Assembly (NCBI GenBank): GCA_031291305.1
Contig: JARLJH010000006.1
Coordinates: 1-64,000, forward strand
Reading direction: 5' to 3'
Length of the DNA: 64,000 nt
DNA from: Rhodoferax sp.
GTDB taxonomy: Bacteria > Pseudomonadota > Gammaproteobacteria > Burkholderiales > Burkholderiaceae_C
Below are positions 1 through 64,000 of the stretch, piece after piece (the stretch's first letter is position 1; the number at the start of each line of letters is the position of its first letter). The notes below the pieces were generated by a model that did no database searches, was not told the origin of the DNA, and was given only the letters and a program-made list of their open reading frames with translations. The translations under genes were made by a program, and so were the position numbers.

Positions 1-141
1 GAAATGGTCATGCCTGGTGACAATGTGTCGATCACTGTCAAGCTGATTGCACCCATCGCCATGGAAGAAGGCTTGCGCTTTGCTATCCGCGAAGGTGGCA
101 AGACCGTCGGTGCTGGCGTGGTTGCCAAGATTCTTGCTTAA
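1..141 (+). CDS. tuf: Elongation factor Tu, C-terminal fragment (cut by window edge)
   Basis: This is the last 46 codons of an EF-Tu gene that starts before the window. EF-Tu carries aminoacyl-tRNA to the ribosome as a GTP-dependent ternary complex. The visible part is beta-barrel domain 3, ending in [20 protein letters not shown] before TAA. The stop lies 8 bases before the tRNA-Trp gene, so the order tuf, tRNA-Trp, secE, nusG matches the copy usually called tufB in proteobacteria. Only the 3' end is visible, so nothing can be said of its promoter. Confidence 0.97.
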
Positions 142-149
142 TTGGAAGT

Positions 150-225
150 AGGGGCATAGCTCAATTGGCAGAGCGTCGGTCTCCAAAACCGAAGGTTGTA
201 GGTTCGATTCCTACTGCCCCTGCCA
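150..225 (+). tRNA. tRNA-Trp (anticodon CCA)
   Basis: A 76-base cloverleaf. The acceptor stem AGGGGCA (150-156) pairs fully with TGCCCCT (215-221), followed by discriminator G and an encoded CCA. The anticodon loop reads CTCCAAA, giving CCA for tryptophan. The T-arm has the standard GTTCGATTC. It sits between tuf and secE and is probably processed from the same transcript. Confidence 0.97.
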
Positions 226-336
226 CCTGATTCAGCCAAGAGGTGGCTCAAAAAGCCCGCTGTGAAAACGGCGGGCTTATGCGTCTGTAAGGCGCAAAAC
301 AAACCGGTTAGTAAACAAGCGCGACAACAACTGACA

Positions 337-720
337 ATGGCTAATCCACAAGTTCAAACCGTCAACACTACTTCAGACAAGGTCAAACTGGCTGGTTCTG
401 CTGTCATCGTGATCCTGGCGTTGGTTGCTTACTACGTCCTGGGCAAACAGGGTCCCCTGTTTCAGTGGCTAGGACTGCTGGTTGGATTAGCGATTGCTGT
501 GGTCATTTTCCTGACCTCAGAGTCAGGTAAATCGCTGGTAGCCTTTGGACAAGATTCAGTTCGAGAAATGAAAAAAGTCGTTTGGCCAGCGCGTAGCGAA
601 GCCACTCAGATGACGTTGTATGTTTTTGGATTTGTTTTTGTCATGGCCTTGTTCTTGTGGTTGACTGACAAGACCCTTGAGTGGTTTTTTTACGACCTGA
701 TCCTTGGATGGAAGAAATAA
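337..720 (+). CDS. secE: Preprotein translocase subunit SecE
   Basis: SecE clamps the SecY channel in the inner membrane. The protein is 127 residues, the same as the three-helix form in E. coli. Two hydrophobic segments lie near residues 17-37 and 41-62 and a third near 93-112, with the conserved cytosolic motif [12 protein letters not shown] just before the third. The frame is open from 262, but the ATG at 337 (MANPQVQ) gives the normal length and family start, so the extra 25 codons were excluded. Its TAA shares one base with the nusG ATG, so the two are translationally coupled. Confidence 0.95.
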
Positions 721-1328
721 TGAACGATGTTGTAGCAGATTCCAATCCGGGTGCGCCTACAGCGGCACAAACCCTTGCTACGGCACCCACCAATCCGGAT
801 TTGCGTTGGTATGTCGTGCACGCCTATTCCGGCATGGAAAAAGCCGTCGAACGCAACATTCTTGAGCGCATTAATCGTGCGGGCATGCAGTCCAAATTCG
901 GGCGCATTCTGGTCCCCATGGAAGAAGTGGTGGAAATCAAGAATGGTCAAAAGAAGACCACTGAGCGCAAATTCTTTCCCGGTTATGTGCTGGTCGAGAT
1001 GGTCATGGATGACGACACCTGGCATCTGGTCAAACACACCAACAAGGTGACAGGCTTTGTGGGCGGCGGCAAAACACGCCCATCGCCTATCTCTGAAGCC
1101 GAGGTATTGAAGATTGTCAACCAGATGCAAGAGGGCACCGACAAGCCACGTCATAAGGTGGAGTTCGTGGTCGGCGAGTTTGTGCGCGTCAAAGAGGGCC
1201 CCTTCGCCGACTTTAATGGCTCGGTGGAAGAAGTCAATTACGACAAAAGCAAGGTGCGTGTGGCAGTTACCATTTTTGGGCGATCCACACCTGTTGAGCT
1301 TGAGTTTTCACAGGTCGAGAAAACCTGA
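720..1328 (+). CDS. nusG: Transcription termination/antitermination factor NusG
   Basis: NusG binds RNA polymerase and couples it to Rho or to ribosomal S10. The protein is 202 residues. The NGN domain begins [18 protein letters not shown] near residue 28, and the C-terminal KOW domain carries [16 protein letters not shown] near 160. The start is the ATG overlapping the secE stop (TAATG), which removes 13 codons of open frame that lie inside secE. An intrinsic terminator follows at 1381, so secE-nusG can form a transcript separate from the ribosomal protein genes. Confidence 0.96.
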
Positions 1329-1380
1329 TCAGATTAACTGCAGGGAGAGCGAAGCAAGCCAACTCTCACCGCACCCTATT

Positions 1381-1415
1381 CGTTCGCACTTTCCGACTCG
1401 GTGCGAATGTTTTTA
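1381..1415 (+). terminator. Intrinsic terminator between nusG and rplK
   Basis: CGTTCGCAC (1381-1389) pairs with GTGCGAATG (1401-1409) with one G-T pair and an 11-base loop, followed directly by TTTTT (1410-1414). A second perfect palindrome, ACCGGGGAGCCCCGGT, lies at 1430-1445 without a T tract. Together they could end the nusG transcript or attenuate read-through into rplK. Confidence 0.7.
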
Positions 1416-1490
1416 AACGAGTCGTTCATACCGGGGAGCCCCGGTTTGCAGAAAGCAAACTGAGGCGTTTGTACCCGACAGGAGTAAAGC

Positions 1491-1922
1491 ATGGCGAAAA
1501 AAATCGTCGGTTTTGTCAAACTGCAAGTACCAGCAGGCAAAGCCAATCCATCCCCACCCATCGGCCCTGCATTGGGTCAACGTGGCTTGAACATCATGGA
1601 GTTTTGCAAGGCGTTCAACGCGCAAACCCAAGGTATCGAGCCTGGACTGCCATTGCCAGTGGTGATCACCGCTTTCGCGGACAAGAGTTTCACCTTTGTC
1701 ATCAAGTCCCCGCCGTCATCCATCCTGATCAAGAAAGCGGTCAAGATTGACAAGGGTTCAGCCAACCCTCTCAAGACCAAGGTCGGCAAGATCACTCGCG
1801 CTCAGCTCGAAGAAATTGCCAAGACAAAAATGAAGGATCTGACAGCGGCAGACATGGATGCAGCTGTTCGGACGATCGCAGGCTCAGCTCGCTCGATGGG
1901 CGTGAATGTGGAGGGTGTCTAA
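1491..1922 (+). CDS. rplK: 50S ribosomal protein L11
   Basis: L11 forms the GTPase-associated centre with 23S rRNA. The protein has 143 residues, the normal length. The proline-rich N-terminal domain includes [19 protein letters not shown], and the C-terminal RNA-binding domain includes GSARSMGV. The start ATG follows GACAGGAGTAAAGC, a good ribosome-binding site. The stop codon abuts the rplA ATG, so L11 and L1 are made as a coupled pair; in many bacteria L1 represses this mRNA. Confidence 0.97.
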
Positions 1923-2618
1923 ATGTCCCGCTTGACCAAAAAACAAAAGGCATTCCAGGGCAAAGTTGACAGTAGCAAACTTTACGCTCTGGGTGACGCT
2001 CTCGGCTTGGTGAAAGAGTGTGCCAACGCCAAGTTCGACGAATCCATCGACGTAGCAGTGCAGCTCGGCATTGATGCCAAAAAGTCTGACCAAGTGGTGC
2101 GTGGTGCAGTTGTGCTGCCAAATGGCACGGGTAAGACCAAACGTGTGGCTGTGTTCGCACAAGGTGCCAAGGCTGAAGAGGCTAAGGCTGCTGGTGCTGA
2201 TATTGTCGGCATGGATGACTTGGCCGCCATGGTCAAGTCAGGCGATATGCCCTTTGACGTCGTGATTGCTGCGCCGGACGCCATGCGCATTGTGGGTACT
2301 CTGGGTCAAATTCTGGGCCCTCGCGGTCTCATGCCCAACCCCAAAGTTGGTACGGTTACGCCTGATGTGGCGACGGCTGTTCGCAACGCCAAGGCTGGCC
2401 AAGTACAGTTCCGTGTTGACAAAGCAGGTATCGTTCATTCGACCATCGGTCGTCGTTCTTTTGACAACGACAAGCTGCAGGGCAACTTGGCTGCATTGGT
2501 GGATGCTTTGGCCAAGGCCAAGCCCGCGACCAGCAAAGGTTTGTATTTGCGCAAAGTTGCGGTATCTAGCACGATGGGCGTTGGCGTTCGCGTCGACCTG
2601 CAAACCATCGCAGCGTGA
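1923..2618 (+). CDS. rplA: 50S ribosomal protein L1
   Basis: L1 forms the mobile L1 stalk that handles deacylated tRNA at the E site, and in studied bacteria it represses the L11-L1 mRNA. The protein is 231 residues with typical motifs [14 protein letters not shown] near 78 and the signature [15 protein letters not shown] near 133. The ATG lies immediately after the rplK stop. It is followed by a 258-base gap that looks like the L10 leader rather than a gene. Confidence 0.97.
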
Positions 2619-2876
2619 TGCAAAAAATTGGGTGCTCTGTAAAGAGTACCTGACGTGGTGGGTTGCCGGTGCTGTAAGGTGTCGGCAGGCCATCCAAGAC
2701 CGTTGGTGTGCATGTGCTGCGTTGCAGAGCTTGTACTTAATAGATAAACGCCAACGCAGATGGCGGCCCCGCTGCAAAGAAATTGAAGGATTTCTTGACA
2801 GTTGGTCGCTGAATATGGCGTGTCTGAAGGTGGTGAATTAACCGCCACCAAAGGGCACATTTAGAAGGAGTTGACC
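2619..2876 (+). promoter_or_regulatory. Leader region before rplJ (putative L10-binding leader)
   Basis: This 258-base stretch between rplA and rplJ has no convincing ORF. It holds several short inverted segments, including AGGTGG/CCACC around 2828-2849 just before the Shine-Dalgarno AGAAGGAG (2863-2870). In many bacteria the mRNA upstream of rplJ binds the L10-L12 complex to repress translation. The position and length fit that role, but no kink-turn was proved by hand, so the function is inferred from context. Confidence 0.5.
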
Positions 2877-3398
2877 TTGAGTCTAAATCGCAGTGAGAAA
2901 GAAGCGGTCATCAGTGATGTGACTGACCTCGCCGCTAAAGCTCAAACGCTCGTGATGGCGGAATACCGGGGTATCACGGTTGCCGACATGACCAAATTGC
3001 GCTCTACCGCGCGCAGCAATGGTGTGAGCCTGAGTGTGTTGAAAAACACCTTGGCTCGCCGTGCTGTCGCAGGCAGCGGCTTTGAGGTTGTGTCTGCCCA
3101 GATGACCGGCCCGTTGATCTATGGCTTTTCTGAAGATGCAGTGGCTGCCGCGAAAGTGGTGGCCGAATTCGCAAAGACCAACGCCAAGTTGGTTATTCGC
3201 GGCGGTGCATACGGCGGTAAAGCCCTAGATGTCGAGGGCGTAAAGCAATTGGCTAGCATTCCCCCAAAGGAAGTGCTTTTGGCCCAATTGTTGGGCTTGA
3301 TGCAATCCCCCATTTCGCGCACAGCGCGCGTATTGGCAGCATTGGCAGAGCAACGAGGTGGTGCTGCAGAAGCTCCCGCAGAAGTAGTTGCAGCCTGA
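2877..3398 (+). CDS. rplJ: 50S ribosomal protein L10
   Basis: L10 is the base of the ribosomal stalk and carries L7/L12 dimers. The protein is 173 residues. It starts [12 protein letters not shown] and has the core [18 protein letters not shown] and the C-terminal helix region [14 protein letters not shown] that holds L12. The start chosen is TTG at 2877. The in-frame TTG at 2871 touches the Shine-Dalgarno AGGAG directly and leaves no spacing, whereas 2877 leaves six bases. The non-ATG start may help keep expression under leader control. Confidence 0.94.
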
Positions 3399-3440
3399 CC
3401 GCTCGCAGCAAGAAATATTCAATATTGTTAGGAAATCAAA

Positions 3441-3815
3441 ATGGCATTCGATAAAGACGCATTTTTGACCGCGCTGGACAGCATGACGGTCATGGAACTC
3501 AACGACCTGGTGAAAGCTATCGAAGAGAAATTTGGCGTGAGCGCCGCAGCGATGTCGGCTCCTGCTGCTGGTGGCGGTGCTGCTGCTCCTGCTGCTGAAG
3601 AAAAGACCGAATTCAATGTCGTTCTGCTTGAAGCTGGTGCCCAAAAAGTGTCAGTCATCAAGGCTGTGCGCGAAATCACCGGACTGGGCCTCAAGGAAGC
3701 CAAGGACCTGGTTGACGGCGCACCGAAGAACGTCAAGGAAGGCGTTGCCAAGGCTGATGCTGATGCAGCCCTGAAGAAGCTAATTGAAGCTGGTGCCAAG
3801 GCTGAACTCAAGTAA
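3441..3815 (+). CDS. rplL: 50S ribosomal protein L7/L12
   Basis: This is the multicopy stalk protein that recruits translation GTPases. It has 124 residues: an N-terminal dimerisation helix (residues 1-33), an Ala/Gly/Pro hinge (about 34-53) and a globular C-terminal domain with [20 protein letters not shown] near residue 71. The start ATG follows TTAGGAAATCAA. An inverted repeat just downstream probably adjusts the ratio of stalk protein to RNA polymerase. Confidence 0.97.
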
Positions 3816-3826
3816 TTGAGGTTAGT

Positions 3827-3863
3827 CAAAGGGCTGGAGTGCTGTCAAGGCCTCCAGCCTTTG
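3827..3863 (+). terminator. Attenuator-like hairpin between rplL and rpoB
   Basis: AAAGGGCTGGAG (3828-3839) pairs with CTCCAGCCTTT (3852-3862), with one bulged G and a loop of about 12 bases. No strong T tract follows. The position matches the partial terminator or RNA-processing hairpin known between rplL and rpoB in enterobacteria. The remaining bases up to 4096 hold no gene and serve as the rpoB 5' region. Confidence 0.5.
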
Positions 3864-4096
3864 GTATTTCTATAGAGCACACCGAAAAGCTGCCTCTTAC
3901 GGCGTTTCCGCTTGACCAGCACGGTCACCCAAAGAGCCAAAAGACGTTTTTCAGTGTCTTCTCACCCCGACAGAAGAAGATGCCTTGGTTCGGGTTGCAT
4001 GCAATGTGCAACTGTCCGCCATAGATTGGTAGCGGCCAATCGCCAAGAAAAAAGTCGCCCAGGACCCATCAGGTTCCTCAGTTGCCCGGAGATTTC

Positions 4097-7000
4097 ATGG
4101 CTTACTCATACACCGAACGCAAACGAATCCGTAAGAATTTTGGTAATCGCGACAGCGTGCTCGAAATTCCTTACCTGTTGCAGATGCAAAAAGACGCCTA
4201 CACAGCGTTTCTCCAATCAGATGTAGCGCCCAAAAAGCGTTCGACCGAAGGCCTGCAGGCCGCGTTCAGTGCCGCCTTCCCGATCGTTTCTCACAACGGT
4301 TTTGTCGAGATGAAGTATCTCGAATACAACCTGGCCAAGCCTGCGTTCGATGTGCGTGAATGCCAAACCCGTGGTCTGACCTATGCCTCCGCGGTGCGCG
4401 CCAAGGTGCAGTTGATTATTTATGACCGCGAGTCTTCCACAACCCAAAACAAGGTCGTCAAAGAGGTCAAGGAGCAAGAGGTTTACATGGGCGAAGTGCC
4501 CTTGATGACCGATAAAGGCTCGTTTGTCATCAACGGCACCGAACGCGTCATCGTGTCGCAGCTGCACCGCTCTCCCGGCGTGTTTTTTGAACATGACAAG
4601 GGAAAGACGCACAGTTCCGGTAAATTGCTTTTCTCTGCACGAATCATCCCCTACCGTGGCTCCTGGTTGGACTTCGAGTTTGACCCGAAAGACATTTTGT
4701 ATTTCCGAGTAGACCGTCGGCGCAAAATGCCCGTCACGATTCTGCTCAAGGCGATTGGCCTGAACCACGAATCCATCCTGGCCAACTTTTTTGTCAATGA
4801 CAACTTCCGCCTGATGGACAGTGGCGCGCAAATGGAGTTTGTGGCTGAGCGTCTGCGCGGTGAAATTGCCCGATTTGACATCACCGACAAGAGCGGTAAG
4901 GTTGTTGTGGCGAAAGACAAGCGCATCACTGCCCGCCATACCCGCGAGATGGAGCAATCTGACACGACACACGTATCAGTTCCTGAAGACTTCCTCATTG
5001 GTCGCGTGGTTGCACGCAACGTCGTGGACGGCGAAACTGGCGAAATTTTGGCAAAAGCCAATGAAGAACTGACTGAAGCCTTGCTCAAGAAGCTGCGTAC
5101 CTCTGGCGTACAAGATCTGGCTTGCATCTACACCAACGAATTGGATCAAGGCGCGTACATCTCGCAAACCTTGCGTACCGATGAGACGGTTGACGAATTT
5201 GCCGCACGTGTTGCCATCTATCGCATGATGCGCCCCGGGGAGCCACCTACGGAGGACGCTGTTCAAGCGCTGTTCCAGCGTTTGTTCTACAACCCCGACA
5301 CCTACGACCTATCTCGCGTTGGTCGCATGAAGTTCAACGCCAAAATGGGCCGTCCGGAGTCCACGGGTCCCATGGTGCTCACCAATGAAGACATTTTGGC
5401 CGTGGTCAAAATTCTGGTGGACCTGCGCAATGGCCATGGCGAAGTCGATGACATTGATCACTTGGGTAACCGCCGCGTGCGTTGCGTCGGCGAGCTGGCC
5501 GAAAACCAGTACCGCATGGGCCTGGCCCGCATCGAGAAGGCGGTCAAGGAACGTTTGGGTCAAGCTGAACAAGAGCCTTTGATGCCCCATGACCTGATCA
5601 ACAGCAAGCCAATTTCTGCTGCGCTCAAGGAGTTTTTTGGTGCGTCACAGCTGTCGCAATTCATGGACCAGACCAACCCGCTCTCGGAAATCACCCACAA
5701 GCGCCGTGTATCTGCCCTTGGCCCAGGTGGTTTGACACGTGAGCGTGCTGGCTTTGAAGTGCGTGACGTGCACGTGACCCATTACGGTCGCGTCTGCCCG
5801 ATTGAAACGCCAGAAGGTCCAAACATTGGCCTCATCAATTCACTGGCGTTGTATGCCCGCCTGAACGAGTATGGCTTTATCGAAACGCCATATCGCCGCG
5901 TCGTAGACGGCAAGGTCACCATGGACATTGACTACCTGTCTGCGATCGAAGAAGGTAAGTACGTCATTGCTCAGGCCAACGCCGCACTCGATAAGGAAGG
6001 CCGCCTGTCCGGTGACCTGATCTCCGCACGTGAAGCTGGTGAGTCCATCTTGGTGGGCGCAGAACGTGTGCAGTACATGGACGTGTCGCCCGCACAGATC
6101 GTCTCGGTGGCTGCCTCCTTGGTACCTTTCCTAGAGCATGATGATGCCAACCGCGCATTGATGGGCGCGAATATGTCTCGCCAGGCCGTACCCGTGCTGC
6201 GTCCAGAAAAGCCTATGGTTGGTACTGGCATTGAACGCGTTGCAGCCGTTGACTCTGGAACTGTGGTCACCGCGACCCGTGGTGGCGTGGTGGACTACGT
6301 CGATGCAACCCGCGTCGTGGTTCGCGTCAACGATGCTGAAGCACAAGCCGGTGAAGTGGGCGTGGACATCTACAACCTCATCAAATACCAGCGTTCCAAT
6401 CAAAACACCAACATCCATCAGCGCCCAATCGTCAAAAAGGGTGACAAGCTAGAAAAGGGCGATGTGATTGCCGACGGCGCTTCGACTGATCTGGGCGAGT
6501 TGGCTCTGGGCCAGAACATGCTGATCGGCTTCATGACCTGGAACGGTTACAACTTCGAAGACTCGATTTTGATCAGCGAGCGCGTGGTGGCTGAAGACCG
6601 CTACACCTCGATTCATATCGAAGAACTGGTGGTAATGGCACGCGACACCAAGCTGGGTGCAGAGGAAATTACCCGTGATATCCCCAACTTGAGTGAACAA
6701 CAACTCAACCGACTGGACGAATCCGGCATCATTTACGTCGGCGCTGAAGTGCAGCCAGGGGACGTGCTGGTCGGCAAGGTGACGCCAAAAGGTGAAACCA
6801 CTCTGACGCCAGAAGAAAAACTGCTGCGTGCCATCTTTGGCGAAAAGGCCAGCGACGTGAAAGACACATCTTTGCGTGTTGACCAGGGTTCACAGGGCAC
6901 CGTGATCGACGTGCAGGTCTTCACTCGTGAAGGTATTGTGCGCGACCGCCGGGCCCAGCAGATCATTGACGACGAACTGAAGCGTTTCCGTCTCGATTTG

Positions 7001-8209
7001 AACGACCAGCTGCGCATTGTTGAAAATGACGCGTTTGACCGTATCGAAAAGCTTCTGATTGGCAAGGTCGCCAACGGGGGACCGCAAAAACTGGCCAAAG
7101 GCACCAAGATCGACAAGGCCTATCTGGCATCAGTGGATCGGTATCACTGGTTTGACATTCGCCCCGCAGAAGACGATGTGTCCGTGCAATTGGAAAGCAT
7201 CAAGAATTCCAATGAGCAGACACGCCACAGTTTCGACCTAGCTTTTGAAGAGAAGCGCAAGAAACTGACCCAAGGCGACGACTTGCCCGCAGGCGTGCTG
7301 AAGATGGTCAAGGTGTACGTGGCGGTCAAACGCCATCTGCAACCCGGCGACAAAATGGCCGGACGTCACGGTAACAAAGGTGTGGTTTCCAAAATCGTGC
7401 CGGTGGAAGACATGCCGCATATGGCAGACGGCACGCCGTGCGACATCGTGTTGAACCCACTGGGCGTGCCTTCACGGATGAACGTCGGCCAAGTGCTGGA
7501 AGTTCACCTGGGCTGGGCGGGCAAAGGCATTGGTCAGCGCATCGGTGACATGCTGCAATCGGAGTCGCGCGTGGCTGAGTTGCGTACATTCCTGGAAGAA
7601 ATTTACAACACCACTGGTCGCAAGGAAGACCTGAGCCAGCTCAACGATGCTCAGTTGCTGGAGATGGCACAGAATCTGACCACCGGCATGCCTTTCGCGA
7701 CACCCGTGTTCGATGGTGCCACCGAGGACGAAATCCGCGCCATGCTGAAGCTGGCATTCCCGGATGACCTCGCCAAGCTCAAGGGTTTGACCGAGACCCG
7801 TACTCAAGCCTATCTGTACGATGGCCGCACCGGTGACCGCTTTGAGCGGCCTACGACCATTGGATACATGCACTACCTGAAACTGCACCACTTGGTAGAT
7901 GACAAGATGCACGCCCGCTCAACCGGTCCGTACAGCTTGGTCACGCAGCAACCCCTGGGTGGTAAAGCCCAGTTCGGTGGTCAGCGTTTTGGTGAAATGG
8001 AAGTTTGGGCACTGGAAGCTTACGGTGCAGCCTACACGCTGCAGGAAATGCTGACTGTCAAGTCTGACGACGTGCAAGGTCGTACCAAGGTTTACGAGTC
8101 CATTGTCAAGGGTGAGCATTCCATTGAGGCAGGCATGCCCGAATCGTTCAATGTGCTGGTCAAGGAAATCCGTTCCTTGGGTCTGGACATCGAACTCGAA
8201 CGCTCTTGA
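4097..8209 (+). CDS. rpoB: DNA-directed RNA polymerase subunit beta
   Basis: This is the catalytic beta subunit of RNA polymerase, 1370 residues, close to the proteobacterial norm. It starts [16 protein letters not shown]. The ATG at 4097 was chosen because GGAG lies six bases upstream and it is the family start; a TTG five codons earlier is less likely. The rifampicin pocket near residue 515 reads [20 protein letters not shown], which looks wild type. The C-terminal part includes [16 protein letters not shown] and ends [10 protein letters not shown]. It lies 32 bases before rpoC, in the same operon. Confidence 0.98.
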
Positions 8210-8241
8210 TTGTTTGAACCAAATTTAAGGATTGACAACAC

Positions 8242-11200
8242 ATGAAATCATTACTCGACCTGTTCAAGCAATTCACGCCCGACGAACACTTTGATGCCAT
8301 CAAGATCGGCATGGCTTCGCCCGAAAAGATCCGTTCGTGGTCTTTCGGCGAAGTGAAAAAGCCTGAAACCATCAACTACCGTACCTTCAAGCCCGAACGT
8401 GATGGCCTGTTCTGCGCCAAGATCTTTGGTCCTATCAAAGACTACGAATGCCTGTGCGGCAAATACAAGCGCCTGAAGCACCGTGGGGTGATCTGCGAAA
8501 AGTGCGGCGTTGAAGTCACGCAGACCAAGGTTCGCCGCGAACGCATGGGGCACATCGACCTGGCCGCACCTTGCGCGCACATCTGGTTCCTCAAGTCCCT
8601 GCCCAGCCGTTTGGGTCTGGTGCTGGACATGACGTTGCGCGACATTGAGCGCGTGCTGTACTTTGAAGCTTATGTGGTGACCGACCCCGGCATGACCCCG
8701 CTGAAGAAATTCAGCATCATGTCGGAAGACGACTTCGACGCCAAGTTCAAAGAATACGGCGATGAATTCCAGGCCAAGATGGGTGCCGAGGGCGTCAAGG
8801 AACTGCTGCAAAACCTCGATATCGAGTCCGAAATCGAGAAGCTGCGCAATGACCCAAGCGGCTCCGAACTCAAGATCAAGAAGAACACCAAGCGCCTCAA
8901 GCTGCTGGAAGCCTTCAAGAAGTCTGGCATCAAGCCTGAGTGGATGGTGCTCGACGTCTTGCCGGTACTGCCACCCGACCTGCGTCCGCTGGTTCCTCTG
9001 GACGGCGGCCGTTTCGCAACCTCGGATCTGAACGACCTGTATCGCCGTGTCATCAACCGCAACAGCCGTCTGCGCCGTTTGCTGGAACTCAAAGCGCCGG
9101 AAATCATTGCTCGCAATGAGAAGCGCATGTTGCAAGAGTCGGTGGACAGCTTGCTGGACAACGGTCGTCGCGGCAAGGCCATGACCGGCGCCAACAAGCG
9201 CGCACTGAAGTCTTTGGCTGACATGATCAAAGGCAAGGGCGGTCGGTTCCGTCAGAACTTGCTGGGTAAACGCGTCGACTACTCTGGCCGTTCGGTCATT
9301 GTGGTGGGCCCCACGCTCAAATTGCATCAGTGCGGTCTACCCAAGTTGATGGCTTTGGAGTTGTTCAAGCCCTTCATCTTTGCTCGCTTGGAGGCCATGG
9401 GCATTGCCACGACCATCAAGGCTGCCAAGAAGGAAGTCGAAACCGGCACGCCAGTGGTGTGGGATATCTTGGAAGAGGTCATCAAAGAACACCCGGTCAT
9501 GCTGAACCGTGCGCCTACGCTGCACCGTTTGGGTATTCAGGCCTTTGAACCTATTCTGATCGAAGGCAAGGCGATCCAGCTACATCCACTCGTTTGCGCA
9601 GCCTTTAACGCCGACTTTGACGGTGACCAGATGGCGGTACACATCCCCCTGTCGGTCGAAGCGCAGATGGAAGCCCGCACGCTGATGCTGGCTTCCAACA
9701 ACGTGTTGTTCCCGTCCAATGGCGAGCCGTCCATCGTGCCGTCTCAAGACGTTGTGCTGGGCCTGTACTACACCACCCGTGACCGCATCAACGGCAAGGG
9801 TGAGGGCCTGATTTTCTCGGACGTGAGCGAAGTCCAGCGCGCTTTTGACGCGGGTGAGGTCGAGATGAGCGCGCGCATCAATGTGCGCCTGACCGAGTAC
9901 ACAAAGAACAAGGAAACCGGTGAACTGGTGCCATCAACCAAGCTGTGGGAAACCACCGCTGGCCGTGCCCTGCTGTCCGAAATCCTGCCCAAGGGGCTGC
10001 CATTTGAATTCATTAACAAGGCACTGAAGAAGAAAGAAATCTCACGCCTGATCAACGCCTCATTCCGCAAATGTGGCCTGAAGGAAACGGTGATTTTTGC
10101 CGACAAGTTGCTGCAATACGGCTTCCGCCTGGCAACCCGCGCAGGTATTTCGATCTCCATCGAAGACATGCTGGTGCCCACGGAAAAGCCCGGCATCATT
10201 GAGCGCGCAGAAAAAGAGGTGAAGGAAATCGCCCAGCAATACACCTCCGGTCTGGTGACCGCCGGTGAGCGCTACAACAAGGTGGTGGATATCTGGGGCA
10301 AGGCTGGCGATGAAGTCTCCAAGGTGATGATGGGTCAACTGTCCAAAGAGACTGTCATTGACCGTCATGGCAACAAGGTTCCGCAAGAGTCGTTCAACTC
10401 CATCTACATGATGGCCGACTCTGGTGCCCGCGGTTCTGCTGCACAGATTCGTCAGGTGGCAGGTATGCGCGGTTTGATGGCCAAGCCTGACGGCTCGATC
10501 ATCGAGACCCCCATTACGGCGAACTTCCGTGAAGGTCTGAACGTGCTGGAGTACTTCATCTCCACCCACGGTGCGCGTAAGGGCCTGGCCGATACCGCGC
10601 TGAAGACCGCCAACTCGGGTTATCTGACTCGTCGTCTGGTGGACGTGACGCAGGATCTGGTCGTCACCGAACAAGACTGCGGCACGCATAACGGTTACCT
10701 GATGCGGGCCATCGTCGAAGGCGGTGAAACCATTGAGTCACTGCGCGACCGCATTTTGGGTCGTACTGCTGCGGACGACATCCTGCATCCTGAAAATCGC
10801 TCGGTACTGGCACCGGCCGGCACCATGTTGGACGAAGACATGATTGAGAGCCTGGAAATTGCCGGCGTGGACGAAGTCAAGGTGCGCACCGCGCTGACCT
10901 GCGAAACACGTTTTGGCATTTGCGCGCGCTGCTATGGCCGAGACCTGGGTCGCGGTGGCCTGGTCAACGGTGGCGAAGCAGTTGGCGTGATCGCTGCACA
11001 GTCGATCGGTGAACCAGGTACGCAGCTGACCATGCGTACCTTCCACATCGGTGGTGCGGCGTCTCGTGCTGCCATTGCCTCTAGCGTGGAAGCCAAGTCC
11101 AACGGCAATATTGGCTTCAATGCCACCATGCGCTACGTGACCAACGGCAAGGGTGAACTGGTAGTGATCTCCCGCTCCGGCGAGATCATCATTCAAGATG

Positions 11201-12456
11201 AACATGGCCGCGAGCGTGAGCGCCATAAAGTGCCTTACGGTGCCATCCTGACCATCAAGGCCGACCAAGCTATCAAGGCCGGCACGATTCTGGCCAACTG
11301 GGACCCGCTGACTCGCCCCATCATCACAGAATTTGCCGGCAAGGCGCATTTTGAAAATGTGGAAGAAGGCTTGACGGTCGCCAAACAGGTCGACGAAGTC
11401 ACCGGCTTGTCCACCTTGGTGGTCATTGACCCGAAACGTCGCGGATCTGCCAAAGTCGTTCGCCCGCAAGTCAAGCTGATCGATGCCTCAGGCAATGAAG
11501 TCAAGATCCCTGGCACCGATCACTCGGTGACGATCGGCTTCCCGATTGGCGCGCTGGTGCAAGTGCGTGACGGTCAGGACGTGGGACCCGGCGAAGTGCT
11601 GGCGCGTATCCCTGTTGAAGGTCAGAAGACCCGCGACATTACCGGCGGTCTGCCACGTGTGGCCGAGTTGTTCGAAGCCCGCTCACCCAAAGACAAGGGC
11701 GTACTGGCTGAAATGACCGGCACCATCTCGTTCGGCAAGGAAACCAAAGGCAAGATCCGTCTGCAGATCACCGACCCCGAAGGCAAAGTCTGGGAAGAAC
11801 TGGTGCCCAAAGAGAAGAACATCCTGGTGCACGAAGGCCAGATTGTCAACAAGGGCGAATCCGTGGTCGATGGGCCGGCCGATCCGCAAGACATCTTGCG
11901 TCTGCTGGGTGCAGAGGAACTGGCACGCTACATCGTGGACGAAGTGCAGGACGTGTACCGTTTGCAAGGCGTGAAGATCAATGACAAGCACATCGAAGTG
12001 ATTGTTCGCCAGATGCTGCGTCGTGTGGTGGTGGAAGCTGCCGGGGATTCCAACTACATCAACGGTGAGCAGGTCGAGCGTTCGGAAATGCTCAACACCA
12101 ACGACGCCTTGCGCGCCGAGGGCAAAGTTCCTGCCGTCTTCACCAATTTGCTGCTGGGTATCACCAAGGCATCCTTGTCCACCGACAGCTTCATCAGCGC
12201 GGCGTCCTTCCAGGAAACCACCCGCGTATTGACCGAAGCCGCCATCATGGGCAAGCGCGACGAGCTGCGTGGCCTGAAGGAAAACGTGATCGTTGGTCGT
12301 CTGATTCCGGCAGGTACCGGCATGGCCTACCACGATGCCCGCAAGGTACGAGAGAACATGGACGACGCTGAGCGCCGTGCCATTGCTGAAGCCGAAGCTG
12401 CCGAACTGGCCGGTGAAAGCGAAGCCGAGATGGGTGAAGGAACTGCGGCCGAATAA
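8242..12456 (+). CDS. rpoC: DNA-directed RNA polymerase subunit beta'
   Basis: This is the largest polymerase subunit, 1404 residues. The N-terminal zinc finger has the four cysteines of CLCGKY and CEKCG near residues 72-90. The active-site magnesium loop [12 protein letters not shown] lies near residue 456. The second zinc-binding set ([15 protein letters not shown]) lies near 890. The start ATG follows AAGGA at about 12 bases. The C-terminus is acidic and alanine rich. A strong terminator follows within 25 bases and ends the operon. Confidence 0.98.
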
Positions 12457-12477
12457 GCTGTTTGCTATCTAAAATAT

Positions 12478-12517
12478 AACGCCTCACGCCCTATTGACGG
12501 GGGCCTGAGGCGTTTTT
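12478..12517 (+). terminator. Intrinsic terminator after rpoC
   Basis: AACGCCTCA (12478-12486) pairs perfectly with TGAGGCGTT (12506-12514), followed by further T residues to 12517. It closes the rpoBC transcript only 16 bases before the rsmB start codon, so rsmB must be read either through the terminator or from a promoter within rpoC. Confidence 0.88.
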
Positions 12518-12532
12518 AATGATGTATTCGCA

Positions 12533-13855
12533 ATGAACGACGAACAGCGACTCCCTTTGTGGCGCCAACTCCAGGCGGTCACCAACGTGCTGCACGCCAT
12601 CCGTCGTGGGCAGTCGGGCACAGCCGCACTGGCTGAAGTAACGCCTGCACTGCGCCCTGGCGTTCAAGCCTTGAGCTTTGAGGTATTGCGCTCTCTTGGG
12701 CGCGCGCAAGCGCTACGCAAGTTACTTGCCCCCCGCGCACCGCCGCCGTTGGTTGATGCCCTGTTGTGCACCGCGCTGGCATTATTGTGGCGTGGGCAAG
12801 ATGCTTCTTACGACGCGTTCACGCTGGTCAACCAGGCGGTGGAAGCTGCCAAAAAGTCCTCCACCATCAAACCGCAGGCGGCTTTCGTCAACGCTTGCCT
12901 GCGGCGCTTCTTGCGCGAACGCAAGAGGATGGTCGAGCAAACCGACAACGACCCCGTCGCTCGGTGGAATCATCCAGCCTGGTGGATCAAGCAACTGCAA
13001 GCTGACTGGCCCAGCCAATGGCAAAGCATCCTGGCGGCGGCAGACTGGCATGCACCCATGGTCTTGCGCGTGAACGTGCGCCACGGCGCGCCTGCCGACT
13101 ACCTGAAGATACTCCACGACGCAGGTATTTCAGCCACAGCGATTGGCGCCTTCGGGGTTGCTCTGGAGTGTGCGTGTGCGGTACAACTCTTACCCGGTTT
13201 TGCAGAAGGATGGGTGTCGGTGCAGGATAGCGCGGCACAACTGGCCGCACCTTTGCTGCTAGCCGGGCTGGAATCTGCTGGAGAACTGCGGGTACTCGAT
13301 GCCTGCGCCGCCCCAGGCGGCAAGACAGCACATCTGCTGGAACTCAGCAATGCTGCAGTCACGGCCTTGGACGTGGACCCGGCTCGCTGCGAGCGCATCC
13401 ACCAAACGATTGAGCGCCTGGGGCTGCACGCCGAAGTCGTGGCAGCTGATGCGGCAGATGTTTCAGCGTGGTGGGATGGAGCGCCATTTGACGCCATTTT
13501 GCTGGACGCTCCCTGCTCAGCTTCAGGCATCGTGCGCAGACACCCGGACATACGGTGGCTACGCCGACAGACCGACATCGGCCAGCTGGTAGCCAGCCAG
13601 GCGAGGTTACTCCATCGGCTCTGGCCGCTAATCAAGCCAGGCGGGCGCTTGCTGTACTGCACCTGCTCGGTCTTCAAAGCTGAAGGCGAACAGCAGGTGG
13701 CAGCGTTTCTTGCCAACCACAACCAGGCAAAATTATTGGCATCTCCTGGACATTTGTTGCCCCTGGGTGACCACCCAATAGCAATGCCCGCCGACAATCC
13801 CAGCCGTGACCATGATGGCTTTTATTACGCACTTCTCGAAAAAGCGCCCGCTTAA
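12533..13855 (+). CDS. rsmB: 16S rRNA (cytosine-967-C5)-methyltransferase RsmB
   Basis: RsmB methylates C967 of 16S rRNA using SAM. The protein has 440 residues. The N-terminal NusB-like domain spans about 1-140, and the Rossmann methyltransferase core follows. Motif I is DACAAPGGKTAHLLE near residue 260. The conserved DAPCSASG lies near 325 and the catalytic-cysteine motif YCTCSVF near 376. The start ATG lacks a good Shine-Dalgarno. The 3' end overlaps the next gene by about 44 bases, and rsmB, DUF4390, NtrY-like and NtrX-like genes appear to form one unit. Confidence 0.93.
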   Translation: MNDEQRLPLWRQLQAVTNVLHAIRRGQSGTAALAEVTPALRPGVQALSFEVLRSLGRAQALRKLLAPRAPPPLVDALLCTALALLWRGQDASYDAFTLVNQAVEAAKKSSTIKPQAAFVNACLRRFLRERKRMVEQTDNDPVARWNHPAWWIKQLQADWPSQWQSILAAADWHAPMVLRVNVRHGAPADYLKILHDAGISATAIGAFGVALECACAVQLLPGFAEGWVSVQDSAAQLAAPLLLAGLESAGELRVLDACAAPGGKTAHLLELSNAAVTALDVDPARCERIHQTIERLGLHAEVVAADAADVSAWWDGAPFDAILLDAPCSASGIVRRHPDIRWLRRQTDIGQLVASQARLLHRLWPLIKPGGRLLYCTCSVFKAEGEQQVAAFLANHNQAKLLASPGHLLPLGDHPIAMPADNPSRDHDGFYYALLEKAPA

Positions 13856-14465
13856 TCTCTGGGCTTGGCTGCTGACAGCTGCACTGCTGTGCCTGCCGTT
13901 GGGCTTGACCCACGCAACAGAAGCCGTGCCAAGCGCCAAAGAGACTGGCAACACGCCATCGCTGGTGCTGGAGGTCTCGGACGGGAGCCTGCTGCTGTCT
14001 GCGCATTTCGGTTTTACGCTTCCTGCGGTCGTTGAAGATGCCTTGTACAAAGGCATTCCCATTTACTTCATGGCACAGGCTGATTTGCTGCGGGAACGCT
14101 GGTATTGGACCAAGAAGACCGTCGCCTCCGTACAGCGGCGATTACGGTTGGCCTATCACCCGTTGACACGGCGCTGGCGTCTCACCATGGGTGACGGCGA
14201 CATGACCGAAGCGACACAGGGACTCACACTGAGCCAGAGCTTTGACACACTTGACGAAGCTATGGCAGCCGTCAGACGTACTTCGCGATGGAAGATCGCC
14301 GAGGTGCGAGACATCGTGCCGGGCAACAAGCATGTCGTGACCTTCAGCTTTGAGCTCGACACCTCCCAACTCCCCAGACCCTTGCAAATCGGCACGCTGG
14401 GCCAGTCAGACTGGGTGATTGACGTACGGCTCTCTCAGGCGTTTGATCCGGAAAGCATCAAGTGA
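13812..14465 (+). CDS. DUF4390 family exported protein
   Basis: A protein of about 217 residues with a predicted signal peptide (hydrophobic LWAWLLTAALLCLPLGLTHA near 17-36). The rest resembles the DUF4390 family, which has no assigned biochemical function; matching features include the RERWYWTKKTV segment and the WRLTMGDGD region. The family is often encoded beside NtrY-like kinases, and here the stop overlaps the kinase GTG by four bases (GTGA). It may therefore be a periplasmic accessory of that system, which is an inference from order. The start is uncertain among GTG 13806, ATG 13812 and ATG 13815. Confidence 0.8.
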   Translation: MMAFITHFSKKRPLNLWAWLLTAALLCLPLGLTHATEAVPSAKETGNTPSLVLEVSDGSLLLSAHFGFTLPAVVEDALYKGIPIYFMAQADLLRERWYWTKKTVASVQRRLRLAYHPLTRRWRLTMGDGDMTEATQGLTLSQSFDTLDEAMAAVRRTSRWKIAEVRDIVPGNKHVVTFSFELDTSQLPRPLQIGTLGQSDWVIDVRLSQAFDPESIK

Positions 14466-16765
14466 ACCAAGCCAGCACCATAGCCCAGAGAAAATCACGC
14501 GCCTTGCGCTGGACCGTTGGGCTTGGGTTGACGGCCATGGTGGCGGTGGGTTTGGTGCTCCTATTCTTGCTAACCCAAGCCACAAGTAATCGCGATTTGT
14601 ACGAACGCAATTACAAGATACTGTTTGACGTCAATGTGGTGGTGGCCTCATTGCTGTTGTTGGCCATTGTCTGGATTGCTTTCCGGCTGATGAAGCGGCT
14701 GCAGCAGAAAAAGTTTGGTAGCCGTTTGCTGGTCAAATTGGCTGCCGTGTTCGCGCTGGCCGGTTTTGCACCCGGGGTTCTGATTTATGTGGTGTCCTAC
14801 CAGTTCGTATCGCGTTCCATTGAGAGTTGGTTTGATGTCAAAGTCGAAAGCGCTCTGAGCGCCGGGTTGAATTTGGGGCGAAGCACGCTGGAAGCCCTGT
14901 CGGCTGACCTGGTCGGCAAAACGCGTGCGGCATCGGCGCAACTCTCAGACAAAGCCGACGCCAGCGTGGCTTTGCCTTTGGAGCGGGCGCGTGAGACGAT
15001 GGGCGCAGATGATCTCCAACTCTGGCGAGCTTCCGGTCGATTGGTGGCCGCAGCTGGCCAATCGCGCTACCAACTCACCCCCGATATGCCCACGCCACAG
15101 CAATTTCGCACCGCTCGAGACCAGCGAACCATCACCTGGATTGACGGGCTTGACGAGGGTGTGGCTCGGGGGCCTGCAACTGCCCGCGTCAAAGTCCTGG
15201 CGCTAGTCAGTAGCATGGGCGTAGGCACACTGGGAGAGGCGCGCTATTTGCTCGCAGTCAAGGCGCTACCGGCCGACCTGGTAGAGAACGCCATGGCTGT
15301 CACCCAAGCCAACCGTGAATATCAAGAACGTGCGCTGGCGCGTGAAGGCTTGCGCCGCATGTATATCGGCACCTTGACACTCAGCCTGTTCATGGCAGTC
15401 TTTGGCGGTGTGCTGCTGGCCGTGATATTAGGCAATCAAATCGCGCGCCCTTTGCTGTTGCTAGCCGATGGCGTACGCGAAGTGGCTTCTGGTGATCTCT
15501 CCCCCAAGGCTTCGTTACGCGGCAAAGACGAGCTTGACGGCCTGACACGTTCCTTTGCAGATATGACGCAGCAACTTCTGGAGGCCAGGCAGGCGGTTCA
15601 GACCAGCATGGAGCAAACCAACGCCGCCCGCGCCAATCTGCAGACCATTCTGGACAACCTGACAGCCGGGGTGTTGGTGCTGGAGCCAGACGGCACCGTT
15701 TCGTCATCTAACCCCGGCGCCACTCGCATCCTAAAACTGCCGCTGGCTGCCTACGAAGGCAAGCGCCTGAGCGACATTGATGGGTTAAAGAGTTTTGGCG
15801 AAAGCGTCCAGCAGCAGTTTGAAGCGTTTATGGCACATGGAAGTGAGCGCAACCTGGATCACTGGCAACAATCGTTCGAACTCGGCAACAGCAGTATCGA
15901 CACCAATGGGCGGCCCAGCAACACCACGATCACATTGATAGCACGCGGCGCGGAGCTGCCCGGCAATCAGTACTTGCTGGTATTTGATGACATCTCAGAA
16001 ATTGTGTCCGCTCAGCGCGCCCAAGCCTGGGGCGAGGTCGCCCGTCGGCTGGCGCACGAAATCAAGAATCCACTCACCCCTATCCAACTTTCTGCAGAGC
16101 GGCTTGAGATGAAGCTGGCCGGTAAATTGGGCACCCCGGAGCAGGCGCTGTTGACGAAATCTGTCAAAACTATCGTCGATCAAGTGGATGCCATGAAGCG
16201 GCTGGTCAACGAGTTTCGTGATTACGCCCGTTTACCTGCTGCGGAACTCCAATCGCTGGATCTGAACGCACTGGCGCTGGAGGTACTAAACCTGTACGCT
16301 CCCGACCACGCTCAGGTGCCGATCAGCACCGATCTTGACCCAGCCTGCCCGCCGATCCAGGGTGACCCTCAACAACTGCGACAAGTGCTGCACAACCTGT
16401 TGCAAAACGCGCAAGACGCCACTACCAGTGCCGGGCGCGCAAACCCTGATCACCCGGTGATTCTGAAAACGCAGTGGCTTGCCACAGCGCAGCGTGTACG
16501 CATGAGTGTGCTGGACAGCGGCTTAGGTTTTCCTGAGAACATCTTGAAACGCGCCTTCGAACCCTATGTCACAACCAAGGACAAAGGCACCGGGTTGGGA
16601 CTGGCTGTCGTCAAAAAGATAGCAGATGAGCACGGCGCACGGGTCGATATCAGCAACAGGCAGCAAGGCGACCAGCTAACTGGCGCGCAAGTGTCGCTAT
16701 CATTCGCCGTGGACCACGCCGAGACACATCGGACAACCCAGGCGCAGCAAGCACAGACAATCTGA
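14462..16765 (+). CDS. ntrY: NtrY-like membrane sensor histidine kinase
   Basis: A 767-residue inner-membrane histidine kinase. Hydrophobic segments lie near residues 17-40, 57-76, 92-118 and 305-325. A HAMP region follows near 325-385, then a PAS-like domain (ANLQTILDNLTAGVLVL) near 395-510. The H-box is RLAHEIKNPLTPIQLSAERL near 532, with the phosphorylated His in AHEIKNP. The ATP-binding domain has LLQNAQDAT and GTGLGLAVVKKI. The GTG start overlaps the upstream stop codon. The H-box type matches the NtrY/NtrB group. The signal sensed is unknown; the paired regulator follows after 15 bases. Confidence 0.9.
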   Translation: MNQASTIAQRKSRALRWTVGLGLTAMVAVGLVLLFLLTQATSNRDLYERNYKILFDVNVVVASLLLLAIVWIAFRLMKRLQQKKFGSRLLVKLAAVFALAGFAPGVLIYVVSYQFVSRSIESWFDVKVESALSAGLNLGRSTLEALSADLVGKTRAASAQLSDKADASVALPLERARETMGADDLQLWRASGRLVAAAGQSRYQLTPDMPTPQQFRTARDQRTITWIDGLDEGVARGPATARVKVLALVSSMGVGTLGEARYLLAVKALPADLVENAMAVTQANREYQERALAREGLRRMYIGTLTLSLFMAVFGGVLLAVILGNQIARPLLLLADGVREVASGDLSPKASLRGKDELDGLTRSFADMTQQLLEARQAVQTSMEQTNAARANLQTILDNLTAGVLVLEPDGTVSSSNPGATRILKLPLAAYEGKRLSDIDGLKSFGESVQQQFEAFMAHGSERNLDHWQQSFELGNSSIDTNGRPSNTTITLIARGAELPGNQYLLVFDDISEIVSAQRAQAWGEVARRLAHEIKNPLTPIQLSAERLEMKLAGKLGTPEQALLTKSVKTIVDQVDAMKRLVNEFRDYARLPAAELQSLDLNALALEVLNLYAPDHAQVPISTDLDPACPPIQGDPQQLRQVLHNLLQNAQDATTSAGRANPDHPVILKTQWLATAQRVRMSVLDSGLGFPENILKRAFEPYVTTKDKGTGLGLAVVKKIADEHGARVDISNRQQGDQLTGAQVSLSFAVDHAETHRTTQAQQAQTI

Positions 16766-16780
16766 AGGGAACAACACAGC

Positions 16781-17461
16781 ATGGCAAACATTCTGGTGGT
16801 GGATGACGAGTTGGGCATACGCGATTTGCTATGTGAAATCCTCAACGACGAAGGGCACAACGTTGAAGTCGCTGAAAACGCAGCGCAAGCCCGGGCTGCA
16901 CGGCTACGTGAGCGCCCCGACCTTGTTCTTCTGGACATCTGGATGCCCGATACCGACGGTGTAACGCTGCTCAAGGAGTGGTCTGCAATCGGCTTGCTGA
17001 CCATGCCTGTGATCATGATGAGTGGCCACGCCACCATTGACACAGCAGTCGAAGCCACCCGAATAGGTGCATTGGCGTTTCTGGAAAAACCCATTACGCT
17101 GCAAAAATTACTCAAGGCAGTGGAAAACGGTTTGGCCCGTGGTTCCTTGCGCAAGCCCACTGCTCCACCTGCCAGTCCGATGTATCAACGCATGGATGAC
17201 CTGCTGAAAGTAGCAGACATACCTGGATCAGCGGGTGAATCTCTGGCCGATCAGGGCCCACAGCACACGCAAAGCTTCATGCTGGACAAACCTTTGCGCG
17301 AGGGGCGCGACGAGTATGAAAAAGCGTATTTTGAATTCCACCTGGCCAAAGAAAATGGCTCGATGACGCGCGTGGCCGAAAAAACAGGGCTGGAACGCAC
17401 TCACCTTTACCGCAAGCTCAAACAACTTGGCGTCAACCTGACGCGTAGCAAGCGTGGCTGA
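16781..17461 (+). CDS. NtrX-like response regulator lacking the AAA+ sigma-54 domain
   Basis: This 226-residue protein has an N-terminal receiver (about 1-120) with acidic pocket VVDDE and phosphoacceptor in LVLLDIWMP, then a linker of about 55 residues. A C-terminal Fis-type helix-turn-helix reads NGSMTRVAEKTGLERTHLYR near 195-215. The AAA+ sigma-54 activation domain of true NtrX/NtrC (about 240 residues) is absent, although the frame is intact and the Fis helix retained. It therefore resembles the RegA/PrrA/ActR layout and probably does not activate sigma-54 polymerase. It is the cognate partner of the kinase just upstream. Confidence 0.9.
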   Translation: MANILVVDDELGIRDLLCEILNDEGHNVEVAENAAQARAARLRERPDLVLLDIWMPDTDGVTLLKEWSAIGLLTMPVIMMSGHATIDTAVEATRIGALAFLEKPITLQKLLKAVENGLARGSLRKPTAPPASPMYQRMDDLLKVADIPGSAGESLADQGPQHTQSFMLDKPLREGRDEYEKAYFEFHLAKENGSMTRVAEKTGLERTHLYRKLKQLGVNLTRSKRG

Positions 17462-17518
17462 AAAAGCTGCCCATGCGGCCGAAAAGCGCTTTACCAGACT
17501 GCTATAATGCAAGGCTCA

Positions 17519-17594
17519 GGCCCGGTAGCTCAGTCGGTAGAGCAGAGGATTGAAAATCCTTGTGTCGGTGGTTCGATTCCGCCCCAGGCCACCA
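17519..17594 (+). tRNA. tRNA-Phe (anticodon GAA)
   Basis: A 76-base cloverleaf with anticodon loop TTGAAAA, D-arm GCTCAGTCGGTAGAGC, T-loop TTCGATT and encoded CCA (17592-17594). The acceptor arms GGCCCGG (17519-17525) and CCAGGCC (17584-17590) pair except for a C17523-A17586 mismatch at the fifth pair. Confidence 0.96.
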
Positions 17595-17602
17595 AGAACC
17601 CC

Positions 17603-17633
17603 AAAAGCCAACTCCAAAAGAGTTGGCTTTTTT
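17603..17633 (+). terminator. Intrinsic terminator after tRNA-Phe
   Basis: AAAAGCCAACTC (17603-17614) pairs with GAGTTGGCTTTT through a five-base loop, and the T run continues to 17633. It is a textbook tRNA terminator. Confidence 0.92.
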
Positions 17634-17767
17634 GTTGTCTGAAACCATCCCATAATGCGATAGCCAAGGTCATCAGAATCGGCTTGAGCGGCCTTAGACT
17701 TCAAAATCTTCCATGTGGTTTCATCAGGTCTTGATCTGCAAACTATCAGAAAGGGCGGGCATTGCGC

Positions 17768-18766
17768 ATGAATAAAGTTAATTGGGGCATCCTCAGCACG
17801 GCCAAGATTGGTCGTGAAAAAGTCATTCCGGCCATGCAGCAGGGCCGGTGGAGCCATGTCGGCGCGATTGCGTCACGCTCGATGGCATCGGCGCAACAAG
17901 CGGCAAACGAGTTGGGCATCGCCCGCGCTTACGGTTCCTATGAGGATTTGCTGGCCGACCCCGAGATAGACGCCATCTACAACCCCTTGCCCAATGACCA
18001 GCATATTGCCTGGACGCTGGCCGCTGCGCGTGCGGGCAAGCATGTGCTGTGCGAAAAACCCTTTGCCATGAACGCCCGCGAGGCCGAAGTGTTGCGCGAA
18101 GTGGCGGGCAAGGTGCACATCATGGAAGCTTTCATGGTGCGCTTTCACCCCCAGTGGCTGCGCGCCCGCGAGTTGGTGCGCAGCGGCGTTTTGGGTGATC
18201 TACGCACAGTGCAGGTGTTTTTCTCCTACTTCAACCGCCAGAGCGACAACATCCGCAACCGACCGGAAGTGGGCGGCGGCGCCATTTACGATATTGGCTG
18301 TTATGCCATCGTGGCCGGACGTTTTTTGTTTGAGTCTGAACCTTTGCGGGCTATCACGCTCATTGACAACGACCCGGATTTCAAGACAGACCGCACCGCG
18401 ACAGCGATTCTGGACTTCGGCGGCGGGCGGCGACTGGACTTCACCGTCTCCACCCAATCCGTTCCCTATCAAAGGCTGCAGGCGATCGGCACCAAACAGC
18501 GGCTGGAGCTGGAGATCCCGTTCAACGCCCCGCTGGGTGGTGGGACCCGCATTTTTGTCGACGATGCCAGCGCGCCTGGCGGTGCATCTGCCGTGGCCGA
18601 AACCATCGCAGCGTGCAACATGTACACCCTGCAAGGCGACGCGTTTTCTCAAGCTGTTCGTGGGGTCATCCCCCTGCCCTATGGGCTGGATGACGCGATT
18701 TGCAACATGCGCATCATTGATGCGCTGTTCAGGTCGGGCCAGAGCGGTCAATGGGAAGGCGTCTGA
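17768..18766 (+). CDS. Gfo/Idh/MocA family NAD(P)-dependent oxidoreductase
   Basis: A 332-residue oxidoreductase of the glucose-fructose oxidoreductase/inositol dehydrogenase family. The Rossmann fold begins GILSTAKIGREKVIPAM. The conserved EKP motif is in VLCEKPFAMNAREAE near residue 98, and the C-terminal substrate domain contains GGGAIYDIGCYAI near 172. The substrate cannot be told from sequence; sugars, polyols and related compounds are typical. The ATG at 17768 was preferred over the TTG two codons earlier because GAAAGGGCG lies at suitable spacing. It is apparently monocistronic. Confidence 0.9.
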   Translation: MNKVNWGILSTAKIGREKVIPAMQQGRWSHVGAIASRSMASAQQAANELGIARAYGSYEDLLADPEIDAIYNPLPNDQHIAWTLAAARAGKHVLCEKPFAMNAREAEVLREVAGKVHIMEAFMVRFHPQWLRARELVRSGVLGDLRTVQVFFSYFNRQSDNIRNRPEVGGGAIYDIGCYAIVAGRFLFESEPLRAITLIDNDPDFKTDRTATAILDFGGGRRLDFTVSTQSVPYQRLQAIGTKQRLELEIPFNAPLGGGTRIFVDDASAPGGASAVAETIAACNMYTLQGDAFSQAVRGVIPLPYGLDDAICNMRIIDALFRSGQSGQWEGV

Positions 18767-18797
18767 AAGCGTCAGGTATAGATAGAGCCGGGAATTC

Positions 18798-20400
18798 CTA
18801 AGAGCTGAAACGCGACATGCGTTTGCGCTCGTACATGTCCTTGTCAGCCAATTTGATGAGGTCTTCAGGGCGCTCACCATCCGCCGGATACATGGCCAGA
18901 CCCACTGCACCACCAAACGCAGCCCGTTCGGAGCGTTCTCCGAAATCCACCTGCTGCAGAGGCTCAAGCAACACAGTCTCCAGATTTCTTCGCACCTGCT
19001 CGGCAGCCTGGCGCGATGAAACGTCATTGATTAGCAACACAAATTCGTCACCGGCATACCGCGCAACCAGATCACCCGGGCGTATGGCCGCACTCAAGCG
19101 GGCGGCGATCTCCACCAGGGCGCGATCCCCGGCTTCGTGCCCCAGGCCATCATTGATCATCTTGAAATTATTGAGGTCGACAAACAGCACAGCAAATGAC
19201 CGGCTGTCCTGCTGACGGCGTCCGTGCTCAATCCGGTTGGTGATGCTGCGCATCATCATGTCCTGATTATTCAGCCCCGTCAGCACATCAGTGCGCAGCT
19301 GGTACTGCATCTTTCGGAACGTGTTGGCCAGTACACCAATTTCGTCGTTACGGTTGACGTCCAGAGGTGCATCCAATCGCCCTTCACCGACGTCCTGTAC
19401 GGCCTGGGTCAGGCGTTTGATGTCACGGCTCACCCATCCCAGAATGCTCAGCCCAAGCGTCACCGCTGCTATCGCCGCCAAAAGCCCAATCAGCATCGTA
19501 CGTTGTATATTGGCCGTGATGCCCTGCATGAAATCGCTACGGGGGACTGCTACCACGACGATCCAGTTCAGACCAGCGGCATCCAGCACATGGTCATAGG
19601 CCAGTTCGGCCGCGTCACCATCTGGTCCGGTGAAAAGATGTGTGGTAGGGCCATCGACCTGGTGGTCCGATGTAACCCTGTCACGCACCTGTAGGTAGGC
19701 CGCCCGCTGCAATGGGCTGTCACTGTCAACGGCATTGACACGCGCGCTGCTGCCATCGGGCAGACGCACTGTATTGGGGCTGCTTGATGAAGCGATCAAT
19801 CTTCCATCGGACTCAATGATAAAAGCGACACCATGGCTGCTGATAGCCAGTTGTCTGACAAAGTCATTCAGCCGCTGCAGCGACATATCTGTCGCCACCA
19901 CGCCTTACAATTCACCATGCGGATCTAGCACGCGCCGAGCCTGCGTGGCAACCAGCTCGTCGGTTGTGAAGTCGATGTAAATGGAGGTCCAGGCATACGA
20001 ACTATTCGTTTCACCAGCCTTGTAACAGGGGCGCGTTCGTGGATCGAACAGCTTCTTTTCACAAACCGGCGTCCCCAATGCACCGTAAATGCCGCTGAAC
20101 CGACTGAACATACGCGGTTGATCTGCCTGCAGTTTGTAACGCAGTTCGGCGTCTTGCTGGTTGAAGCGCCACAAGCCAAATGCTTGTCCTTTGCGGTTGC
20201 CGTAATAGACGAAGTTGTTGGGATCGGTATGCAGCGATGTGGCTATCCAGAAGCGCGTACGCAAGGCCGCAAGATCAGCATCGATGGTTTCTGGTGCAGC
20301 CATACCATCGTGGAAAGCCGCTTCGAGCACCGCTGCCTGTGAAATAAGACAAGGCACCTATCAGCAACGCCACAGGAACAAACAATGGTGCGGCGCTCAT
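18798..20400 (-). pseudogene. Broken dCACHE-GGDEF diguanylate cyclase
   Basis: On the minus strand this encoded a membrane diguanylate cyclase, now interrupted twice. From ATG at 20400 the frame gives a transmembrane start (MSAAPLFVPVALLIGALSYF). The sensor domain (AVLEAAFHDGMAAPET onward) then continues in a different frame from about 20338, so one or two bases were lost or gained. Near 19905-19907 an in-frame TAA splits DPHGEL from GVVATDMSLQRL, in what is clearly the middle of one CACHE domain. The C-terminal fragment (from 19901) keeps a second hydrophobic segment, HAMP and a GGDEF domain with RYAGDEF. Without N-terminal anchoring or sensing it is probably non-functional, though sequencing error at one site cannot be excluded. 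Confidence 0.85.
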
Positions 20401-20483
20401 GAGTCTTAATTCTGCTCTTGGTGTCAGGGGGCCCTGGAACTGAAGATCATACGCCCAAGCTTCAGCCCGTTAAAATCGCCAAA

Positions 20484-20576
20484 CTCCAAGGAGCGTTGCA
20501 GCAGGCCACCGGGTCTGCCAGGCTTGGAACCCTCTCAACGACGCTCACCTGCCCCAACTTTTGCCCACAGGTGAGC
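20484..20576 (+). promoter_or_regulatory. SAH riboswitch controlling metH
   Basis: The sequence matches the S-adenosylhomocysteine riboswitch pattern. P1 is GAGCGT (20491-20496) with ACGCTC (20541-20546). P2 is GCAG (20498-20501) with CTGC (20515-20518). The pseudoknot is CCAAG (20486-20490) with CTTGG (20523-20527). The P1 3' strand extends into GCTCACCTG (20543-20551), which is the exact complement of CAGGTGAGC (20568-20576), the metH ribosome-binding site. SAH binding would hold P1 and free the site; without SAH the site would be masked. This fits an ON switch for recycling homocysteine to methionine. Confidence 0.9.
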
Positions 20577-20579
20577 CAC

Positions 20580-23507
20580 ATGTCTGATTACGTCGTTCCT
20601 CCCATGAAATTGTCCGGCCTGGAGCCTTTGAGCATTGGCGTTGCCGCCGCCGATGACTCCAAATCAGTTGAGGACAACGCTAAAGATCTGCCCCCAAGCT
20701 CTCAGGTCGCCACCTTTGTGAACGTGGGTGAGCGCACCAACGTGACCGGCTCCAAAGCCTTTGCCCGCATGATCCTCAATGGCGAGTTCGACCAGGCCCT
20801 GAGCGTGGCGCGCCAGCAGGTGGAAAACGGCGCGCAGATCATCGACATCAACATGGACGAGGCCATGCTCGACAGCCAAGCGGCCATGGTGAAGTTCCTG
20901 AATTTGATAGCATCTGAGCCAGATATATCCAGGGTTCCAGTCATGATTGACTCCAGCAAATGGAGCGTCATTGAAGCCGGGCTGCGCTGCGTGCAGGGCA
21001 AGCCGGTGGTCAACTCCATCAGCATGAAAGAAGGCGTGGATGCGTTCAAACACCACGCCAAACTGCTGCGCCGCTATGGAGCCGCCGCCGTAGTGATGGC
21101 GTTTGACGAGCAGGGCCAGGCCGACACCTATGAGCGCAAGATCCAGATTTGCGAACGCGCTTACCGCATCCTGGTTGATGAGATTGGCTTCCCGCCAGAA
21201 GACATCATTTTTGACCCCAATATCTTCGCCATTGCCACCGGCATCGAAGAGCACAACAACTACGCGGTGGACTTCATCAACGCCATGCGCTGGATCAAGG
21301 CGAACCTACCTGGTGCCAAGGTATCGGGCGGCGTGAGCAACGTGAGCTTCTCCTTCCGCGGCAACGACCCGGTTCGCGAAGCCATCCACACCGTGTTCCT
21401 GTACCACGCCATCAAAGCCGGTATGGACATGGGCATTGTCAATGCGGGCATGGTCGGCGTGTACGACGACCTGGAGCCCGAGCTGCGCGAACGCGTCGAA
21501 GACGTGGTGCTGAACCGCCGCCCCGATGCTGGTGAGCGCCTGGTCGAAATCGCCGACCGCGCCAAGAGTGGGGCCAAGGACGAGAGCAAAAAACTGGAGT
21601 GGCGCGGCACGCCCGAACACCCGGTCAGCGTGGAACAGCGCCTAAGCCATGCCATGGTGCACGGCATCACCGACTTCATCGTGGAAGACACCGAAGAAGC
21701 CTATCAACAGATTCTTGCCACAGGTGGCCGCCCCTTGCACGTGATCGAAGGTCCGCTGATGGCTGGCATGAGCATCGTCGGCGACCTGTTTGGCCAGGGC
21801 AAGATGTTCCTGCCGCAGGTGGTGAAAAGCGCCCGCGTGATGAAGTCCGCCGTGGCGCATCTGATCCCCTACATCGAGGAAGAAAAACGCCGCGACGAGG
21901 CCGCTGGACGCGATGTGGCCACCAAAGGCAAGATCATCATGGCCACCGTCAAGGGCGACGTCCATGACATTGGCAAGAACATCGTCACGGTGGTCTTGCA
22001 GTGCAACAACTTCGATGTGGTCAACATGGGCGTGATGGTGCCCTGCCACGAGATTTTGGCGCGCGCCAAGGCCGAAGGGGCCGACATCATTGGCCTCTCC
22101 GGCCTGATCACGCCCAGCCTGGAAGAGATGCAATACGTGGCCGGTGAGATGCAGAAGGACGACTACTTCCGCATCAAGAAAATCCCGCTGCTCATTGGCG
22201 GCGCCACCACCAGCCGGGTGCACACCGCTGTCAAGATTTCACCCCACTACGAAGGCCCGGTGGTCTACGTGCCCGATGCCTCGCGCAGCGTGGGGGTGGC
22301 GCAAAGCCTGTTGGGTGAGCAAGCCAGCGCCTATGTGGCCGAACTCAACACCGACTACGACAAAGTTCGCAGCCAGCACGCCAACAAAAAACAGGTGCCG
22401 CTGTGGCCTCTGGCCAAGGCGCGTGCCAACCCATGGCTGCCGCCAGCCTCGCAGACCGAAACGCCAAACACCAACCCAGCCGCTAGCGCGGACCGTGCTC
22501 AAACAGCCTGGGCCGCTTATCGACCCACCAAGCCCAAATTCATCGGCAGACGCGAGTTCAAAAACTATGACCTGAGCGAGTTGGCGCAGTACATCGACTG
22601 GGGCCCGTTCTTCCAGACCTGGGATTTGGCTGGGCCGTTTCCGGCGATCCTGGACGACGAGGTCGTCGGCGTGGAAGCCAAAAAAGTATTTGCCGATGCG
22701 CAGGCCATGCTCAAGAAGATCATCGACGGCCGCTGGCTCAGCGCCAACGGGGTGATTGGCTTGTACCCGGCCAACGCGGTGGGCGACGACATTGAGCTCT
22801 ACACCGACGAAACCCGCCGTACGGTGGCCATGACTTGGTACGGCCTGCGCCAGCAGGCCGCACGCGAGGCCGAAGATGATGGCAGTTTTCTGCCAAACCG
22901 CTGCCTGGCGGACTTTGTGGCACCCCGACTCGAGACTACCGAAATAATAGCATCTAGCCAAGGTTACACAAGGGCTACAGGCCTAAAAAGCTTGCAAATT
23001 GCAGACTATGTTGGTGTCTTTGCAGTGACCGCTGGTCTGGGTATCGAGAAGAAGGAAACCCAGTTTCTGTCCGCCCACGACGACTACAGCGCCATCATGC
23101 TCAAGGCGCTGGCCGACCGTCTGGCCGAAGCCTTTGCCGAATGCCTGCATCACAAGGTGCGCACTGATTTGTGGGGCTACGCGCCGTCTGAAAGCCTGAA
23201 CGCCAGCGAACTAATTGCCGAGAAATACACCGGCATTCGCCCTGCGCCCGGCTACCCGGCCTGCCCGGACCACAGCGCCAAGAAGGACATGTTTGTGTTG
23301 TTGCAGTGTGAAGACATCGGCATGACCCTGACCGAGAGCCTGGCCATGAGCCCGGCGGCCAGTGTCAGCGGTTTTTATATCGGCCATCCGCAAGCCAGCT
23401 ATTTCAACGTCGGCAAGATCGGCGAGGATCAGCTACAAGACATGGCCGCACGACGCGGCATGGAGGCCAAAGACTTGCAGCGGCTTCTAGCGCCCAACCT
23501 GGTGTAA
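20580..23507 (+). CDS. metH: Cobalamin-dependent methionine synthase lacking the homocysteine domain
   Basis: A 975-residue protein holding the last three MetH modules: the pterin-binding domain ([16 protein letters not shown] near 42), the cobalamin cap and B12 domain ([11 protein letters not shown] near 460 with the axial His in DIHDIG-type context), and the C-terminal SAM reactivation domain (ADFVAP and [12 protein letters not shown]). The N-terminal homocysteine/zinc module (about 340 residues) is absent, as in split MetH systems, and its gene is not beside it. ATG 20580 was chosen because AGGTGAG lies upstream; ATG 20604 is an alternative. The open frame to 20418 runs through the riboswitch and is not coding. 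A dispersed repeat adds an in-frame linker at 22946-22980. Confidence 0.93.
22946..22980 (+). repeat. Dispersed palindromic repeat, in-frame within metH
   Basis: Contains CTAGCC (22954-22959) and GGGCTA (22972-22977), the inverted arms shared by the dispersed repeat family of this window. It encodes [13 protein letters not shown] between the conserved DFVAP and ADYVG segments of the MetH reactivation domain. Family members normally join these directly, so it looks like an insertion. Confidence 0.75.
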
Positions 23508-23536
23508 GGTGGATTCATGCGGCATGACCGACCAGC

Positions 23537-23569
23537 GATGCGTTCAAGATGCGTTCAAGATGCCTTCAA
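23537..23569. repeat. Three tandem 11-base repeats at the comM 3' end
   Basis: GATGCGTTCAA occurs at 23537-23547 and 23548-23558, then GATGCCTTCAA at 23559-23569. The array spans the comM stop codon (minus strand), so slippage here could move the stop. Confidence 0.85.
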
Positions 23570-25090
23570 CGCCCGCCGGTACTGCATGGCCTCGGCCACG
23601 TGGGTCACCTGCGTGGTATGCGCGCCCGCCAGATCGGCAATGGTCCGCGCTACTTTGAGCGCCCGATGCGTGCTACGAGCCGACCAGCCAAGCCGAGTGG
23701 CAGCCACATTCAGAAACTTGGCAGCGGCCTCGTCCAGCAACACAAATTGATCAATCTCCTGCCCCTGCAAGGCCTGGTTGGTCTTGCCCTGGCGGGCGAT
23801 GGCACGCTCGCGCGCGGCGACGCAACGTGTCTGAATGGTCGCGCTGGATTCACTTGCTGAGCTCTGCATCAGTTCGGTACTGGTCACAGCGGGCACTTCC
23901 ACATGCAGGTCAATGCGGTCCACCAGGGGGCCGCTGAGCTTGCCCTGATAACGCGCTACCTGGTCAGGTGTGCAACGGCAGGCTTTTTGCGCTGAACCCA
24001 GATAACCACACGGGCATGGATTCATCGCACCGATCAACTGGAACCTGGCCGGAAACTCGCTGCGCCGCGCGGCGCGCGAGATGGTGATGGTGCCGGTTTC
24101 CAAAGGCTCGCGCAGGGCTTCCAGGGCCGCCCTGGGGAACTCTGGAAACTCATCCAGGAACAGCACCCCATGGTGCGCTAGCGAAATTTCGCCCGGTCTC
24201 GGCGGCGAACCACCGCCGACCAGTGCCACCGCACTGGCGGTATGGTGCGGGTGACACGTTGGGCGACGCGCCCAGGCATCCAGGGAAAAGCGGCCACCCA
24301 GACTGGCCACGGCGGCGCTTTGCAACGCCTCATCGGTGGTCATGGGCGGCAGCAGGCCGACAAAGCGCTGCGCCAGCATGGACTTGCCTGAACCTGGCGG
24401 CCCCACCAATAACAAACTGTGACCACCTGCTGCTGCAATTTCCAATGCGCGCTTGGCACCCAACTGGCCTTTGACATCAGCCAGATCTGGGTAACTACCC
24501 ACCTGAACCTGGGGCACTGAATCGACGCGAGCCCAACCATCACCTGGCTCTACCGCTCTGTTTTCTGTAGTTTCTGGCAGGAAATGCTGCACCACGTCCA
24601 GCAGATGTCGGGCTCGATATACCTGCGCGGTAGGTACCAGGGCCGCTTCTTCAGCACTGTCGGGCGGCAGCACCAATTGCGTGACCACGCCGCTGCCATG
24701 CAAGGCCAGACTCATGGCCAGCGCGCCACGCACCGGGCGCAATTCGCCTGACAACGACAACTCACCGGCAAACTCCCAGCCTGCCAAAGCCGCAGCCTCG
24801 ATCTGCCCGCTAGCCGCCAGAATGCCCAGCGCTATCGGCAGGTCGAATCGACCAGAGTCTTTGGGCAAATCGGCCGGCGCCAGATTCACCACGATCTTTT
24901 TGTTGTTGGGAAACTCCAGCCCCGAATTCTGGATGGCCGAACGCACCCGCTCGCGCGCTTCCTTGACCTCCACATCGGCCAATCCCACCAACGTGAAGCT
25001 GGGCAACCCATTGGCGAGGTGAACCTCCACCGTGACGGCCGCAGCATCCAGGCCCAACAGGGCTCGACTTTGCACCGAAGACAGACTCAT
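23555..25090 (-). CDS. comM: YifB/ComM family Mg-chelatase-like AAA+ ATPase
   Basis: A 511-residue protein of the YifB/ComM family. The N-terminal Lon-like fold runs about 1-170. The AAA+ core carries Walker A GPPGSGKSMLAQRF near 220 and Walker B LFLDEFPEF near 300, and the C-terminal domain has CPCGYLG and four cysteines. In Vibrio and Acinetobacter, ComM is a hexameric helicase that promotes branch migration during natural transformation, so this gene hints at DNA uptake ability. No other competence gene is present here. The ATG at 25090 begins MSLSSVQSRALLGLDA, the usual family start. Confidence 0.93.
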   Translation of the reverse strand: MSLSSVQSRALLGLDAAAVTVEVHLANGLPSFTLVGLADVEVKEARERVRSAIQNSGLEFPNNKKIVVNLAPADLPKDSGRFDLPIALGILAASGQIEAAALAGWEFAGELSLSGELRPVRGALAMSLALHGSGVVTQLVLPPDSAEEAALVPTAQVYRARHLLDVVQHFLPETTENRAVEPGDGWARVDSVPQVQVGSYPDLADVKGQLGAKRALEIAAAGGHSLLLVGPPGSGKSMLAQRFVGLLPPMTTDEALQSAAVASLGGRFSLDAWARRPTCHPHHTASAVALVGGGSPPRPGEISLAHHGVLFLDEFPEFPRAALEALREPLETGTITISRAARRSEFPARFQLIGAMNPCPCGYLGSAQKACRCTPDQVARYQGKLSGPLVDRIDLHVEVPAVTSTELMQSSASESSATIQTRCVAARERAIARQGKTNQALQGQEIDQFVLLDEAAAKFLNVAATRLGWSARSTHRALKVARTIADLAGAHTTQVTHVAEAMQYRRALKAS

Positions 25091-25142
25091 GACGTTTCCT
25101 CGCTAAAAAGGTGCGCAACATTTAGGTTGCACCGCAAAAATG

Positions 25143-25159
25143 TGCACTCTATTGGTGCC
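25143..25159. promoter_or_regulatory. Putative NtrC-binding site upstream of glnK
   Basis: TGCACTCTATTGGTGCC matches the NtrC pattern TGCACC-N5-GGTGCA, keeping TGCAC and GGTGC at the correct spacing. It lies about 92 bases before the sigma-54 element, a normal enhancer distance. The partial palindrome GGTGC/GCACC just upstream (about 25110-25134) may be a second, weaker site. Confidence 0.65.
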
Positions 25160-25231
25160 ATTTGACGATTTAACTGTTTATTTATACAGACATCTTAACC
25201 CACAGACGCAGCGGGGAATTGTGCTTCCTGA

Positions 25232-25693
<462 letters not shown>

Positions 25694-25726
25694 CAACCAC
25701 TTCTCACCTCATAAGAGATCAACAAC

Positions 25727-27277
25727 ATGAAAAAACTACTTGCATCTTTTGCATTGGGCTTGAGTCTATTGATGGGCGGTGCGGTTGCCATGGCGCAGGA
25801 TGCCGCAGCGCCCGCCGCCTCCGCTGCTGCACCAGCTACCACTGAAGCTTCCGCACCCGCTCCCGCTGCCGCAGCTTCGGCAGTTGCCGCAGCGCCAGCC
25901 GCTGACGCGTCCGCCCCAGCGGCGGCGGCCGCTCCAGCGCCGGTGCCCAATAAGGGCGACACGGCCTGGATGATGGTCGCCACCCTGCTGGTCATCTTGA
26001 TGACCATTCCGGGCCTGGCATTGTTCTATGGCGGCCTGGTCCGCAGCAAGAACATGCTGTCAGTGCTGATGCAGGTGATGGTGACCTTCTCGTTGATCGT
26101 TGTGCTGTGGGCCATCTACGGCTATAGCCTGGCGTTCACCGAGGGCAATGCCTTCTTCGGTGGGTTCGACAGGCTGTTCATGAAGGGTATCTGGGACAAC
26201 GTCGCCGGAACGTTTGCCAACGGCGCCACCTTCAGCAAGGGCGTGGTCATTCCTGAACTCGTCTTTGCAGCCTTCCAGGCCACTTTCGCTGGTATCACCT
26301 GCACCCTGATCGTGGGCTCGTTTGCCGAGCGCATGAAATTCTCTGCAGTGCTGGCGTTCTGTGCCATTTGGTTTACTTTCAGCTACGCTCCCATTGCCCA
26401 CATGGTGTGGTTCTGGATGGGCCCTGACGCTTACAGCGCTGCAAACGTGGTCGATGCGATGAACGCCAAGGCTGGCTACATCTGGCAAATGGGTGCGTTG
26501 GACTTCGCTGGCGGTACCGTTGTGCACATCAACGCTGCTGTGGCGGGTCTGGTCGGCGCCTATTTGATTGGGCCACGCATTGGCTACGGCAAGGAATCCA
26601 TGGCACCTCACAGCCTGACGCTGACGATGGTGGGCTCGGCCCTGCTGTGGGTGGGCTGGTTCGGTTTCAATGCTGGCTCCGCTTTGGAAGCCAATGGCAC
26701 TGCTGCTCTGGCCTTCATCAACACGTTCTTCGCGACGGCGGCTGCCGTGCTGACCTGGTCCATCGGTGAAGCGCTGCACAAAGGCAAGGCCTCCATGCTG
26801 GGTGCAGCCTCTGGTGCGGTGGCTGGCTTGGTGGCCATCACTCCCGCTTGCGGTAACGTCGGTATCGGCGGTGCTCTGGTCGTTGGCGCGTTGGCTGGCT
26901 TTGTCTGCCTGTGGGGCGTGACTGGTCTGAAGAAAATCCTCGGCGTAGATGACTCACTGGACGTGTTTGGTGTGCACGGCGTTGGCGGTATCCTGGGTGC
27001 TTTGCTGACCGGCGTGTTCAACGCCCCCAGCCTCGGTGGCCCCAGCACCGTTGCTGACCTGGTGACCATGACCATGACCACACCAGATGCCTACTCGATC
27101 GCCGCTCAGGTTTGGATTCAAGCCAAGGCAGTCTTGATCACCATCGTCTGGTCTGGCGTAGTCTCCTTTGTGGCCTACAAGATCGTCGACATGACCATCG
27201 GTCTGCGTGTTTCGGAAGAAGCCGAACGCGAAGGTCTGGATATCACATCACACGGCGAAACTGCCTACGGCAGGTAA
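25727..27277 (+). CDS. amtB: Ammonium transporter AmtB
   Basis: A 516-residue ammonium channel. It starts with a signal peptide (MKKLLASFALGLSLLMGGAVAMA), followed by about 50 residues made almost wholly of Ala, Pro and Ser. The Amt core begins with GDTAWMMVATLLVILM and contains the conserved GLALFYGGLVRSKN, the pore-lining DFAGGTVVHI and the second His in DVFGVHGVGG. The Ala/Pro tether would sit in the periplasm and is longer than in most AmtB proteins. It is co-transcribed with glnK. A terminator-like hairpin lies downstream at 27343. Confidence 0.96.
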   Translation: MKKLLASFALGLSLLMGGAVAMAQDAAAPAASAAAPATTEASAPAPAAAASAVAAAPAADASAPAAAAAPAPVPNKGDTAWMMVATLLVILMTIPGLALFYGGLVRSKNMLSVLMQVMVTFSLIVVLWAIYGYSLAFTEGNAFFGGFDRLFMKGIWDNVAGTFANGATFSKGVVIPELVFAAFQATFAGITCTLIVGSFAERMKFSAVLAFCAIWFTFSYAPIAHMVWFWMGPDAYSAANVVDAMNAKAGYIWQMGALDFAGGTVVHINAAVAGLVGAYLIGPRIGYGKESMAPHSLTLTMVGSALLWVGWFGFNAGSALEANGTAALAFINTFFATAAAVLTWSIGEALHKGKASMLGAASGAVAGLVAITPACGNVGIGGALVVGALAGFVCLWGVTGLKKILGVDDSLDVFGVHGVGGILGALLTGVFNAPSLGGPSTVADLVTMTMTTPDAYSIAAQVWIQAKAVLITIVWSGVVSFVAYKIVDMTIGLRVSEEAEREGLDITSHGETAYGR

Positions 27278-27342
27278 TCAGGGAGAGGGTTGCGGGCCGC
27301 TTGGCCAGCAACCTGTCTCAGGGCTCTGTTTCCTTGAGAGTT

Positions 27343-27379
27343 AACCCACCAGGGCTTTGCGGCTCCGGTGGGTATTTTT
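27343..27379 (+). terminator. Terminator after amtB
   Basis: CCCACC (27345-27350) pairs with GGTGGG (27367-27372) around GGGCTTTGCGGCTC, followed by TATTTTTA. The stem is short but the position is right for ending glnK-amtB. Confidence 0.65.
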
Positions 27380-27418
27380 ATGGGCGACCTCATGCGCGTT
27401 CTGATACGCTTCGCTTTT

Positions 27419-27453
27419 AGAAGCTAAAAACCCATATCAAACAAGGGCTAGAG
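27419..27453 (+). repeat. Dispersed palindromic repeat, intergenic after amtB
   Basis: A member of the dispersed family: GCTAAAAACCCATATC then ACAAGGGCTAGAG. It is AT-richer than its surroundings and lies between the amtB terminator and the glycerate kinase start. The 3' half is well conserved and the 5' half has diverged. Confidence 0.6.
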
Positions 27454-27511
27454 GCTGATTTTTTATATGAATTTGCAAACAATTCTGGCCACATGCTCTA
27501 AAGTTCCGCCC

Positions 27512-28804
27512 ATGACGCACGCCGCCGCCACGCCACCTGACCACCGCACGCTGTTGCGCAGCCTGTTTGACGCGGCAGTGGCTGCCGCCCAGCCCGCCTT
27601 GTGTCTACCCGCACACCTGCCGCCGCCGCCCAAGGGTCGCACCATCGTGATTGGCGCGGGCAAAGCGTCGGCAGCCATGGCGCGAGCGCTGGAGGACAAC
27701 TGGCCAGGCCCGTTGGAAGGCCTGGTGGTCACGCGCTACGGCTACGAGGTGCCCTGCCAGCGCATCGAGATCGTGCAGGCAGCGCACCCGGTGCCCGATG
27801 CCGCCGGACTGCGGGCAGCGCAGCGCATCCGTGAGCTGGTGACCGGGCTGACCGCTGACGATCTGGTGATCGCATTGATTTCCGGTGGTGGATCTTCTCT
27901 TTTGGTAGCACCTGGCCCAGGTTTGACCTTGGCTGACAAGCAAAATGTCAATAAGGCGCTGCTGGCCAGCGGGGCCACCATTTCGGAGATGAACTGTGTG
28001 CGCCGTCACCTCTCCAGCATCAAGGGCGGCCATCTGGGCGCGGCCTGCCATCCCGCCCAACTGCTCACGCTGCTGATCTCCGACGTGCCGGGCGATGCCC
28101 CAATGGACATTGCCTCCGGCCCCACGGTAGCCGATTCGAGCAGCTGCGCCGATGCGCTGGAGATTGTTCAGCGCTATCAGATCGCCATGCCGGATGCCAT
28201 GCGATCACTGCTGGAAAGCGGTGCGAGCGAAACCATCAAGCCCGGCGATGCGCGTCTGCAAAACAGCGCCGTGCGCCTGATCGCCACGCCGCAAATGGCG
28301 CTGGAGGCGGCTGCCAAAGTGGCGCAAGCGTCTGGCTTCACGCCCTACATCCTGGGCGACAGCTTGGAGGGCGAGTCACGCGACGTGGCCAAGGTGCTGG
28401 CGGGCTTGGCGCGCCAGGTGGTGCTGCACGGACAGCCCTTTCAGCGCCCCTGCGTGCTGCTCTCGGGTGGCGAAACCACCGTCACACTCAAAGGCCAGGG
28501 CCGCGGTGGCCGCAATGTGGAATTTTTGCTGGCGCTGGCTTTGGCGCTGGATGGTATGGCCGGGGTAGAGGCCATTGCCGGTGATACCGATGGTGTAGAC
28601 GGCGCAGAAGAAATCGCCGGTGCAGTGATCACACCAGACACCCTGGCGCGCGCCTGGGCGCAGGGCATTCATCCGCGTGCCAGTCTGGACAACAACGACG
28701 GCCATGGCTTTTTCCAGGCACTGGGCGACTCGGTGGTGACGGGCCCGACGCTGACCAATGTGAACGACTTTCGGGCCATCCTGATCAAACCGCCTGCAAG
28801 CTGA
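27512..28804 (+). CDS. Glycerate 2-kinase / hydroxypyruvate reductase-type MOFRL protein
   Basis: A protein of about 430 residues of the MOFRL family (GckA/TtuD type), which phosphorylates D-glycerate at C2. The N-terminal domain has VIGAGKASAAMA near residue 51 and LISGGGSSLL near 127. The C-terminal MOFRL domain has GGETTVTL, GRGGRN and the signature AGDTDGVDG near 360. It probably works with glyoxylate or tartronate metabolism; glycolate oxidase genes glcEF lie about 9 kb away. The ATG at 27512 fits family length. An in-frame ATG at 27467 would add 15 residues right after a dispersed repeat. Confidence 0.88.
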   Translation: MTHAAATPPDHRTLLRSLFDAAVAAAQPALCLPAHLPPPPKGRTIVIGAGKASAAMARALEDNWPGPLEGLVVTRYGYEVPCQRIEIVQAAHPVPDAAGLRAAQRIRELVTGLTADDLVIALISGGGSSLLVAPGPGLTLADKQNVNKALLASGATISEMNCVRRHLSSIKGGHLGAACHPAQLLTLLISDVPGDAPMDIASGPTVADSSSCADALEIVQRYQIAMPDAMRSLLESGASETIKPGDARLQNSAVRLIATPQMALEAAAKVAQASGFTPYILGDSLEGESRDVAKVLAGLARQVVLHGQPFQRPCVLLSGGETTVTLKGQGRGGRNVEFLLALALALDGMAGVEAIAGDTDGVDGAEEIAGAVITPDTLARAWAQGIHPRASLDNNDGHGFFQALGDSVVTGPTLTNVNDFRAILIKPPAS

Positions 28805-28832
28805 AGCAACCCTGTGCGAAGGCACGGGCACA

Positions 28833-29879
28833 ATGGCGGCTTTCAATTTGACGCTCTGCAAGCCCATGAACATGCTCACGCCTTCCCCTGAAGACCATTG
28901 GCAATGCGTGACCCCGCACCGCTGCGCCCTGGGCGAATCACCCTTCTGGCACCCGGACGAACAAATGCTGTACTGGCTCGATATTTCGGGTCGGCAAATT
29001 CTGCGAGCCAACGTCTACATGGGCACGGTGGAGACCTGGGACATGCCCAGCGAGCCCGGCTGCATGGCACCTGCCGCCCAGGGTGGCCTGGTCATCGCGC
29101 TGCGCCATGGGGTCTTTCGCGCTACTGCGTGGAAAGGCCAGCTACACCTGTTGACCACGCTGGACTACGACCCCACATCCATGCGCGCCAACGACGGCAA
29201 ATGCGACCCACAAGGCCTCTTCTGGGTTGGCACCATCGATGAAACGAAGCAGCTGAAAAACGCCGCGCTGTACAGCATCGATGCACGCCACTCGGACCCG
29301 TCCGGCCAACCGAAGGTGGTGTGTCAGATCAGCCCAGCCAGCGGCATGACCACCGCCAATGGCCTGGCCTTCAGCCCCGACAACCGCACCCTCTATTGGG
29401 CCGACACACCCAGCCACACGGTCTGGGCGTGGGACTTTGAGGTCAACAGCGCCAGCATGAGCCGTCAACGTGTGTTTGCCAAGTTTGCGGCCAAACCACC
29501 TGGCTGGCAAAGCCCGACCTTGGCAGCGGCCTCTCCTGACGTAGCCCTTGCCAAGGCGGAGATGGCGGCCTACGGCGGTCGCCCGGATGGCGCAGCCGTC
29601 GACGTGCAAGGCAATTATTGGGTGGCGATGTTTGAGGGCCAGCGTGTGTGTCAGTTTGCGCCAGATGGCACGCTGCTGGCCAGCATCCCGACCCCGCTGA
29701 TGTGCCCCACCATGCCGTGTTTGGGCGGCGAAGACCTGAAAACCCTCTACGTCACCAGCGCCAGCCACCACCGCAGCGCCGAAGAGTTGGCAGCCTACCC
29801 ACTCTCAGGGGCGGTACTGTCGATGCGGGTCAATGTACCGGGCTTACCGGTACAGTTTTTCAAAGACGGTATGGCCTGA
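28833..29879 (+). CDS. SMP-30/gluconolactonase-like lactonase
   Basis: A 348-residue six-bladed beta-propeller lactonase of the SMP-30/LRE family, which hydrolyses sugar lactones and binds a divalent metal. The three metal ligands are recognisable: Glu in ALGESPFWHPD near 35, Asn in TTANGLAFSPDN near 175, and Asp in RPDGAAVD near 255. The WADTPSHTVWAWDF blade motif is typical. The substrate is not predictable. The start may be ATG 28833 (GAAGG upstream) or ATG 28866. It follows the kinase by 28 bases and is likely co-transcribed. Confidence 0.88.
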   Translation: MAAFNLTLCKPMNMLTPSPEDHWQCVTPHRCALGESPFWHPDEQMLYWLDISGRQILRANVYMGTVETWDMPSEPGCMAPAAQGGLVIALRHGVFRATAWKGQLHLLTTLDYDPTSMRANDGKCDPQGLFWVGTIDETKQLKNAALYSIDARHSDPSGQPKVVCQISPASGMTTANGLAFSPDNRTLYWADTPSHTVWAWDFEVNSASMSRQRVFAKFAAKPPGWQSPTLAAASPDVALAKAEMAAYGGRPDGAAVDVQGNYWVAMFEGQRVCQFAPDGTLLASIPTPLMCPTMPCLGGEDLKTLYVTSASHHRSAEELAAYPLSGAVLSMRVNVPGLPVQFFKDGMA

Positions 29880-29901
29880 CGCCACGTTCAAACCAGGGGC
29901 C

Positions 29902-30963
29902 TCAGACAGCGCGCGTCGCAACAAATTTGGACACCTGCGGGCCCAACACCAGCACCATCAAGAACCGCGCCAGCTGCATCGCCATGACAAACCCGGTGTC
30001 CACGGCGCTGGTTGCGGCTATGACGGCCACAGAATCGGCACCGCCCGGACTGGTGGATAGATAAGCTGACAGCGGGTCCAGACCTGTCAGATGTGACAAC
30101 ACCACGGCAATCAGGATGCCAACGCCCATCAAGGCAAAAATCGACCCCAGCACCATCGGCAGCGCACGCAGGGCGTAAAGCAAAATGGCCCGCGTGAAGC
30201 GCAAACCGATGCTCCACCCGATAAAAGCATAAGCGACCATCAGCAGGACAGGTGGCAACTCGATCACCAGGTAACCGGTGGCCTGCAAGGCGGAACCAAC
30301 CACCAGGGGCGCCACCATGGACCCCGCCGGAATGCGCAATCGCCGCGCAATAAGGGCACCAACAACGGCCAGTAGCACCGTCAGCGCAACATTGCCGGGG
30401 TTGGAAACCGCAAGCCAGGATACCCCGCCCAGAGCCACGGAGGCCACGTGCGGCGCCCAGATGCCAGCCACCAATGCAGCCACCGCCGTGACCACGGCCA
30501 CCCGTAAATATTGCATGATCGCCACCAGACGCACATCGGCGCCATAGTCTTCCGCCATCAGCACCATGGCCGAAGCGGCCCCAGGTGCCAGGCCCCAGAC
30601 CGCAGTGGTTCCGGGAAAGAGTTGTCGGCGCATCATGATCCAGCCCAGCACAGCGCTGGCCGCAATGATCGAACTGGTCGCGAGCAGGAAGATGGGCCAG
30701 TCAACCGCCACTTTGGCGAGCGCCGCTGGCTGCAGGCTGTGCGCCATCAAACAACCGAGCACGCCTTGCGCCAGCGCAAAATAGACCGGTGGAACCTTCA
30801 GACTGACGTTATTGGACGACAGCAAGATGCCTGCAAACATGCAGCCCAACAGGACGACGGCAGGCAAATGCAGAGCAGCAAGTATCCCGGACAGGGTTGC
30901 ACTGACAGGAAGAAGTACGCCCCACCAAAGGGCGGGTTTTGCGCGAAAAAGACTGACAAACAT
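29902..30963 (-). CDS. AbrB family membrane protein
   Basis: A 353-residue polytopic membrane protein with about ten hydrophobic segments in two similar halves, as expected of the AbrB duplication family (PF05145). Both halves carry a motif of the type PGGADSVAVIA (near 308) and GLAPGAASAMVLMAE (near 125). Members are annotated as putative transporters or ammonia monooxygenase regulators, but no function is established. The gene converges on the lactonase with only 22 bases between stops and is probably monocistronic. Confidence 0.85.
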   Translation of the reverse strand: MFVSLFRAKPALWWGVLLPVSATLSGILAALHLPAVVLLGCMFAGILLSSNNVSLKVPPVYFALAQGVLGCLMAHSLQPAALAKVAVDWPIFLLATSSIIAASAVLGWIMMRRQLFPGTTAVWGLAPGAASAMVLMAEDYGADVRLVAIMQYLRVAVVTAVAALVAGIWAPHVASVALGGVSWLAVSNPGNVALTVLLAVVGALIARRLRIPAGSMVAPLVVGSALQATGYLVIELPPVLLMVAYAFIGWSIGLRFTRAILLYALRALPMVLGSIFALMGVGILIAVVLSHLTGLDPLSAYLSTSPGGADSVAVIAATSAVDTGFVMAMQLARFLMVLVLGPQVSKFVATRAV

Positions 30964-31028
30964 CGCGGCTAATGTGCCACATTTCCGGCACGAACACCCC
31001 TCCCGTGAGTCTGCCTGGCAAAACCCAA

Positions 31029-31721
31029 TCAGGCTTGGGTACTGAGAAAGTTGCCTACTGCTGCCGTGCTGCTGGAAGCACCGTAGCCCAGGTTTTGCTG
31101 CAATTGCGTCAGCAAGGCCTGCAGCGTCGCTTGGGGCGTAGACGACGACGTGCCGGTGCTGGTCGTATCAGTGCTTGTCGAGGTCGTTGAGGCTGGCTGC
31201 AAATCTGCGGCCACCTTGGCAAAAGCACTTTGCAGATCAGCCGGTGCGGTGCCATTGCTCACCTGTGAAATCAGAGCCGACAGACCTGCCGCGAAATTGG
31301 ATTTCGGATCCGTCGATGTCGAGTCTGTACTCGAGGTCGCTGAAGTGCCTGATGTGTTTTCCGATTTCACCGCCTGAAACAGGGCGTGCATGAATTGGCG
31401 CATGTCGTTCTTGACGCTGCTGGTGGCTGATGTTGAGCCATCGTTGTCGCCATCACTGTCTGTGCCGGTCTGGCTGGTAGATGCGCTAGCGGACGTGGAA
31501 GTTGTGGCGGTAGCTTGCTGCGGCACGGACAAGCCCAGGCTCTGCAAGGCCTGCATCAAGGCGTTCTGCATTTGACCGCCCGCACCGCGAGCCTTGTGCG
31601 AGCGATGGCCCCCGCTGTCGCCGTCGCCATCCGAATCGGACGCGCCGCTAATTTGTGATGCAGGTTGCGTGAATGCCGCCGGAGCGACGTAACTGGAGGA
31701 TGAAATGCCGCTGACACTCAT
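31029..31721 (-). CDS. Ser/Thr-rich hypothetical protein with Asp-rich loops
   Basis: A 230-residue protein not recognised as any named family. It is dominated by Ser, Thr, Ala and Asp. Two Asp-rich loops, DSDGDGDSGG near 29 and TDSDGDNDGS near 90, resemble the metal-binding half of calcium loops. Three blocks that could be amphipathic helices recur: NALMQALQSLGL, DMRQFMHALFQAV and ATLQALLTQLQQNLG. No signal peptide is clear. ATG 31721 was chosen because AAAGGATCC precedes it; the 21 codons upstream are AT-rich and unlikely to be translated. The layout suggests a repetitive secreted or surface protein, but that is only a guess. Confidence 0.7.
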   Translation of the reverse strand: MSVSGISSSSYVAPAAFTQPASQISGASDSDGDGDSGGHRSHKARGAGGQMQNALMQALQSLGLSVPQQATATTSTSASASTSQTGTDSDGDNDGSTSATSSVKNDMRQFMHALFQAVKSENTSGTSATSSTDSTSTDPKSNFAAGLSALISQVSNGTAPADLQSAFAKVAADLQPASTTSTSTDTTSTGTSSSTPQATLQALLTQLQQNLGYGASSSTAAVGNFLSTQA

Positions 31722-31832
31722 GATGGATCCTTTGATGAAGTGGAAGGCATCATTGGATATCGGCGCCGATTTATTGAAATCCATTGAAAAAGGTGAAATA
31801 CCCGGCTATTTACGTATCTTTACAAAAACTTT

Positions 31833-33248
31833 TCAAAGCAGAAGCATGGCCGCATTTTTTGGTCTGGAAGGCAGGGTTGCAAATGTCACGCGTACCGCCA
31901 ACCCGGCACCACCGCTGGCGTCGGTCAGCTGCACCTGAGCACCAATGCGATCAGCCAGTTGACGAACAATGGCCAAGCCTAGGCCGCTGCCGTTCGAGTC
32001 GGTGTTGTGGATACGGTAAAAGCGCTCGAATACCTTGTCACGATAGCGTGGGGCAATGCCCACACCGTTGTCTTCCACCACCACCGTAGTTTGACCTGCC
32101 ACCACCTCAAGACGCACCGTGACCGACCCACCGCGTGGCGTATAGCGAATCGCGTTGTCCACCAGATTCAAGAAGATTTCCTTCACCAACCAGGGGTTGA
32201 CGCACAACGTGGGCACGGCGGTAGGCATATCAAACCCGAGGTTGATGGCCTTACCCTGCGCTTGGGCCACCAGGCTCTCAAACACTTCCTGAATAAGCTG
32301 GACCATATCAATGTCCGCGTCCGCATCCGTGCTCGCATCTGCACCCAACGATTCAGCCATCGACAGTGTCAGCAGCTGGTTGATCAGGCGAATCGCCTGT
32401 TGCAGCGTGCGGTACGCCGCGCCCACTGACTCGGTGCGGTCTGCCTCGGTGCTGGCACGCACCGCATAGCTCAACTGGGTATTGAGCAGCGCAAAGGGCG
32501 TGCGCAACTGGTGGGCGGCGTTCTGGATAAAGATGCTTTGTGCCCCGGCGTGTGCCTCCAGGCGGCGAATGTAGTCGTTGAGCGAGGCCACCAATGGCAC
32601 CAACTCCATCGGCATGGCCTCGGTGCTCATCGGCGTCAGGGTGCCGGGTACGCGGGCATTGACCGCATCGCGCAATTGCAGCAGGGGCTGAAGACCCCGA
32701 TGCAGCCCGAACAGAATCAGCGCACCGGCCAGGAGCAGCAGCAAAAGCTGCTCTACCACCGCGTGCATCCACAGGTCGGCGACCATTTGCTGGCGGCCCA
32801 CCAATGTCTGCGCCACCTGCACCATAACCGGGCCAGCGTTCGGGGCGCCAGCCACCGGCTGAAACAAGGCCACCACCCGCACCGGGCTGGCGCGCATGAC
32901 AGAGTTGAAAAAATACGGCTCACGGGTGAATATGGATGTTGCGGGACGCTGCAACTCCGAATAGCCCGCCAACAAGCGGCCTGCGCTGGTGGTCACGCGG
33001 TAGTAGATGTGATCGGGCTGGGTGGATTGGAACAGCTCCAATGCCGCAGGCGGAATCTGGTGCACGAATGAGCCATCTTCAAAGCGAATTTGCTCGGCAA
33101 TGCTGCGCGCCGAACCCAGCAACAGGCGGTCCTGCACCACCATGGCAGTCTCTGCGGCACGCTGATAACTCAACCAGGCGGCCACCGCCACTGTGCAAGC
33201 CAGAGGCAGCAGCACCCAGACCAGCAGCCTGGCGCGCAGGCTACGCAT
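31833..33248 (-). CDS. TctE-like sensor histidine kinase
   Basis: A 471-residue membrane kinase. It has two transmembrane segments (about 8-28 and 165-185) flanking a periplasmic 2CSK_N-type domain, which typifies TctE-like carboxylate-sensing kinases. The H-box is AAHQLRTPFALLNTQL near 247. ATP-binding motifs include NLVDNAIRYTP, DNGVGIAP and GSGLGLAIVRQL. It starts 2 bases after the stop of the regulator gene, in an operon with it. The divergently transcribed ABC importer beyond the regulator is a plausible target. Confidence 0.9.
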   Translation of the reverse strand: MRSLRARLLVWVLLPLACTVAVAAWLSYQRAAETAMVVQDRLLLGSARSIAEQIRFEDGSFVHQIPPAALELFQSTQPDHIYYRVTTSAGRLLAGYSELQRPATSIFTREPYFFNSVMRASPVRVVALFQPVAGAPNAGPVMVQVAQTLVGRQQMVADLWMHAVVEQLLLLLLAGALILFGLHRGLQPLLQLRDAVNARVPGTLTPMSTEAMPMELVPLVASLNDYIRRLEAHAGAQSIFIQNAAHQLRTPFALLNTQLSYAVRASTEADRTESVGAAYRTLQQAIRLINQLLTLSMAESLGADASTDADADIDMVQLIQEVFESLVAQAQGKAINLGFDMPTAVPTLCVNPWLVKEIFLNLVDNAIRYTPRGGSVTVRLEVVAGQTTVVVEDNGVGIAPRYRDKVFERFYRIHNTDSNGSGLGLAIVRQLADRIGAQVQLTDASGGAGLAVRVTFATLPSRPKNAAMLLL

Positions 33249-33250
33249 GC

Positions 33251-33937
33251 TCAGTGGCCTGCGGCATCGGGAACCACCTCGCGCAGCAGGTAGCCAAAGC
33301 CGCGTAGCGTGACGATGCTGGCAGCGCTCTTTTCGAGCTTCTTGCGCAGCCGATGCACGTAGATTTCAATCGCATCGGGCGACACATCGTTATCCATTGA
33401 AAACAAGCTTTGAGCCAATGTTTGCTTGGGCACCGTGCTACCGATTTTGAGAATCAAAAGCTCCAGCACGGCGCGCTCACGCGGCGTCAGCGACAAGGGC
33501 TCGTCGGCCAGCGTGAAGGCCTTGGTGTTGGTGTCAAAACACAGGTCGCCGCAGGTCACCAGCGGGTTGGAGATGTTGGAGGCGCGGCGCAGCAACACAC
33601 GAATGCGTGCCTCCAGCTCCTGCACATCAAACGGCTTGACCATGTAGTCATCGGCACCGTGATCGAGCTTGCTGACCCGGCTATGCATGGTGTTGTCGGC
33701 GGTCAAAATCATCACGGGCGTGCTGTCGTGGCGCGCGCGCAGGCGCTTGAGCACCTCATTGCCACCCAGTTTGGGCAGTGCCAGATCCAGAATCACCAGG
33801 TTGTAGCGTTCACTGCGCAGGGCGAAGTCAGCGTCCGCACCGTTGTCGAGCCAATCCACGGTGTAACGCTCTTTGCGCAGCGTACGCCCCAACCAGTCGG
33901 CCAATGTTTTGTTGTCCTCCACCAGCAAAATTCGCAT
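33251..33937 (-). CDS. TctD-like OmpR-family response regulator
   Basis: A 228-residue two-domain regulator. The receiver (1-118) has acidic residues in LLVEDN and phosphoacceptor Asp in LVILDLALP, with the conserved Lys in DDYMVKPF. The C-terminal winged helix (about 130-222) includes LSLTPRERAVLELL and VEIYVHRLRKKL-type sequence (AIEIYVHRLRKKLEK). It lies directly upstream of its kinase and is divergent from the ABC substrate-binding protein gene, with a 205-base shared control region. Confidence 0.92.
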   Translation of the reverse strand: MRILLVEDNKTLADWLGRTLRKERYTVDWLDNGADADFALRSERYNLVILDLALPKLGGNEVLKRLRARHDSTPVMILTADNTMHSRVSKLDHGADDYMVKPFDVQELEARIRVLLRRASNISNPLVTCGDLCFDTNTKAFTLADEPLSLTPRERAVLELLILKIGSTVPKQTLAQSLFSMDNDVSPDAIEIYVHRLRKKLEKSAASIVTLRGFGYLLREVVPDAAGH

Positions 33938-34142
33938 GCTGTAACCCGTTTCATCGTAAAAAAAGAACTACCTCTGAGTCTCTCCTGCTTTTCCCCGGTG
34001 ATTCACCCCCGTACTTTCCCTAGGTTTCAAAAACTGAAAGCGAACAGAAAGCAGACTCTCGGTAATCTTCGGCGCAGGCGAACCGGACCACCGGGCAATT
34101 CCGATAGTTTGGCCGCCCAACCCATTACAACCAGGAGATGAA

Positions 34143-35153
34143 ATGAATCCAAAATCCTTTACACGCACCGTGCTAACCGCTTCGGTGTTGGCCGCCACCT
34201 GCATGATCGCGGCACCGGCTTTCGCCAACGACAAGATATCCATCATGGTCGGCGGCTACGAAAAGCAGATTTATCTGCCCGCCAAACTCGCCGAAAGCTT
34301 GGGCTACTTCAAAGCCGAGGGGCTTGATGTTGAACTGATGAACGAGGGCGCCGGTGTGGAAGCCGAGAACGAAATGCTCTCCGGCGCGGTGCAAGGCGTG
34401 GTCGGCTTTTATGACCACTGTGTGGACCTGCAAACCAAGGGCAAGTTTGTCGAGTCGGTGGTGCAGTTCAGCCAAGCACCGGGCGAAGTCGAGCTGATCT
34501 CCACCAAACACCCCGAGATCAAATCCATGGCCGACCTGCGCGGCAAAAGCTTGGGCGTCACCGGCCTGGGTTCATCGACCAACTTCCTCTCGCAATACCT
34601 GATGGTCAAGTCCGGGGTACCGCTGGGTGAATTCACCTCGCTGCCAGTGGGTGCAGGCACCACCTTCATTGCCGCCATGCAGCAGGACAAGATTCAGGCG
34701 GGCATGACCACCGAGCCGACCATTTCCCGGCTTCTGAAAACCGGCGAAGCCCGGGTGCTGATCGACATGCGCAGCATGGAGCAGACCAAGAAGGCACTGG
34801 GTGGCACGTATCCGGCAGCATCGTTGTACATGTCCACCGACTGGGTTGAAAAGAACAAAGCCACGGTGCAAAAGCTGGCCAATGCCTTCGTCAAGACCCT
34901 GAAATTCATCAACACCCACACGGGCGCCGAAATTGCCGACAAGATGCCCAAAGACTTTTATGTGGGCGACAAGGAAGGCTACATCAAGGCGCTGGACAAC
35001 GGCAAGGGCATGTTCACCCCGGACGGCGTGATGCCCGCCGGTGGACCTGAAACGGTCCTGGCTGTGCTGTCGGGCTTCTCCAAAAACGTCAAGGGCAAGA
35101 CGGTGGACCTGAGCAAGACCTACACCACCGAATTCGTCAAAAACGCCAAGTAG
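34143..35153 (+). CDS. ABC transporter substrate-binding protein (NMT1/THI5/SsuA type)
   Basis: A 336-residue exported binding protein with a signal peptide ending at PAFA (about residue 28). The mature start DKISIMVGGYEKQIYLPAKL and the segment LGVTGLGSSTNFLSQYLM are typical of the NMT1/SsuA/TauA superfamily, whose ligands include sulfonates, nitrate, pyrimidine precursors and aromatic acids. The actual ligand cannot be inferred. The ATG follows CCAGGAGATGAA. It heads an importer operon with an ATPase and a permease. Confidence 0.9.
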   Translation: MNPKSFTRTVLTASVLAATCMIAAPAFANDKISIMVGGYEKQIYLPAKLAESLGYFKAEGLDVELMNEGAGVEAENEMLSGAVQGVVGFYDHCVDLQTKGKFVESVVQFSQAPGEVELISTKHPEIKSMADLRGKSLGVTGLGSSTNFLSQYLMVKSGVPLGEFTSLPVGAGTTFIAAMQQDKIQAGMTTEPTISRLLKTGEARVLIDMRSMEQTKKALGGTYPAASLYMSTDWVEKNKATVQKLANAFVKTLKFINTHTGAEIADKMPKDFYVGDKEGYIKALDNGKGMFTPDGVMPAGGPETVLAVLSGFSKNVKGKTVDLSKTYTTEFVKNAK

Positions 35154-35248
35154 CACACCCAGGGGTTGGGTCGCGTTATGAGTGCGCGCCTGACCCACTG
35201 ACTTTCACCAACAACAATGCCAACCAGGTGGTTGGCATGGGGACACGT

Positions 35249-36073
35249 ATGCCAGACACAGCCCATTCATCCAGCCCCGCCATTGAGCTCATCAACGTGA
35301 GTCGGCGCTTCCTGACCCCGGACGGCAAGTCCATGACCGCGCTGCGCGACTTCAACATGTCGGTCGCGCGTGGCGAATTCGTCGCTGTGGTTGGCCCCAC
35401 CGGCTGCGGCAAATCCACCACCTTGAACCTGGTCACCGGCCTGGCCAAACCATCCAGCGGCGAGGTGCGGGTGATGGGCGGGCCGGTCAACGGCATCGAC
35501 CCGCGCATTGGTTTTGCCTTCCAGACCGACGCCCTGTTTCCCTGGCGCAGCGTCATCGACAACGTGGTGGCCGGGCCTTTGTTTCGAGGCGTCCCCAAAG
35601 AACAGGCCTATGCTAGTGCGCGCAAATGGCTGGCGCGTGTCAACCTGAGCAGCCACGAAACCAAGTACCCGCACCAGCTCTCGGGCGGCATGCGCAAACG
35701 GGTGTCGCTGGCGCAGACTTTCATCAACGAGCCTAAGATTTTGTTGATGGACGAACCGTTTTCAGCGCTGGACGTGCAGACCCGCGTGCTGATGCACGAG
35801 GAACTGCTGCAGCTCTGGTCGCAGTCTGGCGCGTCGGTGGTGTTTGTCACCCACGACCTGGAAGAAGCCATTGCGCTGGCCGACAAGGTTTACGTCCTGA
35901 CATCGGGGCCGGCCACCGTCAAATCGGTGTACAGCATTGATTTGCCACGCCCACGCATCGTCAGCGAAATTCGCTATGAAAAGTCATTCATCGACATCGC
36001 CCACACCATCTGGGAAGACCTGCGCGACGAAGTTCAACGCGGTGCCGCGCGAGAAGAAGCGCTGGTTGCCTGA
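35249..36073 (+). CDS. ABC transporter ATP-binding protein (SsuB/TauB type)
   Basis: A 274-residue ATPase. Walker A is VGPTGCGKSTTLNL near 51. The signature is LSGGMRKRVSLAQTF near 145, and Walker B is ILLMDEPFSALD near 167. The switch His is in VFVTHDLEEAI. It energises import of the ligand delivered by the upstream binding protein. ATG 35249 (MPDTAHSS) was preferred to the GTG seven codons earlier because of the GGGGAC spacing. The permease follows after 11 bases. Confidence 0.92.
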   Translation: MPDTAHSSSPAIELINVSRRFLTPDGKSMTALRDFNMSVARGEFVAVVGPTGCGKSTTLNLVTGLAKPSSGEVRVMGGPVNGIDPRIGFAFQTDALFPWRSVIDNVVAGPLFRGVPKEQAYASARKWLARVNLSSHETKYPHQLSGGMRKRVSLAQTFINEPKILLMDEPFSALDVQTRVLMHEELLQLWSQSGASVVFVTHDLEEAIALADKVYVLTSGPATVKSVYSIDLPRPRIVSEIRYEKSFIDIAHTIWEDLRDEVQRGAAREEALVA

Positions 36074-36084
36074 AGGAAGCCACC

Positions 36085-36960
36085 ATGACTGATATCACAC
36101 TCTCTCAACAAATTGTTTTTCAACCGGGGACCTCCGACGCCGAGATCGAGGCCGCCGCCGCCCAGGCCGCGCGCAAACGCCACTTTGCGGTTTATTTCTG
36201 GCGCTATGCCATCCTGATCGTTCTGCTGGGTGGCTGGGAGTTTCTCAGCCAAGCCAAGCTGATTGACGAGTTCTTCTTTTCCAGTCCCAGTGCCATCGTG
36301 GCCCGGCTCTGGGAGTGGACCACCCAAGGCACCTCGGAAGGGCCGTTGTGGTTTCACCTGTGGGTCACCATGGAAGAGTCGCTGCTGGGCTTTTTCAGCG
36401 GTGCCATTGCGGGTATCGTGGCCGGTATCGCCCTGGGGCGCAACCGCATGCTGTCGGACGTGTTTTCGATCTACATCAAGGTCATCAACTCGGTGCCCCG
36501 GGTGGTGCTGGCCCCGATATTCATCATGTTCTTTGGGCTGGGTCTGACCTCCAAGGTCGCCCTGTCGTTCGTGATGGTGTTCTTTGTGGTGTTTTCCAAC
36601 GCCTTTCAGGGCGTGCGTGAGGCCGACCGCAACCTGCTGGCCAACGCCCAGATTCTGGGCGCCAAAGGCTGGCAATTGACACGCGCCGTGGTCATCCCAT
36701 CGGCCATGAGCTGGATTTTTGCCTCGCTGCATGTGAGCTTCGGCTTTGCCATTGTGGGCGCCATCGTCGGCGAATTTGTCGGCGCGCGCCATGGTATTGG
36801 CCTGTTGATCAACATTGCCAAGGGGTCATTTGACGCTGCCGGCATGTACGCTGCCATCGTCATCATCATGGTGGTGGCGCTGGCGGCTGAATACATCATG
36901 ACGATCATCGAAAACCGCTTGGCCAAGTGGCGTCCAGCACCGCTGCACGACACCAACTGA
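36085..36960 (+). CDS. ABC transporter permease (SsuC/TauC type)
   Basis: A 291-residue inner-membrane permease with about six transmembrane segments, the first near residues 35-55. The cytoplasmic EAA loop that contacts the ATPase reads EADRNLLANAQILGAKGWQL near 175. The first 35 residues are hydrophilic and Ala-rich. It is the last gene of the importer operon and is followed by a strong terminator at 36979. Confidence 0.92.
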   Translation: MTDITLSQQIVFQPGTSDAEIEAAAAQAARKRHFAVYFWRYAILIVLLGGWEFLSQAKLIDEFFFSSPSAIVARLWEWTTQGTSEGPLWFHLWVTMEESLLGFFSGAIAGIVAGIALGRNRMLSDVFSIYIKVINSVPRVVLAPIFIMFFGLGLTSKVALSFVMVFFVVFSNAFQGVREADRNLLANAQILGAKGWQLTRAVVIPSAMSWIFASLHVSFGFAIVGAIVGEFVGARHGIGLLINIAKGSFDAAGMYAAIVIIMVVALAAEYIMTIIENRLAKWRPAPLHDTN

Positions 36961-36978
36961 GCACCGCCACGCACTGCG

Positions 36979-37013
36979 ACGCTGCAGGCCACCCGGCTTG
37001 CAGCGTTTTTTTT
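36979..37013 (+). terminator. Terminator after the ABC importer operon
   Basis: ACGCTGCA (36979-36986) pairs with TGCAGCGT (36999-37006), extended by GGCC/CGGC-type inner pairing, and is followed by eight T residues. It is a strong intrinsic terminator. Confidence 0.92.
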
Positions 37014-37138
37014 GCTGCATGCCGCAGGCAGGTCCTGATAGTCAAGCACAAATTTGCGAACACGGCGATTTCAAAAAATTCAAACGCTCCCGGCTAGCTT
37101 GGCCCTAACATGGACCCCCCTTTCCAGCCCGGACCGCC

Positions 37139-38266
37139 ATGACCGACACCCTGCAAGCCCTGATTGACCCGATTCGCGCCGCTGCCGCCGCCCAAACGCC
37201 ACTGCGCATCCGTGGCCATGGCAGCAAAGATTTTTTTGGCGGCGCGCTGCACGGCGAGCTGCTTGACACCACCGTGCACAGCGGCATCGTCAGCTACGAA
37301 CCGACCGAGCTGGTCATCACCGCGCGGGCCGGTACCTCGCTGGCCGAACTCGAAGCCGCCCTCGCCGAGAAAGGCCAGTGCCTGGCGTTTGAACCACCCC
37401 GATTTGAAGGCCGCGGCACCGTGGGCGGCATGGTGGCCGCCGGTTTAAGCGGCCCGGCGCGCGCCAGCGTGGGCGGTGTGCGCGACTATGTGCTGGGCGT
37501 GCAAATGATCAACGGCCGCGCCGAGCACCTGACCTTTGGCGGTCAGGTCATGAAAAACGTGGCGGGCTATGACGTCACCCGGCTCGCCGTCGGCAGCCTG
37601 GGCATTCTGGGCGTGCTGACCGAGGTGTCGCTCAAGGTGCTGCCGGTAGCGCCTGCCGAGGCCACGCTGGTGTTCGAGATCGACCAGGCGCCAGCCTTGG
37701 AGCAACTCCACCGCTGGGGCGGCCAGCCACTACCGCTCAACGCCAGTTGCTGGGTGCGTGACGACACCGCGCCCGGCGCACCCGCGCTGCTGTTTGTGCG
37801 CCTGCGTGGCGCCGCGGCGGCGGTGGCTTCGGCCATCGCCAAAATGCTGCAAGACCTGCCGGGTCAACGCATCGACAACGCCCAGGCCGGACCCGACTGG
37901 CAGGCCTGCCGCGACCAGACGCTGCCTTTTTTCAATGCGTCCAATCACCCCGGCGAAGCGCTGTGGCGCCTGAGCGTGCCGCAAACCGCGCCCGTCTTGA
38001 ATCTGCCGTGGTCGCAACTGGTGGAATGGCACGGTGGCCTGCGCTGGCTATGGGCTCCCGAGTCGGCGCTTGCCACGCTACGCGAGCAGACCCGGGAAGT
38101 TGGTGGATCCACTACGCTTTTCAGAGCTACTAGCCAAGGTAATACAAGGGCTACAGGCACATTTGAACCTTTAACTTCTCCGCTGGACCAAATCCATGCG
38201 CGCCTGAAGGCAGAGTTTGACCCGGCGCACATCTTCAACTCCGGACGCCTGATTGCGGCTCTTTGA
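37139..38266 (+). CDS. glcE: Glycolate oxidase FAD-binding subunit GlcE
   Basis: A 375-residue FAD-binding subunit of glycolate oxidase, which converts glycolate to glyoxylate with GlcD and GlcF. The FAD-binding fold has LRIRGHGSKDFFGG near 22, TVGGMVAAGLSGPARA near 95 and VMKNVAGYDVTRLAVGSLG near 138. The C-terminus ends FDPAHIFNSGRL. A dispersed repeat at 38123-38156 encodes an unusual RATSQGNTRATG segment just before the conserved LDQIHARLKAEFDP. glcF follows after 15 bases. glcD is not adjacent, although most bacteria keep glcDEF together. Confidence 0.93.
   Translation: MTDTLQALIDPIRAAAAAQTPLRIRGHGSKDFFGGALHGELLDTTVHSGIVSYEPTELVITARAGTSLAELEAALAEKGQCLAFEPPRFEGRGTVGGMVAAGLSGPARASVGGVRDYVLGVQMINGRAEHLTFGGQVMKNVAGYDVTRLAVGSLGILGVLTEVSLKVLPVAPAEATLVFEIDQAPALEQLHRWGGQPLPLNASCWVRDDTAPGAPALLFVRLRGAAAAVASAIAKMLQDLPGQRIDNAQAGPDWQACRDQTLPFFNASNHPGEALWRLSVPQTAPVLNLPWSQLVEWHGGLRWLWAPESALATLREQTREVGGSTTLFRATSQGNTRATGTFEPLTSPLDQIHARLKAEFDPAHIFNSGRLIAAL
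38123..38156 (+). repeat. Dispersed palindromic repeat, in-frame within glcE
   Basis: Shares TAGCCAAGGTAATACAAGGG and the CTACAG end with the copies in metH (22946) and upstream of aroG (46475). It keeps the glcE frame open and lies between the FAD domain and the conserved C-terminal helix. Confidence 0.78.
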
Positions 38267-38281
38267 GCGTCACGCCCCAGT

Positions 38282-39532
38282 ATGCAGACCCAACTCAGCC
38301 CCCAATACCAAGGCACGCCCGACGGCCAGACCGCCGAAGCCATTCTGCGCAACTGCGTGCACTGCGGCTTTTGCACCGCCACCTGCCCGACCTACCAGCT
38401 GCTCGGCGACGAGCTGGACGGTCCCCGTGGCCGCATCTACCTGATGAAGCAGGTGCTCGAAGGCACCCCGCCGACGCGCAAAACCCAACTGCATCTGGAC
38501 CGCTGCCTGACCTGCCGCAACTGCGAAACCACCTGCCCCAGCGGCGTGCAATACGGCCACCTGCTCGACATTGGCCGCAAGCTGGTGGATGAACAGGTGC
38601 CGCGTCCCAACGGTGAAAAAGCGCTGCGCTGGGTTTTGAAAGAAGGCCTGCCCTCGCCGCTGTTTGCCCCCGCCATGGCACTGGGCCAACTGACACGCAG
38701 ACTGCTGCCACATGCCCTGAAAAACAAGGTCCCGACCAAACAGGACGCGGGGATGTGGCCAACACGCCAACACTCCCGACAGGTGCTGCTGCTGGCCGGT
38801 TGCGTGCAGCCCGCCATGAGCCCCAACATCAACAGCGCCACCGCCCGCGTGCTCGACGCCGCTGGCATTCAGACCATCATCGCGCCCAAGGCCGGTTGCT
38901 GCGGCGCGGTCAAGTTCCACCTGAACGACCACGAAGGCGGCATGGCCGAGATGCGCGCCAACATCGATGCCTGGTGGCCCTACATCGAAGGCGCAGGTGG
39001 CCAACCCGGCGTGGAAGGCATCGTCATGAACGCCTCGGGCTGCGGCGCCACCGTCAAAGATTACGGCCACATCCTGCGCAACGACCCAGCCTATGCAGCC
39101 AAGGCACAGCGTGTCAGCGCGCTGACGCAGGACATCAGCGAATGGCTGCCCGAACTCAGCCAGACGCTGCGCCCACATGTCAAGGCCCGCGCCAGCAAAA
39201 TCGCCTGGCACCCGCCGTGCTCACTTCAACATGGCCAGCAGTTGAAGGGCGACGTGGAGAAATACATGGTCGAGCTGGGTTTCAACCTGAAGATCACCGG
39301 CTGCGAACCCCACCTGTGCTGTGGTTCGGCAGGCACCTACAGCGTGCTCAACCCCGACATCGCCTACCAGCTGCGCGACCGCAAGCTCGGCCACCTAAAC
39401 GCCACGTTCGACGGCGGCCAACCCGACCAGATCGTCTCGGCCAACATTGGCTGCATCACACATCTGCAGAGCGGCACCGCCACACCGGTGCGCCACTGGG
39501 TGGAAGTGCTGGATGAGGCGCTGCAAGCTTAG
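38282..39532 (+). CDS. glcF: Glycolate oxidase iron-sulfur subunit GlcF
   Basis: A 416-residue protein with two [4Fe-4S] ferredoxin motifs: CVHCGFCTATCPTYQ near residue 22 and CLTCRNCETTCPSG near 75. Two CCG domains follow, the first around CGCGA-type GCCGAVKFH near 203 and the second in CEPHLCCGSAGTY near 341. It passes electrons from GlcD/GlcE to the respiratory chain at the inner membrane. The start ATG is 15 bases after glcE. A diverged dispersed repeat begins immediately after the stop codon. Confidence 0.94.
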   Translation: MQTQLSPQYQGTPDGQTAEAILRNCVHCGFCTATCPTYQLLGDELDGPRGRIYLMKQVLEGTPPTRKTQLHLDRCLTCRNCETTCPSGVQYGHLLDIGRKLVDEQVPRPNGEKALRWVLKEGLPSPLFAPAMALGQLTRRLLPHALKNKVPTKQDAGMWPTRQHSRQVLLLAGCVQPAMSPNINSATARVLDAAGIQTIIAPKAGCCGAVKFHLNDHEGGMAEMRANIDAWWPYIEGAGGQPGVEGIVMNASGCGATVKDYGHILRNDPAYAAKAQRVSALTQDISEWLPELSQTLRPHVKARASKIAWHPPCSLQHGQQLKGDVEKYMVELGFNLKITGCEPHLCCGSAGTYSVLNPDIAYQLRDRKLGHLNATFDGGQPDQIVSANIGCITHLQSGTATPVRHWVEVLDEALQA

Positions 39533-39540
39533 ATATGGAT

Positions 39541-39578
39541 ATGCTAGCTGGAAGCCGTTTATCTTTAAGGGCTGGCAG
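39541..39578 (+). repeat. Diverged dispersed repeat after glcF
   Basis: ATGCTAGCTGGAAGCC followed by TTTAAGGGCTGGCAG aligns with the dispersed family but with several substitutions. It lies eight bases after the glcF stop. Confidence 0.45.
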
Positions 39579-40043
39579 ATTTGTTGATCAATCTGAAGGC
39601 CGCTGAAGCGTTATTGGCAAACCTTGCAAGATCTGGTCGCGCAAGAACTCAGGACGACGCTGCGCTTACCAATCGATGCTGGCGACGCCCAGATGCGATG
39701 CAACTCGTCGGCTGGCTTAGGAAAATGTTCGCTTCCGCTGTGACGCAGGAGCCCGGTTTAGGCTGACTGCTGTCACACAACTTTCCGATCTGCACGTTCC
39801 AGAGCAGCCGTTCGGCGATACCGGGGAATTGGCAGCAATGTAGCGATGATTTGATCAATCTGATCAGCCGCCATAGCAGTCCACGGCAGGTCGATTCAGA
39901 CACCACGACTGATAGAACTAACTGCTCGCCAGTTCAGCTTACGCACTGTTACAAAATATGAATTGCTGTTTTTCGTAAATTTACGGGAAACTATCCCTAA
40001 TTTTAAGATGGTTATTGATTAGCCGCCAACAAGGAGACATGTG
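39579..40043. other. Gene-free stretch before the cytochrome gene
   Basis: No convincing gene is seen in about 465 bases. Short ORFs on both strands lack family features and good starts; a 34-codon minus-strand ORF near 39771-39875 may be a remnant. Near the right end lie the palindromes CGTAAATTTACG (39974-39985) and TTACGGGA/TCCCTAA (39981-40000), possible operators. The base composition becomes AT-richer toward the cytochrome start. Confidence 0.5.
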
Positions 40044-42209
40044 ATGCAAAGAGCTATAGCAGGGTACGTTACATACGGGAGCATTCGCACGTTTGCCGCC
40101 TGGGTGCTGTTATTCCTGTGCGCATTTGCTGGACAAGCGTCAGCAGCACTCAGCGTGTCCCCCACCACGGTCGCTCTGTCCGCTGGCACTTACGTCACGG
40201 CTCGAATCAGTGGCGCCAGTGGCCAAATTCAGGCAGAGACGAGTAATACAGCTGTAGCCTCGGTGTCGCTGTCGAACGTCAGTAACAGCAGCGCAACCTT
40301 GAATGTATTTGGCAATGGTCCTGGCAGCGCCACGGTCAGTGTGCGCGATGCCCGTTCTCATGTTGTCAGCGTGGCAGTCACGGTCTCCGGATCAAATGCG
40401 ATGACGGTGTCACCGACTTCGTTGAGCGTCGTCGCGAAATCCAACGCAATTCTCACGGCGAGCAAAGTCTCGGGCACGCTCACCGCCAGTTCCTCTGCCA
40501 CCGGCGTGGCGACGGTTTCAGTGAGCGGCAACGTAGTAACTGTCAGAGGCATTGCCCCCGGCAGCACGCTGGTGTCTGTAAAAGACCGCAGGACAACGGT
40601 CAATGTACCGGTCACCGTGACCTCAGGCACGTCCACGAGTGGCGGGAAGTTCTCGCTGCTGGCCTGGAACGACCTTGGCATGCACTGCATGGATGGCAAG
40701 GATTACTCGATGTTCTCAATTTTGCCGCCATACAACAACCTGCATGCGCAACTGGTCAACGCTGGTACCGGCAAAGCGGTAACCACGGGTGTCACGTTGA
40801 CGTATGAAGCTGTCGCAGACCCCTCGGGCTCAATCAACACCAGCAGTGTCCACAAGACGAATTTCTGGTCCTGGTCCAAGGTCCTGTACGGTGCCAGCCC
40901 GGCATCCGATGTTGGCCTGACCGGCAACCCCGTGCCTTCGATCATTGCCAAACCGATGGCCCTGAGCGCAGTCAATGGTTGGTTCGAGGCCACCGCCCTG
41001 CCGATGACGCCTTACGACGACGCCGGTGCGAAGAACTACTATCCCACCGTCAAGGTGGTCGCCAAGGATACAACTGGCAAGGTGTTGGCCAGCACCATAA
41101 CTGTGTTGCCGGTCAGCGACGAAATCACCTGTGCCGCCTGCCATGCATCGCGTCCCGTCACCGAGACCAACAAAGCCCGTCTGGCTGCCAAGCCTGCGGT
41201 CGGCTGGGTCAATGACTCCAATCTTGAGAACGACTGGAAGAAGAACATCCTGCGCCTGCATGACGAAAAACAGTCTGGCAACGCGGTGTACATGGCCGCT
41301 TTGGCCAGCAAGGGCATGCCAAACGGACTGTATGCCTCTGCATTGGCGGGAACACCGACGCTGTGTGCCTCTTGCCACGCCTCCAATGCCCTGCCAGGAA
41401 CTGGCGTGACTGGCATCTCGTCAATGACCAGTGCGTTGCATACCAAGCACAGCACCGCGCTCGACCCGACCAACCTGTTGACATTGGATTCCAGCACCAA
41501 CCGTAATTCCTGCTACCTGTGCCATCCGGGCTCGGTGACCAAGTGCTTGCGTGGCGCCATGGGTAACGCTGTCGATGCAAGTGGCAATGCAACAATGGGG
41601 TGCCAAAGCTGCCACGGCAATATGTCCAAGGTTGGTGATCCGACACGGGTCGGCTGGTTGCAAGAGCCAAACTGCCAAGCTTGTCACTACAACGGCCAGC
41701 GAACCACCAGCGCAGTGGACGCTGCCGGTAACTTGGTAAAACCAACGGACACACGCTTTGCAACATCTCCCGACATGCCAAGCAAGGGTTTCAGCCTGTT
41801 CCGTTTCAGCAAGGGTCATGGCGGTATGCAGTGCGAGTCCTGCCACGGTGCGACGCACGCCGAATACCCGAGCTCTCACGTCAATGACAACCTGCAAAGC
41901 ATCGCCTTGCAGGGTTATGCCGGTACGGTGCGCGAATGCTCGGTCTGCCACAGCACGACTCCGATGACGGCCACCGGTGGCCCACATGGCATGCATACCA
42001 TCGGCTCGAGCTGGGTCAGCCAGCATGGCGACATGGTCGGCTCCAGCGGCACGACGAATTGCGCCGCGTGTCATGGTGTCGATTACCGCGGAAGCCCACT
42101 GGCGCAGGTCAAAGTGGCGCGTACGTATTCCATTGAAGGCCGCACGCAAAGTTTCGCAGCTGGTCAAAATATCGGTTGCTACGACTGCCACAATGGTCCT
42201 CGGCCATAA
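40044..42209 (+). CDS. Nonaheme c-type cytochrome with Big-like N-terminal domains
   Basis: A 721-residue exported multiheme protein. The signal peptide ends near residue 33 (FAGQASA). Residues about 35-200 are Ser/Thr/Val-rich and resemble two bacterial Ig-like (Big_2) domains. A middle domain carries LAWNDLGMHCMDGKDYSMF near 208. From about residue 363 there are nine CXXCH heme motifs: CAACH, CASCH, CYLCH, CQSCH, CQACH, CESCH, CSVCH, CAACH and CYDCH. Each should bind one covalent c-type heme in the periplasm or outside the cell. The ATG at 40044 sits 7 bases after AAGGAG. It stands alone with gene-free flanks. A role in metal or extracellular electron transfer is possible but not shown. Confidence 0.88.
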   Translation: MQRAIAGYVTYGSIRTFAAWVLLFLCAFAGQASAALSVSPTTVALSAGTYVTARISGASGQIQAETSNTAVASVSLSNVSNSSATLNVFGNGPGSATVSVRDARSHVVSVAVTVSGSNAMTVSPTSLSVVAKSNAILTASKVSGTLTASSSATGVATVSVSGNVVTVRGIAPGSTLVSVKDRRTTVNVPVTVTSGTSTSGGKFSLLAWNDLGMHCMDGKDYSMFSILPPYNNLHAQLVNAGTGKAVTTGVTLTYEAVADPSGSINTSSVHKTNFWSWSKVLYGASPASDVGLTGNPVPSIIAKPMALSAVNGWFEATALPMTPYDDAGAKNYYPTVKVVAKDTTGKVLASTITVLPVSDEITCAACHASRPVTETNKARLAAKPAVGWVNDSNLENDWKKNILRLHDEKQSGNAVYMAALASKGMPNGLYASALAGTPTLCASCHASNALPGTGVTGISSMTSALHTKHSTALDPTNLLTLDSSTNRNSCYLCHPGSVTKCLRGAMGNAVDASGNATMGCQSCHGNMSKVGDPTRVGWLQEPNCQACHYNGQRTTSAVDAAGNLVKPTDTRFATSPDMPSKGFSLFRFSKGHGGMQCESCHGATHAEYPSSHVNDNLQSIALQGYAGTVRECSVCHSTTPMTATGGPHGMHTIGSSWVSQHGDMVGSSGTTNCAACHGVDYRGSPLAQVKVARTYSIEGRTQSFAAGQNIGCYDCHNGPRP

Positions 42210-42647
42210 TTGAAGGGGTGTATTTGGCTCAACATTGTGTTTCACTGGTCGCTATGCTTGGCCTCGTGCTTGCCGCCGCGTGACCCCATAAGGTCCTCGA
42301 CGAATCGGCGTGTGTCATAGCATCACGCTGAACTGAGCCGCCGACCAGGATGGGCGAAAAGGTGATTCAAAGGTCTTCAGCGGCACCGACCGCTCAACTA
42401 TTGAACTTCCCTATAGCTGCCTAGATGAAGTTCGGGTTACGCTGCTTTGAAACCCGTCAGCGATCAGTCAAAAAAACAACTTGACAACTGAGCAAGCGCA
42501 GATCGTCGCTTTCACGCAAGGTGCACGCGGTGTGGGCATACACCCGGCGAGATCAGCACCTTGCGGCTCCTCAGCCGCGACCCAGTCTCACCCACCGAGT
42601 AGCGCGCTGAACCAGCCTACCAGGAGCCTATCTATGCCGGTATCAGA
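42210..42647. other. Gene-free stretch after the cytochrome gene
   Basis: About 440 bases with no supported gene. Neither strand has an ORF with a good start or family features. A segment near 42320-42370 (GCCGCCGACCAGGATGGGCG) has the look of the end of an old insertion sequence, but no terminal repeats or transposase were found. No terminator with a T tract is obvious after the cytochrome. Confidence 0.4.
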
Positions 42648-43298
42648 TCAACGCCAGTGCCCATGCCCGTGACCGAAGTTGCCACCCCAGTAGCCCAAGC
42701 CGAAACTCAAGGACACGGGCGGGTAATAAGGCTGCGGGTAGTACACCGGGTACGCGGGTTGGGTCACGATGACCTGTGCGGGCTGCACGTCATAGATTGG
42801 CGCCTGTGTCGTCACGTTGGAGGTGGCGGGCAATGACCCCACCGGTGTCACCTGCAACTGCAGTGTCGGCCCTGGGTCTTGCGGCATTTGCACGGTGTAC
42901 CGTTTGCCCGCGTATTCATACACCACGTTGTAGGCCGTCGTGCGGTTTTCATAAAACGTCTGAGTGGAACAGCGCTGTACGTCTTGCACCTGCGTGTTAC
43001 CGGGGCCTTCAATGCGATCGCCCAACACCGCGCCGCCAACGATGCCCAGCATGGTGGCCGCCGCCTGACCTGGGCCGTGGGTAGAGGCATTGCCAATGGC
43101 GCCGCCAGCAATCGCGCCCAAGGCCGCTCCCGCACCCGACTTGGGCTGCGCCACCGCTACCTGTTCGGTGGTACACACCTGACGCGGCACGCCCACTTGC
43201 TGGGTGATCGGCGTGGCGGAAAGAACGCGGCCCACTTCCTGGGCAAAACCTGTGCTACTGGCTGCGGCGATGGCTGCGACAAGAATCAGTTTCTTCAT
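42648..43298 (-). CDS. Glycine-zipper 2TM domain exported protein
   Basis: A 216-residue exported protein with signal peptide MKKLILVAAIAAASSTGFA. The central glycine-zipper region (GAGAALGAIAGGAIGNAST and IVGGAVLGD) resembles the 17-kDa surface antigen/2TM family, flanked by conserved VCTTEQ and QRCSTQ cysteines. The C-terminus is Tyr/Pro-rich (YPVYYPQPYYPP) and ends in Gly/His. Proteins of this family are envelope-associated with poorly known roles. ATG 43298 was chosen because GAGAAAGG precedes it; the longer open frame is not supported. Confidence 0.85.
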   Translation of the reverse strand: MKKLILVAAIAAASSTGFAQEVGRVLSATPITQQVGVPRQVCTTEQVAVAQPKSGAGAALGAIAGGAIGNASTHGPGQAAATMLGIVGGAVLGDRIEGPGNTQVQDVQRCSTQTFYENRTTAYNVVYEYAGKRYTVQMPQDPGPTLQLQVTPVGSLPATSNVTTQAPIYDVQPAQVIVTQPAYPVYYPQPYYPPVSLSFGLGYWGGNFGHGHGHWR

Positions 43299-43433
43299 GA
43301 TGAAGCCTTTCTCAAGATACATGCGTATTTGAGCATCCAAGTACCTTCAAGTTCTGCAACTTCTTGTAAAGATAGGCATGCAGATCCCGCTCACGCAGCC
43401 CAACATGAGCGGCGCACGCGCCAAATCACGGAC

Positions 43434-43820
43434 TTATTGGGTAGTGGTGTCCGTGCTGGTTGTGGTCAGCCCGGTGCCCGGAGTGTGAATCCCCTTCGGG
43501 CCAACCGTGCCTGCGCCAGCACTTGTGCCCGTGCCCGTACCGGCAGCAGGCACGCCATCGGCGGTGGGTGTTTGCAGCCGGGTATGAAGCTGATCTTTGT
43601 CCTGATCACGGTCTTGCGTTGGCGTCAGGGTCCTGGTTTGGGTCTGCGTGCTGGTGGCGGTGCCCACGCCAGGATTGCCGGCACGTGACTGCGCACCAGC
43701 GCTAGCACTGTTGCCCGCAGACATACCGGCGTTGCCGCCATGGGGGCCCGCCGCATAGGCGGCGCTACCCAAGGTCAAGGCACTCGCCAAGGCGACTAAC
43801 ACTAAAGATGATGTTTTCAT
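43434..43820 (-). CDS. Small exported Gly/Thr-rich protein
   Basis: A 128-residue protein with a clear signal peptide (MKTSSLVLVALASALTLGSAAYA). The mature part is low complexity: Gly/Ser/Ala first, then TQTQTRTLTPTQDRDQDKDQ, then a Gly/Thr-rich tail. No family is recognised. ATG 43820 follows GGAGTGTCATC at good spacing; upstream open codons belong to another context. It lies 28 bases after the next small exported protein gene on the same strand, so the two may be co-transcribed. Confidence 0.7.
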   Translation of the reverse strand: MKTSSLVLVALASALTLGSAAYAAGPHGGNAGMSAGNSASAGAQSRAGNPGVGTATSTQTQTRTLTPTQDRDQDKDQLHTRLQTPTADGVPAAGTGTGTSAGAGTVGPKGIHTPGTGLTTTSTDTTTQ

Positions 43821-43848
43821 GATGACACTCCAGATGGTTGAAAAGTAA

Positions 43849-44220
43849 CTAACGTCCGCGGCCTGAGCCGCCCCCGCTACCACCACCATTGCCAGAACCT
43901 CCACCACTTCCGGAGCCTCCTGCACCGCCGGAGCTTGCTCCGCGTCCAGAACTGCCGCTGTTGCCGTTGCCTGCAGAGGTGCTGCCCTGTTGCCGACTCT
44001 CAAAACCGCTGCCATAAGGCAGACTGGCATCGACATCCGTGGCCTGCACCTTGGGGTCAATCAGAATCACCGTGGCATCGGTCACTGGGGCCAAATGCTT
44101 GCGAACCGACAGGTTCAAAGGCCGCTTCACCGATGCGTCCGTCTGCAAGAGCGCGGTTTGTGCGCTCACCAGTGGGCTCACACTCAGAAAAAGCAAGAAG
44201 AAGAAGGGAAGAACTTTCAT
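43849..44220 (-). CDS. Small exported protein with glycine-rich tail
   Basis: A 123-residue protein with a signal peptide (MKVLPFFFLLFLSVSPLVSA). A short ordered segment follows (VKRPLNLSVRKHLAPVTDATVI), then a tail of about 45 residues made almost only of Gly and Ser. No family is recognised. It is divergent from the OmpR-like regulator gene, with 157 bases between starts, so that two-component system could control it. Confidence 0.68.
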   Translation of the reverse strand: MKVLPFFFLLFLSVSPLVSAQTALLQTDASVKRPLNLSVRKHLAPVTDATVILIDPKVQATDVDASLPYGSGFESRQQGSTSAGNGNSGSSGRGASSGGAGGSGSGGGSGNGGGSGGGSGRGR

Positions 44221-44377
44221 GATGTTTGTTTTGGGGTAGGTGTATGGTGCGGCGCGCCTGTCGCCGCAGGATGTCCGATGCGCCGCGCTGTGTATCCGTT
44301 TGTCGCCAAGGGTATCGCCGGGTGTCAAAGTAGTCAAAAAACGGGGGGCGTGCCGTAAACTGCATTGGCACATTGCC

Positions 44378-45106
44378 ATGAACACCCCCACAGCCCCCCA
44401 CATTCTTGTTGTTGACGACGACCCCGACCTGCGCGAGCTGTTGAGTAGCTATTTGGGCAACAATGGTCTGCGCGTATCCAGCGCCAGTGATGGTGCGGCC
44501 ATGTGGGCCGCATTGACCGCAGGCATGCCGGACGCCATCGTGCTCGACCTGATGCTGCCCGGCGAAGATGGTCTGGCGCTGACCCGCGCGCTGCGCGCCA
44601 AATCCGATGTACCCATCCTGATGCTGTCGGCACGTGGCGAAGAGTTGGACCGGGTCATTGGCCTGGAAGTCGGCGCCGACGATTACCTGGCCAAACCCTT
44701 TGGTCCGCGCGAGCTGCTGGCCCGCCTGCGAGCGCTCTTGCGCCGGGGCCATGCCAACCCGACCGAGCCTGTGCAGCCCGATGCCGATGCAGCGCTGCCG
44801 CAATTTGGCCCGTTTCAACTCGACACCCTGAGCCGACGCTTGCTGCGCGACGGTCAGGAGGTGCCCCTCACTGGCGCCGAGTACGACCTGCTGGCCGCGC
44901 TGGTGGCGCATCCCAACCGGGTGCTGTCACGCGACATGCTGGTGGACCTGCTGCGCGGCTACGACCGCGATCCGTTTGACCGCAGCATCGACAACCGCGT
45001 CACCCGGCTGCGCCGCAAGATCGAGGACGAGCCTGCCTCACCCGCCTATATTCGCACCGTGCGCGGCGAGGGTTATCTGTTCAACCCGCGCGGCCATCAG
45101 CCGTGA
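44378..45106 (+). CDS. OmpR-family response regulator
   Basis: A 242-residue regulator with a receiver (VVDDDPDLRELL, phosphoacceptor in IVLDLMLPGEDG, Lys in DDYLAKPFGP) and an OmpR-type winged helix (VPLTGAEYDLLAAL, DNRVTRLRRKIED, RTVRGEGYLF). ATG 44378 (MNTPTAPHILVV) was chosen; the open frame extends 46 codons upstream with no receiver sequence. The stop overlaps the kinase GTG by four bases, so the pair is coupled. By sequence it is nearer OmpR than PhoB. Confidence 0.92.
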   Translation: MNTPTAPHILVVDDDPDLRELLSSYLGNNGLRVSSASDGAAMWAALTAGMPDAIVLDLMLPGEDGLALTRALRAKSDVPILMLSARGEELDRVIGLEVGADDYLAKPFGPRELLARLRALLRRGHANPTEPVQPDADAALPQFGPFQLDTLSRRLLRDGQEVPLTGAEYDLLAALVAHPNRVLSRDMLVDLLRGYDRDPFDRSIDNRVTRLRRKIEDEPASPAYIRTVRGEGYLFNPRGHQP

Positions 45107-46455
45107 ACCCCACCCCAGCAACCCCAGCCCCGCCAGACCCGCCACCGAGTTTGGCGCAGCAGAACACGCGGCTTCTGGCGGTGGCGTTTGTTCTTCTGGA
45201 GTTGATCGTGATGGGCCTGTTCGCGTTCTGGGTGGTGTTGCCGCTGGCCCGGCGCTCGGCAGACGATCTGGCCGGTCTGATGGTGCTGTCAGCCCAAACC
45301 TGGGCTGAGTTGCCACCGGCCACCCGACCCGCCTTCGAGGTCGAACTGCTCAAAAGCCACGCCCTGGTGCTGCGAGCCGACCCGCCGGGTGTGGCGCGAG
45401 ATGAATGGCATCCGCCCTACTTTTATCTGCTGGAAGACGCGTTGGCACGGCGCACCGGGCATGCCCAGCATCTGGTCAGGGAAGAACTCGATACCGGCAC
45501 CTGGTACTGGGCGAGTGTGCCTGCAGGCAGCGGCCAGCTCAGCGTGGGCCTGTCGGCCAGCCGCATCGACAGCCAGCCAGTTACTGCCTTTTTTGTAGCA
45601 ATCTTTGTAGGTTTTGCGGGGGCTGTAGGCATATCCATCTGGTTGGCGCGGCGATTGACACAGCCATTGGCACAACTCGAAGCCGCCAGCGCGTTGATCG
45701 GCCAAGGCGGCATGCCGGTGTTGCTGCCTGAAACCGGCCCGCTGGAGATGGTGCGCCTGAGCCGCCGCTTCAACGCCATGGCGCAGCAGGTGCGTGACCT
45801 GCTCAGCACCCGTACCACCCTGCTGGCCGGGGTCTCGCACGACCTGCGCACACCGCTGGCGCGCATGCGTCTGGCGCTGGAGATGCTCAGGGACAAGCCC
45901 GACCCCGGCTTGATTGACCGCATGGATCGCGATATTGAACAGATGAACCAGCTGATTGGCCAGGTGCTCGATCTGGCGCGCGGCTTGGCGCATGAAGCGA
46001 GCGTGCCCACCGATGTGGCGGCCTTGTTGCAGCAACTGGCTGACGAGCATGCCAGCACGGACACCCCCATTTTGGTGAACTGCCCAACGGTTCAATTGGC
46101 GGTGGCGCCCGCTGCCTTGCGCCGCGCCCTGGGCAACCTGCTGCAAAACGCACTGCGCTATGCGCCCGGTCAGCCGGTGGAACTGGTGGGCGATGTGAGC
46201 CGGACCCGCGTGCGACTGGGCGTGCTGGACCGAGGTCCGGGCATTGCGCCGGAACATCTGGACGCGGTGTTCGAACCCTTTCACCGGCTGGAAACCTCAC
46301 GTAGCCGGGCCACTGGCGGCGCAGGGCTGGGGCTGGCGATTGTGCGCGAGCTGGCGCGCGTCCATGGTTGGCAGGTACAGTTGCAAGCGCGCCCAGGTGG
46401 GGGCCTGCAGGCCTGGATCACCATCGAAGCGCCGCCACAAGCGGCGCGAGTCTGA
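45103..46455 (+). CDS. EnvZ-like sensor histidine kinase
   Basis: A 450-residue kinase with a Pro-rich start, a transmembrane segment near 25-48, a periplasmic region, a second transmembrane segment near 163-185, HAMP near 185-240, H-box VSHDLRTPLARMRLALEML near 245, and ATP-binding motifs NLLQNALRYAP, DRGPGIAPE and GGAGLGLAIV. The H-box and layout match the EnvZ group. The GTG start overlaps the regulator stop (GTGA). The stimulus is unknown. A dispersed repeat lies between it and aroG. Confidence 0.9.
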   Translation: MNPTPATPAPPDPPPSLAQQNTRLLAVAFVLLELIVMGLFAFWVVLPLARRSADDLAGLMVLSAQTWAELPPATRPAFEVELLKSHALVLRADPPGVARDEWHPPYFYLLEDALARRTGHAQHLVREELDTGTWYWASVPAGSGQLSVGLSASRIDSQPVTAFFVAIFVGFAGAVGISIWLARRLTQPLAQLEAASALIGQGGMPVLLPETGPLEMVRLSRRFNAMAQQVRDLLSTRTTLLAGVSHDLRTPLARMRLALEMLRDKPDPGLIDRMDRDIEQMNQLIGQVLDLARGLAHEASVPTDVAALLQQLADEHASTDTPILVNCPTVQLAVAPAALRRALGNLLQNALRYAPGQPVELVGDVSRTRVRLGVLDRGPGIAPEHLDAVFEPFHRLETSRSRATGGAGLGLAIVRELARVHGWQVQLQARPGGGLQAWITIEAPPQAARV

Positions 46456-46474
46456 TGAAAGTCACTACATTAAC

Positions 46475-46509
46475 AATAGCTTCTAGCCAAGGTAAGATAA
46501 GGGCTAGAG
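46475..46509 (+). repeat. Dispersed palindromic repeat upstream of aroG
   Basis: The best-conserved intergenic copy. TCTAGCC (46482-46488) and GGCTAGA (46502-46508) can pair over a short loop. It shares AATAGC, CTAGCCAAGGTAA and AAGGGCTA with the metH and glcE copies. Confidence 0.78.
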
Positions 46510-46531
46510 CACCATTTCTTACATAAACATC

Positions 46532-47590
46532 ATGACCTTCCCCAACGCCTTTGAAAACCTGAACATCCTGTCGCAGCAAACGCTGCTACCGCCGTCTGCC
46601 CTGCACGACGCGGTGCCCGCCAGCGAGCGTGCCATGCGCACGGTGAGCAGTGCCCGCCAGACGGTGGCCAACATCCTGAGCGGCCAGGACAAGCGCCTGC
46701 TGGTGGTGGTGGGGCCCTGCTCGATTCACGACATTGCCGCCGCCATGGACTACGCGCAGCGTCTCAAGGCATTGGCCGATGAGGTGCAAGACCAGCTCTT
46801 CATCGTGATGCGGGTGTATTTTGAAAAACCCCGTACCACCGTGGGCTGGAAGGGCCTGATCAACGACCCGCAGATGGACGACAGCTTTCACATCGAAGAC
46901 GGCCTGCAGATCGCGCGCAAACTGCTGGTCGATCTCAACGACATGGGCCTGCCCTGCGGTACCGAGGCGCTGGACCCGATCACGCCGCAATATCTGGGTG
47001 ACCTGATCGCCTGGAGCGCCATCGGCGCACGCACCACCGAGAGCCAGACGCACCGCGAAATGGCCAGTGGACTGTCCAGCCCGGTGGGCTTCAAGAACGG
47101 CACCGATGGCAGCCTGGATGTGGCCATCAACGCGATGCTGTCGGCCGCGCAACCGCACGCATTTTTGGGCATCAACGAGTTCGGTCAGGTGGCCCTCACG
47201 CACACCCGCGGCAATGGTTTCGGACACCTGATCCTGCGCGGCGGTGCCACCCCCAATTACGACTCGGTCAATGTGGCGCAGGCCGAGGCCGAACTGGTCG
47301 CGGCCAAGCTGCCCGCCAACATCGTGGTCGACTGCAGCCATGGCAACTCCCGCAAGAACCACGCGCTGCAAAGCCTGGTACTGAAAGACGTGGTCGGCCA
47401 GATCGTGGACGGTTGCCGCTCGATCAAGGGCGTGATGCTGGAGTCGAACCTGTTCGAGGGCAACCAGAAGCTGGGCAAGCTGGCCGACCTGCGCTACGGC
47501 GTGTCGATCACCGACGCCTGCCTGGGTTGGGAGGCCACCGAAGCCGGTTTGCGCGATGCGGCTCAGCGGCTGCGCGGCCGAACACACTGA
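46532..47590 (+). CDS. aroG: 3-deoxy-7-phosphoheptulonate synthase (class I DAHP synthase)
   Basis: The 352-residue enzyme condenses phosphoenolpyruvate and erythrose-4-phosphate in the first step of the shikimate pathway. Class I motifs include VVVGPCSIHD near 61, MRVYFEKPRTTVGWKGLIND near 93 and the GARTTESQTHR segment near 167. The metal-site region DCSHGNSRKNH lies near 270. It may be any of the AroF/G/H isoenzyme types; feedback specificity cannot be read with confidence. The ATG has only a weak Shine-Dalgarno, because the dispersed repeat occupies the upstream 20-60 bases. Confidence 0.94.
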   Translation: MTFPNAFENLNILSQQTLLPPSALHDAVPASERAMRTVSSARQTVANILSGQDKRLLVVVGPCSIHDIAAAMDYAQRLKALADEVQDQLFIVMRVYFEKPRTTVGWKGLINDPQMDDSFHIEDGLQIARKLLVDLNDMGLPCGTEALDPITPQYLGDLIAWSAIGARTTESQTHREMASGLSSPVGFKNGTDGSLDVAINAMLSAAQPHAFLGINEFGQVALTHTRGNGFGHLILRGGATPNYDSVNVAQAEAELVAAKLPANIVVDCSHGNSRKNHALQSLVLKDVVGQIVDGCRSIKGVMLESNLFEGNQKLGKLADLRYGVSITDACLGWEATEAGLRDAAQRLRGRTH

Positions 47591-47645
47591 AGGCGAGCCA
47601 TGTCACGGCGGGCTTGACCCGCCAACCCCATCGTCAGACGGATGT

Positions 47646-48134
47646 TTAGCTGGCCGCCAGCGCGGCCTCAATGTCTTTGCTCAGGCTCGCGGGCGTGTCG
47701 GTCGGGGCGTATCGCCTGATCACCGCACCGTCTTTGCCAACCAGAAATTTGGTGAAGTTCCATTTGATGGCCTTGCTGCCCAACAGGCCAGGCGCTTCAC
47801 TCGACAGCCATTGGTACAGCGGGTGGGCGTCCTTGCCATTGACGTCGATCTTGGCCATCATGGCAAAACTCACCCCGTAGTTCAACTGGCAAAACTGGGC
47901 GATCTCGGGGTTGGTGCCCGAGTCCTGCGCGCCAAACTGGTTGCACGGAAAGCCCAGTACCACCAGCCCCTTGTCGGCATAGGTCTCGTGCAGATCCTCT
48001 AGCCCGGCAAATTGGGGCGTGAAGCCGCAGGCGCTGGCGGTGTTGACGATCAACATCACCTTGCCTGCAAAGTGCTTCAGCGATACCGGCTTGCCGTCGA
48101 TGGACAGCGCATCAAAGTCATACACAGTGGTCAT
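47646..48134 (-). CDS. Glutathione peroxidase family protein (BtuE type)
   Basis: A 162-residue thiol peroxidase. The catalytic Cys36 is in [11 protein letters not shown]. The second active-site segment, [14 protein letters not shown], holds the conserved Gln, and [12 protein letters not shown] holds Trp and Asn. It uses cysteine rather than selenocysteine and probably reduces hydroperoxides with thioredoxin or glutathione. It is convergent with aroG and is monocistronic. Confidence 0.93.
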
Positions 48135-48264
48135 GACCTGACTCTCTCACATTCACAAAGACACAAAATTTCAAGGCTTATTCATTGCAAGGCGAAATGC
48201 ACCGCTGCGGGCAGTGCTGCAGCACAGCGGCGCAAGAACAGTTCGCGCCAAATGAACCTTGCTA

Positions 48265-49548
48265 TCAGCCGTGGGCTTTGTCGCTGCGCGCAATCGCCAG
48301 CAGGCGGTCAACCTCAGCCTTGTGCGCTATTGAGTTGTGTGCGTGCCAGCGTTTGATCATCAGCATGAAACCGGCGATCACCAAACCGAACATAGTGATT
48401 GCGCCAAATGTGGGCAGACCCAGCCCCGTGAACAGGCTGTAGAGCGCACCCAAGCCCAGAATACAAGCCTGCTCGTTGAAGTTTTGCACAGCAATGGAAC
48501 GCCCGGCGCCCATCAGGTTGTGACCACGATGCTGCAGCAATGCATTCATCGGAACCACCAGAAAGCCACCCAGAGCACCCAGCAAAATCAAAAATGGCGC
48601 CGCCACCCACACATTGGTGATGAAGATCAGCATGATGATCAGCAAGCCCATGCCAATGCCCAGCGTGATCACGCGCGGCCCGTCTTCCAGACGCATGCGC
48701 ATCGAAGCCACCACGGCACCTGCCGCCATGCCGATGGCCACCACCCCCTGCAAAGCAGAGGCCTTGGTCACGCCATAACCCAACGCCGCTGCCGCCCAGG
48801 CCAGCACGATAAACCGCAAATTACCAGCAACCCCCCAGATCAAGGTGGTGGCAGCGAGTGATATCTGGCCCAGCTTGTCGCGCCACAAGCGCGCATTGCA
48901 AGACCAGAAGTCAGGCAGCAAAGAGATCATATTGCTGGGCAGCGGCCGCATCAGCACACCAGTCAGCGGAATGCGCGTGTTGAACCACGCCGCCAGCAAA
49001 TACACAAAAATCAGCACAGTGATGGCGGCCTCAGGCGGACTGTTGACGCCGGTATCAATGATCGGAAAGTCAAACGCCAGTAGTTTGGGCGCGATCAACG
49101 GCCCCACCAGTTGCCCGCCGAGCAAAACGCCCAGAATGATCGAGCCAATGGTCAGCCCCTCAATCCAGCCGTTGGCCTTGACCAGTTGCGACGCCGGCAG
49201 CAATTCGGTCAGGATGCCGTACTTGGCGGGCGAATAGGCCGCGGCCCCCAGGCCCACCAAGGCGTAAGCCATCAGCGGATGCGCGCCAAACAGCATAAAC
49301 AGGCAGCCCCCGACCTTGATGAAGTTGCTCATCAGCATGACCCGGCCTTTGGGCATGGAGTCTGCCAAAGCACCCACATAAGGGGCCAGAACGACGTAAA
49401 ACAAGGCAAACATCGGCACCAAGGCAGCCTGCTGCCACTGCGGTGAATGGTGCGAACGCAGCAACTGCACGGCGGCTACGAACAAAGCGTTGTCGGCCAG
49501 CGAGCTGAAAAACTGCGCTGCCATGATGGTGTAAAAGCCGCGTTTCAT
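48265..49548 (-). CDS. lplT: Lysophospholipid transporter LplT
   Basis: A 427-residue major facilitator protein with about twelve transmembrane segments, starting MKRGFYTIMAAQFFSSLADN, the characteristic LplT opening. The motifs GALADSMPKGRVM near 61 and YSPAKYGILTELLP near 103 agree. LplT flips lysophospholipids into the inner leaflet for reacylation by Aas, which is not encoded here. The open frame extends 49 codons upstream without family similarity, so ATG 49548 was used. It is divergent from alr. Confidence 0.9.
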   Translation of the reverse strand: MKRGFYTIMAAQFFSSLADNALFVAAVQLLRSHHSPQWQQAALVPMFALFYVVLAPYVGALADSMPKGRVMLMSNFIKVGGCLFMLFGAHPLMAYALVGLGAAAYSPAKYGILTELLPASQLVKANGWIEGLTIGSIILGVLLGGQLVGPLIAPKLLAFDFPIIDTGVNSPPEAAITVLIFVYLLAAWFNTRIPLTGVLMRPLPSNMISLLPDFWSCNARLWRDKLGQISLAATTLIWGVAGNLRFIVLAWAAAALGYGVTKASALQGVVAIGMAAGAVVASMRMRLEDGPRVITLGIGMGLLIIMLIFITNVWVAAPFLILLGALGGFLVVPMNALLQHRGHNLMGAGRSIAVQNFNEQACILGLGALYSLFTGLGLPTFGAITMFGLVIAGFMLMIKRWHAHNSIAHKAEVDRLLAIARSDKAHG

Positions 49549-49669
49549 CAGGAAATAAACACGCCTGGTAGCCAGGCTCCAATCGATATAGGTTGTCTCC
49601 GAACAGGCGGGAGTTATAGCACGGCGCGGCGATGTCAAAATCGGCCCATCTTTATTGCCCCCAAGCACC

Positions 49670-50797
49670 ATGCCCCGTCCAATTCTTGCCAGCATTCATA
49701 CCACCGCCTTGCAAAACAACCTGGCGCGCAGTCGCGCCGCCGCCCCCGATGCCAAAGCCTGGGCGGTGGTCAAGGCCAACGCCTACGGTCACGGCATCGA
49801 GCGGGTGTTTGAGGCCCTGCGCAGCGCCGACGGTTTTGCCCTGCTTGACCTGGACGAGGCCCAACGTATACGCGCCCTGGGCTGGCGCGGCCCGATCCTG
49901 CTGCTGGAAGGCGTCTTTGAAGCCCGTGACCTTGAGTTGTGCTCGCGACTGGAACTGTGGCACGCCGTGCATTGCGACGAGCAGATCGACATGCTGGCGG
50001 CGCACAAAACCCATGTACCGCATCGGGTATTCCTGAAAATGAACTCGGGCATGAATCGGCTGGGCTTCACGCCCGAGCGATTCCGCGCCGCCTGGACACG
50101 GCTGAACGCGCTGCCGCAAGTCGATGAGATTTCATTCATGACGCATTTCAGCGATGCCGATGGTGCGCGTGGCATCCACCACCAGATGCGGATTTTCAAC
50201 GAGGTCACTCGCGACCTGCCCGGCGAACGATCGCTGAGCAACAGCGCCGCCACCCTGCGCCACATGGGCAGCGTTGCACTGGACGACGATGACGCCTTGG
50301 TGTCAGACTGGATTCGCCCCGGCATCATTCTCTATGGCAGTGCGCCAGACTACCCGGAGCACACCAGCGCAGACTGGGGGCTGCTGCCAACCATGACGCT
50401 ATCATCAAAAATAATAGCTACTCAAACAATATCGACGGGGGCTAGCGTCGGATATGGTTCCACATTTGTGGCAGAGCACCCAATGACAATTGGCATCGTC
50501 GCCTGTGGCTATGCTGACGGCTACCCGCGCGTGTGCCCCACCGGTACGCCGGTACTGGTGGCAGGACAGCGTACCCGGCTGGTCGGGCGCGTCAGCATGG
50601 ACATGCTCATCGTGGACCTGACGCCATTGCTCGCTGGCGGCCTGAGCGTGGGCATGGGCAGCGAAGTGACGCTGTGGGGCCGCGCTGGCAACGGCGCTGT
50701 TTTGAGCATTGACGAGGTGGCGCAATCGGCAGGCACCCTGGGTTACGAGCTGATGTGTGCACTGGCGCAACGCGTACCGGTGCAGGTGCAGGACTGA
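49670..50797 (+). CDS. alr: Alanine racemase
   Basis: A 375-residue PLP enzyme that makes D-alanine for peptidoglycan. Lys35 in [10 protein letters not shown] binds PLP. The catalytic Tyr is in VGYGSTF near residue 262, and MSMDMLIVD near 308 is conserved. ATG 49670 ([11 protein letters not shown]) is the family start. A short AT-rich segment at 50411-50447 resembles the dispersed repeat but encodes a sequence that still aligns with other Alr proteins. The stop shares one base with the next ATG (TGATG), coupling it to the HD-GYP-like gene. Confidence 0.95.
50411..50447 (+). repeat. Possible diverged dispersed repeat within alr
   Basis: An AT-rich patch with TAATAGCTACTC and GGGGGCTAGCG at the spacing of the repeat family. 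It may be a degraded copy or simply biased codons; the encoded [12 protein letters not shown] fits the Alr alignment. Confidence 0.3.
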
Positions 50798-52008
50798 TGA
50801 CCCACTACGTCCCGGTGCCACTGGAGCGGGTGCAACTCGGCAAACCGCTGCCGGTGGACATCTGGAGCCCCGACGGACGTCTGCTGCTACGCCGCGCGCA
50901 AATTCTGCGCTCCGAGCAACACCGCGAAATGCTCGCCAGCCACCATGCCTGCATGACTGAAATCGACGCCAAAGCCTGGCAGAAAAGCCTGGAACGGCTC
51001 ATGCGCAGTCTGTACAACGAGGGCGCAGACATGTCGCTGCTCACCCAGTTGCCACTGCCCAGTGAGATTGCGGAAGACGACTTTTTGCCGGGGCATGAGG
51101 TCAACGGCGGCTGGATGGATGTGCAGGACGTGCTGCGTGGCCTGCTGTACCAGGGTGTCTCGGCGGTCAGTCCCTTGCCTCGTCTCGAAGCCTTGGAAGA
51201 CAGGGCGATGGCGTTGCTGAAAAAGAACCCGGATGAAGGCCTGTTTATCCTTTTCCAGGCCTTGCCCGACTTGAGCCTGGGTTACTGCGCCACCCACTCA
51301 CTGCTCTCTGGCCTAGTCAGCGTGCTCACCGCCGACAAACTGGGACTGACACCAGGCGCACGCGCCACTCTGATGCGTGCCGCTTTAGTGATGAACATCG
51401 GCATGGCGCGCCTGCAAGACAACCTGGCCCGCCAGAAGGCCGCCCCCAACCCGACACAGCAACAGGACATTGACGACCACGCAGCGCTGGGCGTGACCAT
51501 TTTGAAAAGTCTGCACATCCAGGATGCCACCCTGCTGGACATGGTGCAGTGGCACCATACGCCCGACCTGTTCAGCGGTGAGGGCACCGCCTGGACGCTG
51601 CTGCACGTGCTGTATCTGGCCGACACGCTGATCGCCAAAATGTCGCCGCGCGAAGTGCGCCGTGCCATGCTGCCGCTGGTTGCCACCAAAAGTCTGGTGA
51701 TGCAAAGCTCAGAAAAGACGGCCAATCTGCGCCAAGCCATGGCAGCCGCGCTGGGGTTTTACCCACCCGGCAGCTATGTGCAACTGACCAACGGCGAAAC
51801 GGCCGTGGTCATTGCCCGTGGCCAGAAGGCCAATAGCCCGCATGTCGCCACTATCATCAATGCCAGCGGCATGCCAGTCAGCCTGTACAGCTACCGCGAC
51901 ACCAGTACCCCTGGCATGGCGGTGCAGGCACCGGTGGCGGCGCACTCGGTACAGGTCAAGGTGATCGCGGACAAGGTGATGCGCCTGCGTCAGCTGCACG
52001 GGGTTTGA
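50797..52008 (+). CDS. Degenerate HD-GYP domain protein
   Basis: A 403-residue protein. Its N-terminal part (1-120) matches the domain often found before HD-GYP in betaproteobacteria (YVPVPLERVQLGKPLP). The HD-GYP region follows with YCATHSLLSGLVSVLTADKL near 175. At the catalytic site the usual HDIGK is replaced by MNIGMARL, and the GYP loop after the retained HH (WHHTPD) is LFSGEG. Metal binding and c-di-GMP hydrolysis are therefore doubtful, and it may act as a receptor or scaffold. It overlaps alr by one base and converges with the ATPase gene by 53 bases. Confidence 0.85.
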   Translation: MTHYVPVPLERVQLGKPLPVDIWSPDGRLLLRRAQILRSEQHREMLASHHACMTEIDAKAWQKSLERLMRSLYNEGADMSLLTQLPLPSEIAEDDFLPGHEVNGGWMDVQDVLRGLLYQGVSAVSPLPRLEALEDRAMALLKKNPDEGLFILFQALPDLSLGYCATHSLLSGLVSVLTADKLGLTPGARATLMRAALVMNIGMARLQDNLARQKAAPNPTQQQDIDDHAALGVTILKSLHIQDATLLDMVQWHHTPDLFSGEGTAWTLLHVLYLADTLIAKMSPREVRRAMLPLVATKSLVMQSSEKTANLRQAMAAALGFYPPGSYVQLTNGETAVVIARGQKANSPHVATIINASGMPVSLYSYRDTSTPGMAVQAPVAAHSVQVKVIADKVMRLRQLHGV

Positions 52009-54652
52009 AAATCTCAAAACCCAGCACCACCAGCAAACCCAAGCCCAGAGCGCCCCCCAACCAGGCCATCGGCAACCGTTCAAACTTGAACAAAGCCGCC
52101 AACCAGGGTACATACAGCGCCAGCGCCATCAGCCCCAGCGCGGCACCGCACACCCACCACAAGGTGCGGTTGGGCACGCGAAGACTTTGCAAGACGGACG
52201 CATTGCGGGCACGGTTGGACAGAATCAGCGCCAGATTGCTGGCCACGATGACGGCAAACGAAAAAGCCCGCGCTGCGCCTTCGCTCAAATGGCCCATGCC
52301 CCACCAAGTGGCCGCCAGCACCACAGCCAGCACCCCCAGCCCCTGCAACAAGGCCCACACCAGCGTCCTGCCACCAAACAGTGGGAGATTGACGTCACGC
52401 GGCGGGCGCTGCATCAAGCCGGATTCGGCGGGCTCGTTCTCAAACACCATTGAACATGCCGGGTCAATCACCAATTCCAAAAACGCGATGTGCAGGGGGA
52501 ACAGTACCGTCGGCCAGCCCAGCAGCACCGGCAGCAGCGCCATGCCGGCAATCGGCACATGCACCGCCAGGATGTAGGACATGGACTTGCGCAGGTTGTC
52601 AAAAATGCGCCTCCCCAGCCGCACCGCCTGCACCAGCCCGGCAAAGTTGTCGTCCAGCAAGACGATGGAGGCGGCCTCGCGCGCAACGTCGGTGCCACGC
52701 TCGCCCATGGCGACACCGACGTGCGCCGCCTTCAAGGCAGGTGCATCGTTGACCCCATCGCCGGTCATGGCGACGACTTCGCCGTTGGCTTTCAGGGCCT
52801 GCACGATGCGCAGCTTTTGCGTTGGCGCAATGCGGGCGCAAACGCTGACCGAGGCCATACGCTGCTGCAAGGCGGTGGCGTCCAGTTGTGCCATGACATC
52901 GCCCGTCAGCAGCCAGTCTCCATCTGCATGGGCGGGTGCGCGTCCGTTCGCTGCAAGGGCTCCTGCGTTCGCCAACACCGGGCTGGATGGGGAAGGCACG
53001 GGCAAACCCGCAGCAAGCGCGATGGCCTGCGCAGTGGCCGGGTAGTCGCCGGTGATCATCACTACCCGGATGCCCGCGCTGCGCGCCTCTTTGACGGCCT
53101 CTGGAATTTCTGCGCGCAGCGGGTCTGCCAGGCCCAACAGGCCGACAAATTCAAACTCAAAGTCGTGCTCCGCGGCGGGCCAATCCATGCCTTCAAAGCG
53201 CGAGCGCGCCACGCCCAGCACGCGCAGGCCCTGGGCCGCCATGGCCTGAACCGCATCGGCCACACGCGCCTGGGCAGCCACGTCCATGTGGCACAAATCA
53301 ATGATCGCCTCCGGCGCGCCCTTGGCAGCCACCACATGCGCCTGACCGTCCAGGGCTTTCCAGACGTGTGACATGGCACGCAGCTCCGGCGTCAGCCCGT
53401 ATTGCTGCATCAGCGTCCAGTCGCGGTGCAGGTGCTCGGTATCCTTCAAAAAATGCTGTCCGAGGCGGTGAAAAGCCTTCTCCATCGGGTCAAATGGATC
53501 GGTCACGCTGGCCAGAATCGAAAACTCCACCAGCGTGTGAAAGGTCTCAGGCAGCTCCGTGGTGGTGGCGTAGTCAATGGCCAGACTATCGCCCTGTACC
53601 GTCAAGTCGCCAGCCTGCCTCGCGGCCGATTCAGCATACAAGCGCGCCACGGTCATGCGGTTTTCTGTCAACGTGCCGGTTTTGTCCACACAGAGCACGC
53701 TGGTGGCGCCCAGCGTTTCGATGGCGGCAATGCGGCGTGTCAGCACCTTGTGTTTGGACAGTCTCCATGCGCCGAGAGCAGGAATGACGGTGAGCACCAC
53801 ACTGAATTCCTGTGGCAGCAGGGCCATCGCCAGCGCAATGCCTGCCAGCAGCGCATCCAGCCAATCGCCTTTGAGAAGCCCCAAAGCACCCACCAGACAC
53901 AGGCTGGCAACAGCTGCAATCACGGCCAGCACCTTCACCAGTCGCGCGGTCTGCAGGCGCAGCGGTGAGGCCTCGGCGGTCAAACTCTCCAGAGCCACGC
54001 CGATGCGCCCGATTTCACTGCGCGCGCCCGTGGCGGTGACGCGTGCCATGCCGTGACCACGCACCAGCAGCGTGCCAGAAAATAGCTGCGATGGGGCTGC
54101 GTCCGACGGCCCAGTGTCGGTCTCCTGCACCTCGGGCACTTTGTCCACCGGTATCGGCTCGCCGGTCAGCAGCGACTCATCCACCTGAACCTCGGTGCCC
54201 TGAACCAGCACCGCGTCAGCGGCAATCCGGTCGCCCTCGGCGAGGATCAGCACATCACCACACACCACGTCACGCCCGGCAATGCGCTGGGCCGCGCCAT
54301 CACGCATCACCAGCGCGCGCGGGCTGGTCAGGTCTCGCAGCGACGCCAGCGCATGCTCGGTCTTGCCTTCCTGGTACAGGGTGAGCGCCAGCACCACCAG
54401 CACCAGGCCAAACAGGATCAGCCCCTCCTGCAAATCACCCAGCACCAGGTACAGCGCTCCTGCGCCCAATAGCAGGGCAAACATCGGGTCTGACAGGGTT
54501 TCACGCACAATGGCCAGCAGGCCGCGCTGCTGATCGGTGGGTAAGGCGTTGGGGCCGTCCTGTTGCAGGCGCTGGGTAGCTTGGGCCGCACTCAGCCCCG
54601 TTCGCCCCAAATCGATCTTCGGGGGTGGCAGACGAGGCTCATCGTTATGCAT
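51956..54652 (-). CDS. P2-type cation-translocating ATPase
   Basis: An 898-residue P-type ATPase resembling calcium or other cation pumps. The phosphorylation motif is CVDKTGTLTENRM near 325. The actuator TGE is in LLTGEPIPVDK near 160. The hinge GDGVNDAPALKAA lies near 635. About eight to ten transmembrane helices are present. The M4 ion-site motif reads LLPQEFSVVLT, where many relatives have PEEFPVVLT or PEGLP. The ion cannot be assigned. Its 3' end overlaps the HD-GYP-like gene on the other strand. The start ATG at 54652 is AT-rich upstream, next to a dispersed repeat. Confidence 0.92.
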   Translation of the reverse strand: MHNDEPRLPPPKIDLGRTGLSAAQATQRLQQDGPNALPTDQQRGLLAIVRETLSDPMFALLLGAGALYLVLGDLQEGLILFGLVLVVLALTLYQEGKTEHALASLRDLTSPRALVMRDGAAQRIAGRDVVCGDVLILAEGDRIAADAVLVQGTEVQVDESLLTGEPIPVDKVPEVQETDTGPSDAAPSQLFSGTLLVRGHGMARVTATGARSEIGRIGVALESLTAEASPLRLQTARLVKVLAVIAAVASLCLVGALGLLKGDWLDALLAGIALAMALLPQEFSVVLTVIPALGAWRLSKHKVLTRRIAAIETLGATSVLCVDKTGTLTENRMTVARLYAESAARQAGDLTVQGDSLAIDYATTTELPETFHTLVEFSILASVTDPFDPMEKAFHRLGQHFLKDTEHLHRDWTLMQQYGLTPELRAMSHVWKALDGQAHVVAAKGAPEAIIDLCHMDVAAQARVADAVQAMAAQGLRVLGVARSRFEGMDWPAAEHDFEFEFVGLLGLADPLRAEIPEAVKEARSAGIRVVMITGDYPATAQAIALAAGLPVPSPSSPVLANAGALAANGRAPAHADGDWLLTGDVMAQLDATALQQRMASVSVCARIAPTQKLRIVQALKANGEVVAMTGDGVNDAPALKAAHVGVAMGERGTDVAREAASIVLLDDNFAGLVQAVRLGRRIFDNLRKSMSYILAVHVPIAGMALLPVLLGWPTVLFPLHIAFLELVIDPACSMVFENEPAESGLMQRPPRDVNLPLFGGRTLVWALLQGLGVLAVVLAATWWGMGHLSEGAARAFSFAVIVASNLALILSNRARNASVLQSLRVPNRTLWWVCGAALGLMALALYVPWLAALFKFERLPMAWLGGALGLGLLVVLGFEIFKPRAADAGASPCPRSP

Positions 54653-54660
54653 AAATTTGC

Positions 54661-54696
54661 CTTGTAGCCCTTGTTCAATAAGGGAATTTAGCTACA
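54661..54696 (-). repeat. Dispersed palindromic repeat upstream of the P-type ATPase
   Basis: On the minus strand: TGTAGCTAAATTCCC followed by GAACAAGGGCTACAAG. It sits in the promoter-side gap between the ATPase start and the mucD terminus, in the opposite orientation to the copies in metH and glcE. Confidence 0.55.
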
Positions 54697-54879
54697 TTCA
54701 CAATAGCAAATTTGATTCTCCTCTCTCGCTGTCCGATTGTCAAGACGGCGGCGGTCTGATCGTGCAGGCGGTCAGCGCGACCACCGCAAGCACCGACCAG
54801 AATTGATGGCAGCCTGATCAAAGCACAAACAAGCGCTTTGGATCAATGCCATATGCCCCAAAAATGATTTGGCGATCCC

Positions 54880-56382
54880 TTAGCCCAGGCGCACCGGCAC
54901 AAAGATCTGGTTGCCATCGCGCTCAATGAGCAGCGCCACCGACTTGTCAGACTTGGCCACCAGTGTGCGAACCTGATCAAGACTGTTCACCGGCGAGCCG
55001 TTGACAGCCAGCAACACATCACCCGCCTGAACGCCAGCCAGCGCAGCAGCCCCTGCCGTGTCCTCGATCAGCAAGCCCGAGGTCACGCCTGCATCGCGCT
55101 TTTCTTGCGGTTGCAAGGGGCGCAGTGCCAGACCCAGACGCCCTTTCACACCAGAGCCGGACGTGGAGGCAAGGTTCTCGGTCTTGTCGCTGGCGTCGAC
55201 CAGCCGGGCATTGAAATTCTCCACCTTGCCCTGGCGCCAGACTTCCATGTCCACTTTTTCACCGGGTGCTGCCGCACCAATCAAGGAGGGCAAATCGCTG
55301 GAGTCCACAATCTCCTTGTTGTTAACTTTCAGGATCACATCACCACTCTTGAGTCCGGCCTTGTCGGCAGGGCCGCCGGGGTCAACGCTGGACACCAGGG
55401 CACCTTCGGGCCGTGGCAGGTGGAACGAGTCGGCCAGGGTCTGGTTGACCTCTTGAATGGCGACACCCAAGCGCGCGTGGCTGGCGTGACCGGTGGCCAC
55501 AATCTGATCTTTGACCCTGGTAGCCAGTTCAATCGGGATGGCAAAGGACAAGCCCTGGTAACCACCGGACTGGCTGTAGATTTGCGAATTGATGCCAACC
55601 ACCTCACCGCGCGTGTTAAACAGCGGCCCGCCCGAGTTGCCTGGATTCACAGCCACATCGGTCTGAATGAAGGGCACAAAACCATCATCGGGAAGGGAGC
55701 GTCCCTTGGCACTGACCACACCCGCCGTGACACTGTTCTCAAAACCAAAGGGGGAACCAATAGCCAGAACCCATTCGCCAACCTTCAGGTCCTTCGTACT
55801 GCCCAACGGCACGGTGGGCAGGTTCTTGGCGTCGATCTTCAGCACCGCCACATCGGTCTTGGGGTCGGAGCCCAGTACCTTGGCGGTGAATTCACGCCTG
55901 TCAGTCAGCTTGACAATCACCTCGGTGGCGTCGCGCACCACGTGCGCGTTGGTCATGATCAGGCCGTCCGGACTGATGATGAAGCCCGAACCCTCAGCAC
56001 GCGTGGGCGTGGGCGAGGCATCCGGCCCCATGCCGCCCTGGCCCTGGAAGCGCCGGAAAAATTGATAGAACGGGTCGTTAGGGTCTATACCGGGAACGCC
56101 GCGCTGACGTGATGCCACGGTGTCCCCCTCGTTGGATACCTTTTTCAGAGAGGTGACAGTGATATTGACCACAGCTGCACCATGCTGCTGCGCAATTTGG
56201 GAGAAGTCCGGCAGAGCCACTCCAGTGGTTTGAACAGACGCGGATGTGGCAGCTGCAGTCGCCATCAGAGGCGCTGTCTGGGCATGTGTCGTGTTCAAGG
56301 CTGTGATGCCGCCTGCACCCAGAACACCCCCTGCCAAAAGGGACAAAAACACACGGCTTGCTATATGGGGTTTGGGGTTCAT
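54880..56382 (-). CDS. mucD: DegP/MucD-type periplasmic serine protease
   Basis: A 500-residue Do-family protease with a signal-anchor N-terminus (VFLSLLAGGVLGAGGI). The catalytic triad is His in MTNAHVVRDA near 140, Asp in DPKTDVAVLKID near 170 and Ser in NPGNSGGPLFN near 243. Two PDZ domains follow (about 290-375 and 410-495). It degrades or refolds misfolded envelope proteins. ATG 56382 (MNPKPHIASR) was chosen for its GGAG spacing. It follows a two-component system on the same strand after about 100 bases, suggesting envelope-stress control. Confidence 0.92.
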   Translation of the reverse strand: MNPKPHIASRVFLSLLAGGVLGAGGITALNTTHAQTAPLMATAAATSASVQTTGVALPDFSQIAQQHGAAVVNITVTSLKKVSNEGDTVASRQRGVPGIDPNDPFYQFFRRFQGQGGMGPDASPTPTRAEGSGFIISPDGLIMTNAHVVRDATEVIVKLTDRREFTAKVLGSDPKTDVAVLKIDAKNLPTVPLGSTKDLKVGEWVLAIGSPFGFENSVTAGVVSAKGRSLPDDGFVPFIQTDVAVNPGNSGGPLFNTRGEVVGINSQIYSQSGGYQGLSFAIPIELATRVKDQIVATGHASHARLGVAIQEVNQTLADSFHLPRPEGALVSSVDPGGPADKAGLKSGDVILKVNNKEIVDSSDLPSLIGAAAPGEKVDMEVWRQGKVENFNARLVDASDKTENLASTSGSGVKGRLGLALRPLQPQEKRDAGVTSGLLIEDTAGAAALAGVQAGDVLLAVNGSPVNSLDQVRTLVAKSDKSVALLIERDGNQIFVPVRLG

Positions 56383-56484
56383 TTCAGGATCTCCACAAAG
56401 GTTGTTGGACACAACCTCAGTGTGCAAGCCCGGCCTTAGAGCGGACTTAAATCCGCTTAGAGGGGGCTTAAAACTGGCACCGAG

Positions 56485-57825
56485 TCAGACCTTCGGTGGA
56501 AACTGCACCGTCAGACATAAGCCGCCCAGAGTGCCAGATTCGTCCAGTGTGACACTGGCCTGGTGCGCATCAGCAATGGTTTTGACGATGGCCAGGCCCA
56601 GGCCGCTACCACTCACCTCAGTGCCGGCCACGCGGTAGAAGCGGTCCAGTACCCGGCTACGGTCAGTAGGTGCAATGCCGGGGCCGCTGTCTTCAACGGT
56701 CAGCCGGGTTGCCCCCGTCTGGGTATCCAGCGTCACGCGGATACGACCGCCGGTCGGGGTGTACTTGATGGCGTTGTCAATCAGGTTACGCACCAGAATG
56801 CGCAAGGCGTCGGATTGACCGGTCACCCACGCCGACTCGTTGCCGTGAAGATCGACGCCCAGTTCAAGTTGCTTGGACTCGGCCAGTGGTGCCATCTCCA
56901 CCAGCACGGCATTCGCCGTCGCGACCAAGTCCACGGATTTGGCGTCAGCCGTCGCCTGAGTGCCAGACTGCTGGCGCGCCAATACCAACAGTTGCTCAAT
57001 CAACCGGGTGGCGCGGTCAATGCCAGCGTTGAGTCGCTGGATGGCCGTGTCACGGCTAGCCTCATCCCCCGCCCGCCGCAGTGCCTGCACCTGCAGCTTC
57101 AGAGCAGCAAGGGGCGTGCGCAACTCGTGCGCAGCATCCGCGACGAAGTTTTTCTGCGCATCAAAGGCCTGTGTAACCCGCCTGAACAGCAGGTTGAACT
57201 CATGCACCAAGGGACGAATTTCGTCGGGCAAGGTCTCTTCGGTCAACTCACCCAATTCATCCACCTCGCGCGCTGCCACCTGCTGCTGAACCCGCCTGAC
57301 CGGCACCAACGAGGAGCTCACCACCCACCACACCAGGCCCATCAGCAGCGGCACCAGCGCCAGCGTGGGAATGACCGTGCGCAAAGCCAGTTTGGCGGCC
57401 ATGGTCTGGCGCACGCGCTCATCCTGCGCCACCTGAATCACTTGCGAACCGGTATCAAAAGAAAACAAACGATAGGTCGTGCCCCGCGCCTTGACGGTCG
57501 AAAAACCCATCACAGCACGCTGCGGCAAGGCCGCTCGTGCGGTGGACTGAAACAGGCTCAGTCCATCGACGGTCCAAACCTGGATAACAAAGTCATAGTG
57601 ATCGTCGTCGGCACGGTCGGGGTTCCCGGCAAGTTGACCACCCACTGGAATCCCTGGGCTCAGGGACAAGGCCATCTGGCGCATCTGGATGTCAAACAGC
57701 TCGTCAGCCTCTGCCAATGCCGAGCGATACGCCATGCTGGCTTGCAATAGGGCCGTGGCGACCACGGCCATCAACAAAAACCATAGCAACCGCGCGCGCA
57801 ACGAATGGGGGTTAGGAAGAATCAA
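56485..57825 (-). CDS. QseC/PmrB-like sensor histidine kinase
   Basis: A 446-residue kinase with two transmembrane segments (about 10-32 and 155-178), a periplasmic domain of about 120 residues, HAMP near 178-235, H-box AAHELRTPLAALKLQVQAL near 237, and ATP-binding motifs NLIDNAIKYTP, DSGPGIAP and GSGLGLAIV. The TTG start overlaps the regulator stop by two bases, so the pair is coupled. The group includes QseC and PmrB, but the ligand here is unknown. Confidence 0.91.
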   Translation of the reverse strand: MILPNPHSLRARLLWFLLMAVVATALLQASMAYRSALAEADELFDIQMRQMALSLSPGIPVGGQLAGNPDRADDDHYDFVIQVWTVDGLSLFQSTARAALPQRAVMGFSTVKARGTTYRLFSFDTGSQVIQVAQDERVRQTMAAKLALRTVIPTLALVPLLMGLVWWVVSSSLVPVRRVQQQVAAREVDELGELTEETLPDEIRPLVHEFNLLFRRVTQAFDAQKNFVADAAHELRTPLAALKLQVQALRRAGDEASRDTAIQRLNAGIDRATRLIEQLLVLARQQSGTQATADAKSVDLVATANAVLVEMAPLAESKQLELGVDLHGNESAWVTGQSDALRILVRNLIDNAIKYTPTGGRIRVTLDTQTGATRLTVEDSGPGIAPTDRSRVLDRFYRVAGTEVSGSGLGLAIVKTIADAHQASVTLDESGTLGGLCLTVQFPPKV

Positions 57826-58487
57826 GACTTCCCCCTGGGAATCATGTAACCCACGCCACGCACGTTTTCAATCAGATCGGCTCCCAGCTTTTTGCGCAAG
57901 CCATGGATGTACACCTCCACCGCATTGCTGCTGACATCGTCGCGCCAGCTGTAAATTTTGTCTTCGAGCTGTTTACGCGATAACACCATGCCTGGGCGCG
58001 CCAGCAAGAGCTCCAGCACCGACCACTCGCGGGCCGACAGGACAACAGGCTGGCCGTGGGCATGTACCTCGCGGGTCACGGGGTCGATACTCACACCCAT
58101 GTGTTCATACGTGGGTTCGGCGCGCCCGGACGCGCGGCGCAGCAGAGCCCGTATGCGCGCCAGCAATTCATCAAACTCGTAAGGTTTGATGATGTAGTCG
58201 TCAGCCCCCTTGTCCAAGCCCTGCACCCGCTCACTCAGCGCGTCACGCGCCGTGGCAATCAGCACGGGGACACGGTCTTTGCGGGCGCGCAGACGCTCCA
58301 GCACCGTCACGCCGTCGCATTTGGGCAAACCCAAATCCAGCAGCAGCAAGTCATAGCTCTGCTCCTGCAACACCTTGTCGGCCAGTTCGCCGTCCTTGAC
58401 CCAGTCCACCGCGTAGCCCTCGCCACGCAGCAAGTCCAGCACAGCTTCGCCAATCATCACATCGTCTTCAACCAGAAGTAGTCGCAT
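57822..58487 (-). CDS. QseB/PmrA-like OmpR-family response regulator
   Basis: A 221-residue regulator: receiver with LLVEDDVMIGEAVL, phosphoacceptor in LLLLDLGLPKCDG and Lys in DDYIIKPYEF, then a winged helix with VLSAREWSVLELLLARPG and NAVEVYIHGLRKKLG. ATG 58487 (MRLLLVEDD) was used; 28 upstream codons lack any receiver sequence. It is the first gene of a run with its kinase and mucD, transcribed away from the large gene-free gap. Confidence 0.93.
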   Translation of the reverse strand: MRLLLVEDDVMIGEAVLDLLRGEGYAVDWVKDGELADKVLQEQSYDLLLLDLGLPKCDGVTVLERLRARKDRVPVLIATARDALSERVQGLDKGADDYIIKPYEFDELLARIRALLRRASGRAEPTYEHMGVSIDPVTREVHAHGQPVVLSAREWSVLELLLARPGMVLSRKQLEDKIYSWRDDVSSNAVEVYIHGLRKKLGADLIENVRGVGYMIPRGKS

Positions 58488-58707
58488 CAGTTTTCCTAGA
58501 CCAGAGTGATATCCGTCAAAGCCGGGCTTTCCAGTCGGGTGCGGCGCGTTGCACAACCGTTCAGGCAACACTTCTTCAGTATCGTGCCAGTGCCAGCTTA
58601 GACGTGACTTAAAGAACCGCAGGATAAACGCATGGCTGTCAAAAACACACTATCGGGTGCGATTTAAAGTGATGTGTGCCGATAGAAAACCTCCTCTCTG
58701 CACGCCA

Positions 58708-58830
58708 GGGCGACCGGGCCAGGCGCATGCGGTTTTGGAGCCAAATCACGCGCGGGGCAGTACCATCAGTTCGCCAAATCCTGAGTCGCGCGCCTTTGGC
58801 CCCAAAGCCCGGTCGCCTGACCCAGCCACC
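58708..58830 (+). repeat. Large imperfect palindrome, element A
   Basis: The outer stem is GGGCCAGGCG (58716-58725) with CGCCTGACCC (58814-58823). The inner stem is TTTGGAGCCAAA (58734-58745) with TTTGGCCCCAAA (58795-58806). The tip stem is CGCGCG (58749-58754) with CGCGCG (58787-58792), and the loop is about 32 bases. Two short unpaired stretches separate the outer and inner stems. It is the reverse complement homologue of element B. Confidence 0.85.
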
Positions 58831-58871
58831 CTGTCTCAACCGTGTAGGTCTTGACGAATTTTGTAGAGAAA

Positions 58872-58910
58872 CAGCCTCAAGCCCTTATTGGACAATCGCT
58901 AGAAGCTATC
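58872..58910 (-). repeat. Dispersed repeat between hairpin elements A and B
   Basis: On the minus strand: GATAGCTTCTAGCGATTG then CAATAAGGGCTTGAGGCTG, matching the dispersed family with some changes in the 3' half. Confidence 0.6.
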
Positions 58911-59003
58911 AAAACTGGTGCACATTTTTCCCATATTTCCCTTGTTCCCTAGGTTGTCCGGGTTTCTTCTGACCCCGCGCGGCTTCAAAAGCCCATAAGG
59001 CGT

Positions 59004-59125
59004 GGTGGCTGGGTCAGGTGACCGGGCTTTGGGGTGAAATGCGCGCGTCTCAGGGATTGGCGCACTAGTCAACACCGCCCGCGCGTGCTTTCACCCCAAA
59101 ACCGCATGCACCTGACCCAGTCGCC
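59004..59125 (-). repeat. Large palindrome, element B (inverted copy of A)
   Basis: The outer stem is GGGTCAGGTG (59011-59020) with CACCTGACCC (59109-59118), fully paired. The inner stem is TTTGGGGTGAAA (59028-59039) with TTTCACCCCAAA (59089-59100), fully paired. The tip stem is CGCGCG (59042-59047) with CGCGCG (59080-59085). Relative to A, at least three base pairs change on both sides so that pairing is kept. Confidence 0.85.
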
Positions 59126-59266
59126 ACGCCGTACGTCGATGCTGCGGGTTTAACGCCCGGGACTCATCCCCATGAGCAACCCAAGAGACAGCGTTGGCGG
59201 CCTGACGGTCTGCGCCAACACACCACATCATTTGAATCGCACCGCACACCAGCCACGCCGCCACAT

Positions 59267-59282
59267 CTGATGTTTTATACAG
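59267..59282. promoter_or_regulatory. LexA-like box before radA
   Basis: CTGATGTTTTATACAG fits the CTGT-N8-ACAG SOS box with one mismatch, and its right half TATACAGTA is perfect. It lies 12 bases before the radA start codon, where repressor binding would block transcription or initiation. Confidence 0.45.
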
Positions 59283-59294
59283 TAATATTCATCC

Positions 59295-60707
59295 ATGGCT
59301 AAAGAAAAAACAGTTTACGTTTGCTCCGAATGTGGCGGCGTCAGCCCCAAATGGCAGGGCAAGTGCCCGAGTTGCAACGCCTGGAACACGCTGATCGAAT
59401 CGGCACCCGAGAGCACCGCACCCACCAAAAACCGCTTTGCCTCGCTGGCTAAAACTGCCGAAGTCGCCATTCTGGGTGACATTGACGCGGTGGACATGGC
59501 ACGCACCCCCACCGGCCACGACGAGCTGGATCGCGTACTGGGTGGCGGCATGGTTGAAGGCGGGGTGGTGCTGATCGGCGGCGACCCCGGCATTGGCAAA
59601 TCCACCTTGCTGTTGCAGGCCCTGGACTCGCTGCAGCGCAGTGGTCAAAGCACCTTGTATGTCACCGGCGAAGAAAGCGGTGCTCAAGTGGCGTTGCGCG
59701 CTCGACGCCTGGGGCTGGACGGCTCACAAGTACGGGTACTGGCCGAGATCGGGCTGGAAAAAATACTGGCCACGCTGGAGGCCACACGGCCGGATGTGGC
59801 GGTCATCGACTCGATTCAAACCGTGTATTCCGACCAGTTGACCTCGGCGCCCGGATCGGTGGCACAGGTGCGGGAATGCGCCGCGCACCTGACACGCTAT
59901 GCCAAAGCCAGCGGCCAGATGGATGGCGTGACGCGCGGACGCGCCACCAGCATCGTGCTGGTCGGCCATGTCACCAAAGAGGGCGCGCTGGCCGGGCCGC
60001 GCGTGCTGGAGCACATGGTGGATACCGTGCTGTATTTTGAAGGCGACACGCACAGCAGCTTTCGGCTGGTGCGCGCCATCAAAAACCGTTTTGGCGCGGT
60101 CAACGAGATTGGCGTATTTGCCATGACGGAAAAGGGGCTCAAGGGCGTCAGCAACCCGAGCGCCATTTTTCTGAGCCAGCACGCCGAGCCAGTGCCCGGC
60201 AGTTGCGTCATGGTCACGCTCGAAGGCACGCGCCCGATGTTGGTCGAAATTCAGGCGCTGGTGGACAGCGGAGGCCCCAGCCCACGGCGTTTGAGCGTCG
60301 GTCTGGATAAGGATCGCTTGGCGATGCTGCTGGCGGTGCTGCACCGTCACGCGGGCGTTGCGTGCATGGATCAGGATGTGTTTGTCAACGCGGTTGGAGG
60401 CGTCAGAATATCGGAACCCGCAGCAGATCTGGCTGTACTGCTATCAATTACGTCAAGCCTGCGTGGTAAGCCGCTGCCGAAAGGATTTTTTGCGTTTGGC
60501 GAAATAGGCTTGGCTGGTGAGGTGCGCCCGGCACCGCGCGGGCAAGAGCGCCTGAAAGAAGCCGCCAAACTGGGTTTCAGCGTGGCCCTGGTGCCCAAGG
60601 CCAACCTGCCCAAAAACCTCAAGTCCAAGGACTTTGAGGGCCTGACCATCCACGCCGTTGAGCGCGTGGAAGAGGCCATGGCCGTGGTGCGTGACCTGGC
60701 TTATTGA
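59295..60707 (+). CDS. radA: DNA repair protein RadA
   Basis: A 470-residue RecA-like protein that aids branch migration in recombination and natural transformation. The N-terminal zinc finger has C4 residues in YVCSECGGVSPKWQGKCPSC. Walker A is GGDPGIGKSTLL near 94. The RadA signature KNRFG is in IKNRFGAVNEIG near 260, followed by the Lon-like C-terminal domain (GLAGEVRPAPRGQERLKEA). The ATG begins MAKEKTVYVC, the family start. It overlaps the next gene's 3' end on the opposite strand by seven bases. Confidence 0.95.
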   Translation: MAKEKTVYVCSECGGVSPKWQGKCPSCNAWNTLIESAPESTAPTKNRFASLAKTAEVAILGDIDAVDMARTPTGHDELDRVLGGGMVEGGVVLIGGDPGIGKSTLLLQALDSLQRSGQSTLYVTGEESGAQVALRARRLGLDGSQVRVLAEIGLEKILATLEATRPDVAVIDSIQTVYSDQLTSAPGSVAQVRECAAHLTRYAKASGQMDGVTRGRATSIVLVGHVTKEGALAGPRVLEHMVDTVLYFEGDTHSSFRLVRAIKNRFGAVNEIGVFAMTEKGLKGVSNPSAIFLSQHAEPVPGSCVMVTLEGTRPMLVEIQALVDSGGPSPRRLSVGLDKDRLAMLLAVLHRHAGVACMDQDVFVNAVGGVRISEPAADLAVLLSITSSLRGKPLPKGFFAFGEIGLAGEVRPAPRGQERLKEAAKLGFSVALVPKANLPKNLKSKDFEGLTIHAVERVEEAMAVVRDLAY

Positions 60708-61264
60708 GCGGCTGGGGATTCCAGCATCTTGAGAACCCGGTCGGTCAGATCGTTTTTCGGATCGACAAACACGGCGTTTTGAAGCACAAAGTCCAGCTTT
60801 TCAGTGGTGGCCAGTTGCTTGACCACCTTGTTGGTGCTGGCGATCAGTTTTTGCAGTTCCTCATTCTTGCGCTTGTTCAGGTCTTCCTGAAAATTGCGCT
60901 GTGTACGTTGAAGTTCGCGTTCCTGATCCATCAGCTTCTTCTGCTGCTCCACACGCTTGGCCTCTGCCAATACTGGTGCATCGGTCTGGAACTTGGTCAC
61001 CGCCGCCTTGAAGGTGCTGTCTTCTGCAACCATATCTTTCTGACGCGTTGAAAATTCTTTTTCCAACTTGCTCTGACTGACCTTGGCCGGTGCAGATTCT
61101 TTCAATACGCGTTCCAGATTGACAAAACCAATGCGGCTGGCAGAGAAGTCAGCGGCTTGCGCAAGGCCGGTGCCACCCAGCAGCAAGGTGCCCAATGCCA
61201 GGCCGGTACCCCAGCGAATAAATGTGCTTTTTGTATGTAAGAAGGTTTGACAATTGATGAACAT
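60701..61264 (-). CDS. OmpH/Skp family periplasmic chaperone
   Basis: A 187-residue exported protein. A long signal peptide ends near AQAADFSASR (about residue 38). The mature part opens with IGFVNLERVLKESAPA and continues as a long Glu/Lys/Gln-rich coiled coil (QQKKLMDQERELQRTQRNFQ) typical of Skp/OmpH, which hold unfolded outer-membrane proteins. The usual skp neighbours bamA and lpxD are absent here, so it may be a second paralogue. The ATG 61264 start was chosen; earlier codons are unlikely. Confidence 0.85.
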   Translation of the reverse strand: MFINCQTFLHTKSTFIRWGTGLALGTLLLGGTGLAQAADFSASRIGFVNLERVLKESAPAKVSQSKLEKEFSTRQKDMVAEDSTFKAAVTKFQTDAPVLAEAKRVEQQKKLMDQERELQRTQRNFQEDLNKRKNEELQKLIASTNKVVKQLATTEKLDFVLQNAVFVDPKNDLTDRVLKMLESPAAQ

Positions 61265-61316
61265 GATGTGAAAGAGTGAAGTTGAGTGAAAGGCCTGATT
61301 GTGCAACCGTCAGCAT

Positions 61317-62183
61317 TTAACCCCAACTATCGTCAGATCCACCCCCTGAATCCCAGGAAGCGCTGTCGCTGATTCCAAAATCGTTGCCACCCATGTCATC
61401 GGCTGGAAGGTTCCAGTTGTTGCTCAAGTTGTCGGTAAAACTGGTCTGGCTAGGCAAGACTTGGCCCGCGTTGGTTTGCCCACCATCGGTGAAATGGTGC
61501 ATCAAAGCTTCGCCTGCCACCATGCCCGCACCCAAAGCGGCACCAGTGGCCAGGCCACCCATGATGCCCGATCCGAGGCCCGAACCACCCATGCCCATTG
61601 GCGCCACACCACCACTCATACCCGCGCCGAAAGGTTGCGCAGCGCCCTGATTGCCAAAGCCCCCCGGATAGTAAGGCACGGGTGCGTTTGTTCGCTGTTG
61701 CATGAACCGCATGGCAAACAGGATGAACGCCAGCAAACCCATACCGCCCAATATCAGCCCCCAGGGCAAACCGCGACTGGGAGCCGAGCCGCCAGTAAGG
61801 CTGACTTGCTGACCCATCGGGCTAGTCGTCACCGGATTCATTGGAGCGCGGGAAGACTCGATCAGCGTCTTGAGGCTACTCACAGCCTGGGGCTTGGCAA
61901 AGGGCAAACCGGGTTGCAAGCGTTCAGCGGTGACGAGTTCGGCTCTCGCAGGGGTGAGTTTGCCCTGCTTGGCCAGTAGCTCAGCCTCTGCGAAGTGGGC
62001 CTTGGCACTATTGGGGTGCGCCTTAAGCACCTGGTCCATCATGTCCTGCGCCTCGATATAACGACCGGCCTGCGCGGCCTGATAAACCTCGTGCATAGTG
62101 GGCTCCGCAGCGGCCATCGCCGACACGCTGGTGAAGGCGGCTGCCACAAAAAAACTCACGCCGAGTAAAACTTTCTTCAACAT
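61317..62183 (-). CDS. TPR-containing membrane protein with Gly-rich region
   Basis: A 288-residue protein with a signal peptide (MLKKVLLGVSFFVAAAFTSVSAMAA), one or two tetratricopeptide-like repeats (MHEVYQAAQAGRYIEAQDMM and AKAHFAEAELLAKQGKLTPA), a transmembrane segment near residue 140-160 (LPWGLILGGMGLLAFILFAM), a Gly/Met-rich stretch with GMGGSGLGSGIMGGLATGAA, and an acidic Asp/Ser/Trp C-terminus. This order is seen in uncharacterised betaproteobacterial proteins. The function is unknown; a role in envelope assembly is a guess. AGGAG precedes ATG 62183. Confidence 0.78.
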   Translation of the reverse strand: MLKKVLLGVSFFVAAAFTSVSAMAAAEPTMHEVYQAAQAGRYIEAQDMMDQVLKAHPNSAKAHFAEAELLAKQGKLTPARAELVTAERLQPGLPFAKPQAVSSLKTLIESSRAPMNPVTTSPMGQQVSLTGGSAPSRGLPWGLILGGMGLLAFILFAMRFMQQRTNAPVPYYPGGFGNQGAAQPFGAGMSGGVAPMGMGGSGLGSGIMGGLATGAALGAGMVAGEALMHHFTDGGQTNAGQVLPSQTSFTDNLSNNWNLPADDMGGNDFGISDSASWDSGGGSDDSWG

Positions 62184-62513
62184 GACCGATCTCCTGGTTT
62201 GATCTGGGTAAAGCATTTACTACAAAATATATAGCTATAAGCCATTTTAAAATATGGGCTAGAAGATACTTTTATCAAAATGATTGTCATCAGTACATTC
62301 AAGGATCAAGCACCTTGACAAACACCACACCGTCATGGTGCGGCAACAGACTTAGGCAAGACTTAACTTGGTATACGATGCACGACAAGGGTGTTTTAAG
62401 AATCGCCTAAGCTAGAGTTTCCATACTGTGTCCGGCTCTCTCGCAAGGCTTGTTTGACGATCGTCTGCACCCAGAAACGTAGAAACCAAAGCCACTTTTT
62501 TCAGGAATACAAC
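62184..62513. other. Divergent promoter region between the TPR gene and pal-like gene
   Basis: A 330-base gap containing a dispersed repeat copy (62231-62265), a candidate -35 hexamer TTGACA near 62313, and short inverted arms CACC/GGTG near 62329-62341. No gene is seen. Confidence 0.5.
62231..62265 (+). repeat. Dispersed palindromic repeat, divergent promoter copy
   Basis: ATAGCTATAAGCC (62231-62243) and ATATGGGCTAGAAG (62252-62265) match both halves of the dispersed family, with an AT-only centre. Confidence 0.65.
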
Positions 62514-63059
62514 ATGCTTCATTCGTACCGCTTCGCACTGACCGCCACTTTGGTGAGCTCAGCTTTTCTTGCCGCCTGCTCCAGCACACCATTGACACCA
62601 CCCGCTCCTGTGACGACAGCCACTCCCGCGCCCGTGACGAATCAGGCCAATACCCAGCCCGCGCCCCCAGCCAATTTGGCGGTCAAGCAGGTCCCCCCTT
62701 ATCTGGATCCGCAAAACCCGCTGGCCAAAGAGCGCAGTGTTTACTTCGATTACGACAAATCTGAGATCGCCAGCAAGTTCGACGGTCTGGTGCAATTGCA
62801 CGGTAACTTCCTGGCCAGCCATCCGGACGTGGCCATCAAAATTGCAGGCAATACCGATGAACGCGGTGGTTCCGAATACAACTTGGCGCTTGGCCAAAAG
62901 CGGGCTGATACTGTGGCCAAGGCGTTGAAGATTCTGGGGGTCAAAGACCAACAGATCGAAACCATCAGCTATGGCAAGGAAAAACCCCGCAACCCTGGGC
63001 ATGATGAAGCGGCTTATGCCGAAAACCGCCGGGCCGATCTGGTTTATCCCGGCAACTGA
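62514..63059 (+). CDS. pal: Pal-like peptidoglycan-associated lipoprotein
   Basis: A 181-residue lipoprotein. The lipobox is LAAC with the acylated Cys near residue 21, followed by a Pro/Ala/Thr-rich linker. The OmpA/Pal domain (about 70-181) contains VYFDYDKSEI, the peptidoglycan contacts NTDERGGSEYNLALGQKRAD and the C-terminal ENRRADLVYPGN. It anchors the outer membrane to the cell wall. tolB and the other tol genes are not adjacent, so this may be a paralogue rather than the tol-pal copy. AGGA precedes ATG 62514. Confidence 0.85.
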   Translation: MLHSYRFALTATLVSSAFLAACSSTPLTPPAPVTTATPAPVTNQANTQPAPPANLAVKQVPPYLDPQNPLAKERSVYFDYDKSEIASKFDGLVQLHGNFLASHPDVAIKIAGNTDERGGSEYNLALGQKRADTVAKALKILGVKDQQIETISYGKEKPRNPGHDEAAYAENRRADLVYPGN

Positions 63060-63214
63060 CAACCAGCAGAGCGGGCTGTGAACAGCTCGCCGCCAGCTCA
63101 GGGCTCGTCAAGGAATAAGTTGGACATTTTGACGGTCAGATTTGGGAAGCAGCGCTGAGCGCCATACCCCCAAAGATGACCAGGCAAAAGTACAAGTTAT
63201 TGCTTTGCGAGCCC

Positions 63215-63835
63215 TTAGTTACGCTCCAGCGTGTTGCCCGATTTTTTCACCGGGTCACCCACCTTGAAACCTGGGTCTTGCGCAAAATCAAACTTGGCAG
63301 TGCCTCCATCGGTGTAGGTCACGCTGACTTGCCAGACTTTGGTGGTATTCATGTTTTCTTGCACTTTCTTGCCTGCATAAGCACCGCCTGCCGCACCAGC
63401 AATGGTGGCCAGATCCTTGCCCATGCCACCACCAATCTGGTGACCCAGCACGGCACCAGCGACCCCCCCAGCGATCAAGCCCACTGCATTGCTGTCACCT
63501 TGTTTGTCGACCACATGCACTGCCGTCACCTTGCCACAGTCGGCGCAAGCCGCCGCCGAGGACTTGGTGCTGTAGGTACCTTTGCGCAGGGAGGCCAATG
63601 CCTTGTCATACACGCTCAGCGCATCGCGGCGACATTGCAGTCGGGCTTCGGACGATGATTCATCGGCACAGAGCTTCTTGTCGGCGTCATAGCGTGCTTT
63701 GGCGGTTTGCTTGGTTTCTACCGCCGGATCCGACGACCAAGTGGTTTGCGCTAACACGTGGTCGCTGACCAGCATCACCAAAAGAGCGCTGGGCAAAGCG
63801 AGTGCAAGACGTTGAAAACGGTGTTTACTTAGCAT
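63215..63835 (-). CDS. Glycine-zipper exported protein
   Basis: A 206-residue exported protein with signal peptide LALALPSALLVMLVSDHVLA. A lysozyme-inhibitor-like Cys-containing region (KKLCADESSSEARLQCRRDAL) precedes a glycine-zipper domain (GLIAGGVAGAVLGHQIGGGM and GAAGGAYAGKKVQ). The end VTYTDGGTAKFDF fits the 17-kDa antigen/2TM family, as does the protein at 42648. It is probably outer-membrane associated; the function is unknown. GGAGAACTTC precedes ATG 63835. The remaining 165 bases to the window end show no gene. Confidence 0.83.
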   Translation of the reverse strand: MLSKHRFQRLALALPSALLVMLVSDHVLAQTTWSSDPAVETKQTAKARYDADKKLCADESSSEARLQCRRDALSVYDKALASLRKGTYSTKSSAAACADCGKVTAVHVVDKQGDSNAVGLIAGGVAGAVLGHQIGGGMGKDLATIAGAAGGAYAGKKVQENMNTTKVWQVSVTYTDGGTAKFDFAQDPGFKVGDPVKKSGNTLERN

Positions 63836-64000
63836 GAAGTTCTCCAGAACAGATTGATTGAGTGGCATAGCCAAAACCTGCGAGGATAACGGCAACCACG
63901 AAAGTTTCACACATCCAAATGTGACAAAACGTGTCCAAGTCTGAGACCACGCGTGGTCGCAGGTGCGACTTACTTAGAATGTACGATTTGACCTTCAGCA

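Follow-up and report, generated by a model that had tools for sequence, protein, structure and literature searches.

The window analysed here is a 64,000-nucleotide stretch of a Rhodoferax contig, in which the gene for a two-component response regulator and radA point away from each other across a gap of 807 bp. Codon-usage calling placed no gene between 58488 and 59294, a region that holds short mechanically defined open reading frames, and we found no promoter-like site in 58480-59300. A sequence-only reading had described two palindromes in this gap, A and B, as reverse-complement homologues that each fold on themselves into a long hairpin. Their positions were right, although the frame drawn around them was too narrow: each palindrome belongs to a hairpin unit of about 135 nt, and both units, which face apart, lie within a 590-bp non-autonomous element resembling the miniature inverted-repeat transposable elements (MITEs), whose terminal repeats lie beyond the two palindromes (Table 1). 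A repeat search of the sequence likewise recovered an inverted pair outside both palindromes (58656-58668 with 59231-59243).

Table 1. Features of the response-regulator/radA gap and its flanks (positions in the window)
Feature	Position	Strand	Remarks
Two-component response regulator	57822-58487	-	flanking gene
Left copy of 9-bp target duplication	58646-58654	.	CACACTATC; 7/9 identical to right copy
MITE-like element	58655-59244		590 bp; encloses both palindromes
Left 14-bp terminal inverted repeat	58655-58668	+	GGGTGCGATTTAAA
Left hairpin unit (type 1)	58702-58836	-	folded strand outward to left; contains palindrome A (58708-58830)
Spacer separating the units	58837-58997	.	
Core repeat in spacer	58883-58914		CCTTAT..CGCT..AGCTATCAAAA; single occurrence in window
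Right hairpin unit (type 1)	58998-59132	+	folded strand outward to right; contains palindrome B (59004-59125)
Subterminal small inverted repeat	59193-59219	.	GTTGGCG...CGCCAAC; near right end; by eye; present in some other copies
Right 14-bp terminal inverted repeat	59231-59244	-	TTTGAATCGCACCG; last base G against C in other copies
Right copy of 9-bp target duplication	59245-59253	.	CACACCAGC
radA	59295-60707	+	flanking gene; TIGR00416

The homology of A and B is evident from inverted pairs that are complementary at 87% over 63 nt and at 82% over 55 nt, and both palindromes, folded as DNA, beat 200 of 200 dinucleotide shuffles on either strand (z-scores on the two strands of -3.42 and -3.78 for A, and of -6.39 and -6.82 for B). 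The paired differences reported between them also agree with the bases present: CC at 58741-58742 with GG at 58798-58799 has its counterpart in TG at 59035-59036 with CA at 59092-59093, and C58724-G58815 in T59019-A59110. Built on the outward strand, our covariance model (R1) scores the right unit at 143.7 bits on the plus strand and 71.3 on the minus strand, and the left unit at 138.6 bits on the minus strand and 47.0 on the plus strand. An Rfam search of 57000-61000 returned no family, its one match being to mir-4888 (E 2.5; 21.1 against 90 bits).

Copies of the element are dispersed. Searched by BLASTN with 58600-59290, its own genome (4.98 Mb in 69 contigs) yielded 48 rows, which we read as 18 places. 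Both units are present at ten of these, one being the window copy itself and the others sharing 75-82% identity; in several of the ten, not all, conservation extends to the outer repeats. Within the genus, matches at E 0.001 come from 24 of 60 genomes (own genome counted, a few weakly), and a 23-base pattern recovered 56 stretches, in records whose titles name Rhodoferax (strain U2-2l among the carriers), Comamonadaceae or an uncultured beta proteobacterium; across the family, under strict filters, the covariance model matches 5 of 250 genomes, which represent 3 of 141 genera and include the element's own. Plasmid and phage records gave no match to the element, nor did viral contigs to a 20-base end. 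The sequence-only reading had proposed a search for further copies, allowing both for their complete absence from related genomes and for conservation beside radA only; homologous copies are instead found in other Rhodoferax genomes and at many other sites, and, by comparison of their flanks, some units from different species occupy orthologous positions. Our collection comprises 158 unit copies (122 distinct) at 105 loci, from which six distinct units (with N, or from loci L070, L072, L081 and L097) were dropped, leaving 116 for the counts of strand, substitutions and tags. All 42 listed pairs of units are arranged -/+, i.e., the strand that reads from inside to outside is minus at the left and plus at the right; the exception to paired arrangement is a locus (L277) with three units in the order -, +, -.

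Terminal repeats were sought with the pattern GGTGCGATTCAAA (at most three mismatches) within 220 bp outside the units of 44 distinct divergent pairs, and were found at the left of 21 pairs and at the right of 25; with the pattern reversed these counts fall to 2 and 2, and in the wrong orientation to 2 and 0. Among 89 genomes of the genus, 31 contain the exact 14-base end (reversed control, 1 of 89), and in the family a 16-base end is present in 5 of 399 genomes and 4 of 141 genera. The genomes with many exact ends (GGGTGCGATTCAAA) are G328, G329 and G055, with the highest numbers of the 14-base form in G328 (59) and G329 (71); R1 finds no unit in the one G328 element that we read (273 bp). 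In G055, 11 of 20 stretches are elements with both ends (nine one-ended ones were left out), 349-710 bp long and about 80-92% alike over most of their aligned parts. Together with 13 others, the window's included, they make up 24 elements whose flanks carry 9-bp direct repeats matching at a mean of 6.0 of 9 positions, against 2.34 for mismatched flanks. Perfect duplications number 7 of 24 (0 of 552 mismatched flanks) and those with at least 7/9 identity 13 of 24 (3 of 552), the remaining 11 falling below 7/9; lengths of 7, 8 and 10 bp gave no comparable signal, except that one element (L302) fits 8 bp. A search for flanking duplications had also been proposed, and the window copy does have one, though decayed to 7/9.

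Empty sites complement this picture. The response-regulator/radA gap of 807 bp measures 195 and 196 bp in two relatives (G054 and G004), and the window copy is therefore a lineage-specific insertion; the flanks are too diverged for the target duplication at radA to be read from the empty site alone. The comparison covered 30 radA loci, with a response-regulator match in four (the window included, one weak and partial) and none in the covered stretch of the other 26. G055, one of these 26, has a unit about 510 bp upstream of radA, and a fragment of a group II intron reverse transcriptase (L192:3089-3499) is found about 440 bp from a type-1 unit upstream of radA in that genome. For the copies at two further loci, L004 and L010, the homologous flanks are 25 (G005), 15 (G004) and 20 (G317) bp apart in the closest relatives, while other relatives have longer gaps filled with other sequence (32-182 bp at the L004 site and 66-1025 bp at the L010 site); none of the 19 loci compared for these two sites holds a unit.

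The element has no transposase gene, and in the loci examined we found neither a transposase with these ends nor an autonomous partner. An IS6 gene beside one end (L290) was rejected as a partner since it has its own ends, by eye, and is nested inside the element; it belongs to an IS6-family insertion sequence at about 612-1415, with its gene split by a stop, that sits within a terminal-repeat element at the hairpin. An IS3 fragment beside another end (L325) was likewise set aside, as its match stops short of the repeat. The element shows several defining features of MITEs, namely 14-bp terminal repeats, a fixed 9-bp target duplication and the lack of its own transposase gene. With its dispersed copies and empty sites, this is in substance the non-autonomous mobile palindrome that had been listed among the candidates for A and B.

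Judged from the elements that lack them, the palindromes look like cargo and not like the ends of a mobile element, because four shorter copies in G055 that lack a type-1 unit still possess both ends and are flanked by duplications of 8/9 or 9/9, although loss of the unit after insertion is possible in these four. Five other G055 elements, of 507-513 bp, combine one type-1 unit with one hairpin that, by reading the letters, resembles a second dispersed structured family, type 2 (e.g., L106:1815-1957 on the minus strand, L270-L276 and L284). Type-2 hairpins share the largely conserved words AAAT(C/A)AAGGAGGAGG and GGGGGACATYCGCGGAGT, often with GCGGGTTAAA at the 3′ end, and 8 of their 34 pairs have changed on both sides; in L284 and between cysD and cysN, type 2 partners type 1, again facing outward.

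The compensatory change first noticed between A and B is general to the type-1 family. From 38 units picked to be less than 87% alike, three were left out, and the remaining 35 diverse units were compared over a 45-pair model that excludes apical pairs past position 44 of the reference fold. Standard pairs occupy 97.0% of the 1575 pair cells, and 16 of the 45 pairs, in 104 cells, have changed on both sides, neither figure being reached in 500 shuffles; when the structure is slid by 1-3 columns, only 5-16 cells show both-sided changes. The covariation score is 0.236, against 0.123 in shuffled and at most 0.077 in slid alignments. One pair varies among C-G, U-A and G-C, and the internal-loop bases are nearly invariant. 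A bulged A, a CAU bulge and a GC/A loop are predicted to stay open in the folded unit. Covariation of the kind that marks a functional structured RNA is therefore present beyond both controls. One and the same variant, GGGCTACTGCG (ACTTCG in L307), replaces GGGCTTTGGGG and breaks pairing in two species (L058, L064 and L338 in G033; L307 and L308 in G055).

Each G.U pair of one strand corresponds to an A.C mismatch on the other, and the imbalance between the two among pairs whose commonest state is Watson-Crick names the strand that is folded. Read on the outward strand, the 35 diverse units have 69 G.U against 12 A.C (other mismatches, 33), or by column 17 against 3 with one tie, and the 116 units have 225 against 30. 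The excess is present both where the outward strand is the contig's minus strand, namely in left members of pairs and in singles (129 G.U, 17 A.C), and in the remaining units (96 and 13). A strand bias of mutation does not explain it, because substitutions in the unpaired columns of the outward strand run the opposite way (C>T 7.1% against G>A 10.7%; A>G 4.3% against T>C 18.2%) to those in the paired columns (C>T 3.6% against G>A 1.2%; A>G 8.2% against T>C 4.2%). Shuffling the 3′ letters within columns retains most of the G.U-minus-A.C excess (57 observed, mean 50.8, 54 of 1000 shuffles as high): the asymmetry lies in which changes the columns tolerate, and many units share ancestry and are not independent. 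Such survival is expected if selection acts on column tolerance, so the shuffle is no independent proof.

From these patterns we infer selection on a single-stranded fold of the outward strand, with RNA a likelier identity for that strand than single-stranded DNA; that the fold is kept on one strand suggests that the folded molecule, probably RNA, does something useful. Of the two other candidates raised for the palindromes, a protein-binding cruciform in double-stranded DNA would give no reason to expect G.U to exceed A.C, while a two-faced structured RNA is supported in part, as far as sequence can show: a one-strand fold is indeed kept by the evidence of the alignments, yet each unit is single-faced and the two units use opposite strands. 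Template-switch copying between palindrome arms could yield compensatory changes with no selection at all, and the joint difference of neighbouring pairs (CC/GG to TG/CA) would be in keeping with it; such copying, however, gives Watson-Crick pairs and no strand preference, in conflict with ratios of 69 to 12 in the 35 diverse units and 21 to 1 among the cysD-cysN units described below, and the internal-loop bases are conserved as well. We regard it as very improbable.

In 13 aligned loci that contain both cysD and cysN, a full single type-1 unit lies between the two genes. This set was drawn from 34 entries and leaves out five that lacked flank, two (L034 and L144) that repeat L160 and L149, one partial unit (L167) and one full unit whose gap was cut by the coordinates (L159). 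The orthologous units show the same preference for the outward strand, and within their 13 gaps no terminal repeat is found at up to three mismatches; they may formerly have possessed such repeats. Their folded strand is antisense to the operon, so a simple mRNA-leader role fits poorly, and Rfam recognises no family in the cysDN region. More widely (L148-L177), some species lack the cysD-cysN gap, while in others it contains type 1, type 2, the two together, or different sequence that in part looks hairpin-like by eye; it seems to be an intercistronic spot that gathers hairpins.

Single units of this kind bear on the possibility that the hairpins are independent mobile units, similar to REPs or REPINs, that were trapped secondarily between terminal repeats, a scenario compatible with a MITE. 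It would account for units without terminal repeats at cysDN and at the orthologous site L041/L107 (where no terminal end is found within one mismatch), for the two inverted halves that make up each unit, as in a REPIN, and for elements with exact ends 82 and 87 bp apart, a spacing that leaves no room for a unit. We nevertheless consider it improbable: a Y1 transposase match is present in 23 of 24 genomes, yet R1 detects none of the hairpin units at the 30 Y1 loci obtained from those 23 genomes; the 116 units share no foot tag (GTAG near the 5′ foot in 4 and near the 3′ foot in 7; CGTC in 8 and 19); and neither a duplication nor an empty site is seen for a single unit.

The hairpins might also act as single-stranded DNA, with the outward strand, whose 3′ end lies at each terminus, folding during transposition or replication for recognition or protection. 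The -/+ arrangement, symmetric about the element like the ends of a transposon, would suit this role, as would pairs that are homotypic or of two different hairpin families and outward in those read, and G.T is better tolerated than A.C in DNA too. Conversely, transposons of the DDE type with terminal repeats act on double-stranded DNA, ends and duplications are both present in the four G055 copies that have no type-1 unit, and the cysDN units keep the same strand preference (G.U 21 against A.C 1, counting pairs that are most often Watson-Crick) despite lacking terminal repeats. We judge a role as single-stranded DNA rather unlikely, and RNA remains our preferred identity for the folded strand.

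ERIC, Correia/NEMIS, BOX and RUP are intergenic mobile hairpins able to act in mRNA, and to that extent resemble this element; they belong to other clades, from which we set it apart by their general description and not by sequence, and we know of no divergent pair of long hairpins within one element among them. These families are listed in PMC3110155, the available text of which also reports a beta-proteobacterial repeat element (BRE) in Rhodoferax ferrireducens T118 and Polaromonas JS666. Like our element, the BRE is a GC-rich repeat usually found between genes; as described there, however, it is 75-91 bp long in Bordetella, often tandem and VNTR-like, a distinction by description and not by sequence. 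REP, BIME and REPIN sequences associated with RAYTs share with our element the spread of inverted palindrome pairs between genes, going by the portions of PMC3116915, PMC2817692 and PMC3733652 at hand; they differ in that REPs are 20-40 bp (PMC3733652, same portion) against units of about 135 nt, and in the terminal repeats and 9-bp duplications of our element.

In a sister genus, units 0.9-1.1 kb apart flank a lone gene for which no Pfam family exceeds its cut-off (L138:2007-3266 and L146:3094-4499), and such single odd genes led us to consider integron attC sites. These were rejected, as none of the 116 units has both core boxes (RYYYAAC in 9 and GTTRRRY in 5; reversed controls 2, 0 and, for both, 0); an integrase scores above cut-off in 6 of 14 genomes, the element's own genome not among them. 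The words RYYYAAC and GTTRRRY both occur, by eye, in the L138 stretch. At another locus (L086:782-3167), two hairpin-unit parts about 2.2 kb apart have between them what by eye appear to be Mu-type phage head genes.

The closest likeness is to MITEs: the element is short, with no gene called, has 14-bp terminal repeats and 9-bp direct repeats, and is dispersed, mostly intergenic and predicted to yield a folded transcript. The part of PMC10969869 available to us states that MITE transcripts form stable stem-loops and describes QMITE2 of Coxiella, with direct repeats of 7-9 bp and a predicted transcript fold; a folded cargo is therefore not new in kind. What distinguishes the present element is that its hairpin modules face outward, covary and are kept on one strand, and that they are variously combined between elements and also found without terminal repeats. 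As far as the literature searched goes, the evidence for strand-specific selection, the modular outward pairs and the single modules kept without ends are new. We recognised no description of the element in that literature, though the Polaromonas JS666 genome paper, cited for MITEs in the accessible part of PMC10969869, may contain one.

The gene context of the pairs is mildly biased, with 18 of 37 between divergent genes by a codon-based caller, against 16 of 52 background gaps of at least 150 bp; cruder gene calls gave 11 of 16 once cases with an internal open reading frame were set aside. In view of the codon-based figures we do not press a model in which the hairpins serve as 5′ leaders.

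We posit, with a probability of roughly 0.7, that this is a MITE-like element mobilised in trans, carrying two outward hairpin modules that are selected as a single-stranded fold, thought to be RNA. A transposase made elsewhere would act on the 14-bp terminal repeats and, by inserting the element, would create the 9-bp target duplication. The two modules of about 135 nt, one reading outward to each end, would be maintained by selection as folds of the outward strand, presumably in RNA form. Transcripts that exit the element through a unit would then add to the neighbouring transcript a long hairpin, either RNase-resistant or bound by protein; this could limit the harm of insertion, and the host may in places take over the hairpin, e.g., between cysD and cysN.

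To our knowledge, selection on the RNA fold of a bacterial MITE has been demonstrated in few cases. Here, more than 100 divergent copies allow a direct test of selection on the fold, and the asymmetry of G.U over A.C names the strand on which it acts. More speculatively, and as a possibility to which we give distinctly less weight, a family of selfish elements may spread modular outward RNA hairpins of at least two families, with hosts keeping single modules as regulatory RNAs after the ends decay; on this view, sulfate activation would be under the control of a domesticated cis-antisense regulator, the unit between cysD and cysN. That unit, kept across species without transposon ends, allows the conversion of a mobile hairpin into a host element to be put to the test.
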